DNA of 64,000 bases, taken from positions 1 to 64,000 of the forward strand of contig JAHDOI010000026.1 of assembly GCA_018434945.1 (NCBI GenBank). Direction: 5' to 3'. Below the pieces are notes generated by a model. It saw only the letters and a program-made list of their open reading frames with translations, ran no database searches and had not been told where the DNA came from. This DNA is from Selenomonadales bacterium (GTDB taxonomy: Bacteria > Bacillota > Negativicutes > Sporomusales > UBA7701). Of the stretch, positions 1 to 64,000 are shown one piece after another. The translations under genes were made by a program, and so were the position numbers. Each line of letters starts with the position of its first letter. Within the stretch, counting starts at the first letter, position 1.

Positions 1-80
1 CATACCGAACACGGCAGTTAAGCCCCTATACGCCGAAAGTACTTGGCTGGCGACGGCCTGGGAGGATAGGTAGCCGCTGA
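1..80 (+). rRNA. 5S ribosomal RNA, 3' portion
   Basis: The first 80 bases match the conserved 3' two thirds of 5S rRNA: the CCGAACACGGCAGTTAAGCCC block, the GTACTTGG segment and the GGGAGGATAGG closing segment are all visible. The 5' end lies outside the window, so this is the tail of an rRNA operon. An intrinsic terminator follows directly. Confidence 0.93.
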
Positions 81-90
81 TTCAGACAAA

Positions 91-118
91 ACCCGCTCGT
101 TTATACGAGCGGGTTTTT
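91..118 (+). terminator. rRNA operon terminator
   Basis: A perfect 10-bp stem (91-100 with 105-114, loop TTAT) is followed by a T run. It ends the rRNA operon upstream of the Rrf2 gene. Confidence 0.9.
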
Positions 119-182
119 GCTGTTTGTAGGAGCTGGCGCAGCAGGTGTCAGCTCGTTAATTCCAAAAAATCATTTAATAGTA

Positions 183-211
183 TTGATATAAAAAATAGCA
201 AATGGTAAAAT
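183..211 (+). promoter_or_regulatory. promoter of Rrf2-cydABDC
   Basis: TTGATA (183-188), a 17-bp spacer and TAAAAT (206-211), preceded by TGG, resemble a sigma-A promoter with an extended -10. An 8-bp palindrome TACCGGTA (224-231) lies just downstream and could be an autoregulatory site. TAATAGTATTG (175-185) overlaps the -35 box and resembles a palindrome found before other redox genes of this window. Confidence 0.55.
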
Positions 212-257
212 AAAATAAAACTGTACCGGTATGGTATTGTATGAATGGGGGGATTGC

Positions 258-680
258 GTGCAACTCAATCAAGCGACTGATTATGCGTTCCGGGCGCTGC
301 TCCATCTGGCGGCGCTGCCTCCAGGCTCGATCGTCAGTACCCAGGAGCTGGCGGCAAGAGAGGCTATTCCGCCGCGCTTTCTCCAGAAAATAACGCGTCC
401 TCTCAGTAAAGCCGGCCTGATACGTTCCCATCGCGGCGCGGAGGGCGGGTTTGCGCTTGCCAGACCGGCGGCCGAAATCAGTCTTCTGGATATTATTACT
501 GCAATGGAAGGAAGGCTTGTCATTCATCGCTGTTTGGAGGAAAGGGATGCCTGCAACAAGCATTGTACGGAAGAGTGCCCGGTGCACGCCACCTTGGCGA
601 GTCTGCAGGATCAGCTGGTCGACGGGCTCAGGAAGGCGAATCTGACGGCATTGTTGGCCGAGAAGAAGCGTCATGACTGA
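258..680 (+). CDS. Rrf2-family transcriptional regulator
   Basis: A 140-residue DNA-binding regulator. The N-terminal winged helix (about 1-65, beginning MQLNQATDYAFRAL) is typical of Rrf2 proteins. Four cysteines follow at about 92, 99, 103 and 107; in IscR, NsrR and relatives three Cys in this region bind an Fe-S cluster, so redox, NO or oxygen sensing is likely. GTG at 258 is chosen because a GGGGGG ribosome site sits 6-7 bases upstream and the protein then begins like its family; an ATG at 231 in frame is less likely. It lies 44 bp upstream of cydA on the same strand, so control of cytochrome bd is a reasonable inference. The exact effector cannot be read from the sequence. Confidence 0.9.
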   Translation: MQLNQATDYAFRALLHLAALPPGSIVSTQELAAREAIPPRFLQKITRPLSKAGLIRSHRGAEGGFALARPAAEISLLDIITAMEGRLVIHRCLEERDACNKHCTEECPVHATLASLQDQLVDGLRKANLTALLAEKKRHD

Positions 681-724
681 TTTATTGGTGTTTCCCGGAA
701 GTCATTCGACAAGGAGGGGAAAGA

Positions 725-2110
725 ATGGATGAACTATTGTTAGCGCGATGGCAGTTCGGGATCACTTCCACCTATCATTTCCTGTTCGTGCCGCTGACAT
801 TAGGGTTGTCACTGCTGGTGGCGATGATGGAAACTGTCTACGTGCGCACCGGTAATGAGCTTTACAAAAAAATGGCCAAGTTCTGGGGGAAATTATTTCT
901 GATCAATTTTGCGCTTGGGGTGGTAACCGGCCTGGTACAGGAGTTTGAATTCGGGATGAACTGGTCGGAGTACTCGCGTTTCATGGGCGACATTTTTGGC
1001 GCCCCGCTGGCACTAGAAGCTCTAACCGCCTTTTACCTCGAATCTACTTTTATCGGCATATGGATATTCGGGTGGAACCGGCTGTCGAAGGGCCTGCACG
1101 CGGCCGCTATCTGGATCGTAGCGTTGGCCAGCAACCTCTCGGCTTTTTGGATTTTGGTTGCTAACTCTTTCATGCAGGCGCCGGTGGGTTACGTGTTGCG
1201 CAACGGCCGGGCAGAAATGAACGATTTCTCCGCGCTGCTGACCAATCCATATGTATGGAATCAGTTCCCGCATACCGTTTTGGCCGGACTGGTGACAGGG
1301 GGCGTATTCGTAATGTCAGTGAGTGCTTATCACTTGCTGCGACGCAGCCAAGTGGAGTTTTTCCGGCCATCTTTTAAGATCGGACTCATCTGCACCCTGG
1401 CCGCTAGTCTGCTGGTGGCTGGAACTGGCCATAAACAGGCTCAGTATCTCGCCGAGGTCCAGCCGATGAAACTGGCAGCCATCGAGGCGCTATGGGAGAC
1501 GGCCGACCCAGCCCCGTTCACGTTTTTTGCCGCTATCGATAGCGCGAAGCAGGAGAACAGTGGGGAGATCAGTATTCCCGGCGGTTTGTCGCTCCTGGTA
1601 CACAACTCGCTGACCGGGGAAGTGAAGGGTATCAAGAACCTCCAACAGGAAAGCGAAAAGCAGTTTGGCTCCGGCTCCTACGTGCCGGACGTGCCATCCG
1701 TGTTCTGGAGTTTCCGGGTTATGGTGGCGGCCGGTGGCTGGCTGCTGGCGGTGACCGCCCTGTGCGCCTATTACTGGCGGCGCGGTACGCTGGAGGATAA
1801 GCCGCTGCTCCTGAAGGCTGCGGTGGCAACCTTGGCGGTGCCTTATATCGCCAACTCCACCGGCTGGTATGTAGCCGAGGCCGGGCGGCAGCCGTGGATT
1901 GTTTTCGGCTTGCAGCGGGTGGAGCAAGCGGTGTCGCCTACAGTATCGGCGACCAGTATTTGGATGACGCTTATCGGGTTCACGATTGTGTATGGGGTGC
2001 TTGCCGTAATAGGGTTGTACCTTATGGGTAAGTTCGCCAAGCAGGGGCCGGCGGCACCGGCGGAAACGACTGAGTCGGTTGAAGGCAAGGGGGTGGAGCT
2101 ATGGACCTGA
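725..2110 (+). CDS. cydA: cytochrome bd oxidase subunit I
   Basis: Catalytic subunit (461 residues) of the membrane quinol:O2 oxidoreductase of the cytochrome bd type. Visible family residues are His18 in the first segment (STYHFLF, high-spin heme ligand in E. coli CydA), Glu98 and Glu106 in the ALEALTAFYLEST block, His183 in NQFPH (b558 ligand region) and a GRQPW motif near residue 388. The Q-loop is of the short type. A strong AAGGAGGGG site precedes the ATG. The stop overlaps the cydB start by 10 bp, so the two are translationally coupled. In an anaerobe such an oxidase usually serves oxygen scavenging, which fits the redox-type regulator in front. Confidence 0.97.
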   Translation: MDELLLARWQFGITSTYHFLFVPLTLGLSLLVAMMETVYVRTGNELYKKMAKFWGKLFLINFALGVVTGLVQEFEFGMNWSEYSRFMGDIFGAPLALEALTAFYLESTFIGIWIFGWNRLSKGLHAAAIWIVALASNLSAFWILVANSFMQAPVGYVLRNGRAEMNDFSALLTNPYVWNQFPHTVLAGLVTGGVFVMSVSAYHLLRRSQVEFFRPSFKIGLICTLAASLLVAGTGHKQAQYLAEVQPMKLAAIEALWETADPAPFTFFAAIDSAKQENSGEISIPGGLSLLVHNSLTGEVKGIKNLQQESEKQFGSGSYVPDVPSVFWSFRVMVAAGGWLLAVTALCAYYWRRGTLEDKPLLLKAAVATLAVPYIANSTGWYVAEAGRQPWIVFGLQRVEQAVSPTVSATSIWMTLIGFTIVYGVLAVIGLYLMGKFAKQGPAAPAETTESVEGKGVELWT

Positions 2111-3105
2111 GTGTTATCTGGTTTGTACTGGTCGCGGTTTTGTTTATCGGTTTCTTTTTCCTCGAAGGGTTCGACTACGGTGTGGGTGTTCTGCTGCCCT
2201 ACCTGGGACGCAACGACGACGAGCGGCGCCTAATTATCGGCTCGATCGGTCCGGTGTGGGACGGCAACGAGGTTTGGATGATAACGGCTGGGGGAGCGCT
2301 GTTCGCCGCCTTTCCCCATGTGTACGCCACGCTGTTCAGCGGCTTTTACCTCGCGTTGTTCCTGATGCTCGTCGCCCTCATCATCCGCGGCGTGGGATTG
2401 GATTTTCGCAGCAAGCAGCCCGGCCCCGTCTGGCGCAGTACCTGGGATTGGCTGATTTTCGCCGGCAGCCTGGTGCCAGCTCTGCTGTGGGGCGTGGCAG
2501 TGACTAACCTCATTAAAGGGGTGCCCATCGACGCCAAAATGAATTATGTCGGTACGTTCTTCGATCTGCTCAACCCATATACGCTGGCGGGGGGCGCTGC
2601 TTTCCTCCTGGTATTCGTATACCACGGGGCGGCATATCTTACCCTCAAGCTGGAGGATGACTTAGCGCAACGGGCCCGCCGGGCGGCGCTCGTTATCGGC
2701 TGCTTCACCGCGGTCGCGTGCCTGGTGTTGGTAGGTTTGACTTACGTAAATACCGACCTTTTCGCCAGCGTCGGCGCGGGCATCAGCCTGTGGGCGGCCG
2801 TAGGCGCGTTCCTTTTAAGCTACCTTGCCATGCGGGCCGGCCGAACCGGATGGGCGTTCGTCGGTAGCGGGCTGGCCATCGTGCTTACGACGGCGACTTT
2901 CTTCTGGGGCCTTTTCCCCCGCCTGATGGTATCCAGCCTTAATCCCGCCTGGAGCCTCACGGTGGCCAATGCGTCATCCAGTCCGCTCACGTTGAAGGTG
3001 ATGACTGTTGCCGCCGGATTGCTAGTACCGGTCGTGCTGCTCTATCAGGCCTGGTCCTACTGGATTTTCCGCAAGAGGGTAACGCTGCGAGACCTCGAAT
3101 ACTAA
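2101..3105 (+). CDS. cydB: cytochrome bd oxidase subunit II
   Basis: A 334-residue multi-span membrane protein, partner of CydA in cytochrome bd. The N-terminus (FFFLEGFDYGVGVLLP) and the following GPVWDGNEVWMITAGGALFAAFP block are the family signature. It starts inside the end of cydA. A weak hairpin with a T run lies between this gene and cydD, so some transcripts may end here. Confidence 0.96.
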   Translation: MDLSVIWFVLVAVLFIGFFFLEGFDYGVGVLLPYLGRNDDERRLIIGSIGPVWDGNEVWMITAGGALFAAFPHVYATLFSGFYLALFLMLVALIIRGVGLDFRSKQPGPVWRSTWDWLIFAGSLVPALLWGVAVTNLIKGVPIDAKMNYVGTFFDLLNPYTLAGGAAFLLVFVYHGAAYLTLKLEDDLAQRARRAALVIGCFTAVACLVLVGLTYVNTDLFASVGAGISLWAAVGAFLLSYLAMRAGRTGWAFVGSGLAIVLTTATFFWGLFPRLMVSSLNPAWSLTVANASSSPLTLKVMTVAAGLLVPVVLLYQAWSYWIFRKRVTLRDLEY

Positions 3106-3113
3106 TTAAAGGC

Positions 3114-3149
3114 GACCGTGACTATCCTCGAGCAAGGTCACGGTCTTTT
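3114..3149 (+). terminator. possible intra-operon attenuator between cydB and cydD
   Basis: An 8-bp stem (3114-3121 with 3138-3145) with a long loop is followed by TTTT. It could reduce transcription of the CydDC assembly transporter relative to the oxidase; the stem is short, so partial termination at best. Confidence 0.4.
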
Positions 3150-3166
3150 CATCGAGGGGGGCGGCG

Positions 3167-4891
3167 ATGTTTCACCGCGATTTGTGGAACGAAGGGAAAA
3201 AACACAGTTGCCTGCTGGCGCTGCTGACAGGCGCGGGCGTGGCCGCGGGCGGCGCAGCGGTGGCTCAGGCTTATGTTTTCGCGTGCCTTGTGGACGGCGT
3301 GTTTTTGAAGGGGATGGGAGTCGGTGAATTGACTCCTTGGCTTTATTGGCTGGTGGCGGTAATGGTGGTCAGGGCGGCAATCGTCTGGGCGATCGAATCC
3401 GCCGGAAGCAGATTGGCGATGGCGGTGAAAAGCGATCTCAGGCGGCGCCTGCTGGCCCATCTGGCCGCGCTGGGGCCGGTGCACGGCGGGGCGGAGAGGA
3501 CGGGAGAACTGGCCAATCTGCTGGGTGAAGGACTGGAAAGTCTCGACACCTTTTTCAGTCGCTACCTGCCGCAGTTGGTGGTGGCTGTGGCCGTGCCGCT
3601 GCTTGTGCTGGCGGTCGTGGTTCCTATCGACGGCACGGCCGCCCTCATCATGCTGGCGACGGCGCCGCTTATCCCGGTGATGATGGCGCTGATCGGCCAC
3701 TGGGCGGGCGAACTGCACCAAAAGCGCTGGCAGGTGCTCAGCCGCCTGAGCGGCCACTTTCTCGATGTGATGAAAGGGCTTTCGACCCTTAAGCTTTTCG
3801 GTCGCAGCCGCGAGCAGACGGAGATTATATTTGCTTATAGCGAGGATTTCCGGCGAAAGACGATGGGTGTACTGCGGGTAGCGTTTCTTTCGTCGCTTGC
3901 CCTTGAATTGTTGTCGACAATCAGCGTTGCCCTGGTGGCGGTGACCGTCGGCTTAAAGCTTCTGTACGGGGGCATCGGTTTTCGGGAAGCCTTTTTTATC
4001 TTGCTGCTGGCGCCGGAGTTTTATCTGCCTTTCAGGCTGCTGGGCAGCCATTTCCACGCCGGGGCGGCGGCCATCGCCGCAGCGGAGCGCATTTTCGGCC
4101 TGTTGGCGCAGCCGCTGCCGGCAAGCGTTTTCGGCGTACTCCCTCTGGTAGCCGGCGAGGCCATAACGGTGGAATTGGCTGACGTTGCCTTCAGCTACCC
4201 CGGGCGCGACAAAGCGGCGCTGCAGAATGTGTCCTTTACCATCCCGGCCGGCAAGCGGGTGGCGCTGGTGGGGCCGAGCGGCGCCGGCAAAACTACGGTG
4301 GTCAATCTGCTGCTCGGGTTTGCCGCGCCTTCGCAGGGAACGATACGCGTGAACGGTCAGGATCTCGGGAGCATCTGCCGGGAAGCCTGGCTTAGCCGTG
4401 TCGCCTACATCTCCCAGTTTCCGCATATTTTTGCCGGCACGGTCGCCGACAATATCCGTCAGGACCGCGAGGGTTCGCTGGCGGAGGTCGAAGCGGCGGC
4501 AACGGCGGCCGGGGCGCACGAATTCGTCAGCCGCCTGCCGCAGGGATATGACACCATCGTCGGCGAGGGCGGCCAGACCCTGAGCGGCGGCGAAGCGCAG
4601 CGCATCGCCATCGCCCGCGCTTTTTACCGCCAGGCGGCGGTGATTATTCTCGATGAGGCGACGAGCGGACTGGATCCCAGGACGGAGAAAGCCGTGCGTG
4701 CCGGGCTGGATCGGCTTTTGGCCGGACGCACGGCGCTCGTGGTCGCCCACCGCCTGACAACGGTATATACTGCCGATGTGATCGTCGTACTGACCGAAGG
4801 CATGGTTAGCGAGCAGGGCCGCCATGAAGAACTGATGGCCAGACAGGGGGTGTATTCCCGGTTGGTTGGCGCCTACCGGGGAACGGCATGA
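3167..4891 (+). CDS. cydD: thiol reductant ABC exporter subunit CydD
   Basis: Half of the heterodimeric CydDC ABC transporter, which exports cysteine/glutathione-type thiols and is needed for cytochrome bd assembly. The first 330 residues form a six-span transmembrane domain. The nucleotide-binding domain carries Walker A (GPSGAGKT), the LSGGEAQR signature and Walker B with catalytic Glu (VIILDEAT). At 574 residues it has normal length, and it overlaps cydC by 4 bp (ATGA). A GGGGGG ribosome site precedes the ATG. Position after cydAB separates it from other exporters of this fold. Confidence 0.93.
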   Translation: MFHRDLWNEGKKHSCLLALLTGAGVAAGGAAVAQAYVFACLVDGVFLKGMGVGELTPWLYWLVAVMVVRAAIVWAIESAGSRLAMAVKSDLRRRLLAHLAALGPVHGGAERTGELANLLGEGLESLDTFFSRYLPQLVVAVAVPLLVLAVVVPIDGTAALIMLATAPLIPVMMALIGHWAGELHQKRWQVLSRLSGHFLDVMKGLSTLKLFGRSREQTEIIFAYSEDFRRKTMGVLRVAFLSSLALELLSTISVALVAVTVGLKLLYGGIGFREAFFILLLAPEFYLPFRLLGSHFHAGAAAIAAAERIFGLLAQPLPASVFGVLPLVAGEAITVELADVAFSYPGRDKAALQNVSFTIPAGKRVALVGPSGAGKTTVVNLLLGFAAPSQGTIRVNGQDLGSICREAWLSRVAYISQFPHIFAGTVADNIRQDREGSLAEVEAAATAAGAHEFVSRLPQGYDTIVGEGGQTLSGGEAQRIAIARAFYRQAAVIILDEATSGLDPRTEKAVRAGLDRLLAGRTALVVAHRLTTVYTADVIVVLTEGMVSEQGRHEELMARQGVYSRLVGAYRGTA

Positions 4892-6612
4892 GATACCTGG
4901 GGCGTCTTGTGGGACTGGCCGGCCCTGTATGGGGCTTGCTGGCAGCGTCGTCGGCGGTCGGTTTCCTGGCGGTGGCGGCCGGGGCAGGCATGCTGGCGAC
5001 GGCCGCTTATCTCATCGCCATGGCGGCCTTGTCGCCGCCGCTTGCCGCGCTGTCGGTTTCGATCGTGGGCATACGCCTGTTCACGCTGCTACGGGCCGGG
5101 GCCCGTTACCTTGAGCGCTATCTGTCGCATGATGCGACCCTGCGTCTTTTGAGCGCACTGAGAGTGCGGCTGTACGCGGCTCTCGAGCAGATGCCGCCCG
5201 CCCGTTTTGCCGGGATTAGCGATGCCGATTTGTTCACGCGCCTGGTCGCCGATATCGACAGGCTGCAGTTCTTTTATCTGCGGGTTGTGTTGCCGCCGCT
5301 TATCGCCATTTTGACGGCGGCTGGCCTGGCATGTTTTCTCGGCGTGTTTGCCGGACAGCTGATATATCCCGTGCTTGCCGGGTTTCTGCTGGCCGGGGTG
5401 GTGTTACCGCTGGCCTTTTACCGTCTGGGGGCCGGGCTGGGAAGAAACTTGACGACCGCCGGAGCCGGACTGAATGCGGCGGTAATCGACAGTTTGCGCG
5501 GGTGGCGGGAAATAGCGGCATCCGGTGATACGGGTCGCCAGCTCGAACGTGCGACCCAGGCCTGCGCTAGTCTGTCGCTTGCCCAGCTACGGGCGGCTGA
5601 CCTAACCGGTATGGCCGATGCCGCCAGCGGCCTGGTGCTTAATATTACGGTACTGGCTGCCTTTCTGGCTGCGGCCGGGATGGTGCGGGGCGAACAGATC
5701 GCCGGCGTCTATCTGGGCGCGCTGACTCTGGTTGTCCAGGGGGCGGCCGAGGCGGTGCTGCCGCTGACCGCGTCCTTCCGCTACTGGGGCGAATGTCTGA
5801 CGGCGGCTGAACGCATTATCTCCGTACTTGCGTCAAACCCGGTCGCAGTCAGGCCGGCAGTCGAAGCGCCGCCGGCGGCATATGGTCTGGAGCTGCGCGA
5901 TGTCCGCTTCCGGTACAGGCCGGACGGCCCATGGGTGCTCGACGGTCTTTCCCTTTCAATTCCGGCGGGCAGCAGGGTGGCGGTCGTGGGCGTCAGCGGA
6001 GCCGGTAAAAGCACGCTGGCCAGACTGTTGCTGCGTTTTTACGAGCCTAATGGTGGCGCCATTTTCTTGGGCGGGCGGGAGATAAGCGAATACCAGGCGG
6101 AGGCCGTGCGGTCGGTGATGGGAGTGCTTGAGCAAAACAACCATCTTTTCAACGCCAGCGTAGCCGATAATATCCGGCTTGCCTACCCGGCGGCCGGCGA
6201 GGCTGAGGTTATCGCCGCAGCTGGGGATGCCGGACTCGGAGCGGTGATCGATAAATTGCCTCAGGGGATGGCGACGCTGGTGGGAGAGAACGGTCATTGC
6301 CTGTCGGGAGGCGAGCGTCAGCGGGTGGCGATGGCCCGAGTGCTGCTGAAAAAACCGGCAGTCGTCATTCTCGACGAACCGACCGCAGGGCTCGACCCTG
6401 TAAGCGAGCAAGTGCTGCTGGCCGCGCTGCTGGCCAACACGGCAGGACGTACGACAATTTTGATTACCCATCGGCTTTCAGGGTTGGCGGCTATGGACGA
6501 TATCGTTGTGCTCGACCGTGGGCGGGTGGCCGAACAAGGGCGTTTCGACGAGCTTCTTTCCAGGAAAGGTCTGTTTTATGACATGTGGCAGATTGAACAA
6601 GACGTGTTCTAA
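4888..6612 (+). CDS. cydC: thiol reductant ABC exporter subunit CydC
   Basis: Second half of the CydDC exporter, 574 residues. An N-terminal membrane domain is followed by an ATPase domain with GVSGAGKST, CLSGGERQR and VVILDEPT. Its start overlaps the cydD stop (ATGA), so it is translationally coupled and is the last gene of the operon. A perfect 22-bp hairpin follows its stop. Confidence 0.93.
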   Translation: MRYLGRLVGLAGPVWGLLAASSAVGFLAVAAGAGMLATAAYLIAMAALSPPLAALSVSIVGIRLFTLLRAGARYLERYLSHDATLRLLSALRVRLYAALEQMPPARFAGISDADLFTRLVADIDRLQFFYLRVVLPPLIAILTAAGLACFLGVFAGQLIYPVLAGFLLAGVVLPLAFYRLGAGLGRNLTTAGAGLNAAVIDSLRGWREIAASGDTGRQLERATQACASLSLAQLRAADLTGMADAASGLVLNITVLAAFLAAAGMVRGEQIAGVYLGALTLVVQGAAEAVLPLTASFRYWGECLTAAERIISVLASNPVAVRPAVEAPPAAYGLELRDVRFRYRPDGPWVLDGLSLSIPAGSRVAVVGVSGAGKSTLARLLLRFYEPNGGAIFLGGREISEYQAEAVRSVMGVLEQNNHLFNASVADNIRLAYPAAGEAEVIAAAGDAGLGAVIDKLPQGMATLVGENGHCLSGGERQRVAMARVLLKKPAVVILDEPTAGLDPVSEQVLLAALLANTAGRTTILITHRLSGLAAMDDIVVLDRGRVAEQGRFDELLSRKGLFYDMWQIEQDVF

Positions 6613-6658
6613 ATAGCGAAAAGGGCGAAGACAGAGGTCTTCGCCCTTTTCGCTATTT
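6611..6658. terminator. bidirectional terminator between cydC and a small ORF
   Basis: A perfect 22-bp inverted repeat (6611-6632 with 6637-6658, loop AGAG) covers the cydC stop and ends in the stop codon of the converging small gene. The stem contains CCCTTTTCGC on its 3' side rather than a classic trailing T run. Confidence 0.7.
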
Positions 6659-6779
6659 ACTTGTCGAATGCGAGCAGGATGACCGGGTTGCCAAATTTTT
6701 TCGCCAACTCGCCCTCATAATCCCTGATGGCGGCGATCTGATCCGGCGACAGTTTGGCCAGCGGCGCGGAGAGGTCCAT
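6657..6779 (-). CDS. small protein of unknown function (40 aa)
   Basis: A 40-residue reading frame beginning MDLSAPLAKLSPDQ and ending NPVILLAFDK, with an AGGAGAT ribosome site 8-9 bases upstream of the ATG. It is acidic-amphipathic, has no Cys and no signal peptide. The good ribosome site, the hairpin at its end and the open gap around it support a real gene; I do not recognise the family. It sits just downstream of fba on the same strand, but the fba terminator at 6877-6907 separates them. Confidence 0.6.
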   Translation of the reverse strand: MDLSAPLAKLSPDQIAAIRDYEGELAKKFGNPVILLAFDK

Positions 6780-6876
6780 TGTTTGTGAATCTCCTTTCGA
6801 TTAAGTTTTTGTTCATAACATCTCCCAACAAGGCCGGTCTATACGCGATTTAATACAGCGACAGCCTCTGACGCAT

Positions 6877-6907
6877 AAAAAAAGACCGGAACCTTGCGGT
6901 TCCGGCC
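6877..6907 (-). terminator. fba terminator
   Basis: On the minus strand an 8-bp GC-rich stem (6898-6905 with 6886-6893, 4-base loop) is followed by seven T residues. Confidence 0.85.
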
Positions 6908-6912
6908 ATTTT

Positions 6913-7839
6913 CTACAGACGGTTGCTGGCGCCCAGGACGTTATTGATTTTGTGTCTGACCATGTTCTTGATCGCTTCGCGGGCCGGCCGCAGATAATCG
7001 CGGGGATCAAACTTGTCGGGATTCTGGGCGAGGGACTCGCGAATGCTGGCGGTCATAGCCAGGCGGAGGTCTGTGTCGATATTGATCTTGCAGACACCCA
7101 TCGTACCGGCCTTCTTGAGCATCTCTTCAGGAACGCCTTGCGCGTCATTTATCTGGCCGCCGTAAGCGTTGCATTTGGCGACGAATTCGGGCAGGACGGT
7201 GGAGGCGCCATGGAGGACGATGGGGAAGCCGGGAAGAAGGGCGGCTATTTTGGCGAGACGGTCGAAATCAAGCTTCGGTTCCCCTTTGAATTTATAGGCG
7301 CCGTGGCTGGTGCCGATAGCGATAGCCAGCGAATCGACCCCGGTACGGCGTACGAAGTCGGCGGCCTGATCGGGGTCGGTGTATGTGGCGTCTTTGGCGC
7401 TGACATTGACGGCATCCTCTACCCCGGCAAGGCGGCCAAGTTCGCCTTCGACGGTGACGCCGCGGGCGTGGGCATATTCGACCACCTTTTTGGTCAGGGC
7501 GATATTCTCTTCATAGGGGTGCTTGGAGCCATCGATCATGACGGACGTAAACCCGCCATCGACACAGGCTTTGCAGATCTCGAAATCTTCCCCGTGGTCG
7601 AGATGCAGGCAGATCGGCAGACCGGTGTCTTCGACGGCCGCTTCGACGAGTTTCATTAGGTAGACGTGTTTGGCGTATTTGCGAGCGCCCGCCGATACCT
7701 GCAGGATTAGCGGGGCCTGTTCTTCTTTAGCGGCGTCGACGATACCCTGGATGATTTCCATATTATTGACGTTAAACGCACCCACGGCGTATTTGCCATA
7801 GGCTTTCTTGAACATTTCCGCTGACGATACCAACGGCAT
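6913..7839 (-). CDS. fba: class II fructose-1,6-bisphosphate aldolase
   Basis: Zinc-dependent aldolase of glycolysis and gluconeogenesis, cleaving fructose 1,6-bisphosphate to dihydroxyacetone phosphate and glyceraldehyde 3-phosphate. The metal-site block HLDHGEDFE, the later VLHGAS motif and the NIDTDLR phosphate-binding segment are all present. The length (308 residues) is usual for the class II family. An AGGAGGG site precedes the ATG, and an extended -10 promoter lies 30 bp further up. It is flanked by its own promoter and terminator, so it is probably monocistronic. Confidence 0.96.
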   Translation of the reverse strand: MPLVSSAEMFKKAYGKYAVGAFNVNNMEIIQGIVDAAKEEQAPLILQVSAGARKYAKHVYLMKLVEAAVEDTGLPICLHLDHGEDFEICKACVDGGFTSVMIDGSKHPYEENIALTKKVVEYAHARGVTVEGELGRLAGVEDAVNVSAKDATYTDPDQAADFVRRTGVDSLAIAIGTSHGAYKFKGEPKLDFDRLAKIAALLPGFPIVLHGASTVLPEFVAKCNAYGGQINDAQGVPEEMLKKAGTMGVCKINIDTDLRLAMTASIRESLAQNPDKFDPRDYLRPAREAIKNMVRHKINNVLGASNRL

Positions 7840-7870
7840 AGCGATCCCTCCTAGCTTATTGTCCGCGTTA

Positions 7871-7879
7871 ATTATACCA
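7871..7879 (-). promoter_or_regulatory. extended -10 promoter of fba
   Basis: On the minus strand TGGTATAAT forms an extended -10 element about 32 bp upstream of the fba start. The -35 region is poor, which extended -10 promoters tolerate. Confidence 0.5.
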
Positions 7880-7933
7880 CATTTTCCAAATCAGAGAAAA
7901 AATAGTGCAAAAAGATTCCGGGCGCTAAAGCCA

Positions 7934-8845
7934 CTATTCAGCGGTGCCTCCGGTTGCCCGTCCTGCCTGCAGCCCGGCCAGCAGGCAAGCCATATCCTCG
8001 GGGAGAGGGCTGGTTAGCGATACCGGCAGGCCGCCGATGGGATGCGTGAAGGACAGGGCGGCGGCATGAAGGGCCGGCCGGCCGATGAGGACGGTAGATC
8101 CCCCGTAAAGGTCGTCGCCGAGGATGGGGTGACCGATATGGGACAGATGAACACGGATCTGGTGCGTCCGGCCCGTAAGCAGGCGAAGGCGGACCAGGCT
8201 GTGCGGACCGGCCGCGGCAACGGTTTCGTAGGCGGTGGAGGCGGCTTTTCCCTCGGGACTTACGGTGCGCTGGATAATGCTGCCGGCGAGACGGCCTATA
8301 GGAGCCTCGATCAGGGCGGCCGGCGGGTGGGGGTGGCCGGTGACGAGGGCCAGATAGGTGCGATCGAGATGCTTGCCGTCGTCGGCGAAAAGGAGGTGCT
8401 GAATATGCGGGTTTTTGGCGATAAGGATCAGACCTGATGTGTTGCGGTCCAGGCGGTGTGCCGGGTGGAATGCGCCGGCTTCGCCGCCGGCACGCAGGTG
8501 GTGGACCACCGCGTTTGCCAGCGTAGGTTCCGGCGGGCCGCTTGCCTGATGAACAAGCAGCCCGGCCGGCTTGTCCACCACCAGGAGGTGCTCGTCCTCG
8601 TAACAGACGGTTATTGGCAGCGGAATAGGTGCGATATCGCTCTCGTCGGGCCAGACGATTGTCAGTGTATCTCCCGGCGATACGACCACCTGCCAGGGAA
8701 CGGGTCTGCCGTTGAGTCGGACGGCGTCCGGGGTGCGTTTGAGCTTGCGGCGGAGGGTAAGGGAGAAACTCAGCCTGCGCAGGAGTTTGCCGAGCGGCGC
8801 GGGTTGTTCTTCGACAGGGAGTATGAATGTGAACATGGGTTTCAA
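7934..8845 (-). CDS. RluA-family 23S rRNA pseudouridine synthase
   Basis: Isomerises uridine to pseudouridine in rRNA. The catalytic HRLDRNTSG motif (Asp is the nucleophile) lies near residue 132, preceded by VVDKPAGLLVH and followed by LLTGRTHQIRVHLSHIGHPILGD, the RluA/RluD signature. The N-terminal 80 residues form an S4-like region. The 303-residue length fits the RluD branch. The C-terminal tail is Ala/Gly rich. The exact target uridine cannot be told from sequence. Confidence 0.92.
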   Translation of the reverse strand: MKPMFTFILPVEEQPAPLGKLLRRLSFSLTLRRKLKRTPDAVRLNGRPVPWQVVVSPGDTLTIVWPDESDIAPIPLPITVCYEDEHLLVVDKPAGLLVHQASGPPEPTLANAVVHHLRAGGEAGAFHPAHRLDRNTSGLILIAKNPHIQHLLFADDGKHLDRTYLALVTGHPHPPAALIEAPIGRLAGSIIQRTVSPEGKAASTAYETVAAAGPHSLVRLRLLTGRTHQIRVHLSHIGHPILGDDLYGGSTVLIGRPALHAAALSFTHPIGGLPVSLTSPLPEDMACLLAGLQAGRATGGTAE

Positions 8846-8944
8846 TCCTTTACAGATACTTATATTAGTATTTCGTTTTCAGGCGTGCCGATTCCTGGGT
8901 TAGTACGGTATGCCGAGCAGGCTTTTGGAAATAGCGGGGCAGGC

Positions 8945-8974
8945 AAAAAAAACCTGCCCTTGCAGGCAGTTTTT
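8945..8974 (-). terminator. terminator of the 155-aa gene
   Basis: A small GC hairpin (CTGCC/GGCAG, around 8955-8970) precedes a run of T residues on the minus strand just after the stop of the gene at 8975. Confidence 0.6.
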
Positions 8975-9442
8975 TCACAATATATCCTGGATCAGCGCGA
9001 TTAGCTCGGCCATATGTTCCCGTTCGGCGATCATGGATTCTTTGAGGTAATCGCCCATCGGGTGCCCCCGCCATCCATAGACGTCGGCAAAACGGCGGTG
9101 ACGGCGTCCCAAAGCTGACAGGAGGGGCAGAAGAGGCAGGCGGTTGCCGCAGTATTGTTGGCCGGTATCAGCACCGTCGCTGTCACGCAGACTCATGCCG
9201 TGCTTGCTTAGGACGGCTGCCATGAGGTCGTCATGGAGGGTAATCATATGGAGGACGTCGAGGTAGCCGTTCCAGTGGTCAACGGCCATGTCGTCCAGGG
9301 TATCCCGGGCGGTGCCGCTGGCATGTTCGGCGGCTTCCAGGGCGGTGCGCAGCAGGTCAATCTGCTCGCAGGCTTCGAGATGCAGGCGCCGCAGATGTTC
9401 AGCGTCTACCGTCATCGGCCTGCGATCGCGGTTTTTTTTCAC
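8975..9442 (-). CDS. hypothetical helical protein (155 aa)
   Basis: Not recognised. The start is GTG at 9442, behind a GGAGGG site 5-6 bases upstream. The N-terminus is basic (KKNRDRRP), the middle is rich in His, Asp and Glu in helical spacing (HLRRLHLEACEQIDLL, HMITLHDDLM, EREHMAELIALI), and there is a single Cys in the central segment. The spacing of His/Glu residues resembles four-helix bundle proteins of the ferritin-like or hemerythrin type, but no diagnostic ligand motif can be fixed. It shares the strand with the Cys-rich gene upstream and may be co-transcribed with it. Confidence 0.65.
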   Translation of the reverse strand: MKKNRDRRPMTVDAEHLRRLHLEACEQIDLLRTALEAAEHASGTARDTLDDMAVDHWNGYLDVLHMITLHDDLMAAVLSKHGMSLRDSDGADTGQQYCGNRLPLLPLLSALGRRHRRFADVYGWRGHPMGDYLKESMIAEREHMAELIALIQDIL

Positions 9443-9520
9443 GGCAAACCCTCCTCACAGGGTGGTTGATATATCTTATGCCGCCGCGAAAAGGATGTGA
9501 AGACAGCGCCCGGGCCGCCG

Positions 9521-9853
9521 CTATTTATATGGGGCGATAAACCGGATCATTTTGATGGGAACATGCATCGACAGGCAACGGTGGCGAACGTTCACGTTGA
9601 CGATGATGAAGTCGCAGCCTACGTAACAGATGGTACCGCAAAAAGATTCCCTGCCGCAGAAACGGGCGTCGACGGAGAAGAGCACTTCGTCGCCAAGCAG
9701 ACAAAGGATGCGGTCTTTGAGGCTTTCGCGATGGAAGTCGTACATCTTGTACGCCATGGGCTCGTCACAGCAGACGTCTTTCATCATGTAATCGTCGCAG
9801 CCGGGCTCCATGTTGTCATCGCATTGATACCAGTGCGGATATTTGCAGTCCAT
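9521..9853 (-). CDS. Cys-rich protein of unknown function (110 aa)
   Basis: An unrecognised 110-residue protein with about eleven cysteines. The first 40 residues are Cys/Asp/Met rich (for example DVCCDEPM), and the C-terminal half (from DRILCLLGDEV) looks like a small beta barrel of the kind seen in spore-coat and Sm-like proteins. An AGGAGG site lies upstream of the ATG. A spore-coat or metal-binding role is speculative. It is divergent from the EamA transporter gene. Confidence 0.6.
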   Translation of the reverse strand: MDCKYPHWYQCDDNMEPGCDDYMMKDVCCDEPMAYKMYDFHRESLKDRILCLLGDEVLFSVDARFCGRESFCGTICYVGCDFIIVNVNVRHRCLSMHVPIKMIRFIAPYK

Positions 9854-9890
9854 AGGCCTTAGTATCCTCCTTTATTTTTTTATGGAGAGA

Positions 9891-9899
9891 TGGTATAAT
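9891..9899 (+). promoter_or_regulatory. extended -10 promoter of the EamA transporter gene
   Basis: TGGTATAAT (9891-9899) is a perfect extended -10 about 80 bp upstream of the TTG start of the transporter. No good -35 is seen. Confidence 0.5.
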
Positions 9900-9978
9900 T
9901 TTTTTGCTGTCTACCTGCTACATCATATGAGAAGCTGAAACATAATGTTACTTTTGTCAACACCCGGGAGGTGGGGGA

Positions 9979-10932
9979 TTGCTGCGTTTTTTACTCCATA
10001 CCGAAAAAGGTGTCCTCGTATTATTGACATTGACTGCCGTAATGTGGGGTGGTAACGCGGTGACCGCCAAGTACGTCGTGGGCGAACTCCCGCCGGTTAC
10101 CACCGCTTTTTTTCGTTTTGCCTGGGTTAGCGCCATTTTGCTGGCGCTCGTCTGGCGCACGGAAGGGAAGCGGTGCCTGCCTGAGCGGCGGCAGCTGCCG
10201 GGGATTTTGGCGATGGCCCTGACAGGCATTTTTGGGCACAATTTTCTCGTCTACAGTGGGGTTAAATTGTCCACCGCCACAAATATGAGCCTGTTTGCCG
10301 CCGTTAACCCTGTCATCACCGCCTGCCTGGCCGCAATTTTCCTGCATGAGCGGCTGGCGAAGAGACAGATGCTGGGAGTCGCGTTATCCTTGGCCGGCGT
10401 GGTGACAGTCATCACCCGCGGCGACGCAAGCGTGCTCACGGGCTTGAGCTTCAACATCGGCGACATCATGCTGGCAGCCGCGCCGGTCGCATGGGCGATA
10501 TACTCCGTAGTCGGCCGCCGCGTGATGCGTGGGATGTCGGCACTGGCAGCGACGGCGTGGGCGAGTGTGGCCGGATCGGCGGTATTGTTGGTCGCCGCCC
10601 TTTGGGAAGGGTTCGACGGTAGCATCGCCCTCAACGCGGTGGGGTGGGCGAGCATGGCGTATATGATTGTCGGCAGCGGTGTCCTCGCTTTCTATTGGTG
10701 GAATCAGGGCGTCATAGTCATCGGTCCCAGCCGGGCGGCGATTTTTATGAACCTGATCCCCTTGTCCGGCATGTTTTTAGCGGCAGTCCTGCTGAACGAA
10801 TCGGTATCACCCGAACAGTTGATCGGGGCCGCAATGATAATCGGCGGCGTCTGGCTGACAACGCAGAAGCCCCGACCGGTCGCTCCCGTTCGTACAGGTG
10901 AGCAGGAAATCGGGCCTTCAATCCCGAAATAA
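9979..10932 (+). CDS. EamA/DMT-family transporter
   Basis: A ten-span inner-membrane permease of the drug/metabolite transporter superfamily, 317 residues, built of two EamA repeats (about 15-140 and 160-295). The repeat signature MWGGNAVTAKYVVGELPP is in the first span and GPSRAAIFMNLIPLSGMF in the second repeat. The start is TTG, chosen because GGGAGGTGGGGG lies directly upstream. The substrate cannot be predicted; relatives move amino acids or other metabolites. Two small membrane proteins follow within 30 bp and 20 bp. Confidence 0.87.
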   Translation: MLRFLLHTEKGVLVLLTLTAVMWGGNAVTAKYVVGELPPVTTAFFRFAWVSAILLALVWRTEGKRCLPERRQLPGILAMALTGIFGHNFLVYSGVKLSTATNMSLFAAVNPVITACLAAIFLHERLAKRQMLGVALSLAGVVTVITRGDASVLTGLSFNIGDIMLAAAPVAWAIYSVVGRRVMRGMSALAATAWASVAGSAVLLVAALWEGFDGSIALNAVGWASMAYMIVGSGVLAFYWWNQGVIVIGPSRAAIFMNLIPLSGMFLAAVLLNESVSPEQLIGAAMIIGGVWLTTQKPRPVAPVRTGEQEIGPSIPK

Positions 10933-10960
10933 CAAAAACACATTTATTGGGGAGGACACC

Positions 10961-11221
10961 ATGTCTCTTTCAATTGTGACTTTTTGGGGCGCACTGCTCG
11001 GCTGGCTGCTCATGCCGCGAATAAGGAAAAACCGGGGCATCCGCGCTTTCAGGCCGGTCTGGGCGTATACAATCGCGATACTTATAGCGTCTGTGGTAAT
11101 GTACTTTTTCGATTATCAGCGCGAGGCTTGGCTTTTTGTTCTCGGGATGGTCGCTCAACTCATGGTATTTACGTCAGTGGCCTGGATAAGGCGGACGGCG
11201 GCCAGAGTCAGCCGCAAATAG
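10961..11221 (+). CDS. small membrane protein (86 aa)
   Basis: Unrecognised protein with three probable membrane segments separated by a basic loop (MPRIRKNRGIRAFRP) and a basic C-terminus. The ATG has a GGGGAGGAC ribosome site at ideal distance. It lies between the EamA transporter and another small membrane protein, probably one transcript. Function unknown. Confidence 0.7.
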   Translation: MSLSIVTFWGALLGWLLMPRIRKNRGIRAFRPVWAYTIAILIASVVMYFFDYQREAWLFVLGMVAQLMVFTSVAWIRRTAARVSRK

Positions 11222-11241
11222 CCTGTGTTCGGGAGGTCGGT

Positions 11242-11493
11242 ATGGATATTAGCCAAAACGTGAATGTTGTGCTATACGGATTCCTTGTGTGGCTTATTAT
11301 TGCCCCGCGCCTTGGCGCCGAACGCTACGGCGACTGGTTTCTCGCTTACATGTCAGCCTTACTGTTCAGCTTGATCGCCAGTTCCGAAATAATGATGGTA
11401 AAGCCGGTGGCATTCTTTTTTACCGTTGGCGGCGTCTTTGCTTTTTGTTATGTTCTCGCCCGCTCAATGGTAATGATCAGAATAAGAAAATGA
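11242..11493 (+). CDS. small membrane protein (83 aa)
   Basis: Unrecognised protein with three hydrophobic segments and a basic C-terminal tail (MIRIRK). The ATG follows GGGAGGTCGG. Its size and layout parallel the preceding 86-residue protein, so the two may form a pair. A terminator with a 12-bp stem follows. Confidence 0.7.
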   Translation: MDISQNVNVVLYGFLVWLIIAPRLGAERYGDWFLAYMSALLFSLIASSEIMMVKPVAFFFTVGGVFAFCYVLARSMVMIRIRK

Positions 11494-11529
11494 AAACCGG
11501 CCGGGGCAAAAGCGGTCGGTTTTCATTTT
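11492..11529 (+). terminator. terminator after the small membrane protein pair
   Basis: A 12-bp stem with one G-T pair (11492-11503 with 11513-11524) is followed by ATTTTG. It separates the transporter operon from the superoxide reductase promoter. Confidence 0.75.
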
Positions 11530-11557
11530 GACAAAGTAATTACTAAAAAGTAATAAT
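11528..11557 (+). promoter_or_regulatory. promoter and operator of the superoxide reductase gene
   Basis: TTGACA (11528-11533), 18 bp, AATAAT (11552-11557). An inverted repeat ATTACT-4-AGTAAT (11539-11554) fills the spacer, the usual place for a repressor. A second palindrome, TAATACTATTA (11588-11598), lies in the leader. The regulator is not identifiable; PerR/Fur or Rrf2 types are candidates. Confidence 0.55.
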
Positions 11558-11627
11558 TATCAAAGAGGAATTTTTGAAATAATGGAGTAATACTATTATT
11601 ACAAGAAAAAATGAGGAGGATTTGAAA

Positions 11628-12020
11628 ATGAAAATTGCCGATGTTGTACAAAGCGCTGACTGGAAAACGGAGAAACACGTCCCGGTAATCGAGGCCCCGG
11701 AAAATGCGAAAGCGGGCGAAAAGATCACTGTCGAAGTGTCGGTAGGCAAAGAAATAGCTCACCCCAACACGACCGAGCACCATATCCGCTGGATCAAGCT
11801 TTATTTCAAGCCTGAAGGCGGCAAATTCGCTTTTGATCTCGGCGGCTATGAATTCCCCGCCCACGGCGAGTCGGTGGAAGGCGCCAACAAAGGTCCGGCC
11901 TACAGCGAGCCTCAGGTGACCGCGGCGGTGAAGCTGAGCGCCTCGGGAACCCTTATCGCCGAGAGCTACTGTAATATCCACGGTTTGTGGGAAAGCTCCA
12001 AAGAGATAAAGATCGGATGA
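11628..12020 (+). CDS. class II superoxide reductase (neelaredoxin type)
   Basis: Reduces superoxide to hydrogen peroxide at a mononuclear iron site, a defence typical of anaerobes. At 130 residues it has only the catalytic domain, without the N-terminal desulforedoxin rubredoxin-like part. Iron ligands expected for the family are visible: KHVPVIE near residue 18, the HPNTTEHHI block near 48-56, and the C-terminal Cys-Asn-Ile-His motif (YCNIHGLW), where Cys and His bind iron. The ATG at 11628 follows GAGGAGG at proper distance; a TTG six bases up is also in frame. It is a single-gene unit with its own promoter and terminator. Confidence 0.93.
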   Translation: MKIADVVQSADWKTEKHVPVIEAPENAKAGEKITVEVSVGKEIAHPNTTEHHIRWIKLYFKPEGGKFAFDLGGYEFPAHGESVEGANKGPAYSEPQVTAAVKLSASGTLIAESYCNIHGLWESSKEIKIG

Positions 12021-12027
12021 ATCTTTG

Positions 12028-12055
12028 CCCGGCCAAGGCCGGGTTTCCCTTTTTA
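12028..12055 (+). terminator. superoxide reductase terminator
   Basis: Seven-bp stem CCCGGCC/GGCCGGG (12028-12043, loop AA) followed by TTTCCCTTTTT. Confidence 0.85.
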
Positions 12056-12162
12056 TCTGGCGCCCCATAGCCGCAATATTCTGAATGTGCATTCCCAGGA
12101 GGAGATTGTACGCGCATGGAGAATAATATCTCCTATTGTGCAGCAGAAGGAAGGTAATGGAT

Positions 12163-13398
12163 ATGGCGCTAGTTGTAAAAAAATTCGGCGGCAGCTCTGT
12201 AGCGACAACGGAGAAAATCATGGCTGTTGCCCGGCGCATCCTGGCCGACAAAGAGCCGGATGACAGGATAGTCGTGGTTGTATCGGCCATGGGTGACACT
12301 ACCGACGACCTGATCCAGATGGCCAAAGCGGTGACCGACAAGCCCTATGGCCGGGAAATGGACATGCTGTTGGCGACCGGGGAGCAGGTTTCCATCGCCC
12401 TGCTGGCGATGGCGTTCTCCTCACTGGGGCAACCGGCAGTTTCGCTTACCGGCTTTCAGGCCGGTATCGCTACGACCGCCGCCCATAACAAAGGAAAAAT
12501 CAAGACGGTTATGCCTGACCGGGTATCGGCTGAACTCGCAGCGGGGAAAATTGTCGTAGTGGCAGGTTTCCAGGGCATGACAGCCGGCGGCGACATCACC
12601 ACCTTAGGACGCGGCGGGTCGGACACCACCGCGGTGGCGCTGGCCGGTGCCATGCAGGCCGATGTCTGTGAGATTTATACCGATGTCGACGGCGTTTACT
12701 CCGCCGACCCCAGGGTAGTAAGAACAGCCAGACGGATGAAAGAGATAACATATAACGAAATGCTGGAGATGGCCAGACTTGGCGCGGTGGTTATGCAGCC
12801 GCGCTCGGTCGAGATGGGCAAGCATTACGGTGTGCCGATCCACGTCCGATCAACCTTCAGCCGCGAGCCCGGGACAATTATCAGGGAGGTATATACAGTG
12901 GAAGAAAAAGAGTTTATCATCAGAGGCGTGACCCACGATTCCAACGTAGCGAAGGTCGCCATCCTGGGAGTGCCGGACCGCCCGGGCATCGCCTATAAGG
13001 TTTTCTCCGCCCTTGCCAAGGCTAATATCGACGTTGACATGATCGTTCAGAGTATTCGCAATGCCGACAAGAATATCAACGATATTGTATTCACGATAGC
13101 GCAGCCGGATCTGCCGATTGCCAGGCAGATAATCGACGAGGTGGGCAAAACCATCGGCGTTCTCGGCGTGGTCGTGGACGAGAACGTGGCCAAGGTTTCC
13201 GTTGTGGGAGCGGGCATGTACGGAAGCCCGGGCATCGCCGCCGCGATGTTCGGCGCTTTGGCTGACGCCGGTGTCAACATCGAGGTCATCAGTACTTCGG
13301 AGATCAGCATCTCCTGTCTTATTCAAGGTGACAAGGTCAAAGAGGCGGTCGCCGCCATCCATGCCCGTTTCTTCAAAGATGATAATGAGGGCAACTAA
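12163..13398 (+). CDS. lysC: aspartate kinase (alpha and beta subunits)
   Basis: Phosphorylates aspartate, the first step to lysine, diaminopimelate, threonine and methionine. The kinase domain (1-235) opens with VKKFGGSS and includes TLGRGGSDTTAVALA and ADVCEIYTDVDGVYSADPR. Two ACT domains follow (about 265-400) for feedback control. At 411 residues it matches the B. subtilis aspartokinase II class. ATG 12163 is preferred because AGAAGGAAGG ends 8 bases upstream; an ATG two codons earlier (12157) overlaps the stop of a 13-codon upstream ORF. An internal start for a beta subunit is noted separately. Confidence 0.94.
   Translation: MALVVKKFGGSSVATTEKIMAVARRILADKEPDDRIVVVVSAMGDTTDDLIQMAKAVTDKPYGREMDMLLATGEQVSIALLAMAFSSLGQPAVSLTGFQAGIATTAAHNKGKIKTVMPDRVSAELAAGKIVVVAGFQGMTAGGDITTLGRGGSDTTAVALAGAMQADVCEIYTDVDGVYSADPRVVRTARRMKEITYNEMLEMARLGAVVMQPRSVEMGKHYGVPIHVRSTFSREPGTIIREVYTVEEKEFIIRGVTHDSNVAKVAILGVPDRPGIAYKVFSALAKANIDVDMIVQSIRNADKNINDIVFTIAQPDLPIARQIIDEVGKTIGVLGVVVDENVAKVSVVGAGMYGSPGIAAAMFGALADAGVNIEVISTSEISISCLIQGDKVKEAVAAIHARFFKDDNEGN
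12883..13398 (+). other. internal ribosome site and start for aspartokinase beta subunit
   Basis: Inside lysC, AGGGAGGT (12883-12890) lies 7-8 bases before an in-frame GTG (12898), which would give a 166-residue protein made of the two ACT domains. The GTG is codon 246 of the long form. In B. subtilis aspartokinase II the beta subunit is also made from an internal start at codon 246, so this is very likely the same arrangement. Confidence 0.65.
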
Positions 13399-13415
13399 AT
13401 AGTTAAATAGGAAAG

Positions 13416-13442
13416 CAGCGCCGCACCGGCGCTGTTTTTTTT
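13416..13442 (+). terminator. lysC terminator
   Basis: Eight-bp stem CAGCGCCG/CGGCGCTG (13416-13434, loop CAC) followed by eight T residues. Confidence 0.92.
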
Positions 13443-13555
13443 GCCAAAAACGCAATATTATGTAAAATGAATAATTTGGACACATTTCCATGTAATTAAT
13501 TACAAAGAGCATAATCACAAAAACGGGAAGGAGTTATGTAAAACAAATAGAATAA

Positions 13556-13777
13556 TGCTAATATAAAAGCTTATATCGCAACCGACGCGGAAAAGAGATG
13601 GCGGGGTGACTACTCGGCCCGCGGCGGAAATGCGTTATAGGATAACCGGCGGCAACCGGGAAGCGCCTGACTGTGAGGAAACGTGGATACTCACGCCGAG
13701 GGCTCTTCAGGAAGCAGCGGGTTATATAGATTGGACCCTAAACAACACCCGCAAAAAATACTGAGGAGGCAAAAATC
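13556..13777 (+). promoter_or_regulatory. long structured leader of the porin gene, possible divergent cobalamin-type riboswitch
   Basis: A TGCTAATAT extended -10 (13556-13564) would start a leader of about 200 nt, unusually long here. The leader is GC-rich and full of small inverted repeats, for example CCGG-6-CCGG (13646-13659) and GTGAG/CTCAC near 13674-13694. The stretch 13636-13676 (TTATAGGATAACCGGC, then CAACCGGGAAG, then CTGACTGTGA) resembles the conserved core of cobalamin riboswitches (AGGGAA, CCGGTG, AATCCGG, CCACTGTGA) but with several departures. It may instead be an unrelated structured mRNA leader. Confidence 0.35.
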
Positions 13778-14674
13778 GTGAAAAAGAGACTTCTTTCGGC
13801 TGCTATCATGGCTGCTCTCACCATTTCGACCGCAACCGCTTTTGCCGGCCCCGTGATCACCGGTGACGCTCAGACCATGATTCAGACCACCAAAGGCAGC
13901 GGCGATTACTCTGACGCCCGTATCCGCCTGAACTTCGACTTCGACATGGGCGAAGGCATGTACGCCCACGCCCGCCTCATGGGTATCGACCAGCAAATGC
14001 AGGGCACCGGCCTGAACTACGCCGAAGCCGGCACCGGCTCCAAGGGCTCGGAAGTCAACATGGAGCAAATGTATATCGGTTCGAAGATTGGCCAGGTTGA
14101 CGCCAAATTCGGCCGCCAGCCGGTTGCCGTAGGCCAGGGGATGCTTGCCGACGTCAATGGTATCCAGGGTATATCGATGACCGGCAAAGCCGGCGACTTC
14201 AACCTTTATGGTTTCGGCGGTCGCTCCGTGAAAGACGACGTTCTCGCCGCCAGCATCGACACCAAGGTGCAGGCAGTCGATATGGGCGCCGGCTACCTGA
14301 AGCGCGAAGACAACAAATACTGGTCCGTGAATGCCGGTGGCAAAGTCGCTGAAAACGTGGGCCTGACCGGCGTGTATATGAAGAACAACAACGCCAAAGC
14401 TGACGGTTACATGATTAAAGCCACCGTCGGCGAAGTGGCCACCAAAGGCGACTTCAGCTACGCAGTATCTTTCCGCGACATTGAAAACAACGCTGTTGAC
14501 GCTGACTGGGTAACCAACGGCGCGTTCGCAGACTCCAAGGGCGTTCGTCTCGAAGCTAAGTACAAGCCTACCAACAACGCCACTCTGTGGGTTTACCAGG
14601 ATATCACCAAGAAATCCAGCGATGCTTCCGTCAAGCCGAACCAGTTCCGCGCCGAACTCGACTTCAACTTCTAA
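13778..14674 (+). CDS. outer-membrane porin-like protein
   Basis: A 298-residue secreted protein. Residues 1-23 are a clear signal peptide (KKRLLSAAIMAALTISTATAFA, cut before GPV). The rest alternates polar and hydrophobic residues with many Gly/Asp turns, and the last residue is Phe, as in beta-barrel outer-membrane proteins. No SLH domain is seen. The start is GTG behind GAGGAGG. Codon use is strongly biased (AAG/GGC/ACC), suggesting high expression. It supports a diderm cell envelope. It stands alone, between its long leader and a terminator. Confidence 0.82.
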   Translation: MKKRLLSAAIMAALTISTATAFAGPVITGDAQTMIQTTKGSGDYSDARIRLNFDFDMGEGMYAHARLMGIDQQMQGTGLNYAEAGTGSKGSEVNMEQMYIGSKIGQVDAKFGRQPVAVGQGMLADVNGIQGISMTGKAGDFNLYGFGGRSVKDDVLAASIDTKVQAVDMGAGYLKREDNKYWSVNAGGKVAENVGLTGVYMKNNNAKADGYMIKATVGEVATKGDFSYAVSFRDIENNAVDADWVTNGAFADSKGVRLEAKYKPTNNATLWVYQDITKKSSDASVKPNQFRAELDFNF

Positions 14675-14681
14675 ATCTGTC

Positions 14682-14718
14682 TTCAGAAGCGGCCCTTTGC
14701 GGGGCCGTTTCTTTTTGA
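14682..14718 (+). terminator. porin gene terminator
   Basis: A GC hairpin (GCGGCCC with GGGGCCG, about 14690-14708) is followed by TTTCTTTTT. Confidence 0.8.
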
Positions 14719-14802
14719 CCAGTTTTTACAATGTATGTAGCGTTTCATTTAAGCCATTCTATAAATGGGTACCCCAAAATTCGCAAAGGGAGGTTTTGCT
14801 TA

Positions 14803-15069
14803 ATGTCGAGGAGTCGGAAACCCGTAAACCCCCAGGCCCAGAAAGCTCTCGACCAGCTGAAGGTGGAAACCGCTGCCGAACTCGGCTTGCAGAATTACCA
14901 GAACACTTACAAGGGTGCCCTGACCTCGGCGGATAATGGCCGCGTCGGCGGCCACATGGTCCGCAAGATGATCGAGTCCCAGGAAAACAAACTGGGCGGC
15001 GGCCAGGGCGGCAGCCAACAGGGCAAATCCGGACAGACGCTCACCAGCAAGAACAACATTGGCAACTGA
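14803..15069 (+). CDS. alpha/beta-type small acid-soluble spore protein
   Basis: DNA-coating protein of the dormant spore, 88 residues. The family blocks are present: LDQLKVETAAELGL with the germination-protease site region, and GRVGGHMVRKMIESQE. The C-terminal Gln/Gly/Ser-rich tail is longer than in B. subtilis members. The ATG is chosen for the AAAGGGAGG site and because family proteins begin with a short N-terminal arm. It would be expected to be expressed in the forespore under sigma-G; I cannot fix that promoter. Confidence 0.93.
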   Translation: MSRSRKPVNPQAQKALDQLKVETAAELGLQNYQNTYKGALTSADNGRVGGHMVRKMIESQENKLGGGQGGSQQGKSGQTLTSKNNIGN

Positions 15070-15079
15070 CGACTGAAGG

Positions 15080-15107
15080 GCAGGCCGCAAGGCCTGCTTT
15101 CCTTTTT
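15080..15107 (+). terminator. SASP gene terminator
   Basis: GCAGGCC-GCAA-GGCCTGC (15080-15097) followed by TTTCCTTTTT. Confidence 0.9.
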
Positions 15108-15202
15108 GAGGCGATCTACTTTCACGTATGTTTACGTCGGGAAACAGGAAAATGGCGGCAGATAAAGAATGAAACTATATCCATATCTTCAGGAGGGATC
15201 AC

Positions 15203-15676
15203 ATGCCTAAAAAGTGGTTAAGCGAAAGCGAGGCGTTCGCGTACCTCGCCGCCAGGACAGAGGGAAGGCTCGCCACATGCGGCGCCAACGGACAGCCCTA
15301 TATAACCCCTCTCAATTATGTTTTCCACCGCGGCAGCATTTATTTTCACTGTGCCCCCAAAGGGCACAAGCTCGACAACATCGCCGCCAACAACCGCGTT
15401 TGCTTCGAAGTCAGTCAATCAGACAAACTCGTCTTCACCGAAAAGGCATGCGGATGCTCGACCCGCTATACCTCGGTCGTCGTATTCGGGAAAGCCCGCA
15501 TCGTCGATGACGAAGAAGAAATGATCGACGTTTTGAATACCCTGACAGCACGTTTTGCCGCCGGACGGCCGTTCGCGGCCGTCGATGCCGCTATGCTAAA
15601 GGGCTGCGTTGTCGTGGCCATAAGCGTGGACAAGGTCACCGGCAAGAAGAACGTTGATCCAGGTGTCGAGACCTGA
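15203..15676 (+). CDS. FMN-binding pyridoxamine 5'-phosphate oxidase-like protein
   Basis: A 157-residue split-barrel flavoprotein of the NimA/PPOX-like type. The block [30 protein letters not shown] (about 20-49) is the typical FMN-binding strand pattern, and [18 protein letters not shown] follows. These proteins are cytoplasmic and their substrates are mostly unknown; nitroimidazole-type reduction is one family role. An AGGAGGG site precedes the ATG. It ends 70 bp before asnS. Confidence 0.85.
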
Positions 15677-15746
15677 GGCTGCAGAAGTAATAGGAAGATT
15701 TTTTCAGGTTAGACTAACGATATTGAGGCAAAAGGGGTGGCACCGA

Positions 15747-17039
15747 TTGGCAACGGCACTTATCAAGAATCTTGGCCGCCATGTGGGCGAAACGGTGACT
15801 GTCCAGGGCTGGCTGTATAATATCCGGTCCTCGGGCAAAATCTCTTTTTTGATCGTCCGCGATGGTACCGGCCTTGTGCAAGGGGTTATGGTAAAGAAAG
15901 AGGTCGGCGACGACCTGTTCGCTCTGGCGGCCACGCTGACCCAGGAAAGTTCGCTGAAAGTAACAGGCGTCGTCAGGGAGGAACCCCGGGCGGTGGGCGG
16001 CTACGAGCTTACCCTGACCGGCCTCGAGATCGTCAGCATCGCTGAGGAATACCCAATAACCCACAAGGAACACGGCGTCGAATTCCTTGCCGAGAGGCGC
16101 CATCTGTGGCTAAGAACCCCGAAACAGACTGCCGTGATCCGCATCCGGTCGGAAATCGAGCAGGCTTTCCGCGATTTCTTTTATCAGCGCGATTTCGTGT
16201 TGGCCGATGCGCCGGTGATAACGCCTGCTGCCTGCGAGGGTACCACGACGCTGTTTGAGCTCGACTATCACGGCGAAAAAGCCTTTTTGTCCCAGAGCGG
16301 CCAGCTTTATAACGAGGCTACCGCTGCCGCCTTCGGGCGCATATACTGTTTCGGACCCACCTTCCGGGCCGAAAAGTCGAAAACCCGCCGTCACCTTATG
16401 GAGTTCTGGATGATCGAGGCCGAGATGGCCTACTTCGATATAGACGATAACATGAAACTTCAGGAGGAAATGGTCTTCTACGTCGTGCAGCGGGTACTGG
16501 AACGCTGCCGGCAGGAACTCAAGACGCTGGAGCGCGACATAGCCAAGCTCGAGGCCATCAAGCTGCCATTCCCCCGCATAAGCTATACGGAAGCGGTGGA
16601 ACTGCTGAAAATAGCGGGTGAGGAATTTGTTTGGGGCGACGATTTCGGCGCCCCTCATGAAACGATCATTGGCAACAGCTTCGACGCGCCAGTCTTCGTC
16701 CACCGCTATCCCACCGCGATCAAGGCATTTTACATGAAGCCGGACCCCAACGACCCCAAAGTCGTGCTGGGAGCGGACCTGATAGCACCGGAAGGTTACG
16801 GCGAAATGATCGGCGGCGGGCAGAGAATCGACGACCTGGCCCTGCTTGAACAGCGCCTGGACGAACACAAACTGCCGCGGGAGGCTTTCGAATGGTACCT
16901 CGACCTGCGTCGCTATGGATCGGTTCCCCATTCCGGGTTCGGTCTGGGCATCGAACGGACGGTGGCCTGGCTCTGCGGGCTCGACCATATAAGGGAAACC
17001 ATCCCCTTCCCGCGGATGCTTCATAAGATGTACCCTTGA
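15747..17039 (+). CDS. asnS: asparaginyl-tRNA synthetase
   Basis: Class II synthetase charging tRNA-Asn, 430 residues. An N-terminal OB-fold anticodon domain (about 10-100, [15 protein letters not shown]) is followed by the catalytic core with motif 2 ([21 protein letters not shown]) and motif 3 ([16 protein letters not shown]). TTG at 15747 is chosen because AAAGGGGTGG lies 6-7 bases upstream and this gives the usual AsnRS length; a longer in-frame start would overlap the previous gene. The bases before the TTG resemble a T-box core, which I consider chance. Confidence 0.95.
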
Positions 17040-17147
17040 TGTATACTGGATATTTCTTGACTGATGGCAGGAAAAAGCGCTGACGTGCCAAATGTTAAGA
17101 TAATATTGGCAAAAATAACACTGTGACTGATAGAGGAGGAGAATGAT

Positions 17148-18389
17148 ATGCCTTTCGGTATCGCTGCATCCCACATGGCCGGAAAAGCGGCCACCGACAA
17201 AATCTTCGGCGCCGCGGCGGCCGCCAACGCCGCCAAAGCGAAAATCGGCAAAGAGAACGTAGTTGACGCAACAATCGGAGTATTGCTCGACAACAGCGAA
17301 AAACTTGTCATCCTGCCAACGGTTGAAAAAGTGTACAAGAACCTGCCGATGACGGAGCTTGTCCCCTACGCTCCCATCGCCGGTATTCCCGACTTCCTTG
17401 AAAAAGTACAGGTTGCCGCATTCGCCGATAACCGTCCCGATGCTTATACCAAGGCCGTTTCCACTTCCGGCGGCTCGGGCGCCATCCACCACACTATCTG
17501 GAACTATTCCGAGGTTGGCGACACCGTGCTCACCACCGACTGGTACTGGGACCCGTACAGCGTTCTGTCCGACGCGCTGATGCGCAAGCTTGACACGTTT
17601 TCTCTGTTCGACGCCGCCAATAAATTCAACGTCAAAGCGTTCGAAAGCAAAGTGGGCGAGCTGTTGGCCAAACAGAGCAACGTCGTCATCCTGCTCAACA
17701 CTCCGGCCCACAACCCGGTAGGCTACAGCCTTGACGGCGCAGAGTGGGACCAGGTCCTGGACGTTCTCAAGAGCGCCAAGAAAGACAAGAAGATCACCCT
17801 CTTCGTCGATGCCGCTTACATCGATTTTGCCGGCGAGAAGAACGCTAGCAGGGCCTTCATGAAGAAATTCGGCGGTCTGCCGGAGAACATTCTTGTCATC
17901 ATCGGTTACAGTATGTCCAAGGGCTACACCATCTACGGCATGCGTACCGGGGCAATGATCGGCATATCCTCCAGCCAGGACGTAATCAACGAATTCGCGA
18001 ACGTCAACCAGTACCTCAGCCGGGCCACCTGGTCCAACATCAACCGCGGCGGTCAGCACCTCCTAAGCGCCATCTACAAAGATGACACCCTGCAAGCGGA
18101 ACTTGAAAAAGAGCGGACCGCCTTCTACAAGATGATTGCCGAGCGGGCCAGCCTCTTCACCGCCGAAGCCAAAGAAGCAAAGCTCGACATGCTCCCGTAC
18201 ATCGCCGGCTTCTTCCTGTCCATCCCGGCCAAGAACCCTGACGCCGTATGCACAAGGCTGCACGCCGACAACATTTTCGCTGTGCCGCTTGCCAAAGGGG
18301 TGCGGATAGCCGTCTGCGCCCTCCCGGCCGGCAAAATCAAGGGCATGCCGACCAAGATCGCGCAGGCCATGCTCGAAGCGGACAAATAA
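17148..18389 (+). CDS. PLP-dependent class I/II aminotransferase
   Basis: A 413-residue fold-type I enzyme with the lysine that should bind pyridoxal phosphate in IGYSMSKGYTIYGMRTG (about 262-278), an Asp in TLFVDAAYIDF, and Asn in NTPAHNPVGYS. It is closest in look to aspartate/aromatic aminotransferases, but the substrate cannot be named. GAGGAGGAG lies before the ATG. Codon use is strongly biased, pointing to high expression. It has its own terminator. Confidence 0.85.
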   Translation: MPFGIAASHMAGKAATDKIFGAAAAANAAKAKIGKENVVDATIGVLLDNSEKLVILPTVEKVYKNLPMTELVPYAPIAGIPDFLEKVQVAAFADNRPDAYTKAVSTSGGSGAIHHTIWNYSEVGDTVLTTDWYWDPYSVLSDALMRKLDTFSLFDAANKFNVKAFESKVGELLAKQSNVVILLNTPAHNPVGYSLDGAEWDQVLDVLKSAKKDKKITLFVDAAYIDFAGEKNASRAFMKKFGGLPENILVIIGYSMSKGYTIYGMRTGAMIGISSSQDVINEFANVNQYLSRATWSNINRGGQHLLSAIYKDDTLQAELEKERTAFYKMIAERASLFTAEAKEAKLDMLPYIAGFFLSIPAKNPDAVCTRLHADNIFAVPLAKGVRIAVCALPAGKIKGMPTKIAQAMLEADK

Positions 18390-18402
18390 AACGCGCGCCA
18401 GA

Positions 18403-18432
18403 GCCGGACGTACAGTCCGGCTTCCTTTTTTT
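18403..18432 (+). terminator. aminotransferase gene terminator
   Basis: GCCGGAC-5-GTCCGGC (18403-18421) followed by TTCCTTTTTTT. Confidence 0.92.
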
Positions 18433-18483
18433 CCCGCAAGAGAGAAGAACCCGCTTTGGCAATACTATCGCCAAAGGAGGCTG

Positions 18484-18675
18484 ATGATATCCGTGGGTCA
18501 GTATAACGAAAACTGGATCGACGACACACCCCTGGAATTTCCGCGGACCGGTTTCTGGATCGTCCACCTTATCGGTGCGGTGATGCTTTTCGTGCTTGGC
18601 ATGCGTTTCGCAGTCCACCGCGCACCGCTGTCTATCATGGCCTACCGTTTCATGCGTATGCTCAGGCAACGCTGA
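18484..18675 (+). CDS. small single-span membrane protein (63 aa)
   Basis: Unrecognised protein with a polar N-terminus, one hydrophobic span (about 24-41) and a basic tail (RAPLSIMAYRFMRMLRQR). AAAGGAGG ends only 3 bases before the ATG; a GTG three codons later has better spacing and may be the true start. A strong hairpin follows its stop. Confidence 0.55.
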   Translation: MISVGQYNENWIDDTPLEFPRTGFWIVHLIGAVMLFVLGMRFAVHRAPLSIMAYRFMRMLRQR

Positions 18676-18681
18676 CATGAC

Positions 18682-18715
18682 TGAGGAGGAGTGAACACAA
18701 GTTCACTCCTCCTCA
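18682..18715. repeat. perfect 15-bp hairpin without T run
   Basis: Arms 18682-18696 and 18701-18715 pair perfectly around the loop ACAA. The top arm carries GAGGAGGAGTG. No T run follows on either strand, so it may stabilise the 3' end of the short mRNA or be a processing site rather than a terminator. Confidence 0.55.
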
Positions 18716-18951
18716 CGTAAGGCCGAAACCTATATAATGCCGCCGATATCTGGCATTTTTGGCATTAATCCTATATACTAATTGACAAGGAAAGTATTTA
18801 CCGTCACCGTGGGCAAGCTTTACAACCGAGACCCCGGCGAATAATTAGCGGCAGGATGTATAGAATGGGTATTAGATTATCGTTGCAGAAAATGGGGCGG
18901 TCGGCGAGCGCCTCGTAAAGGCGCGGCCCCGCCTGATCGGAGGGGGACTCA
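18716..18951 (+). other. intergenic region upstream of the uridine-kinase-like gene
   Basis: About 235 bp without a convincing gene. TATACT (18775-18780) and TTGACA (18783-18788) occur but not in promoter spacing with each other. The last 60 bp are GC-rich and can fold (GCGCCT/AGGCGC and GGGGC/GCCCC near 18894-18930) just before the GGAGGGGG ribosome site, so translation may be controlled there. No known RNA family is recognised. Confidence 0.35.
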
Positions 18952-20604
18952 TTGGTTACAGTCCAAATTGGCGAAACCAGCCGCAAGTACGAACCCGGCA
19001 TGACGTTGCTGGACGTCAGCCGCGATGTGAGCCATCTTTTTACCTCGCCCATCGTCGCGGCAACCATCGACAACGATGTCAAAGATTTGCAGACAACCGT
19101 CAGGGACGGAGGCCGGGTAGCCTTCCTCGACCTCACCAGCGACGAGGGGATGCGCGTATACCGGCGCAGCCTGTCTTTCGTCCTGGTAGTGGCGGCCCGC
19201 GATCTTTTCCCCGCCGCCGAAGTTACTGTCGAGCATTCGCTCGGCAAAGGACTTTACTGCGAGCTCCATCTCGACCGCGAACTGACCGCCGAGGATATCG
19301 GCCGCCTTCAGGAACGTATGCGGCAGATCGTCGCCGAGGACCGGCCGTTCGTCCGCCAGAGCATGCTGCGGGCCGATGCCATCGCTCTCTTCAAAGCGTC
19401 GGGCCAAAACGACAAGGTCAAACTTCTCAGCCAACTGCAGCGCGAACTCGTTAGCGTTTACTACTGCGGCGACGAGTATGACTATTTTTACGGGACGATG
19501 GTGCCGAGCACCGGGTATCTAAAGGTATTCGAGCTAAGATTCCATCAGCCTGGTTTTATTCTGCGTTTCCCGGAGAAGGAGGCTCCCGCGGCCTTGCCTC
19601 CTTACGTCGAGCAACCCAAACTGTTCAAGGTGTTCCAAGAGGCGGAACAATGGGGAAAAATTCTCCGCTGCCCGTATGTGGCCAATCTCAACGAGTATAT
19701 CGAGCAGGGCCAGGCAGGCGAGATCATCCGCATCGCCGAAGCCCTCCACGAGAAGAAACTCGCCCACATCGCCGACTACATCAGCGAGCATACCAGCGAG
19801 GTGCGGGTTATCCTTGTTGCCGGACCATCATCATCCGGCAAGACTACCTTCGCCCAGCGCCTCAACGTGCAGCTTAGGGTCAACGGCGTCAGGCCCGTGC
19901 CCATTTCCCTCGATGACTACTTCGTCGACCGTGACCATACACCCCGGGACGAGAAAGGCGACTATGATTTCGAAGCCATCGAGGCCATCGACCTGGAGCT
20001 TTTCAACGAGCATCTTGTAAAGCTCCTGCGCGGCGAACTCGTAAAAATACCCACCTACAGCTTCATGTCCGGCCAGCGGGAATACCGCGGCCGCCGCATC
20101 CAGCTCGAACCCGACCAGCCTCTCATCATCGAAGGCATCCACGGCCTCAACGAGCGTCTGACCCGCTCCGTGCCGCGGGAAAACAAGATAAAAATTTACA
20201 TCAGCGCCCTCACCCAGCTTTCGATCGACAATCATAACCGCATCCCCACAACCGACACACGGCTTATACGCCGGATCGTGCGCGACAGCCAGTTCAGGGC
20301 TCATGACGCACTTAAGACGCTGGAGGTATGGCCTTCGGTAAGGCGGGGCGAGGAACGCAACATCTTCCCTTTCCAGGAAGATGCCGATATCATGTTCAAC
20401 TCGGCCCTGATCTACGAATTAGGGGTGCTGCGCAACTGTGCCGAAGGTCTGCTGCAGCAGATCGGCCCGGAAAGCCCGATGTATTCGGAAGCCAAACGGC
20501 TCCTGAACTTCCTTCGCTACTTCACCCCCCTGTCGGAAGAGGATATCCCGGCCAATTCGATACTAAGGGAATTCGTCGGCAAAAGCTGCTTCTACAACCC
20601 ATAA
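18952..20604 (+). CDS. TGS-domain uridine kinase-like nucleoside kinase
   Basis: A 550-residue protein fusing an N-terminal TGS/ThrRS-like region (about 1-190, with HSLGKGLYCELHL) to a C-terminal P-loop kinase of the uridine kinase/phosphoribulokinase family. Walker A is AGPSSSGKTTF (near 285), followed by ISLDDYFVDRD and IIEGIHGLNERLT, both family motifs. The nucleotide acceptor is not certain: homologues are called uridine kinase, but the fusion form is poorly studied. The start is TTG behind GGAGGGGG. The gene converges with the carboxyltransferase gene at a shared terminator. Confidence 0.85.
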   Translation: MVTVQIGETSRKYEPGMTLLDVSRDVSHLFTSPIVAATIDNDVKDLQTTVRDGGRVAFLDLTSDEGMRVYRRSLSFVLVVAARDLFPAAEVTVEHSLGKGLYCELHLDRELTAEDIGRLQERMRQIVAEDRPFVRQSMLRADAIALFKASGQNDKVKLLSQLQRELVSVYYCGDEYDYFYGTMVPSTGYLKVFELRFHQPGFILRFPEKEAPAALPPYVEQPKLFKVFQEAEQWGKILRCPYVANLNEYIEQGQAGEIIRIAEALHEKKLAHIADYISEHTSEVRVILVAGPSSSGKTTFAQRLNVQLRVNGVRPVPISLDDYFVDRDHTPRDEKGDYDFEAIEAIDLELFNEHLVKLLRGELVKIPTYSFMSGQREYRGRRIQLEPDQPLIIEGIHGLNERLTRSVPRENKIKIYISALTQLSIDNHNRIPTTDTRLIRRIVRDSQFRAHDALKTLEVWPSVRRGEERNIFPFQEDADIMFNSALIYELGVLRNCAEGLLQQIGPESPMYSEAKRLLNFLRYFTPLSEEDIPANSILREFVGKSCFYNP

Positions 20605-20605
20605 C

Positions 20606-20637
20606 AAAACCCCCTGGCGCCAAAGCCAGGGGGTTTA
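20606..20637. terminator. bidirectional terminator
   Basis: A perfect 12-bp stem AAACCCCCTGGC/GCCAGGGGGTTT (20607-20618 with 20625-20636) with A/T runs outside serves both converging genes. Confidence 0.88.
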
Positions 20638-20649
20638 TACATTATAGCA

Positions 20650-22002
20650 CTACTTGCGGTTCGCTTCGAAGAATTTCAGCGCTACATCGGGGAAGACGGC
20701 GTACGAAAGCACATCCTCAATCGAGGCGTTGGGATATCCTTTTTCAGCCAGGGCCTGTTTGAGGCTTTCGAGCTGCGGCGGGATGTCGTCGGCCGGGCGG
20801 TGGCTGATGATCTCTTCGTTCTGGAGGATTATATCGGCCACCTCCTTGGCGATCGGCGCCGGGGTGCGGCCGTACTTGCCGCGGGCCAGGTCTTTGACCT
20901 CGCGGGGGACGTTCTTGTATTTACCCATGATGACGTTGAAGGCCGCCATCGAGCCGACGATCTGGCTGGTGGGGGTCACGAGGGGCGGGTAGCCGAGATC
21001 GGCGCGCACTTTGGGCATCTCTTCGATCAGCTCGGGATATTTGTCGGCCATGCCCATTTCCTTCAGCTGGTTGAGCAGGTTCGACATCATGCCGCCGGGG
21101 ATCTGGAAGGACAGCACCTTGGTATCAATATCGATGGCGGTGTTGAGCTTGAAGGTCTCGGCCAGCTGCTTCTTGACGCCGCGGAAATGGTCGGCGATGG
21201 GATACATGGCTTCCTTCTTGAGACCGGTGTCGCGTTCGTGGCCCTCGAGAGCGGCGACGATCGCCTCAGTGGCCGGTTGAGCCGTGCCGAGAGCGAAGGG
21301 GGACAGAGAGCAGTCGACGATGTCGACGCCGGCTTCGGCGCCCTTGAGGTAGGCCATCGAAGCCATGCCGCTCGTGTAGTGGCTGTGCAGGTGGATGGGG
21401 ATGCTTATCTGGGTTTTGAGGGACTTGACCAGCTCGTAGGTGGTGTAGGGTGCCAGCAGTCCGGCCATATCCTTGATGCAGATGGAGTCGGCGCCAAGAT
21501 CGACAAGGTCTTTTGCCACTTTCACGAAACTGTTTATGTCGTGGAAGGGGCTGATGGTGTACACAAAGGCTCCCTGCACGTGGGCGCCGGACTGTTTGGC
21601 GGCCCGCATCGCGGCTTCCAGGTTGCGGACGTCGTTGAGCGCGTCGAAGATGCGCATGACGCCGACACCGTTATCAACAGCCCGCTTGACGAATTCCGTC
21701 ACAACATCGTCGGCGTAGTGGTTGTAGCCGAGAACGTTCTGGCCCCTCAGCAGCATCTGCAGGGGTGTCTTCTTCAGATATTTCTTGATCGTGCACAGGC
21801 GCTCCCAGGGATCTTCGTTGAGGAAGCGCAGGCAGCTGTCGAACGTAGCGCCGCCCCAGGCCTCCAGCGAGAAATACCCGATCTCGTCGAGCATTTCCAG
21901 CGCCGGGATCATATCCGACGTGCGCATGCGGGTAGCGGCCAGTGACTGGTGACCGTCACGCAGGACAGTTTCGCAGATTTTTAATGGATTCTTATTAGTC
22001 AA
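20650..22002 (-). CDS. biotin-dependent carboxyltransferase subunit (pyruvate carboxylase B / oxaloacetate decarboxylase alpha type)
   Basis: TIM-barrel carboxyltransferase of 450 residues that moves CO2 between carboxybiotin and pyruvate/oxaloacetate. ETVLRDGHQSL at the N-terminus holds the metal-binding Asp, and KDMAGLLAPY and IHLHSHYTSG carry the catalytic Lys region and metal-binding His pair. The protein ends after the conserved PycA-like domain and has no biotinyl (MKM) segment, so biotin carrier and partner subunits must be elsewhere. The start is TTG, 7 bases after GGAGG. It lies 99 bp downstream of the hydrogenase gene on the same strand without a clear terminator between. Confidence 0.9.
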   Translation of the reverse strand: MTNKNPLKICETVLRDGHQSLAATRMRTSDMIPALEMLDEIGYFSLEAWGGATFDSCLRFLNEDPWERLCTIKKYLKKTPLQMLLRGQNVLGYNHYADDVVTEFVKRAVDNGVGVMRIFDALNDVRNLEAAMRAAKQSGAHVQGAFVYTISPFHDINSFVKVAKDLVDLGADSICIKDMAGLLAPYTTYELVKSLKTQISIPIHLHSHYTSGMASMAYLKGAEAGVDIVDCSLSPFALGTAQPATEAIVAALEGHERDTGLKKEAMYPIADHFRGVKKQLAETFKLNTAIDIDTKVLSFQIPGGMMSNLLNQLKEMGMADKYPELIEEMPKVRADLGYPPLVTPTSQIVGSMAAFNVIMGKYKNVPREVKDLARGKYGRTPAPIAKEVADIILQNEEIISHRPADDIPPQLESLKQALAEKGYPNASIEDVLSYAVFPDVALKFFEANRK

Positions 22003-22101
22003 AGTACAGCCTCCTTTGAATAAATTTCGATTAAAAAGTCAGCAATAAATTAATTCTACCCTATCTTTTTCCGGCGCGCAATCGACCTTGGCATGTATAC
22101 A

Positions 22102-23490
22102 TTAGGCCTTGTCGAGCGTGCGTGCCAGCAGAGTAGCGATGGGACCCTCGCCGGTTAGCGTGGGGGTGCCGGATTCGTGGCTAAGGCGGGCGAGGATGGA
22201 ATACACCTGGGGATTCTCCGGGGGAATATGGCTGGTGGAGGTTTCCGAATAGGCATTGACATGGCGGGTGCCTTCATCCGGCGGCAGGATGCGACCTGGA
22301 CCGCCGACACAGCCGCCCTTGCAGGCCATGCCCTCGACAAAGTTGGCCGCGAAGTCGCCCCCTTTCAATTCCTCAAGCAGCTTTTGGCAGTCGGGGATGC
22401 CGTCGACCTGCCGGGCTGCGAATTTTTCCGCCCGCCTGGGGATGAGTTTGGCGAGAGTTGCGGCCACGGCGGCGCTTACGCCCCCTGTGCGGCCGTAAAC
22501 CCGACCGCCCCAGGACGCCTGGGCGTTCTCTTCATCCGGTTGGTCGGAAGGGTCGATTCCGGTGGCCTCGAAGATCGCAGCAAGCTCCTGGAATGTTAGG
22601 ACGAAATCAACGGCGCCGCTGAGGCCGGGGAGGACGGCTTCGGATTTTTTCGCGACGCAGGGACCGATGAATACCACACTGGCGTCAGGCTCGAACGCCT
22701 TTATGACCCGCGCTGAGGCCACCATCGGCGAGACGGACGGGGAAATATGGGCCAGGAGTTCCGGAAACCGGTTTTCGATGAGCTTTATCCACACAGGGCA
22801 GCAGCAGCTCGTGATGAGAAAGTCCTGTTCCGTCTTCACATGTTCGTCATACTCGAAGCATTCCTTCATCGTGATGAGGTCGGCGTAGAGTGCGGTTTCC
22901 ACCATTTCGGCGAAGCCGATCTTCAGCAGGGCCGACCGCAGCTTGCCGGGGGTGACGTTTGGGCCGAACTGCCCGGCGAAGGCAGGGGCGACAGAAGCGT
23001 ATACCGGTGTGTCATTCTGACGGAGGAGATTAATAAGGGGAACAAAATTGGATTTTTCGGCCAGCGCGCCGAAAGAGCACGCTTCGACGCAGTGCCCCTC
23101 GCCGAGGCACCGGTCGTGGTCGATCCGCACCCGGTCGAACTCGTCGCGGCTGATGGCTCCTACGGGGCAGACCCGCTGGCAGTTTCTGTCGTCGACGGCG
23201 CAGCTCTGGCAGGCGCCGGGGTTAGCAATTACGAACGGCTCACTGGCCATGCCCATCAGGGCTTCGGCGTCATGGTCGCCGATTACCGTATCGCTGTCGT
23301 GGGGCGCGAGGCCCATGGCGATGCGGATCTGGTTGGCGACCTGGCGGCGGGTGACGTGATCGGAAAACTCGCCATGGACCATGCGGCAGATATCCTCACG
23401 CCGCTCGAACAGCTTGCCTTCCCAGGCCGCCTTGGCAACCTGGTAGAGAATGCGGGGTCTTATGTTGAGGGCGGTGGAGCTTGTTGGCAT
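22102..23490 (-). CDS. [FeFe] hydrogenase catalytic-type protein
   Basis: A 462-residue iron-only hydrogenase-family protein. H-cluster motifs are visible: TSCCCPVW (228-235, L1, with one Cys more than usual), IGPCVAKKSEA (275-285, L2) and GMACKGGCVGGPG (near 395, L3). Upstream is a ferredoxin-like domain with Cys94, 97, 104, 108 and Cys128, 134, 138; the middle Cys of the second cluster is Glu131. The N-terminal 80 residues are a helical extension. The GPC.AKK and MAC.GGC forms differ from prototypic group A enzymes and fit a group B-like or sensory type. ATG at 23490 is preferred since GAGGTGA lies 6 bases upstream; a GTG at 23499 overlaps that site. Maturation genes are not in the window. 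Confidence 0.9.
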   Translation of the reverse strand: MPTSSTALNIRPRILYQVAKAAWEGKLFERREDICRMVHGEFSDHVTRRQVANQIRIAMGLAPHDSDTVIGDHDAEALMGMASEPFVIANPGACQSCAVDDRNCQRVCPVGAISRDEFDRVRIDHDRCLGEGHCVEACSFGALAEKSNFVPLINLLRQNDTPVYASVAPAFAGQFGPNVTPGKLRSALLKIGFAEMVETALYADLITMKECFEYDEHVKTEQDFLITSCCCPVWIKLIENRFPELLAHISPSVSPMVASARVIKAFEPDASVVFIGPCVAKKSEAVLPGLSGAVDFVLTFQELAAIFEATGIDPSDQPDEENAQASWGGRVYGRTGGVSAAVAATLAKLIPRRAEKFAARQVDGIPDCQKLLEELKGGDFAANFVEGMACKGGCVGGPGRILPPDEGTRHVNAYSETSTSHIPPENPQVYSILARLSHESGTPTLTGEGPIATLLARTLDKA

Positions 23491-23516
23491 GTCAATCACC
23501 TCGGTAAAACGATTTG

Positions 23517-23527
23517 TAGTATTATTA
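23517..23527. promoter_or_regulatory. AT-rich palindrome near the hydrogenase start
   Basis: TAGTATTATTA, reading TAATA-A-TACTA on the minus strand, is one arm mismatch away from the TAATACTATTA palindrome seen before the superoxide reductase and moaA genes. Confidence 0.25.
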
Positions 23528-23604
23528 GACTATTTATGCCAAGCTTACTCGTTTTCCTGTTTTTTTCCCCGGTTCCTGGATGTGGGGCGAAGCCGGATGT
23601 AATG

Positions 23605-23640
23605 AAAAGGTGTTGATACCAAAGTTATCAACACGCTTTT
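23605..23640 (-). terminator. hairpin with flanking T run in the hydrogenase leader
   Basis: Arms TGTTGATA/TATCAACA (23611-23618, 23626-23633) with flanking AAAA and TTTT runs form an intrinsic-terminator-like hairpin within the hydrogenase leader on the minus strand. It could be the off-switch of an upstream sensor. Confidence 0.45.
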
Positions 23641-23735
23641 CCCGTAACCGTATCAGCTTTCTTGCCCCCTGGATGCAAGGGATAGTTTCTTTGAAGGCTG
23701 GGCGGATCGCCACCGGCGTGGGCCTCGCGCTGGAT
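23641..23735 (-). promoter_or_regulatory. candidate structured leader RNA before the hydrogenase gene
   Basis: About 95 nt of GC-rich sequence sit in an otherwise AT-rich 390-bp gap, between a probable promoter and the terminator-like hairpin. Small stems are visible (GGCG/CGCC around 23700-23713, CTTGC/GCAAG around 23662-23680). No known riboswitch consensus was matched; it is a candidate cis-regulatory RNA. Confidence 0.35.
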
Positions 23736-23737
23736 AA

Positions 23738-23753
23738 TGTATACGTGTATACA
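23738..23753. promoter_or_regulatory. 16-bp palindromic operator candidate
   Basis: TGTATAC-GT-GTATACA is a perfect 7-bp inverted repeat and coincides with a plausible minus-strand -10 region of the hydrogenase promoter. A related palindrome ATGTATACAT (22093-22102) lies at the other end of the hydrogenase gene. The form suits a GntR- or LacI-like dimer, but no regulator is identified. Confidence 0.45.
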
Positions 23754-23842
23754 AAAATTATTGCACAGAACAAAAAACAAAGCAAGAGAAAAATTATAAA
23801 ATTCAGAATAAGACATAAAACATCAGTCGGTCTCGCAACAGA

Positions 23843-23867
23843 AAACCGCGAGTTACGCTCGCGGTTT
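23843..23867 (-). terminator. opp operon terminator
   Basis: A perfect 10-bp stem (23843-23852 with 23858-23867, 5-base loop) lies 16 bp beyond the oppF stop; the T run on the minus strand is short. Confidence 0.7.
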
Positions 23868-23882
23868 AATCGTACAAGCTGT

Positions 23883-24860
23883 TCAGCCGTTTACGAGATG
23901 GCAGGCAACGAAACGGTCGCCGTGGGCCAGAAGTCGCGGGATTTCGCATCGGCAGCGGTCAAAGGCCCGGGGACAGCGGGTATTGAATTTGCAGCCGGGC
24001 GGTGGGTTGAGAGGGCTGGGAACGTCGCCGTGTAAAACTATCCGGCGGCGCCCATTTTCCACCAGGGGGTCGGGGATTGGGATGGCCGACAGGAGTGCCT
24101 GGGTATATGGGTGCAGCGGGTTGGCGTACAGCTCGTCGACCGGTGCGACTTCGGCCAGTGTGCCGAGATACATGACGGCGACCCGCCTGCTTATATGCTT
24201 TATCATCGAAAGATCGTGGGCGACGAAGAGATAGGTGAGACCGTATTCCGTCTGTAAATCCTGCAACAGATTGACGACCTGGGCCTGTATCGATACGTCC
24301 AGGGCGGAGATGGGTTCGTCGCAGACGAGGAATTCCGGTCCGGCGGCTAGCGCCCTGGCGATGCCGACCCGCTGGCGCTGACCGCCGCTGAACTCGTGCG
24401 GGAAGCGGCTGGCGTGTTCGGGACTGAGGCCGACCTGACCCAGCAGGTGCATGATACGTTCCCGACGTTCGTTTCCGGCCGCGAGGCCATGGATGTCAAG
24501 CGGTTCGCCGACGATATCGCCGACGGTCATGCGGGGATTTAGCGAGGCGTAGGGGTCCTGGAAGATCATCTGGATGCGGCGGCGGTATTGGTTGCCTTCC
24601 GGTCCCGAAAAGGCGGCGTGAACGTCCTTCCCACGGAAAAGGACCTCGCCGGCGGTGGGCTTGTATAGGCCCACAAGGGTGCGGGCGACGGTCGATTTTC
24701 CGCAGCCGGTCTCGCCCACGAGCCCTAGCGTTTCCCCGGCCTCGACGGTGAAACTGACATCCTCGACCGCTTTGACGGTCGCGCGGGGTCGGCCGAGCAT
24801 GGTGCGGGCAGTAACGAAAAATTTGCTGAGGTTCTTGACTTCGATCAGGGGCGTGCTCAT
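23883..24860 (-). CDS. oppF: oligopeptide ABC transporter ATP-binding protein OppF
   Basis: Cytoplasmic ATPase, 325 residues, energising peptide import with OppD. Walker [11 protein letters not shown], signature [15 protein letters not shown] and Walker [15 protein letters not shown] are present; the C-terminal oligopeptide domain has the CPRAFDRC Cys motif. Its ATG overlaps the oppD stop by 4 bp. It is the last gene of oppABCDF. Confidence 0.93.
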
Positions 24861-25873
24861 GCCGGCGGAACCTCCTTTACCGCCCTCTCAGGCATTGTCC
24901 GGGGGCATGCGGGATGGTTCAGCCAGCAGCGACTATGATGGTTTTCCCCGGCCGGGAAGAGGGGGGGCGCTTGTTCACAGACTCTCATGGCGTAGCGGCA
25001 GCGGGGCGAGAAGGCGCAGCCCGGTGGCGGCGCGAGCAAATCGGGGGGCTGGCCTTCGATCGACGTGAGGCGTGAGCGGGCGGCGTCGAGCCGCGGCACC
25101 GAGTCGAGCAGACCGATGGTGTACGGGTGGCGGGGCCGGGCGTAAAGCGCGGCGACCGGGGCGGCCTCGACTACCTGGCCGGCGTACATGACGAGTACGC
25201 GCTCGCACAATCCGGCGACCACGCCGAGATCGTGGGAGATGAGGATGATGGCAGTTCCCAACTCGCTGTTGAGCTTTTTCATCAGGTCGATTATCTGGGC
25301 CTGGATGGTGACATCGAGAGCGGTGGTCGGTTCGTCGGCGATCAGGATGCGGGGGTTCATGGCCAAAGCCATCGCGATCATGACCCGCTGGCGCATACCG
25401 CCGCTGAGCTGGTGGGGATACTGGCCCAGCCGCACCTCGGGCGCCGGGATGCCCACCAGCCGGAGCATGGCCACAGCCCGCTCGGCGGCTTCAGCGCGGC
25501 TCAGTTTCTGGTGGGTCGTGAAACACTCGGTAAGTTGCCTGCCGACCGTCAGCACTGGATTTAACGAGGTCATAGGATCCTGGAAGATCATACTGATGGC
25601 GTTGCCCCGCAGTTTGCAGAGCGCCTTCTCATCCATGCCGGCGATGTCTTCGCCGGCAAACAGGATACGGCCGGCGGCGATCTCCCCGGGCGGCGTCGGG
25701 ATAAGCCCCAGCAGAGAACTGGCGGTGACACTCTTGCCGCAGCCCGACTCGCCCACGATGCCGAGAATCTCTCCCGCGTTCATAGTGAAGCTGACACTGC
25801 GAATGGCCTGGACGGTGCCGGCGTAAGTATGGAACTTGACGGTAAGGTTTTCGACGCTTAGGAGCGGCTGCAT
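24857..25873 (-). CDS. oppD: oligopeptide ABC transporter ATP-binding protein OppD
   Basis: Second ATPase of the importer, 338 residues. Walker [11 protein letters not shown], signature [15 protein letters not shown] and Walker [15 protein letters not shown] are visible; the C-terminus carries the Cys-containing oligopeptide/dipeptide domain ([14 protein letters not shown]). An AGGAGG-type site precedes its ATG 15 bp downstream of oppC. Confidence 0.93.
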
Positions 25874-25888
25874 CTGGCACCTCCTGTC

Positions 25889-26797
25889 CTATTTGCGCAT
25901 CCGCGGGTCGAGGGCGTCGCGCAGCCCGTCGCCGAGGAAGTTGAAGGCCAACATGGTAATGCTGATGGCCAGCGCCGGGTAAAGGAGCTGGAAGGGATAG
26001 GAGCGCAGGCCGGTCAGACTTTCCGACGCCAGTACGCCCCAACTGGCCATAGGGGCGGAAACGCCGAGGCCGATGAAACTCAGGAAGGCCTCGGTGAAAA
26101 TCGCCTCCGGGATGGAAAGGGTGAGGGTCACGATGATCGGTCCCATGCTGTTGGGGACAAGGTGGCGGAGGATTATACGCCGTGACCCGGCTCCCGCAAG
26201 GCGGGCGGCCAGCACGTACTCCTGCTCCTTGATCGCCAGCACCTGGCCGCGGACTATGCGGGCCATGCCCAGCCAGTAGACAAGCCCGAGGGCGATGAAG
26301 ATATTTATCAGGCCGGGTTTGAGCACGACCATCAGCAAGATGACGAACAGCAGCAGCGGGATGCCGTACAGGATATCTACGAGCCGCATCATCACGCTGT
26401 CCACCCGGCCGCCGAAATAGCCGGATATGCCGCCGTAGACGACGCCGATCGTCAGGTTTATGAGAGATGCGACTATGCCGATCGACAGTGAGATGCGGGC
26501 GCCGTAAAGCACGCGGGTGAAAAGATCGCGGCCGAGGTTGTCGGTGCCGAACCAATGCTGCGCGGAGGGCGGTTGGTTGGCATCGGCCAGCACCTGGTCG
26601 GAGTAAGAATAGGGGGAGAAGAAGGGGCCGACGGCGGCCATCAGGGCGATGAAAACGATAACGGCGAGGCCGGTCATCGCCAGCCTGTTCTGCTTGAGAC
26701 GGCGCCAGGCATCCTGCCAGTACGTGGTCGCCGGACGGGCGGTACCGGCTACGGCGGCGGCGGTGTTCACAGGGGTGAAGTCAGGCGTTGCGGCCAC
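25889..26797 (-). CDS. oppC: oligopeptide ABC transporter permease OppC
   Basis: Inner-membrane permease, 302 residues, with about six spans and the EAA loop (EYVLAARLAGAGSRRIILRH, near 195-214) that docks the ATPases. The N-terminal QNRLAMTGLAVIVFIALMA and the FGTDNLGRDLFTRVLYGAR block are typical of the OppC/DppC family. It starts 2 bp after the oppB stop. Confidence 0.93.
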   Translation of the reverse strand: MAATPDFTPVNTAAAVAGTARPATTYWQDAWRRLKQNRLAMTGLAVIVFIALMAAVGPFFSPYSYSDQVLADANQPPSAQHWFGTDNLGRDLFTRVLYGARISLSIGIVASLINLTIGVVYGGISGYFGGRVDSVMMRLVDILYGIPLLLFVILLMVVLKPGLINIFIALGLVYWLGMARIVRGQVLAIKEQEYVLAARLAGAGSRRIILRHLVPNSMGPIIVTLTLSIPEAIFTEAFLSFIGLGVSAPMASWGVLASESLTGLRSYPFQLLYPALAISITMLAFNFLGDGLRDALDPRMRK

Positions 26798-26799
26798 GG

Positions 26800-27732
26800 T
26801 TATTCCCCCTTCCCGCCGCCGAGCTTGATGCGGGGGTCAAGCCAGGCGTAGGCGATATCGACGAGGAAATTGAGGAGAACAAGCAAGGTGCTGTAAAAAA
26901 TGGTGATACCAAGAATCACGGTATAATCGCGGTTGTAGATGCTGGTAACAAAATGGCGACCGAGCCCGGGGATGGCGAAGATCGACTCGATGACGAAACT
27001 GCCGGTAAGGATTGCGGCTGTCAGCGGGCCGAGATAGGTGACGACCGGGATGAGGGCGTTTTTCAGGGCGTGCCGCCAGACGACGACGAATGAGGACAGC
27101 CCTTTGGCGCGGGCGGTGCGGATGAAATCGAGATTCAGTACCTCCAGCATGCTCGACCTGGTTAGGCGGGCGATGAAAGCCATCGGGAAGGCGGCCAGCG
27201 CCAACGCCGGCAGGACCACATACTCCGGGCCGCCCCACATTGCGGCGGGAAATAGTTCGAGCTTCAGGGCGAAGACATAGATGAATAGTGTGGCGAGGAT
27301 GAAGCCGGGTACCGAGATGCCGACGGTGGCGGCAAACATGCACAGGTAATCGGGCCAGCGGTTCTGGCGGAGGGCGGCCATCGCCCCCATCGGGACGCCG
27401 CCGGCCAAAGCGATGGCAACGGCGGTCAGGCCCAGCTCGGCCGAGACCGGGAAACTTTCGGCGATTATATCGTTTACCGTCCGGGCCTCGTATTTGAAGG
27501 AGGGCCCCAGGTCGCCGCGCGCTACGTTGGCGAGATAGTCGGTGTACTGCTTGAAGAGGGGGTCGTTGAGATGATAACGTTCGTTGAGATTCTTGAGCAC
27601 CGCTTCCGGCAGGTTTTTTTCGGCGGTGAACGGTCCGCCGGGGATGGCGTGCATCAGCATGAAGGTGGCGGTGGTGATGATGAACAGCACGAGCAGCATC
27701 GACATGAAGCGGCTGACGGCATACTGCAGCAA
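26800..27732 (-). CDS. oppB: oligopeptide ABC transporter permease OppB
   Basis: Partner permease of OppC, with about six spans and an EAA-type loop (IRTARAKGLSSFVVVWRHAL). TTG at 27732 is preferred since AGGAGG lies 9 bases upstream and the protein then begins MLQYAVSRF like its family (310 residues); an ATG at 27768 would add 12 residues but has no ribosome site. Confidence 0.9.
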   Translation of the reverse strand: MLQYAVSRFMSMLLVLFIITTATFMLMHAIPGGPFTAEKNLPEAVLKNLNERYHLNDPLFKQYTDYLANVARGDLGPSFKYEARTVNDIIAESFPVSAELGLTAVAIALAGGVPMGAMAALRQNRWPDYLCMFAATVGISVPGFILATLFIYVFALKLELFPAAMWGGPEYVVLPALALAAFPMAFIARLTRSSMLEVLNLDFIRTARAKGLSSFVVVWRHALKNALIPVVTYLGPLTAAILTGSFVIESIFAIPGLGRHFVTSIYNRDYTVILGITIFYSTLLVLLNFLVDIAYAWLDPRIKLGGGKGE

Positions 27733-27847
27733 AGCGGCTGACCTCCTCTTGCGGTTATCTATTACCATGTTCTCTGTCAGCGGCGATTATCCTCGTGACC
27801 GGGCGACATGTATTTTATGTCATGCCGCGCCACCCCGGGAGAAGAAA

Positions 27848-27875
27848 GAAGCCACGCCTTCAAAAGCGTGGCTTC
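27848..27875 (-). terminator. hairpin between oppA and oppB
   Basis: A perfect 10-bp stem (27848-27857 with 27866-27875) followed on the minus strand by a T/C-rich stretch. It probably allows partial readthrough so that the binding protein is made in excess over the membrane parts. Confidence 0.65.
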
Positions 27876-27888
27876 GGCTGGGGCGGGT

Positions 27889-29487
27889 TTATTCCACATA
27901 GGCTTCCTTGAAGTAAAATAAGCCGGTGATCGAGCGGACATAACCCTTGACGTTCGGTTTGACCAGGACGGCGTTTGTGTAATAGTAAATCGGCGCCAGG
28001 ACGGCTTCGTCCATAAGCAGTTTCTCAGCCTGGTGCATAAGCCCCATTCGCACCGCCTGATCGTTTGTCTCCTTGGCCCTTCTTACGAGATTCTCGTAAC
28101 CGTGGTTCCTGTACTGGGCGTCGTTGTTGCCGCTGTCGGCTACGAACATGTCGATGAAGGTCATCGGGTCCAGGTAGTCGCCCGTCCAGCCGTGACGGGC
28201 CACCTGATAATCGCCCTTGGTGCGGGAGTTGATGAACACCTTCCACTCCTGGTTGGCGAGGGATACGTTGACGCCGAGGTTCTTGCGCCACATCTCCTGC
28301 ACAACCTCGGCGATCGCCTTATGGCCCTCGCTGGTGTTGTAGATGAGCGTTACAGGCGGCAATCCCTTGCCGCCGGGGTAGCCCGCCTCGGCCAGCAGTC
28401 TTTGGGCTGTCGCCACATCGTTGTCGGCGAAGTAATCGCCGCCTGTTTTGCGGAAGTCGCTGCCCGGAGCGGCGTCGGCCAGACCGGGCGGCACCCAGGC
28501 GAGGGCCGGTTTTTGCCCGCCGCGGGTGATATTCCGGACGATGGCGGCGCGGTCGATGGCGAGGGTGAAAGCCTTGCGCACCTTGACGTTGTCGAAGGGC
28601 GGTTTTGTCACATTGAAACAATAGAAATAGGTGGCGAGCAGGGGATCGAACCGGAGTTTTCCTTCCTTGACCAGGCGGGGAATTTCGCCCGAGGGGACGT
28701 TGCCGCCCAAGTCGACCTGATTGTTTTCGAACATGGCCAACTCGGTGGTGGCGCTGTCGGTAAGAATGAACTCCATCTTGTTCATCTTCACTTTGGCAGC
28801 GTCCCAATAGTGCTCGTTTTTGGCGAATTCCAGCCTGCTGTTGTGGATCCAGGCGGTCACTTTAAAAGGCCCGTTGCCGATCAGCGTCTTGGGGTCGGCG
28901 GCCCATTTGTCGTTCGCGGCGACCGTTTTCCGGTGAACTGGATAGTAGGTGTGGAACGCGGTGAGGCTGAGGAAATAAGGGGTGGGTTTTTCGAGGGTAA
29001 CCTGGAGGGTACGGTCGTCAAGCGCTTTAACGCCGACGCTGTCCGCAGTGGCCTGCCCTTTGTTGTACCGTTCGCCGTTTCTGAGGTAATAGAGCTGGTA
29101 GGCGTACTTGGCGCCCAAGGCGGGGTCGAGGGCCGATTTCCAGGAATACTCGAAGTCGTGGGCTGTCACCGGATCGCCGTTCGACCATTTGGCGTTGGCG
29201 CGCAGGCTGAAGGTGTAGGTGAGGCCGTCGGGAGACATCTCCCACTTTTCGGCCGTGGCCGCCACCGGCGCGTCCTTGGCGTTCATCACCGTGAGACCCT
29301 CGAAGATCTGCGCTTCGATGACCGCCTCAGGCGAACCTGTCGATTTGCGGGGATCGAGGGTTTCCGGCTCGGTGCCCGCCGAGTAGCGCAGGTATTTGCC
29401 GCCAGGCTTGGTTGCCGTGGCGCAGCCTGCTGCCACAACGGCGGCCAGGGCGAGGATCAGTGTCAAAGCGATTATCCTGTTGCGCAA
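27889..29487 (-). CDS. oppA: oligopeptide-binding lipoprotein OppA
   Basis: Extracytoplasmic solute receptor of family 5, 532 residues. A lipoprotein signal with lipobox AAVVAAGC (Cys22) anchors it. The conserved segments PETLDPRKSTG, FSLRANAKWSNGDPVTAHDFEYSWKSALDP and NGPFKVTAWIHN fit OppA rather than the nickel or dipeptide branch. The start is TTG behind GGGGGAA. First gene of the opp operon. Confidence 0.92.
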   Translation of the reverse strand: MRNRIIALTLILALAAVVAAGCATATKPGGKYLRYSAGTEPETLDPRKSTGSPEAVIEAQIFEGLTVMNAKDAPVAATAEKWEMSPDGLTYTFSLRANAKWSNGDPVTAHDFEYSWKSALDPALGAKYAYQLYYLRNGERYNKGQATADSVGVKALDDRTLQVTLEKPTPYFLSLTAFHTYYPVHRKTVAANDKWAADPKTLIGNGPFKVTAWIHNSRLEFAKNEHYWDAAKVKMNKMEFILTDSATTELAMFENNQVDLGGNVPSGEIPRLVKEGKLRFDPLLATYFYCFNVTKPPFDNVKVRKAFTLAIDRAAIVRNITRGGQKPALAWVPPGLADAAPGSDFRKTGGDYFADNDVATAQRLLAEAGYPGGKGLPPVTLIYNTSEGHKAIAEVVQEMWRKNLGVNVSLANQEWKVFINSRTKGDYQVARHGWTGDYLDPMTFIDMFVADSGNNDAQYRNHGYENLVRRAKETNDQAVRMGLMHQAEKLLMDEAVLAPIYYYTNAVLVKPNVKGYVRSITGLFYFKEAYVE

Positions 29488-29566
29488 ATTGATTCCCCCT
29501 ACCCGACTTTTCCTCTATTATTCTCTGACAGCCGGTTTTTCCCTCCTTGGAAAATGCAGTAGCACA

Positions 29567-29602
29567 GCCGAAGACCGTAGGCTTAAACCCGCGGTCTTCG
29601 GC
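29567..29602. repeat. hairpin between oppA and the GGDEF gene
   Basis: A perfect 11-bp stem (29567-29577 with 29592-29602, 14-base loop) just beyond the GGDEF gene stop. There is no T run, so termination would be weak. Confidence 0.5.
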
Positions 29603-29617
29603 AAACGGATACTCATA

Positions 29618-31996
29618 TCAGACAAGCGGCATGCAGGACACCCTGTTTCTGCCGCTCTGCTTTGCCTGATAAAGCGCATTGTCGGCGACAGCGATGAAGC
29701 CGGCAGGGTCGGGCGGCGTGGCGTTCACAGCGGGATCGTAGGTCGCCACCCCCAGGCTGGCGGTTATGCGGGCGGTGAACGTGCCCGCGTCGTCGGGGTA
29801 TGCGCCGGTCTCCACCGCCCGGCGGATTTTCTCGGCGAGTGCGGTGGCCTCGGTGGCGCCGCATTCCGGCAGGATAATGGAAAATTCCTCGCCGCCGTAC
29901 CGCGCGGGAAAGTCTATCGTCCGGGTATTCTGGCGGAGGATGTCGCCCAACTGGGCCAGCAGCTTGTCGCCGGTAGGGTGGCCATAAGTGTCGTTATAGG
30001 TTTTGAATTTGTCGAGATCGAGCATTATGAGGCTCAGAGGCCGTTTGAGGGTGGAGGCCCGTCGCAGTTCGGCGTCCAGGAACATATCGAAATTGCGGCG
30101 GTTTGCCAGACCGGTGAGACCGTCGGACAGCGCCATTGCCTTCACCTGGTTGTACAGGCTGGCCTTTTCCAGACCGAGAGCGATCTGCTGCGCCATAAGG
30201 GTGGCGAAGGGGCTGCGTTCGAATCTTTCCGTATTGACACGCCGCCGCCACCCGAGCAGGAGGAGGCCGAGCAGACGGTTATTGACCGGCAGGGGCATCA
30301 CCATGACCGGCCCAGTAGCGTTATCGCCGCACAAGCCGTGGAGTGGCGGCGAATCTCCCGAGGGAAGCATCGCCGGGGACATGGTGGCGACAAGCGTTTT
30401 CAGCTCGGGATAAGAGCCCAGATCGATGTCTGCCGGCCGGAAGCTCAATCCCACCGAGGCTTTGAAAGCCAGCGTTTCATTGGTTTGGCTGCCGGCGAGA
30501 AAAGCGAGCGCGAAATCGGCGTCGAGCCCCTGGGCGGCGAAAGGAAGGCACTGCTCGAGAATGGTGTCCTGATCTACCGTCGTTGCGGACGCCTGCGCGA
30601 TCCTGTAAAGGTATTGTTCCTCGTCGAGACGGGTTTTGGTTTGTTCGTGGAGAGTAGCGCCGGCCACCGCCGCGCCGGCATGATAACCGAGCGCTTTGAG
30701 CAGCAGTACGTCGCGGGGGGAAAAAGCGCCTTTTTCACTGGAGTAGGCTTCGACCACGCCGATTATTTCGTGATCGTTGACCAGCGGGGCGGCTATGACG
30801 GACCGGATACTGGTAAAAACCAGCTGGGGCCGGAAGAGCTCTGGCTGGAGCAACAGATCGTCGACGGTGAGAGCGGTTTGCGTCTCGCACACCTGCGCGG
30901 CCACGCTGTCCTTCAGCGGCAGATATTCTGGCGGCGTATTCATGCCGTAAGTCGCCGCCACCTTCAGGACCGAACGGTCCTCGTTGAAGAGGGCGATGGC
31001 GCACTGCCGGGCCCGCATCATGTCGGCCACCATATCGGCGATAGCGTCCAGGGTCTCGCGCAAATTGAGCTGGGAAGAAATTATCATCCCCACGTTTGCG
31101 AGGATATCTTCGAACATATTCCGCTGCTCCTCAGACTCCCGGAAAAGCCGGGCGTTGTTCTCTGCCAGCTGTTCCATATCCTCTTTCAGCGTCATGGCGT
31201 CCGCGAACGGTTGGCGGATGAGGACGACGTGCAAGGTCCTGAGAATGTAAAGATTGGCGAGGGCGGCAAAAAGATGGGCGGCGATATTGAGGTTTTCCGG
31301 GGAATGGCCGGCTGCCGCGAAGCTCAGGTCGGCCAGCGCCCCGAACAGCACGGCTGTATGCGGCAGAAAGCCCACATTATTAGTATGTCGAGTGAGAAGA
31401 ATAATAAATGTCGCCATATTAGCGGCGCAGCAGACGTACGGGCTATATACCGCTACGGGGTGGTCGGGGCTGTCGATGTTGTAAAGGTAGGGCCACAAAT
31501 CGGGAGCGAGAAAGATGTTGGTCACCAGGCCGCCAATGGCCACAAGAGTGCCGCAGAGGAGAGACCCTCTGGAAACAGGCTGGCTGGTTAGGCCGTTGCG
31601 GTCGGGCAAACTGACGGCGATCAACAGGCCGAACGACCATACAAACCGCGAAAACAGCCAGGCTGTTACCCAGACATGGGTAGAATCCAGGCCAGCGACC
31701 GGCAATTTCGGATACGCGATCAAGTGGACCAAAGTGAGGATGACCGAGCTTAGGACCACCAGACTTACAACGGTGACGCCGATGCGGATCGGGCCGGTGC
31801 TGTACCAGGCGATGAAAAAGACGACACAACCGAAGGCGATGCTGCTTACTTCCAGAACGGTGTGCAGCCCGATTAACCGTGGCGCTTCCAGCGTGAGTGA
31901 CGTTAATCCCCCGAAAAGCAGAAACCCGAACAATCCGGCGAAGATAAACAAACAAACTTTTTTTGCGTCGACGGGGCTGGAAGTTTGCATAGCCAA
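29618..31996 (-). CDS. membrane diguanylate cyclase with two GAF-like domains
   Basis: A 792-residue signalling protein. Residues about 15-265 hold seven or eight hydrophobic spans of the MASE3-type sensor. A short coiled segment (270-300) leads to two GAF-like domains (about 305-455 and 470-620) and a C-terminal GGDEF domain. The active-site loop is GGEEF, which still allows diguanylate cyclase activity, and an RxxD product-inhibition site (RTID) lies five residues before it. It should make c-di-GMP in response to a membrane or ligand signal. TTG at 31996 is chosen for GGAGGG seven bases upstream. Confidence 0.9.
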   Translation of the reverse strand: MAMQTSSPVDAKKVCLFIFAGLFGFLLFGGLTSLTLEAPRLIGLHTVLEVSSIAFGCVVFFIAWYSTGPIRIGVTVVSLVVLSSVILTLVHLIAYPKLPVAGLDSTHVWVTAWLFSRFVWSFGLLIAVSLPDRNGLTSQPVSRGSLLCGTLVAIGGLVTNIFLAPDLWPYLYNIDSPDHPVAVYSPYVCCAANMATFIILLTRHTNNVGFLPHTAVLFGALADLSFAAAGHSPENLNIAAHLFAALANLYILRTLHVVLIRQPFADAMTLKEDMEQLAENNARLFRESEEQRNMFEDILANVGMIISSQLNLRETLDAIADMVADMMRARQCAIALFNEDRSVLKVAATYGMNTPPEYLPLKDSVAAQVCETQTALTVDDLLLQPELFRPQLVFTSIRSVIAAPLVNDHEIIGVVEAYSSEKGAFSPRDVLLLKALGYHAGAAVAGATLHEQTKTRLDEEQYLYRIAQASATTVDQDTILEQCLPFAAQGLDADFALAFLAGSQTNETLAFKASVGLSFRPADIDLGSYPELKTLVATMSPAMLPSGDSPPLHGLCGDNATGPVMVMPLPVNNRLLGLLLLGWRRRVNTERFERSPFATLMAQQIALGLEKASLYNQVKAMALSDGLTGLANRRNFDMFLDAELRRASTLKRPLSLIMLDLDKFKTYNDTYGHPTGDKLLAQLGDILRQNTRTIDFPARYGGEEFSIILPECGATEATALAEKIRRAVETGAYPDDAGTFTARITASLGVATYDPAVNATPPDPAGFIAVADNALYQAKQSGRNRVSCMPLV

Positions 31997-32089
31997 GTCG
32001 ATACCCTCCTTTGAAGAGTTTACGATAATCACCTTCTGTTATATGATATGCGACCAATGCCCCCGGGGTTTGGCGGAGGAGGTTTCGGA

Positions 32090-32326
32090 GTGGAGAAAGT
32101 TTGCCCGGTATGCAACGGCCTCGCGGCATTGACGGCGAGGTGTCCGCGATGCGGCCGACCGCTGACTGACGGCGGGGCGATCGAAAACTATTATGGGCCA
32201 TACAGTCCCTACATGGATATTGAATCCCTGCAAATGGGCGAACCGGATACCCACTGCGTGCATCTGCTCTGCTGTTCGGGGTGCGGGCACGATTCCCGGG
32301 CGGCGTTGGCATTGATACCCGTGTGA
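32090..32326 (+). CDS. zinc-ribbon protein (78 aa)
   Basis: Unrecognised small protein with CPVC and CPRCGRP near the N-terminus (a zinc-ribbon knuckle pair) and CCSGCG near the C-terminus. GTG at 32090 follows GGAGGAGG. The middle segment (GPYSPYMDIESLQMG) is Tyr/Pro-rich. Divergent from the GGDEF gene; function unknown. Confidence 0.65.
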   Translation: MEKVCPVCNGLAALTARCPRCGRPLTDGGAIENYYGPYSPYMDIESLQMGEPDTHCVHLLCCSGCGHDSRAALALIPV

Positions 32327-32413
32327 GCCGATTGTCGGCCGGACGTTTTACGCCGCACACGGATAAAGTTATTGTAAGCGTCGAAAACTAACAAAAAAGA
32401 AAGAGGTGATTAT

Positions 32414-32803
32414 GTGTCAACAGTCAACCCTCTCGTCAAATGCAGCGTTGACCAGTGCACCCACTGGATGCCGGGCGATCAGTGCATGGCGGCGAAAATC
32501 GCCATATACAACGATGAACGTGGCGGAGCTTCGCGCTCGTCGGCCGACACTCAGTGCAAATCCTTCTACGCAGGCAAGGGAGTCGGCGATTACATCGGGG
32601 CGCTCCACAACGCCAACGTCGGCGGCACAGTGAAAGCCGCTTTCGTCGCAGGCACCCAGATAACGCCGTCGGTAGAATGCTACGTGGACAGCTGTCAGTA
32701 TTGGGAAAAGGGCAACTATTGCCACGCATCGTCCATCGAGGTCAAAGGTCCGCACGCGGCAAAGACGATCGACACGGACTGCCAGACATTCAAAGCGCGG
32801 TAA
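32414..32803 (+). CDS. protein with two DUF1540 domains
   Basis: A 129-residue cytoplasmic protein made of two similar Cys-rich repeats, each with C.V..C..W..G..C.A..I and a final C.(S/T)F (about 10-48 and 87-127). DUF1540 proteins are common in Firmicutes and of unknown function; the Cys spacing suggests metal binding. The GTG start is behind AGAGGTGA. A bidirectional terminator follows. Confidence 0.85.
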   Translation: MSTVNPLVKCSVDQCTHWMPGDQCMAAKIAIYNDERGGASRSSADTQCKSFYAGKGVGDYIGALHNANVGGTVKAAFVAGTQITPSVECYVDSCQYWEKGNYCHASSIEVKGPHAAKTIDTDCQTFKAR

Positions 32804-32836
32804 AAAAGAGCCGGGACTGATGTCCCGGCTCTTTTT
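32803..32836. terminator. bidirectional terminator
   Basis: A perfect 15-bp stem (32803-32817 with 32822-32836, loop TGAT) with A and T runs as the stem ends, between the DUF1540 and MFS genes. Confidence 0.9.
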
Positions 32837-32859
32837 CAGCCGAATCTCTCATTATGCCG

Positions 32860-34047
32860 TCATTCTGCCGCGGCTGCGGTAGGGCGATGCGGAGGTCGTG
32901 TCGAGGGAATCGCGAAGGTCAGCGGGATGGCGGCCGCCAGAGGAGCGAGAGACCAAAGCAGGGCAGTCGCCAGGCCCACTTGGTCGGCTAGGGCGCCGGT
33001 GATGGCTACCCCGAGTCCGCCGAGTCCGAAAGACAGCCCCATCATCATGCCCGAAGCCATGGCCGCATTGCCGGGGATCATTTCCTGGGCCCAGACGATT
33101 GAAGAGGGAAGCGTGCCTTGCATAGCCGCTCCGCTGACCGTCAGCATGACCCACGCCAGCAGGTCTATCTCCGGGCTGCGGAGGAAGACGAACATCGCCG
33201 GCAGACATACCGCCAGACAACCGGCTATACAAGCCTTGCGACCGAACCTGTCGCCCAGCCCGCCGCCGACGAAGGCGCCCACGGCGCCGCCCAGCAGGTA
33301 AGCTGTGAGCAGCCCCCCGGCCAGGGCGGGAGAATGCCCCTGCTGTACAAGCCACACGGCTAGGAAGTTTGGCAGAGCCATCTGCGACCACGAACGCAGC
33401 GCCATAACGGCGTTGAGCTTCAGCAGGCTTGTCGATTTGTACCAGACGACGCCTGTGCCGGCTGGCAGGACCGGAGGCGTCAGGCTGATTTGGTGCAGAC
33501 GAAAATAATAATAGGCCGCAGCCAGGAGGGCGGCGGGAACGACGAGCCAAGGCAGGCTGGCGGCGCCGAAGGCGAGCAGCCAGTAAATCACGATAACCGG
33601 CGCCAGGCCGAAACCGATGTTGCCGCCGCCGATGAAAACCGCCATCGCAAGCCCCCGCTTCGCCGGTGCGGTCACCTTGTTGACGAGGCTGGAAGCCAGG
33701 GGGTGGAATACCGACGATCCCAGCCCGGCGAAAGCCACACAGGCGACAAGCACGCCGTAGCTTGAGGCGAAGGTGCTGAAGCAGATGGTCAGGGCGCTAG
33801 CCGGCAGTGTGACGAGAATCAGCCAGGTATAGCCGCGTTTATCGATATAATAGCCGCATAAGGGCTGAAGGATTGAGGATGTGAAAGAATAGACCATGAC
33901 GAGCAGGCCGCCGGCGGTGAGGGAAAGTCCCAGACTGGAAAGCAGGACCGGCAGCAGTGCGGGCAGAAAATTACTGTAAAAGTCGCTGAAGAAATGGCCG
34001 AGCGTAAGGAGGGTCAGAGGAGCGGCACTGGTTCGGGATTGCTTCAC
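32860..34047 (-). CDS. MFS exporter, fosmidomycin-resistance (Fsr) type
   Basis: Twelve-span inner-membrane efflux protein, 395 residues. GHFFSDFYSNFLPALLPVLLSSLG in the first span and AGLGSSVFHPLAS in the fourth are typical of the Fsr branch of the major facilitator superfamily. GTG at 34047 is chosen since AGAGGTG lies 7 bases up; this removes 28 basic residues of a longer in-frame extension. Natural substrate unknown. Confidence 0.88.
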   Translation of the reverse strand: MKQSRTSAAPLTLLTLGHFFSDFYSNFLPALLPVLLSSLGLSLTAGGLLVMVYSFTSSILQPLCGYYIDKRGYTWLILVTLPASALTICFSTFASSYGVLVACVAFAGLGSSVFHPLASSLVNKVTAPAKRGLAMAVFIGGGNIGFGLAPVIVIYWLLAFGAASLPWLVVPAALLAAAYYYFRLHQISLTPPVLPAGTGVVWYKSTSLLKLNAVMALRSWSQMALPNFLAVWLVQQGHSPALAGGLLTAYLLGGAVGAFVGGGLGDRFGRKACIAGCLAVCLPAMFVFLRSPEIDLLAWVMLTVSGAAMQGTLPSSIVWAQEMIPGNAAMASGMMMGLSFGLGGLGVAITGALADQVGLATALLWSLAPLAAAIPLTFAIPSTRPPHRPTAAAAE

Positions 34048-34153
34048 GAGCGGCACCTCTTTCGCGTTTTCGCCCCGGGGGGCATATGATGGAGTAGGCC
34101 GGCGGCGAGCCGCACGGGGAGCGGAAAACACAGGCGCTTTAAAGCAGCGGTTT

Positions 34154-34363
34154 TCAGTGTCTGTGGTGGCAGCCGCAGCCGCAGTCCTCAGGATGGGAAC
34201 GCTTGACCGCGTCGTCGAGCGCTGCCTTTACCTGGCCTTTTACGTGATCTATATAAAGGCGGCGGAGCTTGGCCTGCTCATCTTTCTCAGGCTCGGTCAG
34301 AGTCCCCTCACGCTGCTTGCGGGCCAATTCGTTGATGCGGGCGATGATTTCCGGCGTAATCAC
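34154..34363 (-). CDS. DUF896 family protein (YnzC-like)
   Basis: A 69-residue cytoplasmic protein; PEIIARINELARKQREGTLTEPEKDEQAKLRRLYID is the family core, predicted as a two-helix hairpin. The tail CGCGCHHRH is an unusual Cys/His cluster that may bind metal. GTG at 34363 is favoured by GAGGTGA five bases upstream. The B. subtilis relative YnzC lies near SOS genes; no such link is seen here. Confidence 0.85.
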   Translation of the reverse strand: MITPEIIARINELARKQREGTLTEPEKDEQAKLRRLYIDHVKGQVKAALDDAVKRSHPEDCGCGCHHRH

Positions 34364-34459
34364 AGCATTCACCTCAGTCTTTCCAAATCATGTCTTATAC
34401 TAACAAATTCTCGGTTGGCGCGCAAGCCGCGGACCGAAGCGAAACAGGCGGTGAAGATT

Positions 34460-35368
34460 ATGCACGATCTGATAATAATCGGCGGCGGGCCGGCGGGGAT
34501 GACGGCCGCGGTTTACGCGGCCCGCAAAATGCTGGACACCCTGCTCGTCACGAAGGACCTCGGGGGACAGATGATGTGGACGAGGGAAATAGAGAATTAC
34601 CTCGGTTTTCAGTACATCAGCGGACCGGAATTGATCGGCAAATTCGAAGAACACGTCAAACGCTATCCGGCTAATATCGTTTACGAGGAAGTGACCAGGC
34701 TGGAACGAACGCCTGACGGCATATTTATCGTGCGTTGCGGCGATAGGGAATACCGGGCAAAAACGGTGATAATCGCCTCCGGCAAACGGCCCAGGCGGCT
34801 GGGCGTTCCCGGCGAGATCGAATACACCGGGCGCGGAGTGGGCTACTGCGCCACCTGTGACGGGCCGCTTTACGCCGGCAGGTCGGTGGCGGTGGTGGGG
34901 GGCGGTAATTCGGCCTTGCAGGCCGCCATAGAACTTGCCGCCATTGCCAGCGAGGTATTCCTGGTCGTGCGGGGCAGGTTCAAGGCCGACCCGATCGTCG
35001 TCGACAAACTGGAGGCGAACAGGAAGGTCGAGGTACTGCGGGGCTATGTCGCGCGTGGCATCTACGGCGGGGATACTGTCGAAAAATTCGTTGTGGCAGC
35101 CTGCGACGACGGAAGGGAAAGGGAATTGGCTGTTCAAGGCGTTTTCGTGGAGATTGGTCTCGACCCCAACACCGAGTTTGCGACCGGCCTCGCCGAGCTC
35201 AACGGCTACAGGGAGATAGAGGTAGACTGCCGCACCGCTACCGGCGTCCCGGGTCTGTTCGCCGCAGGCGATGTGGCCAGCGGCCCGGACAAACAGATCA
35301 TCATCGCCGCCGGCGACGGCGCCAAAGCGGCATTGGTGGCTTACGAATACCTGCTCCGAAACTTCTAA
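34460..35368 (+). CDS. thioredoxin reductase-like flavoprotein
   Basis: FAD/NAD(P)-dependent disulfide reductase of 302 residues. GGGPAGMTAA (FAD), the redox pair CATC in GYCATCDGPLYAG, GGGNSALQAA (NAD(P)) and GLFAAGDVASGPDKQI are all present. It resembles thioredoxin reductase but the partner could be another thioredoxin-like protein; no trx gene is adjacent. ATG at 34460 has a GGTGAAG site upstream and matches the family N-terminus. Confidence 0.9.
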   Translation: MHDLIIIGGGPAGMTAAVYAARKMLDTLLVTKDLGGQMMWTREIENYLGFQYISGPELIGKFEEHVKRYPANIVYEEVTRLERTPDGIFIVRCGDREYRAKTVIIASGKRPRRLGVPGEIEYTGRGVGYCATCDGPLYAGRSVAVVGGGNSALQAAIELAAIASEVFLVVRGRFKADPIVVDKLEANRKVEVLRGYVARGIYGGDTVEKFVVAACDDGRERELAVQGVFVEIGLDPNTEFATGLAELNGYREIEVDCRTATGVPGLFAAGDVASGPDKQIIIAAGDGAKAALVAYEYLLRNF

Positions 35369-35371
35369 CCG

Positions 35372-35398
35372 AAAACGCGTCGCGCGGACGCGTTTTTT
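35372..35398 (+). terminator. terminator of the flavoprotein gene
   Basis: Ten-bp stem AAAACGCGTC/GACGCGTTTT (35372-35396, loop GCGCG) with further T residues. Confidence 0.9.
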
Positions 35399-35482
35399 CC
35401 TTTAATCTGTCCACGGGACAGCAGGATTTTTTGCTCCGTTTTCCGAATACCAATATATTGTATGGGCCAACTTCATATCTTC

Positions 35483-35510
35483 TTGTCAGTGTTGACATCT
35501 TGGGTATACT
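35483..35510 (+). promoter_or_regulatory. promoter of the molybdenum hydroxylase operon
   Basis: TTGTCA (35483-35488), 16-bp spacer, TATACT (35505-35510). The start of transcription would be near 35517, directly before an intrinsic terminator. Confidence 0.5.
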
Positions 35511-35522
35511 CACTACAAAATC

Positions 35523-35548
35523 GCAGCCTTGTTCCGAGGCTGCTTTTT
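35523..35548 (+). terminator. leader terminator before the molybdenum hydroxylase operon
   Basis: GCAGCCT/AGGCTGC stem (35523-35529 with 35537-35543) followed by TTTTT, only a few bases after the predicted transcription start. Readthrough would be needed to express the hydroxylase genes. Confidence 0.7.
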
Positions 35549-35609
35549 GTGGGAGGCGTTGCATAAATATAATTTATAATGTATATTTATTCTCGAGGAA
35601 GGTGATGGC

Positions 35610-36455
35610 ATGTTCGAATACCATGAGCCGCGATCACTGGCCGAAGTCACGTCGCTCCTCGCCGCTCACGGCGAGGCGGCCAAAGTGCTGGCCGGCGGGA
35701 CAGACCTCCTGGTGCAGATACGCAAGGGCCGCCACCAGCCGCGCCACCTGCTGAATATCAAAACAGTTCCCGGACTCGATCAGGTAAACTTCGCCGAAGA
35801 CTGTGTGGAAATTGGCGCTGCCGTGACGCTCCACGACGGGGAGAAGTTTCTGTCAGCTTATCCCGAATATGCCGTGCTCTGCCGGGCGATGCACAGTGTG
35901 GCCTCGTGCCAGATCCGCAACCGGGCGACTCTGGCAGGCAACGTCTGCAACGCCTCGCCGGCGGCCGACACCGTCCCGGCGCTGGTCGTACTGGGCGCCA
36001 ACGTCAAAATCCACGGCACTCACGGCGACCGCCTCGTGCCCGTGGACCGTTTCCTCACCGGACCCGGACGCACCGTCCTCCTCACCGGCGAGGTGGTTAG
36101 CGCCATCGTACTGCCCCGAATGAACGGCGGGGGCGGCAGGGGCGTTTTCCTGCGCAAAGCCCGCCGTCCCTCGCTCGATCTGGCGACCGCCAACGTCGCC
36201 GTTTACGCCGCGGGGGAGAGCTGCCGCATCGCCCTCGGCGCGGTCGGGCCTACGGTTATCCGTGTCCGCGAGGCCGAGCGCCTGCTCGCCCGCCAGGGCC
36301 TTACGGCGGCGACCGCCGCCGAGGCGGCCCGCCTCGCCAGGTCGGCAGCAAAGCCGATAACCGACGTGCGCGGCTCGGACGAATACCGCCTCGATCTGGT
36401 GTCCGCCCTGACGGAGCAGGCGCTTCTAACACTGGCGATGGAGGTGCGGGCATGA
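35610..36455 (+). CDS. molybdenum hydroxylase FAD-binding subunit
   Basis: Medium subunit (281 residues) of a xanthine dehydrogenase-family molybdenum hydroxylase; passes electrons from the Fe-S clusters to FAD. FAD motifs AGGTDLLVQIRKG (about 29-41) and TLAGNVCNASPAADTVP (about 109-125) are seen, followed by the CO-dehydrogenase flavoprotein C-terminal domain. GAAGGTGATGGC precedes the ATG. It overlaps the Fe-S subunit gene by 4 bp. Confidence 0.93.
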   Translation: MFEYHEPRSLAEVTSLLAAHGEAAKVLAGGTDLLVQIRKGRHQPRHLLNIKTVPGLDQVNFAEDCVEIGAAVTLHDGEKFLSAYPEYAVLCRAMHSVASCQIRNRATLAGNVCNASPAADTVPALVVLGANVKIHGTHGDRLVPVDRFLTGPGRTVLLTGEVVSAIVLPRMNGGGGRGVFLRKARRPSLDLATANVAVYAAGESCRIALGAVGPTVIRVREAERLLARQGLTAATAAEAARLARSAAKPITDVRGSDEYRLDLVSALTEQALLTLAMEVRA

Positions 36456-36925
36456 AGACGATAACCCTGACAGTCAACGGACGGCCGGAGAAACTCACCC
36501 TCTCGCCCCACCGCACACTGCTCGACGTGCTGCGCGAAGACCTCGGCCTCACGGGCGCCAAGCGCGGCTGCGAAGCAGGGGAGTGCGGCGCCTGCACCGT
36601 CATCCTGAACGGCCGGCCGGTCAACTCTTGCCTCGTGCTGGCCGTAGAACTCGATGGCGCCGATGTGCTTACTGTCGAAGGTCTCGGCGGACCAGAGGGG
36701 CTCGACCCGCTGCAGCAGTCCTTCGTCGACAACTTCGCCCTCCAGTGCGGCTACTGCACTCCGGGGATGATTCTCATGGGCAAGGCGCTGTTGGCCAAGA
36801 ATCCCCGCCCCAGCGAGGACGAGGTAAAGGAATTCATCAGCGGTAACCTCTGCCGCTGCACGGGTTACGAGAATATCGTCAAAGCCATTATGGCCGTTGC
36901 CGCGGGAGGTGAGCGCCATGGCTGA
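36452..36925 (+). CDS. molybdenum hydroxylase [2Fe-2S] subunit
   Basis: Small subunit of 157 residues with two [2Fe-2S] clusters. The plant-ferredoxin-type cluster uses CEAGECGAC and a later Cys near 60; the C-terminal helical cluster uses CGYC and CRC (LQCGYCTPGM, GNLCRCTGY). It links the molybdenum site of the large subunit to the FAD subunit. It is coupled on both sides (ATGA overlap upstream, 8-bp overlap downstream). Confidence 0.95.
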   Translation: MKTITLTVNGRPEKLTLSPHRTLLDVLREDLGLTGAKRGCEAGECGACTVILNGRPVNSCLVLAVELDGADVLTVEGLGGPEGLDPLQQSFVDNFALQCGYCTPGMILMGKALLAKNPRPSEDEVKEFISGNLCRCTGYENIVKAIMAVAAGGERHG

Positions 36926-39329
36926 GCACCGGGTCCTCGGGAAAAGCGTACTGCGCCAGGACGCGGTCGATAAGGTCACCGGGGCGGCGCTGTTCGTCGA
37001 CGACATCCAGTTCGGCCCTACCCTGCTCCATGCCAAGATTCTCCGCAGCCCCCACCCGCACGCGCGGATTATCTCCATCGATACCGCCGAAGCCGCCAAG
37101 GTGCCGGGCGTCAAAGCCATCGTGACCGGCCGGGACTGCCGGCATTACATCGGGCTCTACCTCGCCGACCGGACGGTCTACGCCAGCGACAAAGTGCGCT
37201 TCGTCGGCGAGCCGGTAGCGGGCGTCGCCGCAGACAGCATTGAAGCCGCGAACGCAGCGGTAAAACTGATAAAAGTGGCATACGAGCCTCTGCCGGGAGT
37301 GTTTGACCCGGTATCGGGCGCCCGCGGCCGCGAAGGACTGGTGCACGAGACCCCGGCAGCCGGCGACCTGTGGTGGCAGGGGTTGTCATGCATCAAGACG
37401 AAATCGCCCGGGGCGCTGCTCCACGAGAACCTTGGCGAATACCAATGCGCGCCCTTCATCCATCCGGTGCCGGGCACCAATATATCCAACCACTTCAAAC
37501 TTCGCAAGGGTGATATAGACAGGGGGTTCGCCGCGGCCGACGTCATCGTCGAAAATGTCTACACACTGCCCCATATTCAGCACTCCCAGATCGAGCCCCA
37601 CTCGGCCGTCGCCCACGTGGACCGGGCCGGCAAAGTGACGCTGTGGGCTTCCAGCCAGTCGCCAAACGCGGTCCGCAAGCTCATTGCCACCGCCTTCGAG
37701 CTGCCGATGAACAAGATCCGCGTCATCACCCCGTATGTGGGCGGCGGCTTCGGCGGCAAGGCCGGGGTAACCTGTGAGGCGCTCGTCGTGCCCCTCGCCA
37801 TGCGGCTCCCCGGTTACCACGTCAAGCTTACGCTGACCCGCGAAGAGGTTTTCCAGGCCACCTTCGTCCGCCAGGGGCTTGTTGCCAGGCTTAAGACGGG
37901 GGCCGACAAGACCGGCCGCCTCGTCGCCATGGAGGCCGAACTATTCTGGGACGGCGGCGCTTACACCGAGTATGGCGTGAACATCACCCGCAGCGGCGGG
38001 TATTGTTCGTCCGGCCCCTACGAGATACCAAACATCAAAACAGATTCCTATTGCGTATACACCAATCACCCGGTCGGCGGGCCGATGCGCGGCTTCGGGA
38101 TGCCGGAAATCCACTGGGGCATCGAGCAGCAGATGGATATCATCGCTGAAAAGCTGGGGCTAGATCCGCTTGCCTTCCGGCGAATGAACGCCCTTCGTGA
38201 AGGAAGCTTGGGCGCGTTCGGCGGACCGATGGAGGGGGCGACACTTGCCGATACCATCGACGCCGTGGCCGCGAAGTGCGGCTGGGGCGCCCCGGTGCCG
38301 CCTGCCTCGGCTCCCCATAAGGTGCGGGGCAGGGGGATGGCCTGCATGTACAAGGCGCCCTCCATGCCGCCCAACGCCCAGTCGTCGGCCATCCTCAAGC
38401 TCAACGAGGACGGCACTGTCCACGTTTTGACCACCGCAATGGAAATCGGCCAGGGGTCGCTGACCGCGCTCGCCCAGATTGCCGCCGAGGAACTCGGGGT
38501 CGCGGTCGACAAAGTCGTCGTCACCCTCCCCGATACCGACTATACGCCTTACGAATGGCAGACGGTCGCCAGCCGAATCAGCTACTCGGCCGGCAACGCC
38601 GTACTGGCGGCGGCCAGGGATGCCAAGGCCCAGCTGCTCGCCGTTGCCGCCCAGGTGCTGGCAATACCGGCAGCCGAACTCGTCATCGAAGACGGGCAGG
38701 TTTTCCCGCCAGCCAACCCGGCCCGCAGACTGGCGGTCAGCGACATCGCCATGGGCTACCTGCTGCCAGAGGGCGCAATCGGCGGCCCGGTGATCGGCCG
38801 GGGTTCGTTCATCCCCGCCGGCATTACCGGGCTCGACAAAGACACCGGCCAGGGCGACAAGCCGGCGGCCTTCTGGACCTACGGCACACAGGTGGCCGAC
38901 ATCGAAGTCGATACCAGGACCGGGGAGATAACCGTTCTCAAGGTGACAGCCGCCTACGAAGTGGGCAAGGTCATCAACCCTGCCATGTGCAAAGGCCAAG
39001 TGCAGGGCGGCATCGTCCAGGGCCTGGGATCGGCTCTGTACGAGCATCTGGTGCTGGCCGAAGGCAAGCCCCTCAACAGCGACTTCGTCGATTACAAGAT
39101 TCCCGCCGCCACCGACACTCCGGAGATGGACATCATCCTCCTGGAAACGTCTCCCCAGGCCGACGGGCCTTTCGGCGTAAAAGGCATCGCCGAGCCGACG
39201 ATGGTGCCCACGGCTCCGGCCATCGCCAATGCCGTTTACAACGCCGTGGGCGTGCGCATCACGGATCTGCCGCTGTCGGCGGAGAAAGTGCTCGCGGCGC
39301 TGAAGAAGAAGCAGGCACGCGAAAGCTGA
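36918..39329 (+). CDS. molybdenum hydroxylase catalytic subunit (xanthine dehydrogenase family)
   Basis: Large subunit (803 residues) binding the molybdopterin dinucleotide cofactor and hydroxylating an N-heterocycle or aldehyde with water as oxygen source. TPYVGGGFGGKAG, GGPMRGFGMPE and GVKGIAEPTMVPTAP (holding the catalytic Glu) mark the cofactor site. The AYRCSFR loop of true aerobic CO dehydrogenases is absent. ATG at 36918 follows GGGAGGTGAG. Neighbouring yqeC, mocA and a molybdopterin-binding gene argue for a selenium-dependent enzyme with molybdopterin cytosine dinucleotide. The permease downstream suggests uracil or a related base as substrate, which is inference. Confidence 0.92.
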   Translation: MAEHRVLGKSVLRQDAVDKVTGAALFVDDIQFGPTLLHAKILRSPHPHARIISIDTAEAAKVPGVKAIVTGRDCRHYIGLYLADRTVYASDKVRFVGEPVAGVAADSIEAANAAVKLIKVAYEPLPGVFDPVSGARGREGLVHETPAAGDLWWQGLSCIKTKSPGALLHENLGEYQCAPFIHPVPGTNISNHFKLRKGDIDRGFAAADVIVENVYTLPHIQHSQIEPHSAVAHVDRAGKVTLWASSQSPNAVRKLIATAFELPMNKIRVITPYVGGGFGGKAGVTCEALVVPLAMRLPGYHVKLTLTREEVFQATFVRQGLVARLKTGADKTGRLVAMEAELFWDGGAYTEYGVNITRSGGYCSSGPYEIPNIKTDSYCVYTNHPVGGPMRGFGMPEIHWGIEQQMDIIAEKLGLDPLAFRRMNALREGSLGAFGGPMEGATLADTIDAVAAKCGWGAPVPPASAPHKVRGRGMACMYKAPSMPPNAQSSAILKLNEDGTVHVLTTAMEIGQGSLTALAQIAAEELGVAVDKVVVTLPDTDYTPYEWQTVASRISYSAGNAVLAAARDAKAQLLAVAAQVLAIPAAELVIEDGQVFPPANPARRLAVSDIAMGYLLPEGAIGGPVIGRGSFIPAGITGLDKDTGQGDKPAAFWTYGTQVADIEVDTRTGEITVLKVTAAYEVGKVINPAMCKGQVQGGIVQGLGSALYEHLVLAEGKPLNSDFVDYKIPAATDTPEMDIILLETSPQADGPFGVKGIAEPTMVPTAPAIANAVYNAVGVRITDLPLSAEKVLAALKKKQARES

Positions 39330-39400
39330 CTTTCGCCGTGTTCGCATGGCCGCCGCCGGGCGGCGGCCAAAATACATAATAGGAAGGTGCGACTCAAGGT

Positions 39401-40726
39401 ATGGAAAGACGAATCATTCAAGTTGAAGAACGACTGCCTATCGCCCAGACCATCCCCCTAAGCCTGCAGCACTTATTTGCCATGTTCGGCGCCACCGTCC
39501 TCGTCCCGTTCCTTTTCAAGGTCGACCCGGCAACATCCCTGCTGATGAACGGCGTCGGCACACTCGTGTACCTCTTCTTCGCCAACTGGCGAATCCCGGC
39601 CTATCTGGGCTCGAGCTTCGCCTTCATCGCCCCCGTCTTTGCCGTTATGGCCGTGCCCGGCATGGGCGGGTACGCGGCCGCCCAAGGCGGATTCATCATG
39701 TTCGGCATATTCTTCGTAATCGTTTCGTTCATCATCAGGGTTGCCGGCGTCCGCTGGCTGGACATCGTTTTTCCGCCGGCCGCCATGGGCGCCATCGTTG
39801 CCATCATCGGCCTGGAGCTCGCCCCGGTGGCTACCGAGATGGCGGGCCTCACCGGCAAGCTCATCGAGCAGCTCAAGATTCCTTACGCAACTGCCGTTAC
39901 CGTCTCGATGTTCACCCTTGGCGTCACCATCCTCGGCTCGGTGCTCTTCCGCGGTTTTCTGTCCGTCATCCCCGTTCTCATCGGCGTCATCGCCGGCTAC
40001 GCCCTGTCGCTGGCAATGGGCATCGTCGACCTCGGCGCGGTAGCGGCAGCGCCCTGGTTCGGCCTGCCCACCTTCTACGCCCCGGTATTCAACCTCTCCG
40101 CCATCCTGATGATCATGCCAGCGTTCCTGGTCGTTCTCGCCGAGCACATCGGCCACCTCGTCGTCACCGGCAACATCGTCGAGCGTGACCTCATAAAAGA
40201 CCCCGGCCTCCACAAATCGCTCCTCGGCGACGGCATCTCCAATATCCTGTCCGGCTTCGCCGGCGCGACCCCCAACACCACCTACGGCGAGAACATCGGC
40301 GTCATGGCCATCACCAAAGTCTTCAGCACCTGGGTTATCGCCGGTGCGGCCATCATTGCCATCTGCGTATCCTTCATCGGCAAATTCTCTGCCCTCATCC
40401 GCAGCATCCCCGTGCCGGTCATGGGCGGCGTGTGCATCCTGCTGTTCGGCGTCATCGCCGCCGCCGGTATCCGTATGCTCATCGAGAAGAAAGTCGATTA
40501 CACCAAATCCAAGAACCTTATCCTCACCTCGGTCGTCCTCGTCAGCGGTATAAGCGGCGCGGCCGTCAAATTCGGCACCGTCGAACTCAAGGGCATGGCA
40601 CTCGGCACGGTCGTAGCCATCTTCATCAGCCTGGTGTTCGAAATCTTCGACCGGCTGGGCATATCAAACGACAGCGAGCCAAGCGCGCCGACCATCCATG
40701 TCGTGGACGAGAAAAGCAAGGGCTAA
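39401..40726 (+). CDS. uraA: uracil permease (NCS2 family, UraA-like)
   Basis: Proton-coupled nucleobase importer, 441 residues, 14 spans. The N-terminal QTIPLSLQHLFAMFGATVLVP, the LAEHIGHLVVTGNIV segment and TPNTTYGENIGVMAITKV closely match E. coli UraA; the two Glu residues in the last two segments correspond to its substrate and proton sites. It is more like UraA than the xanthine permeases XanQ/PbuX, which makes uracil the favoured substrate, though NCS2 specificity is hard to call. It follows the hydroxylase genes by 71 bp. Confidence 0.9.
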   Translation: MERRIIQVEERLPIAQTIPLSLQHLFAMFGATVLVPFLFKVDPATSLLMNGVGTLVYLFFANWRIPAYLGSSFAFIAPVFAVMAVPGMGGYAAAQGGFIMFGIFFVIVSFIIRVAGVRWLDIVFPPAAMGAIVAIIGLELAPVATEMAGLTGKLIEQLKIPYATAVTVSMFTLGVTILGSVLFRGFLSVIPVLIGVIAGYALSLAMGIVDLGAVAAAPWFGLPTFYAPVFNLSAILMIMPAFLVVLAEHIGHLVVTGNIVERDLIKDPGLHKSLLGDGISNILSGFAGATPNTTYGENIGVMAITKVFSTWVIAGAAIIAICVSFIGKFSALIRSIPVPVMGGVCILLFGVIAAAGIRMLIEKKVDYTKSKNLILTSVVLVSGISGAAVKFGTVELKGMALGTVVAIFISLVFEIFDRLGISNDSEPSAPTIHVVDEKSKG

Positions 40727-40802
40727 CAGACAACGAACAATGACCGCGGCTGCTTATTAGCATTTAGCGATACAAACAGATGGGCTTTTGATAACAGCCG
40801 TA

Positions 40803-40826
40803 GAACGCCCGCCAGTGCGGGCGTTC
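40803..40826. repeat. hairpin upstream of allH
   Basis: A perfect 10-bp stem GAACGCCCGC/GCGGGCGTTC (40803-40812 with 40817-40826) between the permease and allH. There is no T run, so processing or RNA stability is likelier than termination. Confidence 0.5.
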
Positions 40827-40831
40827 CGCTC

Positions 40832-41740
40832 TTGGGGGTGGATTCCTTGCTGGAGGCATTGTCGGTGGACGCGGCGATTGGGGACGCCCTGTTCGGGCGA
40901 CTGTTCCGCGGGCGCGTGCACAGCGTTTTCGCACAAGCGGTCAATTTCGCCGCCTCCCGGACGCGGCTTTACTCCCTCGTGGCCGAGGAACTCGACGACG
41001 CTCCGGGAACTGTTCGGGTCCGGGTTTCGCAGGACAGGCCGCTGGATAACCTAGGCATAAAGCCTGGTGACGCGGTGATTTCCACCGCCGGCGGCCTGAG
41101 CTGCGGATCTGTACCGGTGCTCGCCGCGAATGTGCGCCCCTGGTCGCCGGCCCTGACACCTTTCCCGTCTACCCCGGCCGGAAGGCGCCGATTGGCGGCC
41201 AGTCTCGACATATTTATCAACGCGATTGTCGCTTACGGTCGGGAAGGCGGTTTAAAGGCCTTTATTTCCGGTGATGCCCGCACTCTTATGGAAAAACGTC
41301 TGGTCGAACGGGCTGCGGCGGTGGTCAGCGCTTTTGCCGCCGGCAGCCCGGATGAGGCGCTTACGACCGGAAAGGGGCTTATCGGCTTGGGTACAGGCCT
41401 GACACCCTCCGGCGACGACTTCCTTGCCGGAATGATGGTAATTATCAATATGCCGGCCGGGCCTTTCGACCGCCAACACAGGAAAGTCGCCGCCGCCCTG
41501 GCGGCCGGCGCGGAAACGGGGACGGTGAGCCGGGCCATGTTGCGGCACGCCGCCCGCGGCCGTACCCGGGCGGGGGTAGTGGCGCTGCTTGAGGCCATGA
41601 CAGACAGGCCGCCGCACGACGTCGCCGCCGCCGCGCGGAAGGTGCTTTGCAGCGGTGCCACTTCGGGAACCGACCTCGCGGCAGGTATCGCCGCCGGCCT
41701 TTCCGCAGGGCTGGAACTGGCCGGCGAAGAGGAGGAATGA
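40832..41740 (+). CDS. allH: DUF2877 protein, AllH-like carbamoyltransferase subunit
   Basis: A 302-residue cytoplasmic protein. The segment GKGLIGLGTGLTPSGDDFLAGMM (about 189-211) matches the signature of E. coli YlbF/AllH, reported as a subunit of oxamate carbamoyltransferase with FdrA (AllF) and YlbE (AllG). The start is unclear: TTG 40832 and GTG 40838 lack a ribosome site, while TTG 40847 has GGGGGTGG about 7 bases upstream. It ends one base before the fdrA start, with GGAGGA in its last codons serving fdrA. Confidence 0.85.
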   Translation: MGVDSLLEALSVDAAIGDALFGRLFRGRVHSVFAQAVNFAASRTRLYSLVAEELDDAPGTVRVRVSQDRPLDNLGIKPGDAVISTAGGLSCGSVPVLAANVRPWSPALTPFPSTPAGRRRLAASLDIFINAIVAYGREGGLKAFISGDARTLMEKRLVERAAAVVSAFAAGSPDEALTTGKGLIGLGTGLTPSGDDFLAGMMVIINMPAGPFDRQHRKVAAALAAGAETGTVSRAMLRHAARGRTRAGVVALLEAMTDRPPHDVAAAARKVLCSGATSGTDLAAGIAAGLSAGLELAGEEEE

Positions 41741-41741
41741 C

Positions 41742-43217
41742 ATGACTGTTCGCATCGACATTAGGGAGAACACCTATTACGATTCTGTCACGTTGATGGC
41801 GCTGACCCAGAAAATGGCCGCTCATCCCGGTGTGACCGAAGCGGTGGCCGTCATGGCCACCCCGATGAACAAAGACCTGTTGGCCGGTGTCGGCTTGTTG
41901 ACGGCGGCTGCGGACGCCGCCGGCGCTGACGACCTCATTGTGGCCATCAGGGCCGAAAGCGACGCAGCCTGCGAAGCGGCGCTGGCGCTTTTTGCCGGGG
42001 CGACGGCCAGACGGGCCGAAGATAAAAAGACGGCTGTCAGTTTCACATCCCTGGACGCGGCGGTGCGCCATCTGCCGGGCGCCAACCTCGCCGTAATCTC
42101 CGTCCCGGGCGAGTACGCGGCCCGCGAAGCCAGGGCCGCCCTCCGCAACGGCCTCCACGTCATGCTGTTCAGCGACAACGTTTCGCTGGCCGACGAGATC
42201 GACTTGAAAACAACGGCCCACGAGAAGGGTCTGCTGGTAATGGGACCGGATTGCGGCACCGCCATCGTGAACGGCGTCGCCTTGTGTTTCGCCAACGCCG
42301 TGCGGCGGGGGAACATCGGCGTCGTCGGCGCCTCGGGCACAGGCACCCAGGAAGTGACCGTGCACATCGACCGGCTGGGAGGCGGCGTCTCGCAGGTCCT
42401 CGGTACCGGCGGACGCGATCTGGGGGCGGAGGTGGGCGGCATAATGATGCTTGACTGCCTCGCGGCCCTGAGCAAAGACGAAGCCACAGGCGTTATCGTC
42501 CTCATCTCCAAGCCGCCCGCGCCTTCGGTGGCCGACAAGATCGTGGCGGCAATACAGACATGCCCCAAACCGGTTGTCGTCTGTTTCCTCGGCGGCGCGA
42601 ACGCCGTCGGTGCAGGGGGCACATATTTCGCCGCCACCTTGGAAGAAGCCGCCCGCGCGGCAGTAGCGTTGGCCACGGGTGATAAACCGCCGTCCCAGGC
42701 CTGCAGCCATGAAAAACTGGCGACTATGGCGACGGTGGCCAGAGCCAAACTGGCTCCCGGGCAGCATGCCATCCGCGGCCTCTACTGCGGCGGCACCCTC
42801 TGCCAGGAAGCGGCCCGGACGGCGCCGGGCGAAGGGCACATCTTCATCGACCTGGGAGATGACGACTATACCAAGGGAAAACCGCACCCGATGATCGAGC
42901 CGTCGCTGCGTCTGCCCTATATCCTTGAAGCTGCCCGCGATCCATCGGTGGCCGTCCTCCTCCTTGACGTCGTCCTGGGCTACGGTGCTCACCCCGACCC
43001 TGCGGGCGTCACCGCCTCAGCCATCGTCCAGGCCAGGGAAATAGCGCGTGCCGCCGGCCGCCATCTCGAAGTAATCGCCTATGTCTGCGGGACGGACGCC
43101 GATCCGCAGGGCAAGGCCGGCCAGGAGAGCAAACTGGCCGCGGCCGGGGCAACACTGGCGAAAAGCAACGCGCGCGGCGCGTACCTAGCAGCCGCCGTCG
43201 TATCGCGGGAGGTGTGA
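41742..43217 (+). CDS. fdrA: FdrA/AllF-like carbamoyltransferase subunit
   Basis: A 491-residue protein of the succinyl-CoA-synthetase-like superfamily. VVGASGTGTQEVTVHIDRLGGG and the CoA-ligase-like C-terminal half (FIDLGDDDYTKGKPHPMIEP) are typical of FdrA. In E. coli it acts in allantoin degradation as part of the oxalurate/oxamate carbamoyltransferase that makes carbamoyl phosphate. ATG at 41742 follows GAGGAGGAA. It is closely followed by the DUF1116 gene. Confidence 0.9.
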   Translation: MTVRIDIRENTYYDSVTLMALTQKMAAHPGVTEAVAVMATPMNKDLLAGVGLLTAAADAAGADDLIVAIRAESDAACEAALALFAGATARRAEDKKTAVSFTSLDAAVRHLPGANLAVISVPGEYAAREARAALRNGLHVMLFSDNVSLADEIDLKTTAHEKGLLVMGPDCGTAIVNGVALCFANAVRRGNIGVVGASGTGTQEVTVHIDRLGGGVSQVLGTGGRDLGAEVGGIMMLDCLAALSKDEATGVIVLISKPPAPSVADKIVAAIQTCPKPVVVCFLGGANAVGAGGTYFAATLEEAARAAVALATGDKPPSQACSHEKLATMATVARAKLAPGQHAIRGLYCGGTLCQEAARTAPGEGHIFIDLGDDDYTKGKPHPMIEPSLRLPYILEAARDPSVAVLLLDVVLGYGAHPDPAGVTASAIVQAREIARAAGRHLEVIAYVCGTDADPQGKAGQESKLAAAGATLAKSNARGAYLAAAVVSREV

Positions 43218-43219
43218 AC

Positions 43220-44644
43220 GTGTCGCCGATAAACGAACTGTTTGCCAAACAGCTTTCCGTAATTAACATCGGAGCGCCGGTGTTCAAAGACGATCTCGCC
43301 GCCCAGAAGGTCGCGGTCACCCAGCTCGACTGGCGCCCGCCCGCCGGCGGCAGGCCCGAACTCATCACCGCCCTCGATTGCCTCGAGGCAAGGCCGGAGA
43401 TCGACGCGGCCAATGCCGAAGCCGTCACTGCCATCCTTTCCGCCCGGCCGGTGCTGACCGACGTAGCACTTTCCGCCCTTGAGGCCATACCCGGCATGAC
43501 GCCCACCACCATCCTCCACGCCGGCCCGCCAATCGACTGGGAGGCGATGGCCGGCCCGATGCGCGGCGCGGTTATCGGCGCCCTCATCTACGAGCGGCTG
43601 GCTGCCGACGAACAAGAGGCCGGCCGGCTCGCCACCTCGGGGAAGATAACATTTGCCCCCTGCCACGAACATTGCGCGGTCGGGCCCATGACCGGCATAG
43701 TCTCGGCTTCGATGCCTGTCTGGGTAATCGAGAACGCCACCCACGGCAACCGCAGCTACTGCACCCTGAACGAGGGCCTCGGCAAGGTGCTGCGTTTCGG
43801 CGCCTTCAGCGGCGAAGTGATCGACCGGCTGCGCTGGATGCAGGGCGAACTCGCCCCCGCCCTCAAAGCCGCCCTCGCATTCACCGGCGCCATCGACCTC
43901 AGGACGATGATCGCGCAGGCGCTCCACATGGGCGACGAATGCCACAACCGCAACAAAGCGGGCACCAGTCTCCTCATCCGCACCATCGCCCCCGGCCTGG
44001 CGAAAGCCGGCCTCGCCCCGGAAGTCGTCGCCCGGGTGCTGGCGTTCATGCATTCCAACGACCACTTCTTCCTCAACCTCTCCATGCCGGCTGCCAAGGC
44101 CGCCCTGGACGCAGCTCACGGCATCGAGGGCTCTTCCGTCGTCACCACCATGTGCCGTAACGGCGTGGAATTCGGCGTCAGGGTGAGCGGCTGCCCGGGC
44201 AACACCTGGTTCACCGGGCCGGCCCAGATGGTTCAGGGCCTGTTCTTTCCCGGCTACACCGTCGCTGACGCCAACCCCGACCTCGGCGACAGCGCCATCA
44301 CCGAGACCTACGGCATCGGCGGCTTCGCCATGGGCGGGGCGCCGGCCATCGTTCAGTTCGTCGGCGGCACCCCCGCGGACGCGCTGGAATACACCACCAA
44401 GATGTACGAGATCACCCTGGCCGAGAACACCAGCTACACTATCCCCAACCTCAACTTCCGCGGCACGCCCACTGCCATCGACATCAGGCGCGTGGTAGGC
44501 GCCGGCCTGCTGCCGGTCATCAACACCGGCATGGCCCACCGCGAGGCCGGGATAGGGCAGGTGGGGGCCGGCATCGTCCGCCCGCCGCGCGAATGCTTCG
44601 ACAAAGCTCTGCTGGCGCTGGCCCAACGGGTTGGCAAGAAATAG
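43220..44644 (+). CDS. allG: DUF1116 protein, AllG-like carbamoyltransferase subunit
   Basis: A 474-residue cytoplasmic protein, third member of the FdrA set. The blocks APCHEHCAVGPMTGIVSASMPV, MGDECHNRN and GCPGNTWFTGPAQMVQGLFF match YlbE/AllG. GTG 43220 is preferred because GGGAGGTG lies five bases upstream; a GTG at 43214 overlaps the site. The three subunit genes are packed with 1-2 bp gaps, as in E. coli. Confidence 0.9.
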   Translation: MSPINELFAKQLSVINIGAPVFKDDLAAQKVAVTQLDWRPPAGGRPELITALDCLEARPEIDAANAEAVTAILSARPVLTDVALSALEAIPGMTPTTILHAGPPIDWEAMAGPMRGAVIGALIYERLAADEQEAGRLATSGKITFAPCHEHCAVGPMTGIVSASMPVWVIENATHGNRSYCTLNEGLGKVLRFGAFSGEVIDRLRWMQGELAPALKAALAFTGAIDLRTMIAQALHMGDECHNRNKAGTSLLIRTIAPGLAKAGLAPEVVARVLAFMHSNDHFFLNLSMPAAKAALDAAHGIEGSSVVTTMCRNGVEFGVRVSGCPGNTWFTGPAQMVQGLFFPGYTVADANPDLGDSAITETYGIGGFAMGGAPAIVQFVGGTPADALEYTTKMYEITLAENTSYTIPNLNFRGTPTAIDIRRVVGAGLLPVINTGMAHREAGIGQVGAGIVRPPRECFDKALLALAQRVGKK

Positions 44645-44680
44645 ACCTGTCAAAATACACAGAAAAGAGAGGGAAGCATT

Positions 44681-45466
44681 ATGGTCAAAAATTGGGACAA
44701 AGTCAAAATGTACGACCTCACGCAGAAACTCAGCCACCTCACGCCGCCGTGGCCGACCTACGAGCCGCTGCAGATCAAATTTTTCAAGCGCCTTACCTCC
44801 AACGGCGCCAACGGCCAGGTCATCACCACCTCCAACCACGTCGGCACCCATCTGGACGGCTCGCTCCACTTCTGCACCCACGGCCGTGACATCGCCGCCA
44901 TCCCCCTCACAGACCTCATCGGCCCCGGCGTAGTCGTCGACGTCAGCGACATCGCCGAGGACTATGGCATCTACACTTCCAAAGACATCATGGAGCGGGC
45001 CGATGTCCGCGAAGGCGACATCCTCCTCATCTACACCGGCTACCACAAATACTCCTGGGACCAGCCGGCCGCCGACGAGGTCCGCTACATGGTCAAGCAC
45101 CCCGGCCCGACCCGCGAGTTCGCGCAGTGGTGCCGCAAGATGAAATTCAAATGGCTGGGAGTCGACGCCGGTTCGGCCGACCACCCCATGAACACCAAGA
45201 TCCGCGAATGGTGCCCGCGGCAGGCGGCCGAGTGCGAGCAGTATTTCCGGGCAAAATACGGCAAGGGCATCGACGACATCTTCCCGCCCGACCACTATCA
45301 GCTCATGCACATCGACCTCTTCCCATACGATATCATCCATGCTGAGAATGTCGGCGGCGAAATCGAAAAGGTGCTCGGCAAGCGTCTGATAATCGGCTGC
45401 TACCCCTGGCGGTTCGAAGGCGGCGAATCGTCGATCTGCCGCATCGTCGCCTATGACGAAGAGTAA
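44681..45466 (+). CDS. cyclase-family metal-dependent amidohydrolase
   Basis: A 261-residue protein of the cyclase/kynurenine formamidase/isatin hydrolase family. The metal-site motif HVGTHLDGSLHF (about 48-59) is clear, as are DVSDIAE and HIDLFP near the C-terminus. Family members hydrolyse cyclic or formyl amide bonds with manganese or zinc. It follows the FdrA set by 36 bp and overlaps yqeC by 14 bp, so its job is probably opening the ring of the hydroxylated product. Exact substrate unknown. Confidence 0.87.
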   Translation: MVKNWDKVKMYDLTQKLSHLTPPWPTYEPLQIKFFKRLTSNGANGQVITTSNHVGTHLDGSLHFCTHGRDIAAIPLTDLIGPGVVVDVSDIAEDYGIYTSKDIMERADVREGDILLIYTGYHKYSWDQPAADEVRYMVKHPGPTREFAQWCRKMKFKWLGVDAGSADHPMNTKIREWCPRQAAECEQYFRAKYGKGIDDIFPPDHYQLMHIDLFPYDIIHAENVGGEIEKVLGKRLIIGCYPWRFEGGESSICRIVAYDEE

Positions 45467-46247
45467 CGGCTGCCTGCATCCGGTCTGGCGCGAACTTATC
45501 GGTTCACTGCCTTCTCCCGGGTTGGTCACCCTCATCGGCGGCGGCGGCAAGACCAGCCTCATGTACTACCTCGTGGCCGGCCTCAAGGCTTCCGGGGCGG
45601 CCGCCTTCGCCGCCGCCACCGCCAAGCTGTTCATGCCCGAAGGCACAGGCCACCGCGCCGTACTGGTAAGTACCCTGGCGGAACTCCGCCAGACAGTCGA
45701 ACAACTGAGTAACCGCCCCGAACTTGTGACAGTGGCCCGCGGGCTGGCGGACGGCGGTGAGCGAAAACTGGCCGGCCTGGCGCCGGAATGGCTCGACATA
45801 TTGGCGGGAGAATACCCCTCCGTCCGCTTCGTCGTTGAAGGGGACGGCTCGGCCGGCCTGCCGCTCAAGGGCCATCTCCCCCACGACCCGGTCGTGCCAT
45901 CCGTCACCCGCCTCCTCATCCCGGTCATAGGCGCGGAGGCCATCGGCCGGCCGCTCGCCGCCGACTGCGTCCACCGGCCGGCGCGGGCCGCCGAACTCGC
46001 CGGTGCGATCGAGGGGGCAACCATAACGGCGGACATGATCGCCACGATCCTCCTCCACCCCGACGGTTATCTGCATAACTGCCCGCCGGAGGCGTGCGTC
46101 GTCCCCTTCATCAACAAGGCCGAGGGCGCCGCGATGTGTCCGGCGGAGGAACTGGCGGCGGCCGTGTTGGCGGCCGGCCACCCCGCCGTCGGCGGCGTAG
46201 TCGTCGGCAGCATGCGACGGCAGGAATTCTTCTTTATCAGAAAATAG
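45453..46247 (+). CDS. yqeC: selenium-dependent hydroxylase accessory protein YqeC
   Basis: A 264-residue P-loop protein with LIGGGGKTSLMYYLV (about 26-40) as the nucleotide site and the family segments VEGDGSAGLPLKGHLPHDP and FINKAEG. YqeC genes occur with selenium-dependent molybdenum hydroxylases, where they are thought to help insert the labile selenium or mature the cofactor. The gene overlaps the cyclase gene by 14 bp, so it belongs to the hydroxylase operon. Confidence 0.88.
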   Translation: MTKSNGCLHPVWRELIGSLPSPGLVTLIGGGGKTSLMYYLVAGLKASGAAAFAAATAKLFMPEGTGHRAVLVSTLAELRQTVEQLSNRPELVTVARGLADGGERKLAGLAPEWLDILAGEYPSVRFVVEGDGSAGLPLKGHLPHDPVVPSVTRLLIPVIGAEAIGRPLAADCVHRPARAAELAGAIEGATITADMIATILLHPDGYLHNCPPEACVVPFINKAEGAAMCPAEELAAAVLAAGHPAVGGVVVGSMRRQEFFFIRK

Positions 46248-46265
46248 AAATATCAGCCAAGCCCC

Positions 46266-46293
46266 TTGGTTTTTTGCCGAAAATAGGTATAAT
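46266..46293 (+). promoter_or_regulatory. possible promoter of the UPF0237/UPF0210 pair
   Basis: TTGGTT (46266-46271), 16-bp spacer and a perfect TATAAT (46288-46293), starting 19 bp after the yqeC stop. Confidence 0.4.
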
Positions 46294-46310
46294 ATAAGTC
46301 AATACCATAA

Positions 46311-46338
46311 CCGCCAGACAAAAGTTTTTGCCTGGCGG
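46311..46338. repeat. hairpin after yqeC
   Basis: CCGCCAG-A-CAAAA / TTTTG-C-CTGGCGG with one internal mismatch forms a long stem in the leader of the ACT-domain gene. There is no trailing T run. Confidence 0.5.
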
Positions 46339-46369
46339 ACTATTATTTGAGCGGGTGGAGCGTGGTTTT

Positions 46370-46639
46370 ATGAAAGTCGTTATAACCATCATCGGCCAGG
46401 ACAGGGTGGGCATAGTAGCCATGGTCAGCACGACGCTGGCGGCCAACAGCGTCAACATCCTCGACATCAACCAGAATATCGTCAACGGCTTCTTCAACAT
46501 GGTCATGATCGCCGATATGAGCGGGGCGACGATAACCCTCAAGGACCTGCAGCAACTTCTCAAAGAGAAGGGACAGGCCATGGGCCTTGAGATCAAGGTG
46601 CAGCACGAGGATATATTCAAAGCCATGCATCGTATCTAG
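46370..46639 (+). CDS. ACT-domain protein (UPF0237)
   Basis: An 89-residue protein consisting of a single ACT domain ([20 protein letters not shown] and [18 protein letters not shown]). UPF0237 genes almost always sit directly before UPF0210 genes, as here, so this is likely its regulatory partner; no small-molecule ligand is known. ATG at 46370 has only a weak GGTGGAG site. Confidence 0.88.
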
Positions 46640-46668
46640 TCTACGGCTCACGGCGAAGGAGGCGGCCT

Positions 46669-48027
46669 ATGCTATCAGTTCAGGACATCCTCGAAACCAA
46701 CCGGATGATCGAGGAAAATAAACTTGACGTGCGAACGATCACCCTCGGGATCAGCCTGCGCGACTGCAGCCATCCCGATATCAAGGTTTTCTGCGCCAAC
46801 ATCTACGACAAAATCACCAAGACGGCCGAACGGTTGGTGCAAACCGGCGAAGACATCGAGGCCGAGTACGGCATCCCCATCATCAACAAGCGCATCTCGG
46901 TGACGCCGATCGCCATAGCAGCGGAAAGTTGCCGGACCGACAGCTACCTGCCGGTCGCCGAGGCCATGGACGCGGCCGCCAAAACTGTCGGCGTCAACTT
47001 CATCGGCGGCTTTTCGGCCCTCGTGGAAAAAGGCTACACCACGGGCGACCGCATCCTCATCGGCTCCATACCGGCCGCGCTGGCTACGACCGAGCGGGTA
47101 TGCTCCTCCGTGAACCTGGCATCCACCAAGGCCGGCATCAACATGGACTGTGTCAGGGAAATGGGCCACATCATCAAACAGACCGCCGAACTGACCCGCG
47201 ACCGAGACGCCCTAGGCTGCGCCAAACTCGTAGTCTTCGCCAACGTCCCGGAGGATAACCCCTTCATGGCCGGAGCCTTCCACGGCGTGGGCGAGGCCGA
47301 AACGGCCGTCAATGTCGGCGTAAGCGGCCCCGGCGTCGTCAAGCGGGCGCTGGAGGAAGCGCGCGGCAAAGACTTCGGCGCGGTGGCGGAGACGATCAAG
47401 CGCACCGCCTTCAAAATCACCCGCGTCGGGCAACTGGTGGCCCAAGAGGCTTCACGGCGTCTCGGCGTGCCCTTCGGCATCATCGACCTTTCCCTCGCGC
47501 CCACGCCGGCGGTCGGCGACAGCGTTGCCCACATCCTCGAGGAGATGGGCTTGGAGAGTTGCGGCGCACCAGGCACTACGGCAGCCCTGGCGCTCCTTAA
47601 CGACGCCGTCAAGAAAGGCGGCATCATGGCCTCCTCCTATGTCGGCGGCCTGAGCGGCGCCTTCATCCCCGTGAGCGAAGACGCCGGCATGATCGCCGCC
47701 GTCGAGCGCGGCAGCCTGTCGCTCGAAAAGCTCGAGGCCATGACCTGCGTCTGCTCCGTTGGCCTCGACATGATCGCCGTACCGGGCGACACCTCGGCGT
47801 CCACCATCGCCGCCATCATCGCCGACGAGGCGGCCATCGGTATGATCAACAACAAAACCACGGCTGTACGGATCATCCCCGTGCCGGGCAAGAAAGTCGG
47901 CGACCGGGTCGAATTCGGCGGCCTCCTTGGCCACAGCCCGATAATCCCCGTCAACGCCTTCAAAGCCGACGACTTCATCGCGCGCGGCGGCCGTATCCCC
48001 GCCCCGGTGCGCAGCATGACCAACTAG
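46669..48027 (+). CDS. UPF0210 (PFL-like) family protein
   Basis: A 452-residue cytoplasmic protein of a widespread family of unknown function with a fold related to the glycyl-radical enzymes, but without a recognisable glycyl-radical motif. Conserved pieces such as [29 protein letters not shown] and [26 protein letters not shown] are visible. GAAGGAGG precedes the ATG. The pair sits inside the hydroxylase cluster between yqeC and the molybdopterin-binding gene. Confidence 0.87.
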
Positions 48028-48033
48028 CCGCCC

Positions 48034-48062
48034 TTTACATTCCCCGGGCGGTATCCTATAAT
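48034..48062 (+). promoter_or_regulatory. promoter of the molybdopterin-binding protein gene
   Basis: TTTACA (48034-48039), 17-bp spacer, TATAAT (48057-48062): a near-consensus sigma-A promoter. Confidence 0.65.
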
Positions 48063-48080
48063 TTAAACATCGGACAAGTT

Positions 48081-48111
48081 AAGGCCGTTTTCTGCTGAAA
48101 ATGGCCTTTTT
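48081..48111 (+). terminator. leader terminator before the molybdopterin-binding protein gene
   Basis: AAGGCC-G-TTTTC / GAAAA-T-GGCCTT stem (48081-48107) followed by T residues, about 12 bases after the predicted transcription start. It also could end readthrough from UPF0210. Confidence 0.75.
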
Positions 48112-48139
48112 GCTACTTCATGTGCAGGGAGTGGGAGCG

Positions 48140-49165
48140 GTGGCCATCAAAAAAGTGCGGGTGGAAGAAGCGGTCGGGATGGTGCTCGGGCATGATATTA
48201 CCAAGATCGTGCCTGGCGAATACAAAGGGCCAGCCTTCAAAAAAGGGCACATCATCCGGGCCGAGGATATCCCTCACCTTAAAAACATTGGCAAAGAGCA
48301 CATCTACCTTATAGAACTAACCGCCGGCCAGGTACATGAAAACGAGGCCGTCACCCGCATCGCCAGGGCGGTGGCGGGGCCAGGCATCACGTTGGCCGAA
48401 CCGTCCGAAGGCAAAGTCAACCTAAGGGCCGCCGCCGACGGCCTGCTCAAAGTCGACAGGGAACTGGTGACGGCCATCAACGGCGTCGAACACGCCGTGC
48501 TTTCCACCCTCCATAGCAACCTTCCCGTCAAAGCCGGCGATCTGCTGGCCTCCGTCAAAGTCGTGCCGCTGGTCGTGGAGGCGGCCACGGTGGAAACGGT
48601 GGAGAAACTCGCCTCAGGCGCAAACATCGTTTCCGTCATGCCGATGCGCAACCTCAAAGTAGCCGCCGTCATAACCGGCAACGAAGTATTCCACGGGCGC
48701 ATCGACGACCGTTTCGGCCCGGTATTTGCGGCCAAAACGGCCCAGTACGGAGCGACCCTGCTCGGGACCACCTTCAGACCCGACGATCCCGAACTTATCA
48801 AAGAAGCCATCCTGGCCTATAAAGCCCAGGGGGCGGATGTCATCGTCGCTTCCGGCGGCATGTCGGTCGACCCCGACGACGTGACCCCCGACGCCATCCG
48901 CGCCACCGGCGCCGAAGTGGTCAGCTACGGCAGCCCCGTCCTTCCCGGCGCCATGTTCATGCTAGCCTATCTCGGCTCTGTCGCCGTCATGGGCATGCCG
49001 GCCTGCGGGATGTATTCCAAAACCACCGTCTTCGACCTCATCCTGCCGAGGGTGTTGGCTGGGGAGAGGCTGCGGAAGGACGACATCGCCGCCCTCGGCT
49101 ACGGCGGCCTGTGCCTGTCCTGCCGGGAATGCACCCATCCTCACTGCCCCTTCGGCAAAGCGTGA
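48140..49165 (+). CDS. molybdopterin-binding protein (MoeA/MogA-like domain)
   Basis: A 341-residue protein whose C-terminal half is a molybdopterin-binding domain (VIVASGGMSVDPDDVTPDAIRATGAEVVSYG, about 237-267; VMGMPACGMYSKTTVFD). The N-terminal half is a beta-rich region as in MoeA-like proteins. The tail GLCLSCRECTHPHCPFGKA has four Cys and one His and may bind a metal. The GTG start lies behind GGGAGC. Such genes accompany yqeC and mocA in selenium-dependent hydroxylase clusters. It ends in a GTGA overlap with mocA. Confidence 0.85.
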   Translation: MAIKKVRVEEAVGMVLGHDITKIVPGEYKGPAFKKGHIIRAEDIPHLKNIGKEHIYLIELTAGQVHENEAVTRIARAVAGPGITLAEPSEGKVNLRAAADGLLKVDRELVTAINGVEHAVLSTLHSNLPVKAGDLLASVKVVPLVVEAATVETVEKLASGANIVSVMPMRNLKVAAVITGNEVFHGRIDDRFGPVFAAKTAQYGATLLGTTFRPDDPELIKEAILAYKAQGADVIVASGGMSVDPDDVTPDAIRATGAEVVSYGSPVLPGAMFMLAYLGSVAVMGMPACGMYSKTTVFDLILPRVLAGERLRKDDIAALGYGGLCLSCRECTHPHCPFGKA

Positions 49166-49773
49166 TCGCAGCAGTCGTCCTCGCCGCCGGTGCGGCCCGG
49201 CGGATGGGACGGCCAAAACAGCTCCTGCCGCTCGCCGGACGGCCGTTGGTGTGGCATGTCGCCGCCGCCGCCTGCCGGTCGACCGTCGACGAAGTGATAG
49301 TGGTCACCGGTGCCCGGCAGGCGGCCGTAGCTGCAGCCGTCGCCGGTCTGCCCGTCAGGCTCGTTCCCAACCCTCGCTGGCGGTCGGGGCAGGCAAGCTC
49401 GCTTAAGTCCGGCCTGAACGTTGTCAGCCCCGGTACCGGCGCCGTCGTCTTTCTGCTCGCCGACCAGCCGCTCGTCACCCCCGCGCTGCTCGATTCGGTG
49501 GCTGCTGTCTATCGTGCCGGCGACGGGTCAATCGTCGTCCCGGTCGCCGGCGAACGGCGCGGCAATCCGGTACTGTTCGCCCTGGAGAACTGGCGACGGC
49601 AGCTCCTGGATCTCACCGGCGACACCGGCGCCAGAGCGATAATCGCCGCTCACCCGGAGCGGGTCGTCACGGTTCCGGTAGCGGACGAGACGGTGTTTTT
49701 CGACGTCGACACCCCCGCCGATTACGAGGAAATAATACGTCTCTACCAAACAATCCATTCCGGAGGCGCATGA
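49162..49773 (+). CDS. mocA: molybdenum cofactor cytidylyltransferase
   Basis: A 203-residue nucleotidyltransferase that attaches CMP to the molybdenum cofactor, giving the cytosine dinucleotide form used by xanthine dehydrogenase-family enzymes. The N-terminal VVLAAGAARRMGRPKQLLPL is the nucleotide-binding loop; FLLADQPLVTPALLD and RGNPVLF are family motifs. GTG at 49162 overlaps the previous stop, so it is translationally coupled. Its presence says the hydroxylase uses a cytosine dinucleotide cofactor. Confidence 0.88.
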   Translation: MIAAVVLAAGAARRMGRPKQLLPLAGRPLVWHVAAAACRSTVDEVIVVTGARQAAVAAAVAGLPVRLVPNPRWRSGQASSLKSGLNVVSPGTGAVVFLLADQPLVTPALLDSVAAVYRAGDGSIVVPVAGERRGNPVLFALENWRRQLLDLTGDTGARAIIAAHPERVVTVPVADETVFFDVDTPADYEEIIRLYQTIHSGGA

Positions 49774-50408
49774 CCGTGCGTATCAGCAAAACCACCCGCG
49801 ACCGCATCCTCACCACTCTCGCAGCCACCTACGGCGGCACCACCACCGCCCTCGAATACGGCTCGCCCTTCGAACTGCTCGTAGCGGTCGTCCTCTCCGC
49901 CCAATGCACCGACACGCGGGTCAACATCATAACCGCCCGCCTCTTTCCCGCCTTCGACTCCCCGGCCAAAATGCTCGCCCTCGGCGAAGACGGTCTTGCC
50001 GAACTCATCCGCGACTGCGGGCTCTATCGGGGCAAAGCACGCAACCTGATCGCCGCCTGTGTCATGCTGCTCGAAGAATACGGCGGCGAAGTGCCAGGCA
50101 GGTTCGAGGACCTGACGCGCCTTCCCGGGGTGGGGCGCAAGACCGCCAACGTCCTCCTCAGCCAGCTGTTCGCCGTACCCGCCATCGCCGTCGACACCCA
50201 CGTATTCCGGGTCGCCAACCGGCTCGGACTGGCGAGCGGCAAAACGCCCGAACAGGTCGAGGAAGGGCTGATGAAAGTCGTGCCTCGCAAAGACTGGAGT
50301 GATGCCCACCACTGGCTTATCTGGCACGGGCGCAGAATCTGCAAAGCCCGCCGCCCGGATTGCGGAGGGTGCCCGCTCAAAGAGCTGTGTCCCAGCGCCT
50401 TCAAGTGA
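49770..50408 (+). CDS. nth: endonuclease III
   Basis: Base-excision repair glycosylase/AP lyase of 212 residues removing oxidised pyrimidines. The helix-hairpin-helix LPGVGRKTANVLL with its catalytic Lys, VDTHVFRVANRLGL with the catalytic Asp and the [4Fe-4S] motif C-6-C-2-C-5-C (CKARRPDCGGCPLKELC) are all seen. It overlaps mocA by 4 bp, an unrelated function in the same transcript. Confidence 0.95.
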   Translation: MTVRISKTTRDRILTTLAATYGGTTTALEYGSPFELLVAVVLSAQCTDTRVNIITARLFPAFDSPAKMLALGEDGLAELIRDCGLYRGKARNLIAACVMLLEEYGGEVPGRFEDLTRLPGVGRKTANVLLSQLFAVPAIAVDTHVFRVANRLGLASGKTPEQVEEGLMKVVPRKDWSDAHHWLIWHGRRICKARRPDCGGCPLKELCPSAFK

Positions 50409-50417
50409 GAGATATAA

Positions 50418-50446
50418 AAGCCACCGCCCTTTGAGGGCGGTGGCTT
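50418..50446. terminator. bidirectional terminator
   Basis: A perfect 13-bp stem AAGCCACCGCCCT/AGGGCGGTGGCTT (50418-50430 with 50434-50446) between nth and the converging chemoreceptor-like gene. T runs are short. Confidence 0.7.
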
Positions 50447-50470
50447 CCGATTATCTCCGAATATCATTTT

Positions 50471-51655
50471 TCAGCATTCCGTCAGTTTCTGCACCGAAGC
50501 CTGCAGCTTGTCGCTGGTCTCGCGGATGCCCGACAACGCCTTGGCGATATCGGCGACCGCGCGGCTTTCTTCGGCGGCGGTTTCGGCGATCTTCGCGATC
50601 TGCCGCTGATTGGCGCTCATCTCCGTCGAAAGGGCGCTTAGCGTCGGCGTGATCTTGCCGACCATCGACTGAACCTCGTTAACCGACTTGCGGATAGTAT
50701 CGGTTGAGCCGCGGGTTTCCTCGGCCAGCTTGCGCACCTCCTGGGCGACGACCGCGAAGCCGCGGCCATGCTCGCCGACCCTTGCCGCCTCGATTGCGGC
50801 GTTGAGCGCCAGCAGGTTTGTCTGATCGGCGACATTCTTAATCGTCTCGGCGATGCCGCCGATACTGCGGGTGGCGGCTACCAGCGCCTCTGACTGGCGG
50901 CCGGTCTCATCAACCCGGGCCAGTTCGACGTTCATCCGGGCGTCCACATCGTTGATCGTGGCCGAATTGGCGGTGATCGAGCGAGATACCTCGGCTGCCG
51001 CTACCGCGAACTCCTGCAGCTGGCTGTTGATATGGTCGGTAAGGGCGGCGACCTCGTTCGCCACGCGCTTATGATTATAAAGCGTTATCCAGCGCATCAG
51101 CGCGCAAACCGAATCGGTCGTGGCGATCCTGTTTGCGCCGATAACGGCAACATCGGGCCGCAGGTAGGCACCGTATTTCGTCGGCAGGACCCCGCCGGTG
51201 CCGACGATGCGTTCCGCGCCTATTACGTAGCGCGCCGTTTCCAGCTTGGCGCAGATTTCTTCATGCGGAAGCTCGCTGTATTGAATGTATGTGTAGTTGA
51301 TGTGAGTAACGCCGTGCTCCCGGCAATATTTCGCTATCGCTTCAGCCTGAGCGGTGTTATTGTTGAATACCGCTACCTCGCTGCCGGCCGGCAGCATCGC
51401 GACCTTAACATAAAAAAAAGCATCCGGGATAAGCTCGAGGGAGACAATCTTGTCGCGGGGGATCTTCTTGGCCGCCTCCTCGACCCGTGTAGGCAAGCAG
51501 ATAAAAAGATCTGCGACGTTGTGGTCGCTTACGTCGCCGATAGCATAGCCACGACCGCCGACTTCCTTACCGAGCAGATGGCGGGCCGCATCGAGCAGTT
51601 CATCGGCGACAATCTGCGAGCTACCTACGGTAGCCAGGCGAATTTGGGCATCCAA
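50471..51655 (-). CDS. soluble methyl-accepting chemotaxis-like protein
   Basis: A 394-residue protein without membrane spans. The C-terminal half is a chemoreceptor signalling domain; the hairpin tip region [34 protein letters not shown] (about 290-323) is clear. The N-terminal 190 residues resemble a periplasmic-binding-like or PrpR-N-type sensor ([24 protein letters not shown]), which would sense a cytoplasmic ligand. TTG at 51655 is 8 bases after AGAAGGTG. Its place next to the catabolic cluster may be meaningful but is not proof of a link. Confidence 0.82.
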
Positions 51656-51773
51656 TACAACAGCACCTTCTTTCAGAAATCACAATAGATCGACCACTTT
51701 GTCTAAATTTTAACATAATCCGGGGAATGATTCTATCAGTAATATGTAAAACAGGCCCATTGGCCACAACAAT

Positions 51774-51825
51774 AACTTATAACGACATAAACAAATAATG
51801 GTAACAAAAGCTTATAACGGCATAA
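51774..51825. repeat. two 15-bp direct repeats in an AT-rich promoter region
   Basis: CTTATAACGACATAA (51776-51790) and CTTATAACGGCATAA (51811-51825) differ by one base and are 35 bp apart. They sit 25-75 bp upstream of the GNAT gene promoter and may be binding sites for its regulator. Confidence 0.5.
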
Positions 51826-51850
51826 GTGAAAAAGTGGAAATAAAAATGAG

Positions 51851-51879
51851 TTGAATAATTATTTGGATGTCAGTATAAT
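51851..51879 (+). promoter_or_regulatory. promoter of the GNAT gene
   Basis: TTGAAT (51851-51856), 17-bp spacer, TATAAT (51874-51879), then GAGGGGAG and the start codon. Confidence 0.7.
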
Positions 51880-51908
51880 TATACAAAAGAGGGGAGATGA
51901 CAACCGCC

Positions 51909-52361
51909 ATGATTTACCGTAAGCCTACTTTCAAAGATGTTGAAGCTATCCATAAACTGGTCAACGATTATGCCGAGAAGGGCCTGATGCTGGCCCGGTC
52001 GCGCAATGTGCTGTACGAAACCCTGAGAGATATGGTCGTCGCCGAGGAAGACGGCCAGATTGTCGGTGTCGGCGGGCTTCATCTGGTCTGGGACGAACTC
52101 GCCGAAGTACGTGCCCTTGCCGTTGCTCCCGAGGTGGTCAGAAAGGGCGTAGGCCGCGCTCTGGTCGCCAACCTTACGGAAGAAGCAAAGGAACTGGGCG
52201 TGAAAACGCTGTTTGCCCTCACATACCAGCCGGAGTTTTTCGCCAAACAGGGCTTCACCGAGGCCAACAAAGACAAACTCCCCCACAAGGTGTGGAAAGA
52301 ATGCATCAACTGCCCCAAATTCCCAAATTGCGACGAAATCGCCATGATCAAGGAACTGTGA
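51909..52361 (+). CDS. GNAT-family N-acetyltransferase, ArgA-like
   Basis: A 150-residue acetyl-CoA-dependent acetyltransferase. VRALAVAPEVVRKGVGRALVANL (about 69-91) is the acetyl-CoA binding motif A; FFAKQGFTEANKDKLPHKVW and the CINCPKFPNCDEIAM tail resemble the single-domain N-acetylglutamate synthases of clostridia, so arginine synthesis is possible but unproven. ATG 51909 is preferred; an in-frame ATG at 51897 abuts the GAGGGGAG site. Its transcript ends in a strong terminator. Confidence 0.82.
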   Translation: MIYRKPTFKDVEAIHKLVNDYAEKGLMLARSRNVLYETLRDMVVAEEDGQIVGVGGLHLVWDELAEVRALAVAPEVVRKGVGRALVANLTEEAKELGVKTLFALTYQPEFFAKQGFTEANKDKLPHKVWKECINCPKFPNCDEIAMIKEL

Positions 52362-52371
52362 ATCATCCGAC

Positions 52372-52410
52372 AAAAACAAGACCCGCGCCGCTGGCGCGGG
52401 TCTTGTTTTT
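52372..52410 (+). terminator. GNAT gene terminator
   Basis: A perfect 18-bp stem (52372-52389 with 52393-52410, loop GCT) ending in TTTTT. Confidence 0.93.
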
Positions 52411-52471
52411 GTTGCAGGACAATGGCGGTGCCGACGCCAATATATATGGCAACTACTACGGGAGGGTCGCC

Positions 52472-55400
52472 ATGCACACTCTCTATTGCACGCCTTTGGG
52501 CGAAACGATGCGGGACAGCTTCGCCGCCGAACTGGCCGGGACCGTCAGTCAGGGATGCGGCTGCGGGCAAGCCTTCCTTCTGCCCAGCGCCCATCTGCTC
52601 GGTGCTGTCCGCCGCAGCCTGCGGGCGTTAGGCCCGCCGGGCTACGAACAGCCTTGCTTGCTCGCCTTTGACGACCTTGTCGGCGAAATCGTCGCCCTGG
52701 CCGGCTATCCTCATCGCCTGATGGACCGGATGACGCAGGAATTAGTGGTCGCTGACGTTCTCGACAGCCTGGATAAAAAGCAGGCGCTGCCCTACTTCAG
52801 CGCCATCGCCTCCTTTCCCGGCTACATCAGCACCGTCACCAGCCTCCTGGCCGAGATCAAGCGCACGGCCGCCCCGCCCGAGGAATTTCCCATCGGCGCC
52901 AGCGGCAACGAGGCCAAGGACGCCGAGGTCCACGCCATCTACGAGGCTTACCAGGAAGTATTGGCGGCCCGCGAACTGGCCGACCTCGAAGAGATGTATT
53001 TCCTGGCGATAAAAGCCCTCGGCGGAGGCCTGGCTCTGCCGTACAAGAAAATTTACATAAGCGAATTCTATATCCTCACGCCGCTGCAGCTCGCTCTCGT
53101 CAAAGAACTAAAGCGGGTGGCGGCGATCGACATCGGCATCGTATACGAGCACAACCGGCCGGAAATATACGCCGCCGCCGAACAAACCTATACCGACCTG
53201 GTCGGCATGGGCTTCAAGCCAGTCTTCGTCGCCGCCCGGCGACACACGTCGGCCGGCCTCGCCCACATCCGCGGCAGCCTGTTCGCGACCAAGCCCGAAA
53301 TCCTCGCCGCCGCGCCCGAAGTCGCCGTCGTCAGCAGTCCCACCAGGGCCAAGGAAATGGCGGTGGCGGCGGCCCGCATCAAAAAACTGCTCCTGTCCGG
53401 GGCCTGCAGGCCGGCGGAGATCGCGGTAGTCGTACGCGATACCGGCGCATGGGCCGAGTTTCGCGACATATGCGGAGATTTCGGATTGCCGGTCAGCCTG
53501 GCCCGCGAAGAACGGCTGGCCGACCAGCCGCCGGCCCGCCTGCTGGTGAGCGCCCTTGCCGCCAGAACAGACGGCGGCGCGCGCCCCACCGTCCTCAACC
53601 TGATAAAGTCGCCGCTGGTCGCCGACGCCCTCGGCATCGACGCCGACGCCGCCGAACAGGCGGCGCTGGGACGCGTCATCCGCTCGTGGCGGGACTGGTT
53701 CGGCGTCTTTAAAGATACTAAGGCTCCTGCAGGCATCGCCGACTCCCGCAGGGGCTTCGACAAGCTCGGCCGGCTGGTGACCACCCTGCCCCGGCAGGGA
53801 ACATGCGCGGCGTTCGCGGCCGCGCTCAAATCCGTCCTGGACACCCTCGGCATCCCGGCGACGCTGGGAAAAGCCTACAAGGACGGCCGCATAACGCTGC
53901 CCGTCGTCCAGGCCGGACTGCTGGCCTGGCAAAAATGCGGCGAGACGCTCGACGCAATTGCTGAAGGGTTCGTCCTCGCCGGACAGGGGGGGAGAACTCT
54001 GGCGGCCGCCGAATTCCTGCGCTTCTTCCGCCAGGCGTTGGCCGGGCAGACGATCAGGCTGGCAGGCCACAACGAGCAGGCTGTACAGGTGGTCAGCCCC
54101 GCCGGTGTAAGGGGCGTCAGCTTCCGGGCCGTCTTCGTCCTCGGCCTGACCGACGGCGAATTCCCCTTGAGGGAGCGGGAAAACTGGCTGTACGACGACC
54201 GAGAGCGCGCCGCAATGGCCAGCCTTGGCCTGACACTGACCACGGCGGCTTTCCGGCGGGCTGAGGAAGATCTCTATTTCGCCGTCGCCGTCGCCCTGGC
54301 CGAAGAAATGTTGACAATCAGCGGCCGTGAAGACGCCGAGACGCTGCCCTCGCCCTATATCGCCGAAGTCGTCCGCCTTTTCGCTCCCGCCGCTTTAACC
54401 ACCGACAAATACAGCGCGGTCGAATTCTTCCCCGCCGATTACGACGAAATATTCTCCGCCCGCGAACTGACCGGCAAGGCCCTCCTCGACACCAGAGGAG
54501 CCGCCGGCCCCGAAGCCCGCGCCGCCGCCGACTACGTCCTCGCCAACCTCGCCGACGGCGATTTCGCCCGGCGGGTGTCGGCCGAAAAAGAGCGCGGCCG
54601 CGGCCCGGGACCATACGACGGTCTTGTCGGCACCGATGGCGGCGAGGAACACGGACCGCCCGTGTTCAGCATCACCGCTCTCGAAGAATATGCCCAGTGC
54701 CCGTTCCGCTACTTTGCCACCCGCAGCCTAAAGCTACAGGAGTGGGAAGAAAAAGAAGAAGAGGCCGGTTACGATGTTATCGGCAACATCTACCACGAAG
54801 TTCTGGCTGCCTTCCTGCGCGCCCATCGCGGCCAGACCCTCGACCCCGCCGAAGCCGAAGACTACCGCGCCGAGCTGCTCGCCGCCCTCGACGGCGTATG
54901 CGGCCGCCTCGCCGCGGAGGACAAGTCCTTCGGCAGCAAAGCATGGGAATACAGGCGGCGTCGTATTGAGGCTACGCTCCGCCGCTGGCTGGATTTCGAA
55001 ATCGCCGAACAGAACAGCTGCGGTCTCGCCTTTACACCCGCATACCTCGAATGGGGGTTCGGCCTGCCGGTCGACGAAGGTATGGATGCCGCATCCGTGA
55101 CGGAACCGCTGGAGATCGTCGCCGGGGACCGGTCGCTCAAAATCGTCGGCAAAATCGACCGCATCGACGCTGTAGGCGGCAAACTGGCGGTCATGGACTA
55201 CAAACGCAAATACGCGCCCCGCTTCCGCGACCTGGAGGCCGGCACCGATCTGCAGGCAGCCCTCTACATCATGGCGACCGAGCGCTTCCTGTGCCCGGAA
55301 GGCGGCGAAGTGGCCGGCGGGGGCTACTACTCGGTCGAAAACGCCAAGAAGGAAGGCGGTATGTGGCGGGCCGCGCTCGCCGGCGACATCGGCCATCGCG

Positions 55401-55612
55401 CCGCCAAGGAGGCCGGCAACCTCGCCGCCACCGACTGGGAAGCCCTGCAGGCGGAAATCCGCCGTCTGGCCGGCGAGTACGGCGCCGGCATCCGCAGAGG
55501 GGAATTCCCGGTGCGGCCGGCAGCCGAGTGCCCGGCTTACTGCGTAGCCCGCGGCATATGCCGCTACCGGCCTGAGAACGGGCGTCCGGCGGGAGGTGAA
55601 AACGATGGCTGA
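52472..55612 (+). CDS. addB: ATP-dependent helicase/nuclease subunit B
   Basis: AddB subunit (1046 residues) of the AddAB double-strand-break resection enzyme. The C-terminal RecB-type nuclease has VDEGMD, the IDRIDAVGGKLAVMDYKRK active-site Asp/Lys pair (about 895-913) and an Fe-S cluster set: Cys in YAQCPFRYF (near 744) and C-3-C-5-C at the end (CPAYCVARGIC). No Walker A motif is seen at the N-terminus, unlike B. subtilis AddB. ATG at 52472 follows GGGAGGG. It overlaps addA by 8 bp. Confidence 0.9.
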   Translation: MHTLYCTPLGETMRDSFAAELAGTVSQGCGCGQAFLLPSAHLLGAVRRSLRALGPPGYEQPCLLAFDDLVGEIVALAGYPHRLMDRMTQELVVADVLDSLDKKQALPYFSAIASFPGYISTVTSLLAEIKRTAAPPEEFPIGASGNEAKDAEVHAIYEAYQEVLAARELADLEEMYFLAIKALGGGLALPYKKIYISEFYILTPLQLALVKELKRVAAIDIGIVYEHNRPEIYAAAEQTYTDLVGMGFKPVFVAARRHTSAGLAHIRGSLFATKPEILAAAPEVAVVSSPTRAKEMAVAAARIKKLLLSGACRPAEIAVVVRDTGAWAEFRDICGDFGLPVSLAREERLADQPPARLLVSALAARTDGGARPTVLNLIKSPLVADALGIDADAAEQAALGRVIRSWRDWFGVFKDTKAPAGIADSRRGFDKLGRLVTTLPRQGTCAAFAAALKSVLDTLGIPATLGKAYKDGRITLPVVQAGLLAWQKCGETLDAIAEGFVLAGQGGRTLAAAEFLRFFRQALAGQTIRLAGHNEQAVQVVSPAGVRGVSFRAVFVLGLTDGEFPLRERENWLYDDRERAAMASLGLTLTTAAFRRAEEDLYFAVAVALAEEMLTISGREDAETLPSPYIAEVVRLFAPAALTTDKYSAVEFFPADYDEIFSARELTGKALLDTRGAAGPEARAAADYVLANLADGDFARRVSAEKERGRGPGPYDGLVGTDGGEEHGPPVFSITALEEYAQCPFRYFATRSLKLQEWEEKEEEAGYDVIGNIYHEVLAAFLRAHRGQTLDPAEAEDYRAELLAALDGVCGRLAAEDKSFGSKAWEYRRRRIEATLRRWLDFEIAEQNSCGLAFTPAYLEWGFGLPVDEGMDAASVTEPLEIVAGDRSLKIVGKIDRIDAVGGKLAVMDYKRKYAPRFRDLEAGTDLQAALYIMATERFLCPEGGEVAGGGYYSVENAKKEGGMWRAALAGDIGHRAAKEAGNLAATDWEALQAEIRRLAGEYGAGIRRGEFPVRPAAECPAYCVARGICRYRPENGRPAGGENDG

Positions 55613-58600
55613 GTTCACCACCGGGCAAAAGACCGCCATCGAAACCCTTGACGCCAACGTCGCCGTAGCGGCGGGCGCAGGGGCCGGCAAGACCCGCGTC
55701 CTCGTCGAACGCTACCTGAACATCCTCGCCCGCGACAAAGCCGCGTGCGACGGGATACTGGCCATCACCTTCACCAACAAGGCGGCCAAGGAAATGAAGG
55801 AACGCATCCGGAAGCAGGCTTCGGAACTGGTCGCGGCCGCCGAAGGAGAGGGGGGGCTCAAGTGGCGCGCCGTGCTCGGCGAGCTCGAATACGCCCCCAT
55901 CGGCACCTTCCATAGCTTCTGCGCCCGCGTGCTGCGCGAAAATCCCGTCGAAGCGGCGCTCGACCCGAACTTCGCGGTCCTCGACGAAGCCGAGGCCGCT
56001 CTCCTCACCGAAAAAGCACTGGCGGAAGTATTCGCCGCCGCCCTGGCCGCGGGAGCTCCTTGGCTCGACAACCTCCTCCGCGCCTACGACAAGACGCTGC
56101 TCACCACCGTCGTGCCCGACCTTTACGATAAAATCGCCGCCGCCGGCCTGCTCGGCGCCAGCCTCCCCGGAATGCTGGCCGAGCCCTACCGCCAGGCGGT
56201 CGCCGCCGCATCCAGCCTCAAGCATGACCTCACGGCGCTGTGCGGCGAACTAATCGCCTACAAAGACAACCTCAAAAAGACGGGGGCCCAATTCACCCGA
56301 GTGGACAGGCTGGCCCGCGACTGGCCGAACGTCGCCGCCGCCATTGCCGCCGCCGGCGAAGATACCGCCGCCGACGCCGTTCTGGGCGACTACCTCGACG
56401 GACTGGACCGCCGTTCCGGGGACAAGGAAATCGTCGCCGCCATCAGAGAAACGCTCAGACGTCTGCGCCAAGTGCGATGCGACCGGATCGCACTTGGCAT
56501 CATCCCCGACCTCTGCAGCCTGCTCGCGGAACTCGACGCCGCGCTGGCCGCGCATAAACGCGAGCAGCGGATACTTACATTCACAGACCTGGAAGTCCGC
56601 ACCGCCCGCCTCCTGAAAGAGTATCCGGCCGTCAGGCAAAGATACCTCAGCCGCATCAACTACATCATGGTGGACGAATTTCAGGACACCAACGACCTGC
56701 AGCGCCAGATCGTCTACCTCGTGGCCGGCGGCGACGCCGAAGCGCTGCGGGGCCGCAAACTGTTCGTCGTCGGCGACCCCAAACAATCCATCTACCGTTT
56801 CCGCGGCGCCGATGTCGCCGTTTTCGCCCGCGTCCGCGACGACATCGCGGCGAGCGGCGGCGAGATCATCGACCTCGACGTCAACTTCCGCTCCCTCGAC
56901 AGCCTGCTGACCCTCTTCAACGAATGCTTCGCCGCCGTCATGGGCACCGCCGAGGACGTCATCCCCTTCCAGCCCCTGGGCGCCTTCCGCCGCGACGACC
57001 AGGCCGGCGGAGTTTGCGCCGAATTATTGGCTACCACCGTGAACGGGGAGGGGGGCGACCTGCGGACAGCGGAGGCTGAGGCCGTTGCCCGGCGGATCGG
57101 CACGATGGTGTCCGGCCAGAAAGCGCTCGTCGACCGTGACACCGCACCAAGGCCGGTGCAATACGGCGACATTGCCGTCCTCTTCCGCACCGTGACCGAC
57201 CTCGACACTTACGCCGCCGCGCTGCAGACCGCGGGCATCCCCTACTACGTCGTGGGCGGCCGGGGGTTCTATCACCGCCAGGAAATCATCGATATGCTCA
57301 ACCTCCTGCAGGTGGTCGACAACCGCGGCAACGAAACGGCCCTTGCCGGGGTACTGCGCTCCCCCCTCTTCCTGCTCTCCGATGCCGCCCTGCTGATGCT
57401 GAAGAAAGGCGGCCCCGGCCTGTGGCAGGGGCTGGAACGGCACGCCGCCGTCGCCGGGCTGCCCGAAGAGCAGCGCCAGGCGGCGGCGAGAGCCTGGCGG
57501 GTCATCACCGGCCTCCGCAACCTGCGCGGGTCAGTGGGGGTTTCCCGCCTCATCCGCCTGGCCCTCGACGAAACAGGCTATCTGAACTTCGTCCTCACCC
57601 AGTTCATGGGGCAGCAGAAATACGCCAACCTCCTCAAGCTCACGGCGGTGGCAGACGCCTTCGAGAGCAAAGGGGCCGCCACGCTCGGCGACTTCCTGCG
57701 CTACGTCGCCAAACTTGTCGCCGGCGAAGTCCGCGAAAGCGAAGCCCAGGTCGAGAGCGAGGGCGGCGACACCGTCAAACTCATGACCATCCACAAGGCC
57801 AAAGGCCTGGAGTTTCCCGTCGTCTTCATCCCCGATCTTCACCGCCGCTTCCGCGATGAAACCGGACCCGTCCTGTTCGGCGCCGGACGAGGAATAGGGC
57901 TGAAAGTCCCTGGGGCCGGCGGCGAACTTGTCGCCACCTCTGTGCACGATGAGGTCGCCTCGCAGGAAAAGAGACTTTCCCTGCTCGAGTTAAAACGGGT
58001 ACTATACGTCGCTCTCACCCGCGCCAAAGATTATCTCGTCCTGTCGGCCGCCGGCGGCAAAGTCACCACAGGCAAAGAATTCACCGCGCTCGGTACGTGG
58101 CTTGGCTGGCTGGGCAAAGTCTACAACTTCGGCGACCTCGGCGCCCTCCCCGACCGGCTGGCGGTCGACAAAGCCGCCATCGCGGTCTGCCCCGGCCACG
58201 CGCTCCCGCCTGTGCAGCCTTGCGCCGCAGCGGACAATGTTCAAGACGCCCGCCCCGGCGCCGGCTGGCTCGAAGGGCTCGCCGGGCGCATCGCCGCCCT
58301 GCCGCCCGTCCGCCCCGAGGCCGTCTTCACCGTCAGCGCCATCGGCAAATTCCGGCTCTGTCCCCGCGCCTACTATTACGGCTTCGTCGCCGCCCTGCCG
58401 GAAGCGCCTGTCGAGGTGCCCTTCCGGTCCGGCGCGGCCAGGCCCCCCGGCCGGATCATCGGCGACATCCTCCACCGCTCATTGGAACTTGCCGACCAAG
58501 ACCTGCCGGTCGACGTATCGCTTGCCAGGGCGGCCGCGGAAAAAGCTCCCCTTCGCTGGCGCCAGGCCGCTATGACCGAAGTGCGGCCGCTGCTGGCCAG

Positions 58601-59084
58601 CTACACGGCCGGCCCCCTTTTCCGGGAAATAGCCGCCCATCCCGTACGGCGGGAGTGGCAGTTCGCCTTCCACCTCCCCGACCCCGAAGGGCGGGAAGCT
58701 TACGCCTTCGCCGGCCGTGTCGATTGCCTGCTGGACTACCGGGACGGCACTTTCGGCATCATCGACTATAAGACCGACAAAGTCACCGCCCGCGAGGCTG
58801 CGGACAAAGCGGACGAATACGCCCTCCAACTGGTGCTTTACGCCCTGGCGGCCGATGCCGCCGGACATGGAACCGTGAAAGACGCCCGGCTCCACTTCCT
58901 GCGGCCTGGCGTCACCGTGGCGGTATCGGTCGACGAAGCTGCGCTGACCGCGGCCAAGGCCGAACTCGTGGCGATATGCCGCCACATCCGCGGCAGCGAC
59001 CGCGAGGAGGATTATCCTATCTGCACCGCCTGGTGTGCCCGCTGCGGCTACCGCGTACTGTGCAGCGGCTACAGGTCCGAATAA
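55605..59084 (+). CDS. addA: ATP-dependent helicase/nuclease subunit A
   Basis: UvrD-like helicase plus nuclease subunit (1159 residues) of AddAB, used in recombinational repair. Helicase motifs are in order: AAGAGAGKTRVLVERYL (about 23-39), GTFHSFCARVLR, VDEFQDTNDLQ, GDPKQSIYRFRGAD, LDVNFRS, TIHKAKGLEFPVVF and YVALTRAKDYL. The C-terminal nuclease has GRVDCLLDYRDGTFGIIDYKTDKV. ATG at 55605 has GGGAGGTGA five bases upstream. The addB-addA order is the usual one. Confidence 0.95.
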   Translation: MAEFTTGQKTAIETLDANVAVAAGAGAGKTRVLVERYLNILARDKAACDGILAITFTNKAAKEMKERIRKQASELVAAAEGEGGLKWRAVLGELEYAPIGTFHSFCARVLRENPVEAALDPNFAVLDEAEAALLTEKALAEVFAAALAAGAPWLDNLLRAYDKTLLTTVVPDLYDKIAAAGLLGASLPGMLAEPYRQAVAAASSLKHDLTALCGELIAYKDNLKKTGAQFTRVDRLARDWPNVAAAIAAAGEDTAADAVLGDYLDGLDRRSGDKEIVAAIRETLRRLRQVRCDRIALGIIPDLCSLLAELDAALAAHKREQRILTFTDLEVRTARLLKEYPAVRQRYLSRINYIMVDEFQDTNDLQRQIVYLVAGGDAEALRGRKLFVVGDPKQSIYRFRGADVAVFARVRDDIAASGGEIIDLDVNFRSLDSLLTLFNECFAAVMGTAEDVIPFQPLGAFRRDDQAGGVCAELLATTVNGEGGDLRTAEAEAVARRIGTMVSGQKALVDRDTAPRPVQYGDIAVLFRTVTDLDTYAAALQTAGIPYYVVGGRGFYHRQEIIDMLNLLQVVDNRGNETALAGVLRSPLFLLSDAALLMLKKGGPGLWQGLERHAAVAGLPEEQRQAAARAWRVITGLRNLRGSVGVSRLIRLALDETGYLNFVLTQFMGQQKYANLLKLTAVADAFESKGAATLGDFLRYVAKLVAGEVRESEAQVESEGGDTVKLMTIHKAKGLEFPVVFIPDLHRRFRDETGPVLFGAGRGIGLKVPGAGGELVATSVHDEVASQEKRLSLLELKRVLYVALTRAKDYLVLSAAGGKVTTGKEFTALGTWLGWLGKVYNFGDLGALPDRLAVDKAAIAVCPGHALPPVQPCAAADNVQDARPGAGWLEGLAGRIAALPPVRPEAVFTVSAIGKFRLCPRAYYYGFVAALPEAPVEVPFRSGAARPPGRIIGDILHRSLELADQDLPVDVSLARAAAEKAPLRWRQAAMTEVRPLLASYTAGPLFREIAAHPVRREWQFAFHLPDPEGREAYAFAGRVDCLLDYRDGTFGIIDYKTDKVTAREAADKADEYALQLVLYALAADAAGHGTVKDARLHFLRPGVTVAVSVDEAALTAAKAELVAICRHIRGSDREEDYPICTAWCARCGYRVLCSGYRSE

Positions 59085-59094
59085 GGCAGAGGGA

Positions 59095-59131
59095 CAGCTA
59101 AACCCCGCCGATTTCCGGCGGGGTTTAGCTG
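59095..59131. terminator. addBA terminator
   Basis: A perfect 16-bp stem (59095-59110 with 59116-59131, loop ATTTC). T run after the stem is short, but stem strength is high; it also faces the converging small gene. Confidence 0.8.
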
Positions 59132-59166
59132 TTTGAAACATATTCCTGTTTATAACGATCCATTAT

Positions 59167-59271
59167 TCAGTCTGCTTTTTGCGGGCAAGCGGTGCTTTTG
59201 TCGTGGCATTTCTCGCATGTGAGCCAGTTTTCGCAGCCGGGGCCGAGACAGAAGGCATTGCAGTCGTACAT
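59167..59271 (-). CDS. tiny Cys-rich protein (34 aa)
   Basis: A 34-residue reading frame starting MYDCNAFCLGPGCEN with an AAAGGAGGG site 8 bases before the ATG. It holds six cysteines in two small groups (C-3-C-4-C, then C-2-C and a last C) plus a His, which suggests metal or Fe-S binding. The ribosome site, the long AT-rich upstream region and the terminator hairpin downstream support it as a real gene. Family not recognised. Confidence 0.6.
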   Translation of the reverse strand: MYDCNAFCLGPGCENWLTCEKCHDKSTACPQKAD

Positions 59272-59543
59272 AAAGAACACCCTCCTTTGTTTCTTGATTA
59301 AATTATAGCAATGAAAATTAATAAAATCAATAAATAACAGCAAGTTAAATTAATAACTTATACATTGTTACTGTAATAACTTAATAAAAATGAATAAGTT
59401 ACGTTATTAACTTACTTAATTACCGGAGTGTGATATTTTTGTAACATTCTGCCGTTTCCCGAAGGCCCTAAATGTCAAAAACCAGTCCGTGCGCCTGTTT
59501 CCGCGCCGCACATGGTAAAAAATTCACACGTGAGAACAAAAAA
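59272..59543. repeat. AT-rich intergenic region with clustered TAACTTA half-sites
   Basis: About 300 bp without a gene. TAACTTA or its complement occurs at 59354-59360, 59377-59383, 59395-59401 (inverted) and 59408-59414, with a partial AAGTTA at 59342. The last two form an inverted repeat around CGTTAT. This looks like a regulator-binding array before the tiny Cys-rich gene. The right-hand 100 bp show nothing recognisable. Confidence 0.45.
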
Positions 59544-59566
59544 AGTCCCGGCGTTTTGCCGGGACC
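59538..59566 (-). terminator. MBL-fold hydrolase gene terminator
   Basis: On the minus strand GTCCCGGC/GCCGGGAC (59558-59565 with 59545-59552) followed by seven T residues. Confidence 0.9.
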
Positions 59567-59576
59567 CTGCCGATAG

Positions 59577-60248
59577 CTATTCGAGATTGAGTGTTTCGCC
59601 CGGTTTTATGACCAACACAGTAATACCCAGCCGTTTTTCCACATCCTGCTTGAATTCGTGCGGATCCTGGGCAATAACCGGCCAAGTGTTGTAGTGCATC
59701 GGCACGACGAAACGCGGCTTGAGCATCGCCACTGCCTCCACGGCGTCCGACGGACCCATGGTGAAGTTGTCCCCGATCGGCAGCAGGGCGTAGTCGATCT
59801 TCTCCAGCCGGCCGAGAAGGGCCATATCGCCGAAGAGCGCGGTATCGCCGGCGTGGTACACAGTTGTGCCGCCCATATTGACGACGAAGCCGCAGGCGTG
59901 TCCTCCCGGCACGCCTGCACCGTGGAAGGCAAGCGTCAGGCGGATGTAGCCGAAATCGAAAGCATGCTTTCCTCCGAGATGCATAGCGTGTGCCTTGCAG
60001 CCCTGGCCGCCGCATAACCCTGCCATTTCGGCCGTGGACACGACTGTGGCCCCCGTGCGTTTGGCGATCTTCACCGTATCGCCGAGATGGTCGGCGTGGC
60101 CGTGGGAGGGCAGGACGTACTGGCAGTCGATATCGTCCGCCTGGGCGGCCGCGCAGGGGCTGTCGGTGAGAAACGGGTCGAATATAAGCGACGTTCGGCC
60201 GTCGGAAAGAAGAAAACAGGCATGACCGAGATACTTGAGGGTCTTCAT
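59577..60248 (-). CDS. UPF0173 metal-dependent hydrolase (MBL fold)
   Basis: A 223-residue metallo-beta-lactamase-fold protein. PSHGHADHLGD (about 47-57) is the HxHxDH metal motif, with GHAC, HAGDTALFGDM and a final MHYNTW His as further ligands. UPF0173 members resemble UlaG lactonases but have no agreed substrate. An AAGGAGG site precedes the ATG. It is divergent from moaA. Confidence 0.88.
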   Translation of the reverse strand: MKTLKYLGHACFLLSDGRTSLIFDPFLTDSPCAAAQADDIDCQYVLPSHGHADHLGDTVKIAKRTGATVVSTAEMAGLCGGQGCKAHAMHLGGKHAFDFGYIRLTLAFHGAGVPGGHACGFVVNMGGTTVYHAGDTALFGDMALLGRLEKIDYALLPIGDNFTMGPSDAVEAVAMLKPRFVVPMHYNTWPVIAQDPHEFKQDVEKRLGITVLVIKPGETLNLE

Positions 60249-60301
60249 GGCAAAACCTCCTTATCATTAATTCCCCGTGTCGGTCTGCGAATATTGTCCA
60301 G

Positions 60302-60312
60302 TAATACTATTA
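60302..60312. promoter_or_regulatory. TAATACTATTA palindrome between UPF0173 and moaA
   Basis: The same 11 bases occur in the superoxide reductase leader (11588-11598). Here the site lies in the divergent control region, about 55 bp before the UPF0173 start and 140 bp before moaA. Confidence 0.3.
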
Positions 60313-60454
60313 TCGCTCCGTCAGGAAAAAACCTCTCAACCTCCCAGGCGGATTATTAATGTTTCGCCTATGTCCGCCGCCGGGCAGGTTATCGGGCCGG
60401 GGCGGCGAATACTCTACCTACGGCCCTGTAAGGAGAAATAAAGGGGGCATAGCA

Positions 60455-61435
60455 ATGCACGACGGCCATGATCGGGCAATCCATTACCTCAGAGTGTCGG
60501 TCACCGACCGCTGTAATTTCCGCTGCGCCTATTGCATGCCGCCGCGGGGCGTAAAATGGCTGACCCGCGCCGAGATACTCACCTACGAGGAACTGCTGCG
60601 CCTTATCGACGTATTCAGTCGCCAAGGCATCAGGAACGTGCGTCTGACGGGCGGCGAGCCCCTGGTACGCAAGGGCATCGTCGAATTCGTCGCCGCCGTT
60701 AAAAAACTGGGGACGATCGAGGATCTCTCGCTTACAACCAACGGAAGCCTGCTGCCGCGATATGCCACCGCGTTGAAGGCGGCCGGCCTCGACCGGGTCA
60801 ACATCAGCCTCGATACCGTCGACCCGGCCGGCTTCATGAAAGTCACCTACTGCGGTCGCGTCGAGGACACCCTCCAGGGGGTAAAGAGTGCCCTTGAGGC
60901 AGGCCTCACGCCCGTCAAACTCAACGTCGTGCTCACCGAAGCCCTGAGCACTGCCGACCTGGCATTCTTTATCGACCAGGTTCAGCGCTACCCCATCGCC
61001 GTGCGCTTCATCGAACGCATGCCGCTGGGCGGCCGGGGCGGGCTCGCTTCGGGCCCCGACATCGCCGCCGTGAAACGGCTGCTGGAAGAAGCCGGGCACG
61101 GACGACTGGAGCCGGCGGCAATCAAGGGCAACGGTCCAGCCCGCTACTGGCGGCTGCCCAAGTCGCTGGGAACCTTCGGTTTCATCACGCCGATATCCGA
61201 GCATTTCTGCAACGCCTGCAACCGCCTCAGGCTGACCGCCGACGGCCGGCTACGCCCCTGCCTGCTGAGCGACCGGGAAATCGACGTGAGGACACCGCTG
61301 CGAGCCGGCGCCAGCGACGCCGACCTGGCAGAGCTATTCATCTCTGCCGTCAGCGCCAAGCCCCAGGGGCATTCCCTCTGCCGCACCAGCGGCTATCCAG
61401 GCTTCGGGCGCCGTATGTCTCAGATCGGAGGGTGA
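60455..61435 (+). CDS. moaA: GTP 3',8-cyclase
   Basis: Radical-SAM enzyme that starts molybdenum cofactor synthesis by converting GTP to 3',8-cyclo-GTP. The N-terminal cluster motif is CNFRCAYC (Cys20, 24, 27); the C-terminal cluster uses CNACNRLRLTADGRLRPCL. RLTGGEPLVR is the SAM-binding GGE block. The protein ends without the usual double Gly, closing in SQIGG. ATG at 60455 is chosen from the family N-terminus, though the AAGGGGG site is a little close. It heads moaA-moaD-moaC-MOSC-mogA. Confidence 0.95.
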   Translation: MHDGHDRAIHYLRVSVTDRCNFRCAYCMPPRGVKWLTRAEILTYEELLRLIDVFSRQGIRNVRLTGGEPLVRKGIVEFVAAVKKLGTIEDLSLTTNGSLLPRYATALKAAGLDRVNISLDTVDPAGFMKVTYCGRVEDTLQGVKSALEAGLTPVKLNVVLTEALSTADLAFFIDQVQRYPIAVRFIERMPLGGRGGLASGPDIAAVKRLLEEAGHGRLEPAAIKGNGPARYWRLPKSLGTFGFITPISEHFCNACNRLRLTADGRLRPCLLSDREIDVRTPLRAGASDADLAELFISAVSAKPQGHSLCRTSGYPGFGRRMSQIGG

Positions 61436-61546
61436 AAGAACCTAACAAAATATGGAAATTTATTGGCAGGAGTTTAACCGAACTGCCCGAATATTATACG
61501 TAACCTTGTAAAGACTTAACGCATACAGGGAAGGTGTGGGGCAGGT

Positions 61547-61792
61547 TTGGTTATCGAAGTGCGCTTATATGCGTCGTTAAGGCGCTGCCGGCCGGCGGTC
61601 TCGGATACCGGCATGGTGGCCGTCGACGTTCCTGATGGTATCTCTTTGGGCGAACTTCTCTCCGAATTGGAGATTGATACCGACGAGATAAAAATGGCGG
61701 CGGTTAACGGCGACGACAGTGATCCGGCGCGGGTCCTGTTCGACGGCGACCGGGTCGAGCTTTTCCCCCGTGATTTCGCCGCTAAGTCTTAA
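61547..61792 (+). CDS. MoaD/ThiS-like sulfur carrier protein
   Basis: An 81-residue ubiquitin-fold protein in the position of moaD, beginning MVIEVRLYASLRRCRP with VELFP near the C-terminus as in MoaD. The C-terminal Gly-Gly needed for adenylation and thiocarboxylation is missing: it ends FPRDFAAKS. So it may be a variant needing processing, or a non-canonical member; the true MoaD may be elsewhere. TTG start behind GGTGTGGGGCAGG. Confidence 0.75.
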   Translation: MVIEVRLYASLRRCRPAVSDTGMVAVDVPDGISLGELLSELEIDTDEIKMAAVNGDDSDPARVLFDGDRVELFPRDFAAKS

Positions 61793-61816
61793 GCAGTCGC
61801 AGGAAGGGGCCAGAGA

Positions 61817-62301
61817 GTGGAACTAACTCATTTCAATCAATCCGGCCGCGCGCGGATGGTGGATGTTTCGGTCAAAAACGAAACACAGCGTGAAGCAATC
61901 GCCGAAGGCCGGGTAACAATGCTGCCCGCCACGCTCGCGCTCATCAAAGCGGGGGGGGGATCGGCAAAGGCGACGTCTTGGGAGTGGCCCAGGTTGCCGG
62001 GATCATGGCGGCCAAGCAGACCTGGCAGCTTATCCCGATGTGCCACCCACTGCTGCTGACCGGGGTCGACATCGGTTTCACCATCGACGAAGCCGCCAGC
62101 GCGGTCGACATCGTCGCCACGGTCAGGACAACCGGTAAAACCGGTGTGGAAATGGAGGCTCTAACGGCCGTCTCCGTAGCGGCCTTGACCATTTATGACA
62201 TGGCGAAGGCTGTCGATAAGGGCATGGTCGTCGAATACGTCCGCCTCACCGCCAAATCGGGCGGCAAGAGCGGCAATTACGTGCGAAGTGATCACGACTA
62301 G
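61817..62301 (+). pseudogene. moaC: cyclic pyranopterin monophosphate synthase, frameshifted at a G9 tract
   Basis: MoaC makes cyclic pyranopterin monophosphate from MoaA product. The first part (GTG 61817, [18 protein letters not shown]) and the second part (from about 61960, [18 protein letters not shown], then [12 protein letters not shown] and KSGGKSG) are both highly conserved MoaC but lie in different frames. The break is at nine G residues (61951-61959). Seven Gs would give a continuous 160-residue protein of normal length. It may be a sequencing error, a slippage site or a true mutation. All catalytic residues are otherwise present. Confidence 0.88.
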
Positions 62302-62311
62302 GAGGACAAAA

Positions 62312-62755
62312 GTGCAAGGGACAATCATCGCAGTATGCACAAGCGCCAGCAAAGGCGAGCGCAAGACCAACGTCGGCCGCGGCAAACTGCTGCCGGGGCT
62401 GGGGCTGGAAGGCGACGCCCACGCCGGCTTCGCCCACCGCCAGGTAAGCCTGCTGGCCATGGAAAGCATCGACAAAATGCGCCAGGCGGGGCTCGATGTG
62501 GGGCCGGGCGATTTCGCGGAAAATTTCACCACACAGGGAATAACCCTCGTGGCGCTGCCGGTCGGCACCCGTCTCAAAATCGGCGACGCGCTCCTGGAAG
62601 TCAGCCAGATAGGCAAAGAATGTCATACCCGCTGCGCCATCTATTACCAGGCCGGTGACTGCGTAATGCCCAAGGAAGGCATCTTCGCGACCGTCATCGC
62701 CGGCGGGCCGGTAGCGGTCGGCGACATACTTGAGGTGGTGACGGATAATGTTTAG
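62312..62755 (+). CDS. MOSC-domain protein
   Basis: A 147-residue MOSC-domain protein (MoCo sulfurase C-terminal type), which binds or transfers sulfur at the molybdenum cofactor. EGDAHAGFAHRQVSLL and GDFAENFTTQGI are the family segments, and CHTRC holds conserved Cys. The GTG start follows AGGAGGA. It lies between moaC and mogA and overlaps mogA by 8 bp. Confidence 0.9.
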   Translation: MQGTIIAVCTSASKGERKTNVGRGKLLPGLGLEGDAHAGFAHRQVSLLAMESIDKMRQAGLDVGPGDFAENFTTQGITLVALPVGTRLKIGDALLEVSQIGKECHTRCAIYYQAGDCVMPKEGIFATVIAGGPVAVGDILEVVTDNV

Positions 62756-63251
62756 CATCGGCATCATAACCGCCAGCGACAAAGGCTCCCGCGGCGAACG
62801 CGAAGACGTCAGCGGGCGGACCATAGCCACCATGCTGGCCGGCATCGGCGAAGTGAAGCACTATGTCGTAGTCCCGGACGAACGCGAAGCTCTAAGCCGG
62901 GAAATCGTCCATATGGCCGACGCGCTTTCGGTAGACCTCGTCCTTACCACCGGCGGCACCGGCCTCAGCCCGCGGGACGTCACCCCCGAGGCCACCCTCG
63001 CCGTCATCGACCGGCAAGTGCCGGGGATTCCCGAAGCCATGCGGGCCAGATCGCTGGAAGTAACCTCCCGGGCCATGCTGTCGCGGGCGGTGGCCGGCAT
63101 CCGCGGCCGCACGCTCGTCATCAACCTTCCCGGCAGCCCCAAGGGGGTCAAGGAGTGTCTGGAAGTCGTCCTGCCCGCCCTTGAACACGGTCTGGCGATC
63201 ATGAAGGGCGAGGCCGGCGAGTGCGGCGGGCCGGCGCCTGCGGGTAAATAG
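62748..63251 (+). CDS. mogA: molybdopterin adenylyltransferase (MogA/MoaB family)
   Basis: A 167-residue enzyme that adenylates molybdopterin before metal insertion. ITASDKGSRGEREDVSG, LVLTTGGTGLSPRDVTPEAT and INLPGSPKGVKECL are the family motifs with the molybdopterin-binding loop. Its start overlaps the MOSC gene. The last gene of the cofactor cluster; MoeA is not seen here. Confidence 0.92.
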   Translation: MFSIGIITASDKGSRGEREDVSGRTIATMLAGIGEVKHYVVVPDEREALSREIVHMADALSVDLVLTTGGTGLSPRDVTPEATLAVIDRQVPGIPEAMRARSLEVTSRAMLSRAVAGIRGRTLVINLPGSPKGVKECLEVVLPALEHGLAIMKGEAGECGGPAPAGK

Positions 63252-63274
63252 CGCCCCGACCCCATAAAATTAAC

Positions 63275-63304
63275 TTGACATGGCCAAACTACCTTTGCTA
63301 TAGT
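63275..63304 (+). promoter_or_regulatory. promoter of the T-box-aroF transcript
   Basis: TTGACA (63275-63280), 18-bp spacer, TATAGT (63299-63304) with TGC before it (extended -10). Transcription would start around 63312, just before the T-box. Confidence 0.75.
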
Positions 63305-63328
63305 AACTATCAACAACACATAAAAATG

Positions 63329-63590
63329 CGATGAGCGGGAGAAGTAAGCCAGAAGCGTTTCCCAGAGAGCCGGGGGGTGGTGCGACCCGGCAAACGCGCT
63401 GACCGAAATACACCCGCGAGCAGCAGGTCGAAAGCATTGCGAGTAGACCGGGCCGGAGCGCCACCGTTAACACAGGCTAGGGTATCGGACATCAGTCCCG
63501 TACCTGAAGAGAGCGGCTTGCCACAAGCAAGCAGGGTGGTACCACGGGTAAATAAACCCGTCCCTGATTTCAGGGGCGGGTCTTTTATAT
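63329..63590 (+). ncRNA. T-box leader, tyrosine (UAC) specifier, with terminator
   Basis: A full T-box riboswitch. Stem I has GAGCGGG...GAAGTAAG at its 5' side, the AGAGAGCCGG/CCCGGC distal hairpin and CCCGC closing (63413-63417). The specifier loop GAAATACA places UAC (63409-63411) as the codon, so uncharged tRNA-Tyr is the expected ligand. The T-box core AGGGTGGTACCACGGG is at 63533-63548. The terminator stem (63556-63566 with 63571-63581) is followed by CTTTTATATTTT. Uncharged tRNA-Tyr should allow readthrough into aroF, matching DAHP synthase in aromatic amino acid synthesis. Confidence 0.93.
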
Positions 63591-63600
63591 TTTCCCGAGG

Positions 63601-63721
63601 GAGGCTGCCTAGAAAGTCCATCTGCTTTGTCGCTCCTGCGGGCGCTCCTCCGACGTACTTCCAGTACGCCTCCGGTCGCGTCCTCGTCGCTCCTCGCATC
63701 TGAAGCTTTCTAGACAGCCTC
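63601..63721. repeat. 121-bp symmetric palindromic repeat element
   Basis: Ends GAGGCTGCCTAGAAAG (63601-63616) and CTTTCTAGACAGCCTC (63706-63721) are inverted with one mismatch; the centre is CGTACT-TCC-AGTACG (63654-63668). The inner AGTCCATCTGC and GCATCTGAAGC segments resemble REP-like extragenic palindromes common in several anaerobic bacteria. It lies between the T-box terminator and the aroF ribosome site and would form a long hairpin in the mRNA. Confidence 0.75.
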
Positions 63722-63755
63722 GCACAGTCCAATTTAAAAACAGGAGGGTACTATC

Positions 63756-64000
63756 ATGATCATCGTAATGCAGCCCCACGCCAGCGAAGCCGACATCAAC
63801 CGCGTCGTCGAGAAAATAACAGGCCTCGGCCTCAAAGTCCACCTTTCGGAGGGACGATACTGCACCATCATCGGCGTCATCGGCGACAAGAAAATCATCA
63901 ACGGATTCCCGGTCGAAGTACTGCCGGGAGTCGAGAAGGTCGTTTCCGTGACCGAAAGCTACAAGCTTGTCGGCCGCGAGTTCAAGCACGAGGACAGCGT
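63756..64000 (+). CDS. aroF: 3-deoxy-7-phosphoheptulonate synthase, N-terminal part (truncated by window end)
   Basis: Only the first 81 codons are in the window. The ferredoxin-like N-terminal domain of the AroF type (MIIVMQPHASEADINRVVEK, TIIGVIGDKKIING, LPGVEKVV, SYKLVGREFKHED) is clear. The enzyme condenses phosphoenolpyruvate and erythrose 4-phosphate, the first step of the shikimate pathway. CAGGAGGG precedes the ATG. Control by the tyrosine-type T-box upstream fits this role. Confidence 0.93.
   Translation, partial: MIIVMQPHASEADINRVVEKITGLGLKVHLSEGRYCTIIGVIGDKKIINGFPVEVLPGVEKVVSVTESYKLVGREFKHEDS

Follow-up and report, generated by a model that had tools for sequence, protein, structure and literature searches.

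The gap in front of the [FeFe] hydrogenase gene of this Selenomonadales genome is best read as a two-promoter control region, made up of a repressor-controlled promoter (P1) and a second promoter (P2), with an operator that is probably common to the gene for pyruvate:ferredoxin oxidoreductase (PFOR). We assign this model as a whole a probability of about 60%. Group-B [FeFe] hydrogenases, which the encoded protein resembles most, are common and little studied. An operator in common with PFOR would connect pyruvate oxidation with the hydrogen metabolism of Sporomusa-like bacteria in a concrete way that can be tested, and it comes with a candidate regulator.

Layout of the hydrogenase upstream region

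The window, a stretch of 64,000 nucleotides, encoded the hydrogenase on its minus strand. The gap (23491-23882) that an earlier note on the same DNA had described lies exactly between the end of an ABC-transporter ATPase gene (23883-24860, minus strand) and the hydrogenase start codon at 23490 (Table 1). Against TIGR04105, the model for monomeric group-B enzymes, the hydrogenase scored 362.9 bits, which is under the cut-off of 450 set for this model. For comparison we used a genus sample of five genomes, G000 (the source of the window) to G004, and an order set of 28 genomes. The five genus leaders gave a 366-column alignment in which 31% of the columns were invariant. The probable terminator of the upstream transporter unit was absent from the list produced by the terminator scan. 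Between this terminator and P1 lies a TATTCTGAATTTT block (23827-23795, minus strand) with 13 of 33 columns invariant in the five genomes, possibly a further binding site. Elsewhere the window carried a T-box leader (63322-63568, plus strand; 119.7 bits at a gathering score of 93) and a 5S rRNA (1-82, plus strand) truncated by the window start.

Table 1. Features of the hydrogenase upstream region, with positions in the window.
Feature	Position	Strand	Description
[FeFe] hydrogenase gene	22102..23490	-	Fe_hyd_lg_C domain; ATG 23490-23488; nearest model monomeric group-B
Ribosome-binding site and start codon	23488..23502	-	GAGGTGAT 23502-23495, ATG 23490-23488; read from sequence; aligned in five genomes
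Putative promoter P2	23532..23560	-	ACAGGAAAA 23560-23552, 11 nt, GGCATAAAT 23540-23532; SigH-like -35, deviating -10
Terminator-like hairpin	23604..23634	-	GTGTTGATA-7-TATCAACAC with tail CTTTTC; present in G000 and G002-G004, lost in G001
Pre-hairpin segment	23636..23661	-	Contains CTGATA (23656-23651), which may pair alternatively with the hairpin 3' arm
GC-rich stretch	23662..23735	-	Poorly conserved spacer; mean pairwise identity 0.46; folding z +0.90 in the window genome
Operator	23738..23753	.	TGTATACACGTATACA; 15 of 16 columns invariant in five genomes; spans the predicted P1 start site
Promoter P1	23757..23785	-	-35 TTGCTT 23785-23780, 17 nt, -10 AATAAT 23762-23757; aligned with the boxes of G001-G004
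Probable terminator, upstream ABC-transporter unit	23843..23867	-	AAACCGCGAG-5-CTCGCGGTTT, then TC; direct sequence reading

A conserved operator at the predicted first promoter

The palindrome TGTATAC-2-GTATACA, which had been placed on the likely -10, was found exactly as described at 23753-23738. Its placement had to be corrected, as it begins 3 nt past the -10 hexamer. In the relatives G001-G004 the boxes of P1 read TTGACT or TTGACA, 17-18 nt, and CATAAT; they end 3 nt before the palindrome, which therefore covers the predicted start site. Judged by reading, the window's own P1 boxes (TTGCTT-17-AATAAT) are weaker and degenerate compared with those of the relatives, and a sigma-70 scan of 23400-24000 came back without a promoter.

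All five genus genomes carried the palindrome in the equivalent position before the orthologous hydrogenase gene, and across them conservation in the region is highest over its 16 bases, with a mean pairwise identity of 0.97 for the block. A 16-column window of equal invariance appeared in 1 of 20,000 shuffles of the column order. The exact palindrome occurred once in the entire window genome, against 0.003 occurrences predicted from base composition. Among the 28 order genomes six contained it, with one copy apiece: in the five genus genomes it stood before the hydrogenase, in G005 next to a gene for biotin carboxylase. Within the window it was the sole match at up to three mismatches, yet this cut-off is loose enough that 35 of 100 shuffles gave at least one match. 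Neither the 16-bp pattern at up to two mismatches (23 places versus 20 for the reversed control in the five genus genomes) nor its 14-bp core at up to one mismatch (28 versus 26 in the six family genomes) was enriched. As the 16-bp counts show no enrichment, the case for an operator rests on position and conservation. Conservation gives good support to the reading of the palindrome as a real operator: all but one of its 16 columns are invariant in the five genus genomes, all five have a related site at PFOR, and a 15-bp form stands at the hydrogenase of G007, a member of another family.

Related sites at PFOR and other genes

A genome pattern search returned a second site that recurred at one gene, PFOR, in G000, G001, G002, and G004. 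Upstream of the PFOR gene (POR_N domain) all five genus genomes carried a copy of the palindrome with one or two mismatches. When a centre of one or two bases and up to two mismatches were allowed, sites were present at 5 of 5 genus PFOR loci and at 2 of 25 PFOR loci elsewhere (G007 and G027). With permuted half-sites the mean at the non-genus loci was 0.11, and 2 of 150 permutations reached two. The palindrome is very probably the operator of a regulon shared with PFOR, as these recurring upstream copies suggest. In the named-genome set, none of the 23 hydrogenase upstream regions from other genera contained the site at up to three mismatches. The orthologue in G007 (320 of 461 aligned residues identical) has the 15-bp form, TGTATTCGGTATACA, upstream; by reading, the operator lies there between a -35 and a -10, unlike in the genus, where it follows the -10.

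The 15-bp form, which has a one-base centre, was found at up to one mismatch in 46 places versus 18 for the reversed pattern in the 28 genomes, and in 26 versus 2 in G000-G007. We inspected 20 regions around listed sites, with domains checked for one or two members per gene group. The site stands before the gene for the acetolactate-synthase small subunit (G000, G003, G004), a lactate-racemase-like gene and glutamate dehydrogenases (each in G000, G001, G003, G004), a fumarase/aspartase-type lyase (G009), and transporters (G006), while three of the 20 regions (in G000, G003, and G004) had no clear target gene. The racemase and glutamate dehydrogenase sites have TGTATAATGTATACA in common and might be the target of a different regulator. 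In G005 a carboxylase-type gene downstream of the hydrogenase is preceded by TTGCCC-17-TAAAAT and then immediately by AGTATACTGTATACA, the same layout as at P1. The carboxylase gene of G005 had no match at E<=1e-120 in the five genus genomes, and at the second carboxylase-type gene, the one adjoining the hydrogenase, the genus genomes showed half-sites at most, with 4-6 mismatches in the closest cases.

The combination of PFOR and hydrogenase also brings to mind Rex, an NADH-sensing repressor, of which the palindrome could be a divergent site. According to passages of one report, Rex of Clostridium thermocellum senses NADH/NAD+ and has predicted or measured sites at PFOR and at an [FeFe] hydrogenase operon (PMC8457756). 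However, the Rex consensus TTGTTA-6-TAAC, as given in a passage of PMC5886521, does not match TGTATAC-2-GTATACA, and the canonical Rex pattern was not enriched in G000 at up to three mismatches (66 matches versus 81 reversed, with 4 matches at two mismatches). Given the consensus mismatch and the lack of genome-wide enrichment in G000, we rejected Rex on motif and regard it as a very unlikely regulator of this operator.

A GntR/FCD protein as candidate regulator

The best candidate for the regulator is a protein of the GntR/FCD family whose own gene, in four order genomes, is preceded by the 15-bp palindrome. Two of these, G006 and G021, have it about 56 bp upstream of the GntR/FCD gene, within a longer inverted repeat. 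Relatives of this gene in G005 and G023 (68-83% identity in the comparisons made) have the palindrome in the same arrangement, with a weaker flanking repeat in G023. At the loci L244 (1546-1604), L250 (1601-1659), and L246 (1569-1627) the palindrome before the GntR/FCD genes centres the longer inverted repeat, in which 23-25 of 29 positions are symmetric; the outer arms vary between genomes yet still pair.

Atu1419, a GntR/FCD (VanR-type) repressor of Agrobacterium fabrum, binds ATGTATACAT according to passages of PMC7797058, and through its GTATAC units our operator fits the GT...AC signature given there for the family. The candidate regulator of G005 has GntR and FCD domains and matches the sequence of the Atu1419 structure (6z74) at 1.1e-11; its best match was 3c7j at 6.4e-31. 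Because of the palindrome before GntR/FCD genes and the matches to the site and structure of Atu1419, this group was chosen as the candidate. None of 14 regions around 15-bp sites in G000, G001, G003, and G004 (17 are listed for the genus) lies before a candidate GntR/FCD gene, and at four PFOR loci no regulator gene was recognised among open reading frames of at least 110 aa. Our literature search found no publication on a GntR regulon of Negativicutes with a binding site at a hydrogenase gene, which does not by itself prove that such a regulon is unpublished.

Another GntR/FCD protein (locus L002) is encoded in the window genome itself and could be the regulator instead. At E<=1e-40 it was present in all six family genomes and in 9 of the 28 order genomes, and GTATACATGTAT lies about 270-280 bp upstream of its gene in 6 of 6 family genomes. 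This site, however, runs into the start of a small, divergently oriented reading frame (YMYT...) that is itself conserved, and the conservation of the site may be coding; moreover, G007 has the site at both hydrogenase and PFOR but lacks the L002 protein at 1e-40. We demoted the L002 protein because its site overlaps a coding start. It appears unlikely to be the regulator, and the GntR/FCD protein with the palindrome before its own gene was kept as candidate.

The small YMYT... frame is conserved at L002 (about 1420-1600), L111-L115, and L117, where it is divergent from the GntR/FCD gene, and the start codons form the GTATACATGTAT palindrome. A related perfect palindrome, GGTATACCGGTATACC, was seen at L121 (G002:C76:116562-116577), where a GntR/FCD-like protein is encoded too; this protein matches that of L002 weakly (E 1e-10).

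The leader between the two predicted promoters

The earlier note had taken the order of elements in the gap for the layout of a riboswitch or protein-dependent attenuator. An undescribed riboswitch class would suit the position of the GC-rich leader between a promoter and a terminator-like hairpin and its length of about 95 nt. The GC-rich stretch had been described as folded; in all five genus genomes it folded no better than shuffles, with z-values from -0.92 in G004 to +1.54 in G002 (-0.58 in G001, +0.15 in G003, and +0.90 in G000), and the 261-nt leader as a whole was also ordinary compared with shuffles (z = -0.34). Conservation in relatives, which had been named as a check on the folded stretch, was poor, at 46% mean pairwise identity. 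No Rfam match was obtained on the minus strand, even at E 10, and no second full-length copy of the leader was found in the five genus genomes. For its low conservation, shuffle-like folding, and the lack of an Rfam match and of a second copy we rejected the riboswitch as the leading reading and hold it to be extremely improbable. The hydrogenase leader thereby drops off the list of orphan riboswitch candidates. A repeated or mobile element was rejected as well, since beyond the orthologous gaps only short matches were found in the five genus genomes (best 33 nt, E 0.0029).

The part of the proposed layout that stood is the terminator-like hairpin, with arms and loop at 23634-23610, although its T tract is weak in the window, merely CTTTTC. 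Seven T follow the hairpin in G003 and six in G002, and the tracts of G000 and G004 are weak. Among the five genus genomes mean pairwise identity was 0.61 for the hairpin with its tail and 0.32 for the spacer after it. The pre-hairpin segment was identical at 25 of 26 positions in G004, 21 in G002, 17 in G003, and 13 in G001. Folding of the stretch together with the hairpin gave z-values of -1.00 in G000, -5.13 in G004, -0.20 in G001, -1.86 in G003, and +0.13 in G002, so that only G004 is strong. The hairpin could truncate transcripts from P1.

Such truncation might be regulated, if P1 transcripts form the terminator unless a protein, a small molecule, or a ribosome favours the alternative CTGATA pairing that the direct repeat CTGATA/GTTGATA permits; P1 expression would in that case be adjusted once initiation has taken place. 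In four of five genomes conservation is higher in the hairpin and the 26 nt before it than in the remaining leader, the runs of seven and six T follow the hairpin, and the stretch with the hairpin folds well in G004 and to some extent in G003. The alternative pairing forms in 87.5% of the cells for four sequences, but it consists mostly of invariant letters and has no kept double change. Covariation of the stems had been suggested as a check: on the five-sequence alignment 5 of 28 predicted pairs showed a kept double change, yet the covariation term was unfavourable (+1.68), and none of the 15 consensus pairs changed on both sides in the four hairpin-bearing sequences. The weak tracts of G000 and G004 also argue against a regulated attenuator, as does G001, which has lost the hairpin although its protein is nearer in sequence than those of G003 and G002. 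In addition, the gap in G007 is short, about 190-200 bp. By eye it contains the operator, a P2-like AAAGGATTT element, and an evident hairpin at the end of the transporter gene, and the GC-rich leader is missing. Regulated attenuation seems distinctly unlikely on this evidence, and we prefer the two-promoter model, in which the hairpin, as a weak intrinsic terminator, would trim or insulate the transcripts of P1 ahead of P2, and the GC-rich stretch would be a spacer.

A putative second promoter

Downstream of the hairpin come the AT-rich segment and the start codon, in the order that had been described. We add that this segment shows conservation of its own and looks like a promoter. The block 23566-23526 had a mean pairwise identity of 0.81 in the five genus genomes. 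The -35 element of P2 matches the SigH pattern RNAGGAWWW, which was found with full or near-full score in 19 of 28 orthologue upstream regions, versus a shuffle mean of 5.6 and maximum of 11; in one of them (L018) the copy scored differs from the aligned copy. The -10 element departs from the pattern RNNGAATWW, as it has no GAAT, and the majority over 25 aligned upstream regions is approximately GGCAAAT. The strict SigH pattern had 53 matches in G000 versus 0 for the reversed pattern; none lay in the window at a 12-nt spacer, and none at P2 among the matches listed for 11-12 nt. Because P2 lacks GAAT we name it SigH-like only, and we regard the AT-rich segment as a conserved putative promoter that resembles the SigH type. 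SigH-type sequences were also present just upstream of the PFOR operator in G000, G001, G002, and G004. No publication was found in our literature search on a sigma H regulon joining PFOR and hydrogenase in Clostridia, although this does not prove that none exists.

Proposed model and comparison with known systems

In the proposed model P1 is a housekeeping-type promoter whose transcripts would start inside the 16-bp operator, so that a dimeric repressor bound there would block P1. PFOR makes the reduced ferredoxin of which a hydrogenase disposes, and closely related operators at both genes would thus lead to their joint derepression during pyruvate oxidation. The repressor would most likely be the GntR/FCD-family candidate, for which pyruvate or a related acid would be a sensible ligand. 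P2, which is near the start codon, has a SigH-like -35, and is recognisable in many Sporomusaceae orthologues, would provide expression independent of the operator. What sequence comparison shows is that operator and P2 are conserved, that PFOR has the operator too, and that the spacer is poorly conserved; the start sites, the repression, the regulator with its ligand, the sigma factor, and termination are inferred.

More widely, an undescribed GntR/FCD repressor might govern the pyruvate-ferredoxin-hydrogen branch in several families of the order, layered on SigH-type promoters. We put this forward tentatively, as a possible extension on the doubtful side. If true, the branch would comprise PFOR and the group-B-like [FeFe] hydrogenase, joined in some genomes by carboxylase subunits, acetolactate synthase, lactate racemase, and glutamate dehydrogenase, and the repressor would play the part for a carbon signal that Rex plays for NADH.

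As in the Rex regulon of Clostridium thermocellum, in so far as passages of PMC8457756 describe it, a single regulator is proposed here for PFOR and [FeFe] hydrogenase; the operator sequence differs from that of Rex, and Rex-like sites are not enriched in our case. With Atu1419, as described in passages of PMC7797058, the proposed system has in common a GTATAC-type palindrome close to promoter elements. Unlike the one 10-bp palindrome of Atu1419, the operator here consists of two GTATAC units with a centre of one or two bases, and the target genes and the ligand may differ. In Sporomusa sphaeroides KIAC, SigH motifs (AGGA/GAAT) account for 16.1% of the assigned promoter motifs, that of pfor included, according to passages of PMC12456013; the same passages mention one group-B hydrogenase, without a SigH promoter for it. 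P2 of the hydrogenase is like these SigH promoters in its AGGA-type -35 and unlike them in having no GAAT at the -10, and the SigH motif of pfor in that strain corresponds to the SigH-type sequence beside the operator of the genus PFOR.
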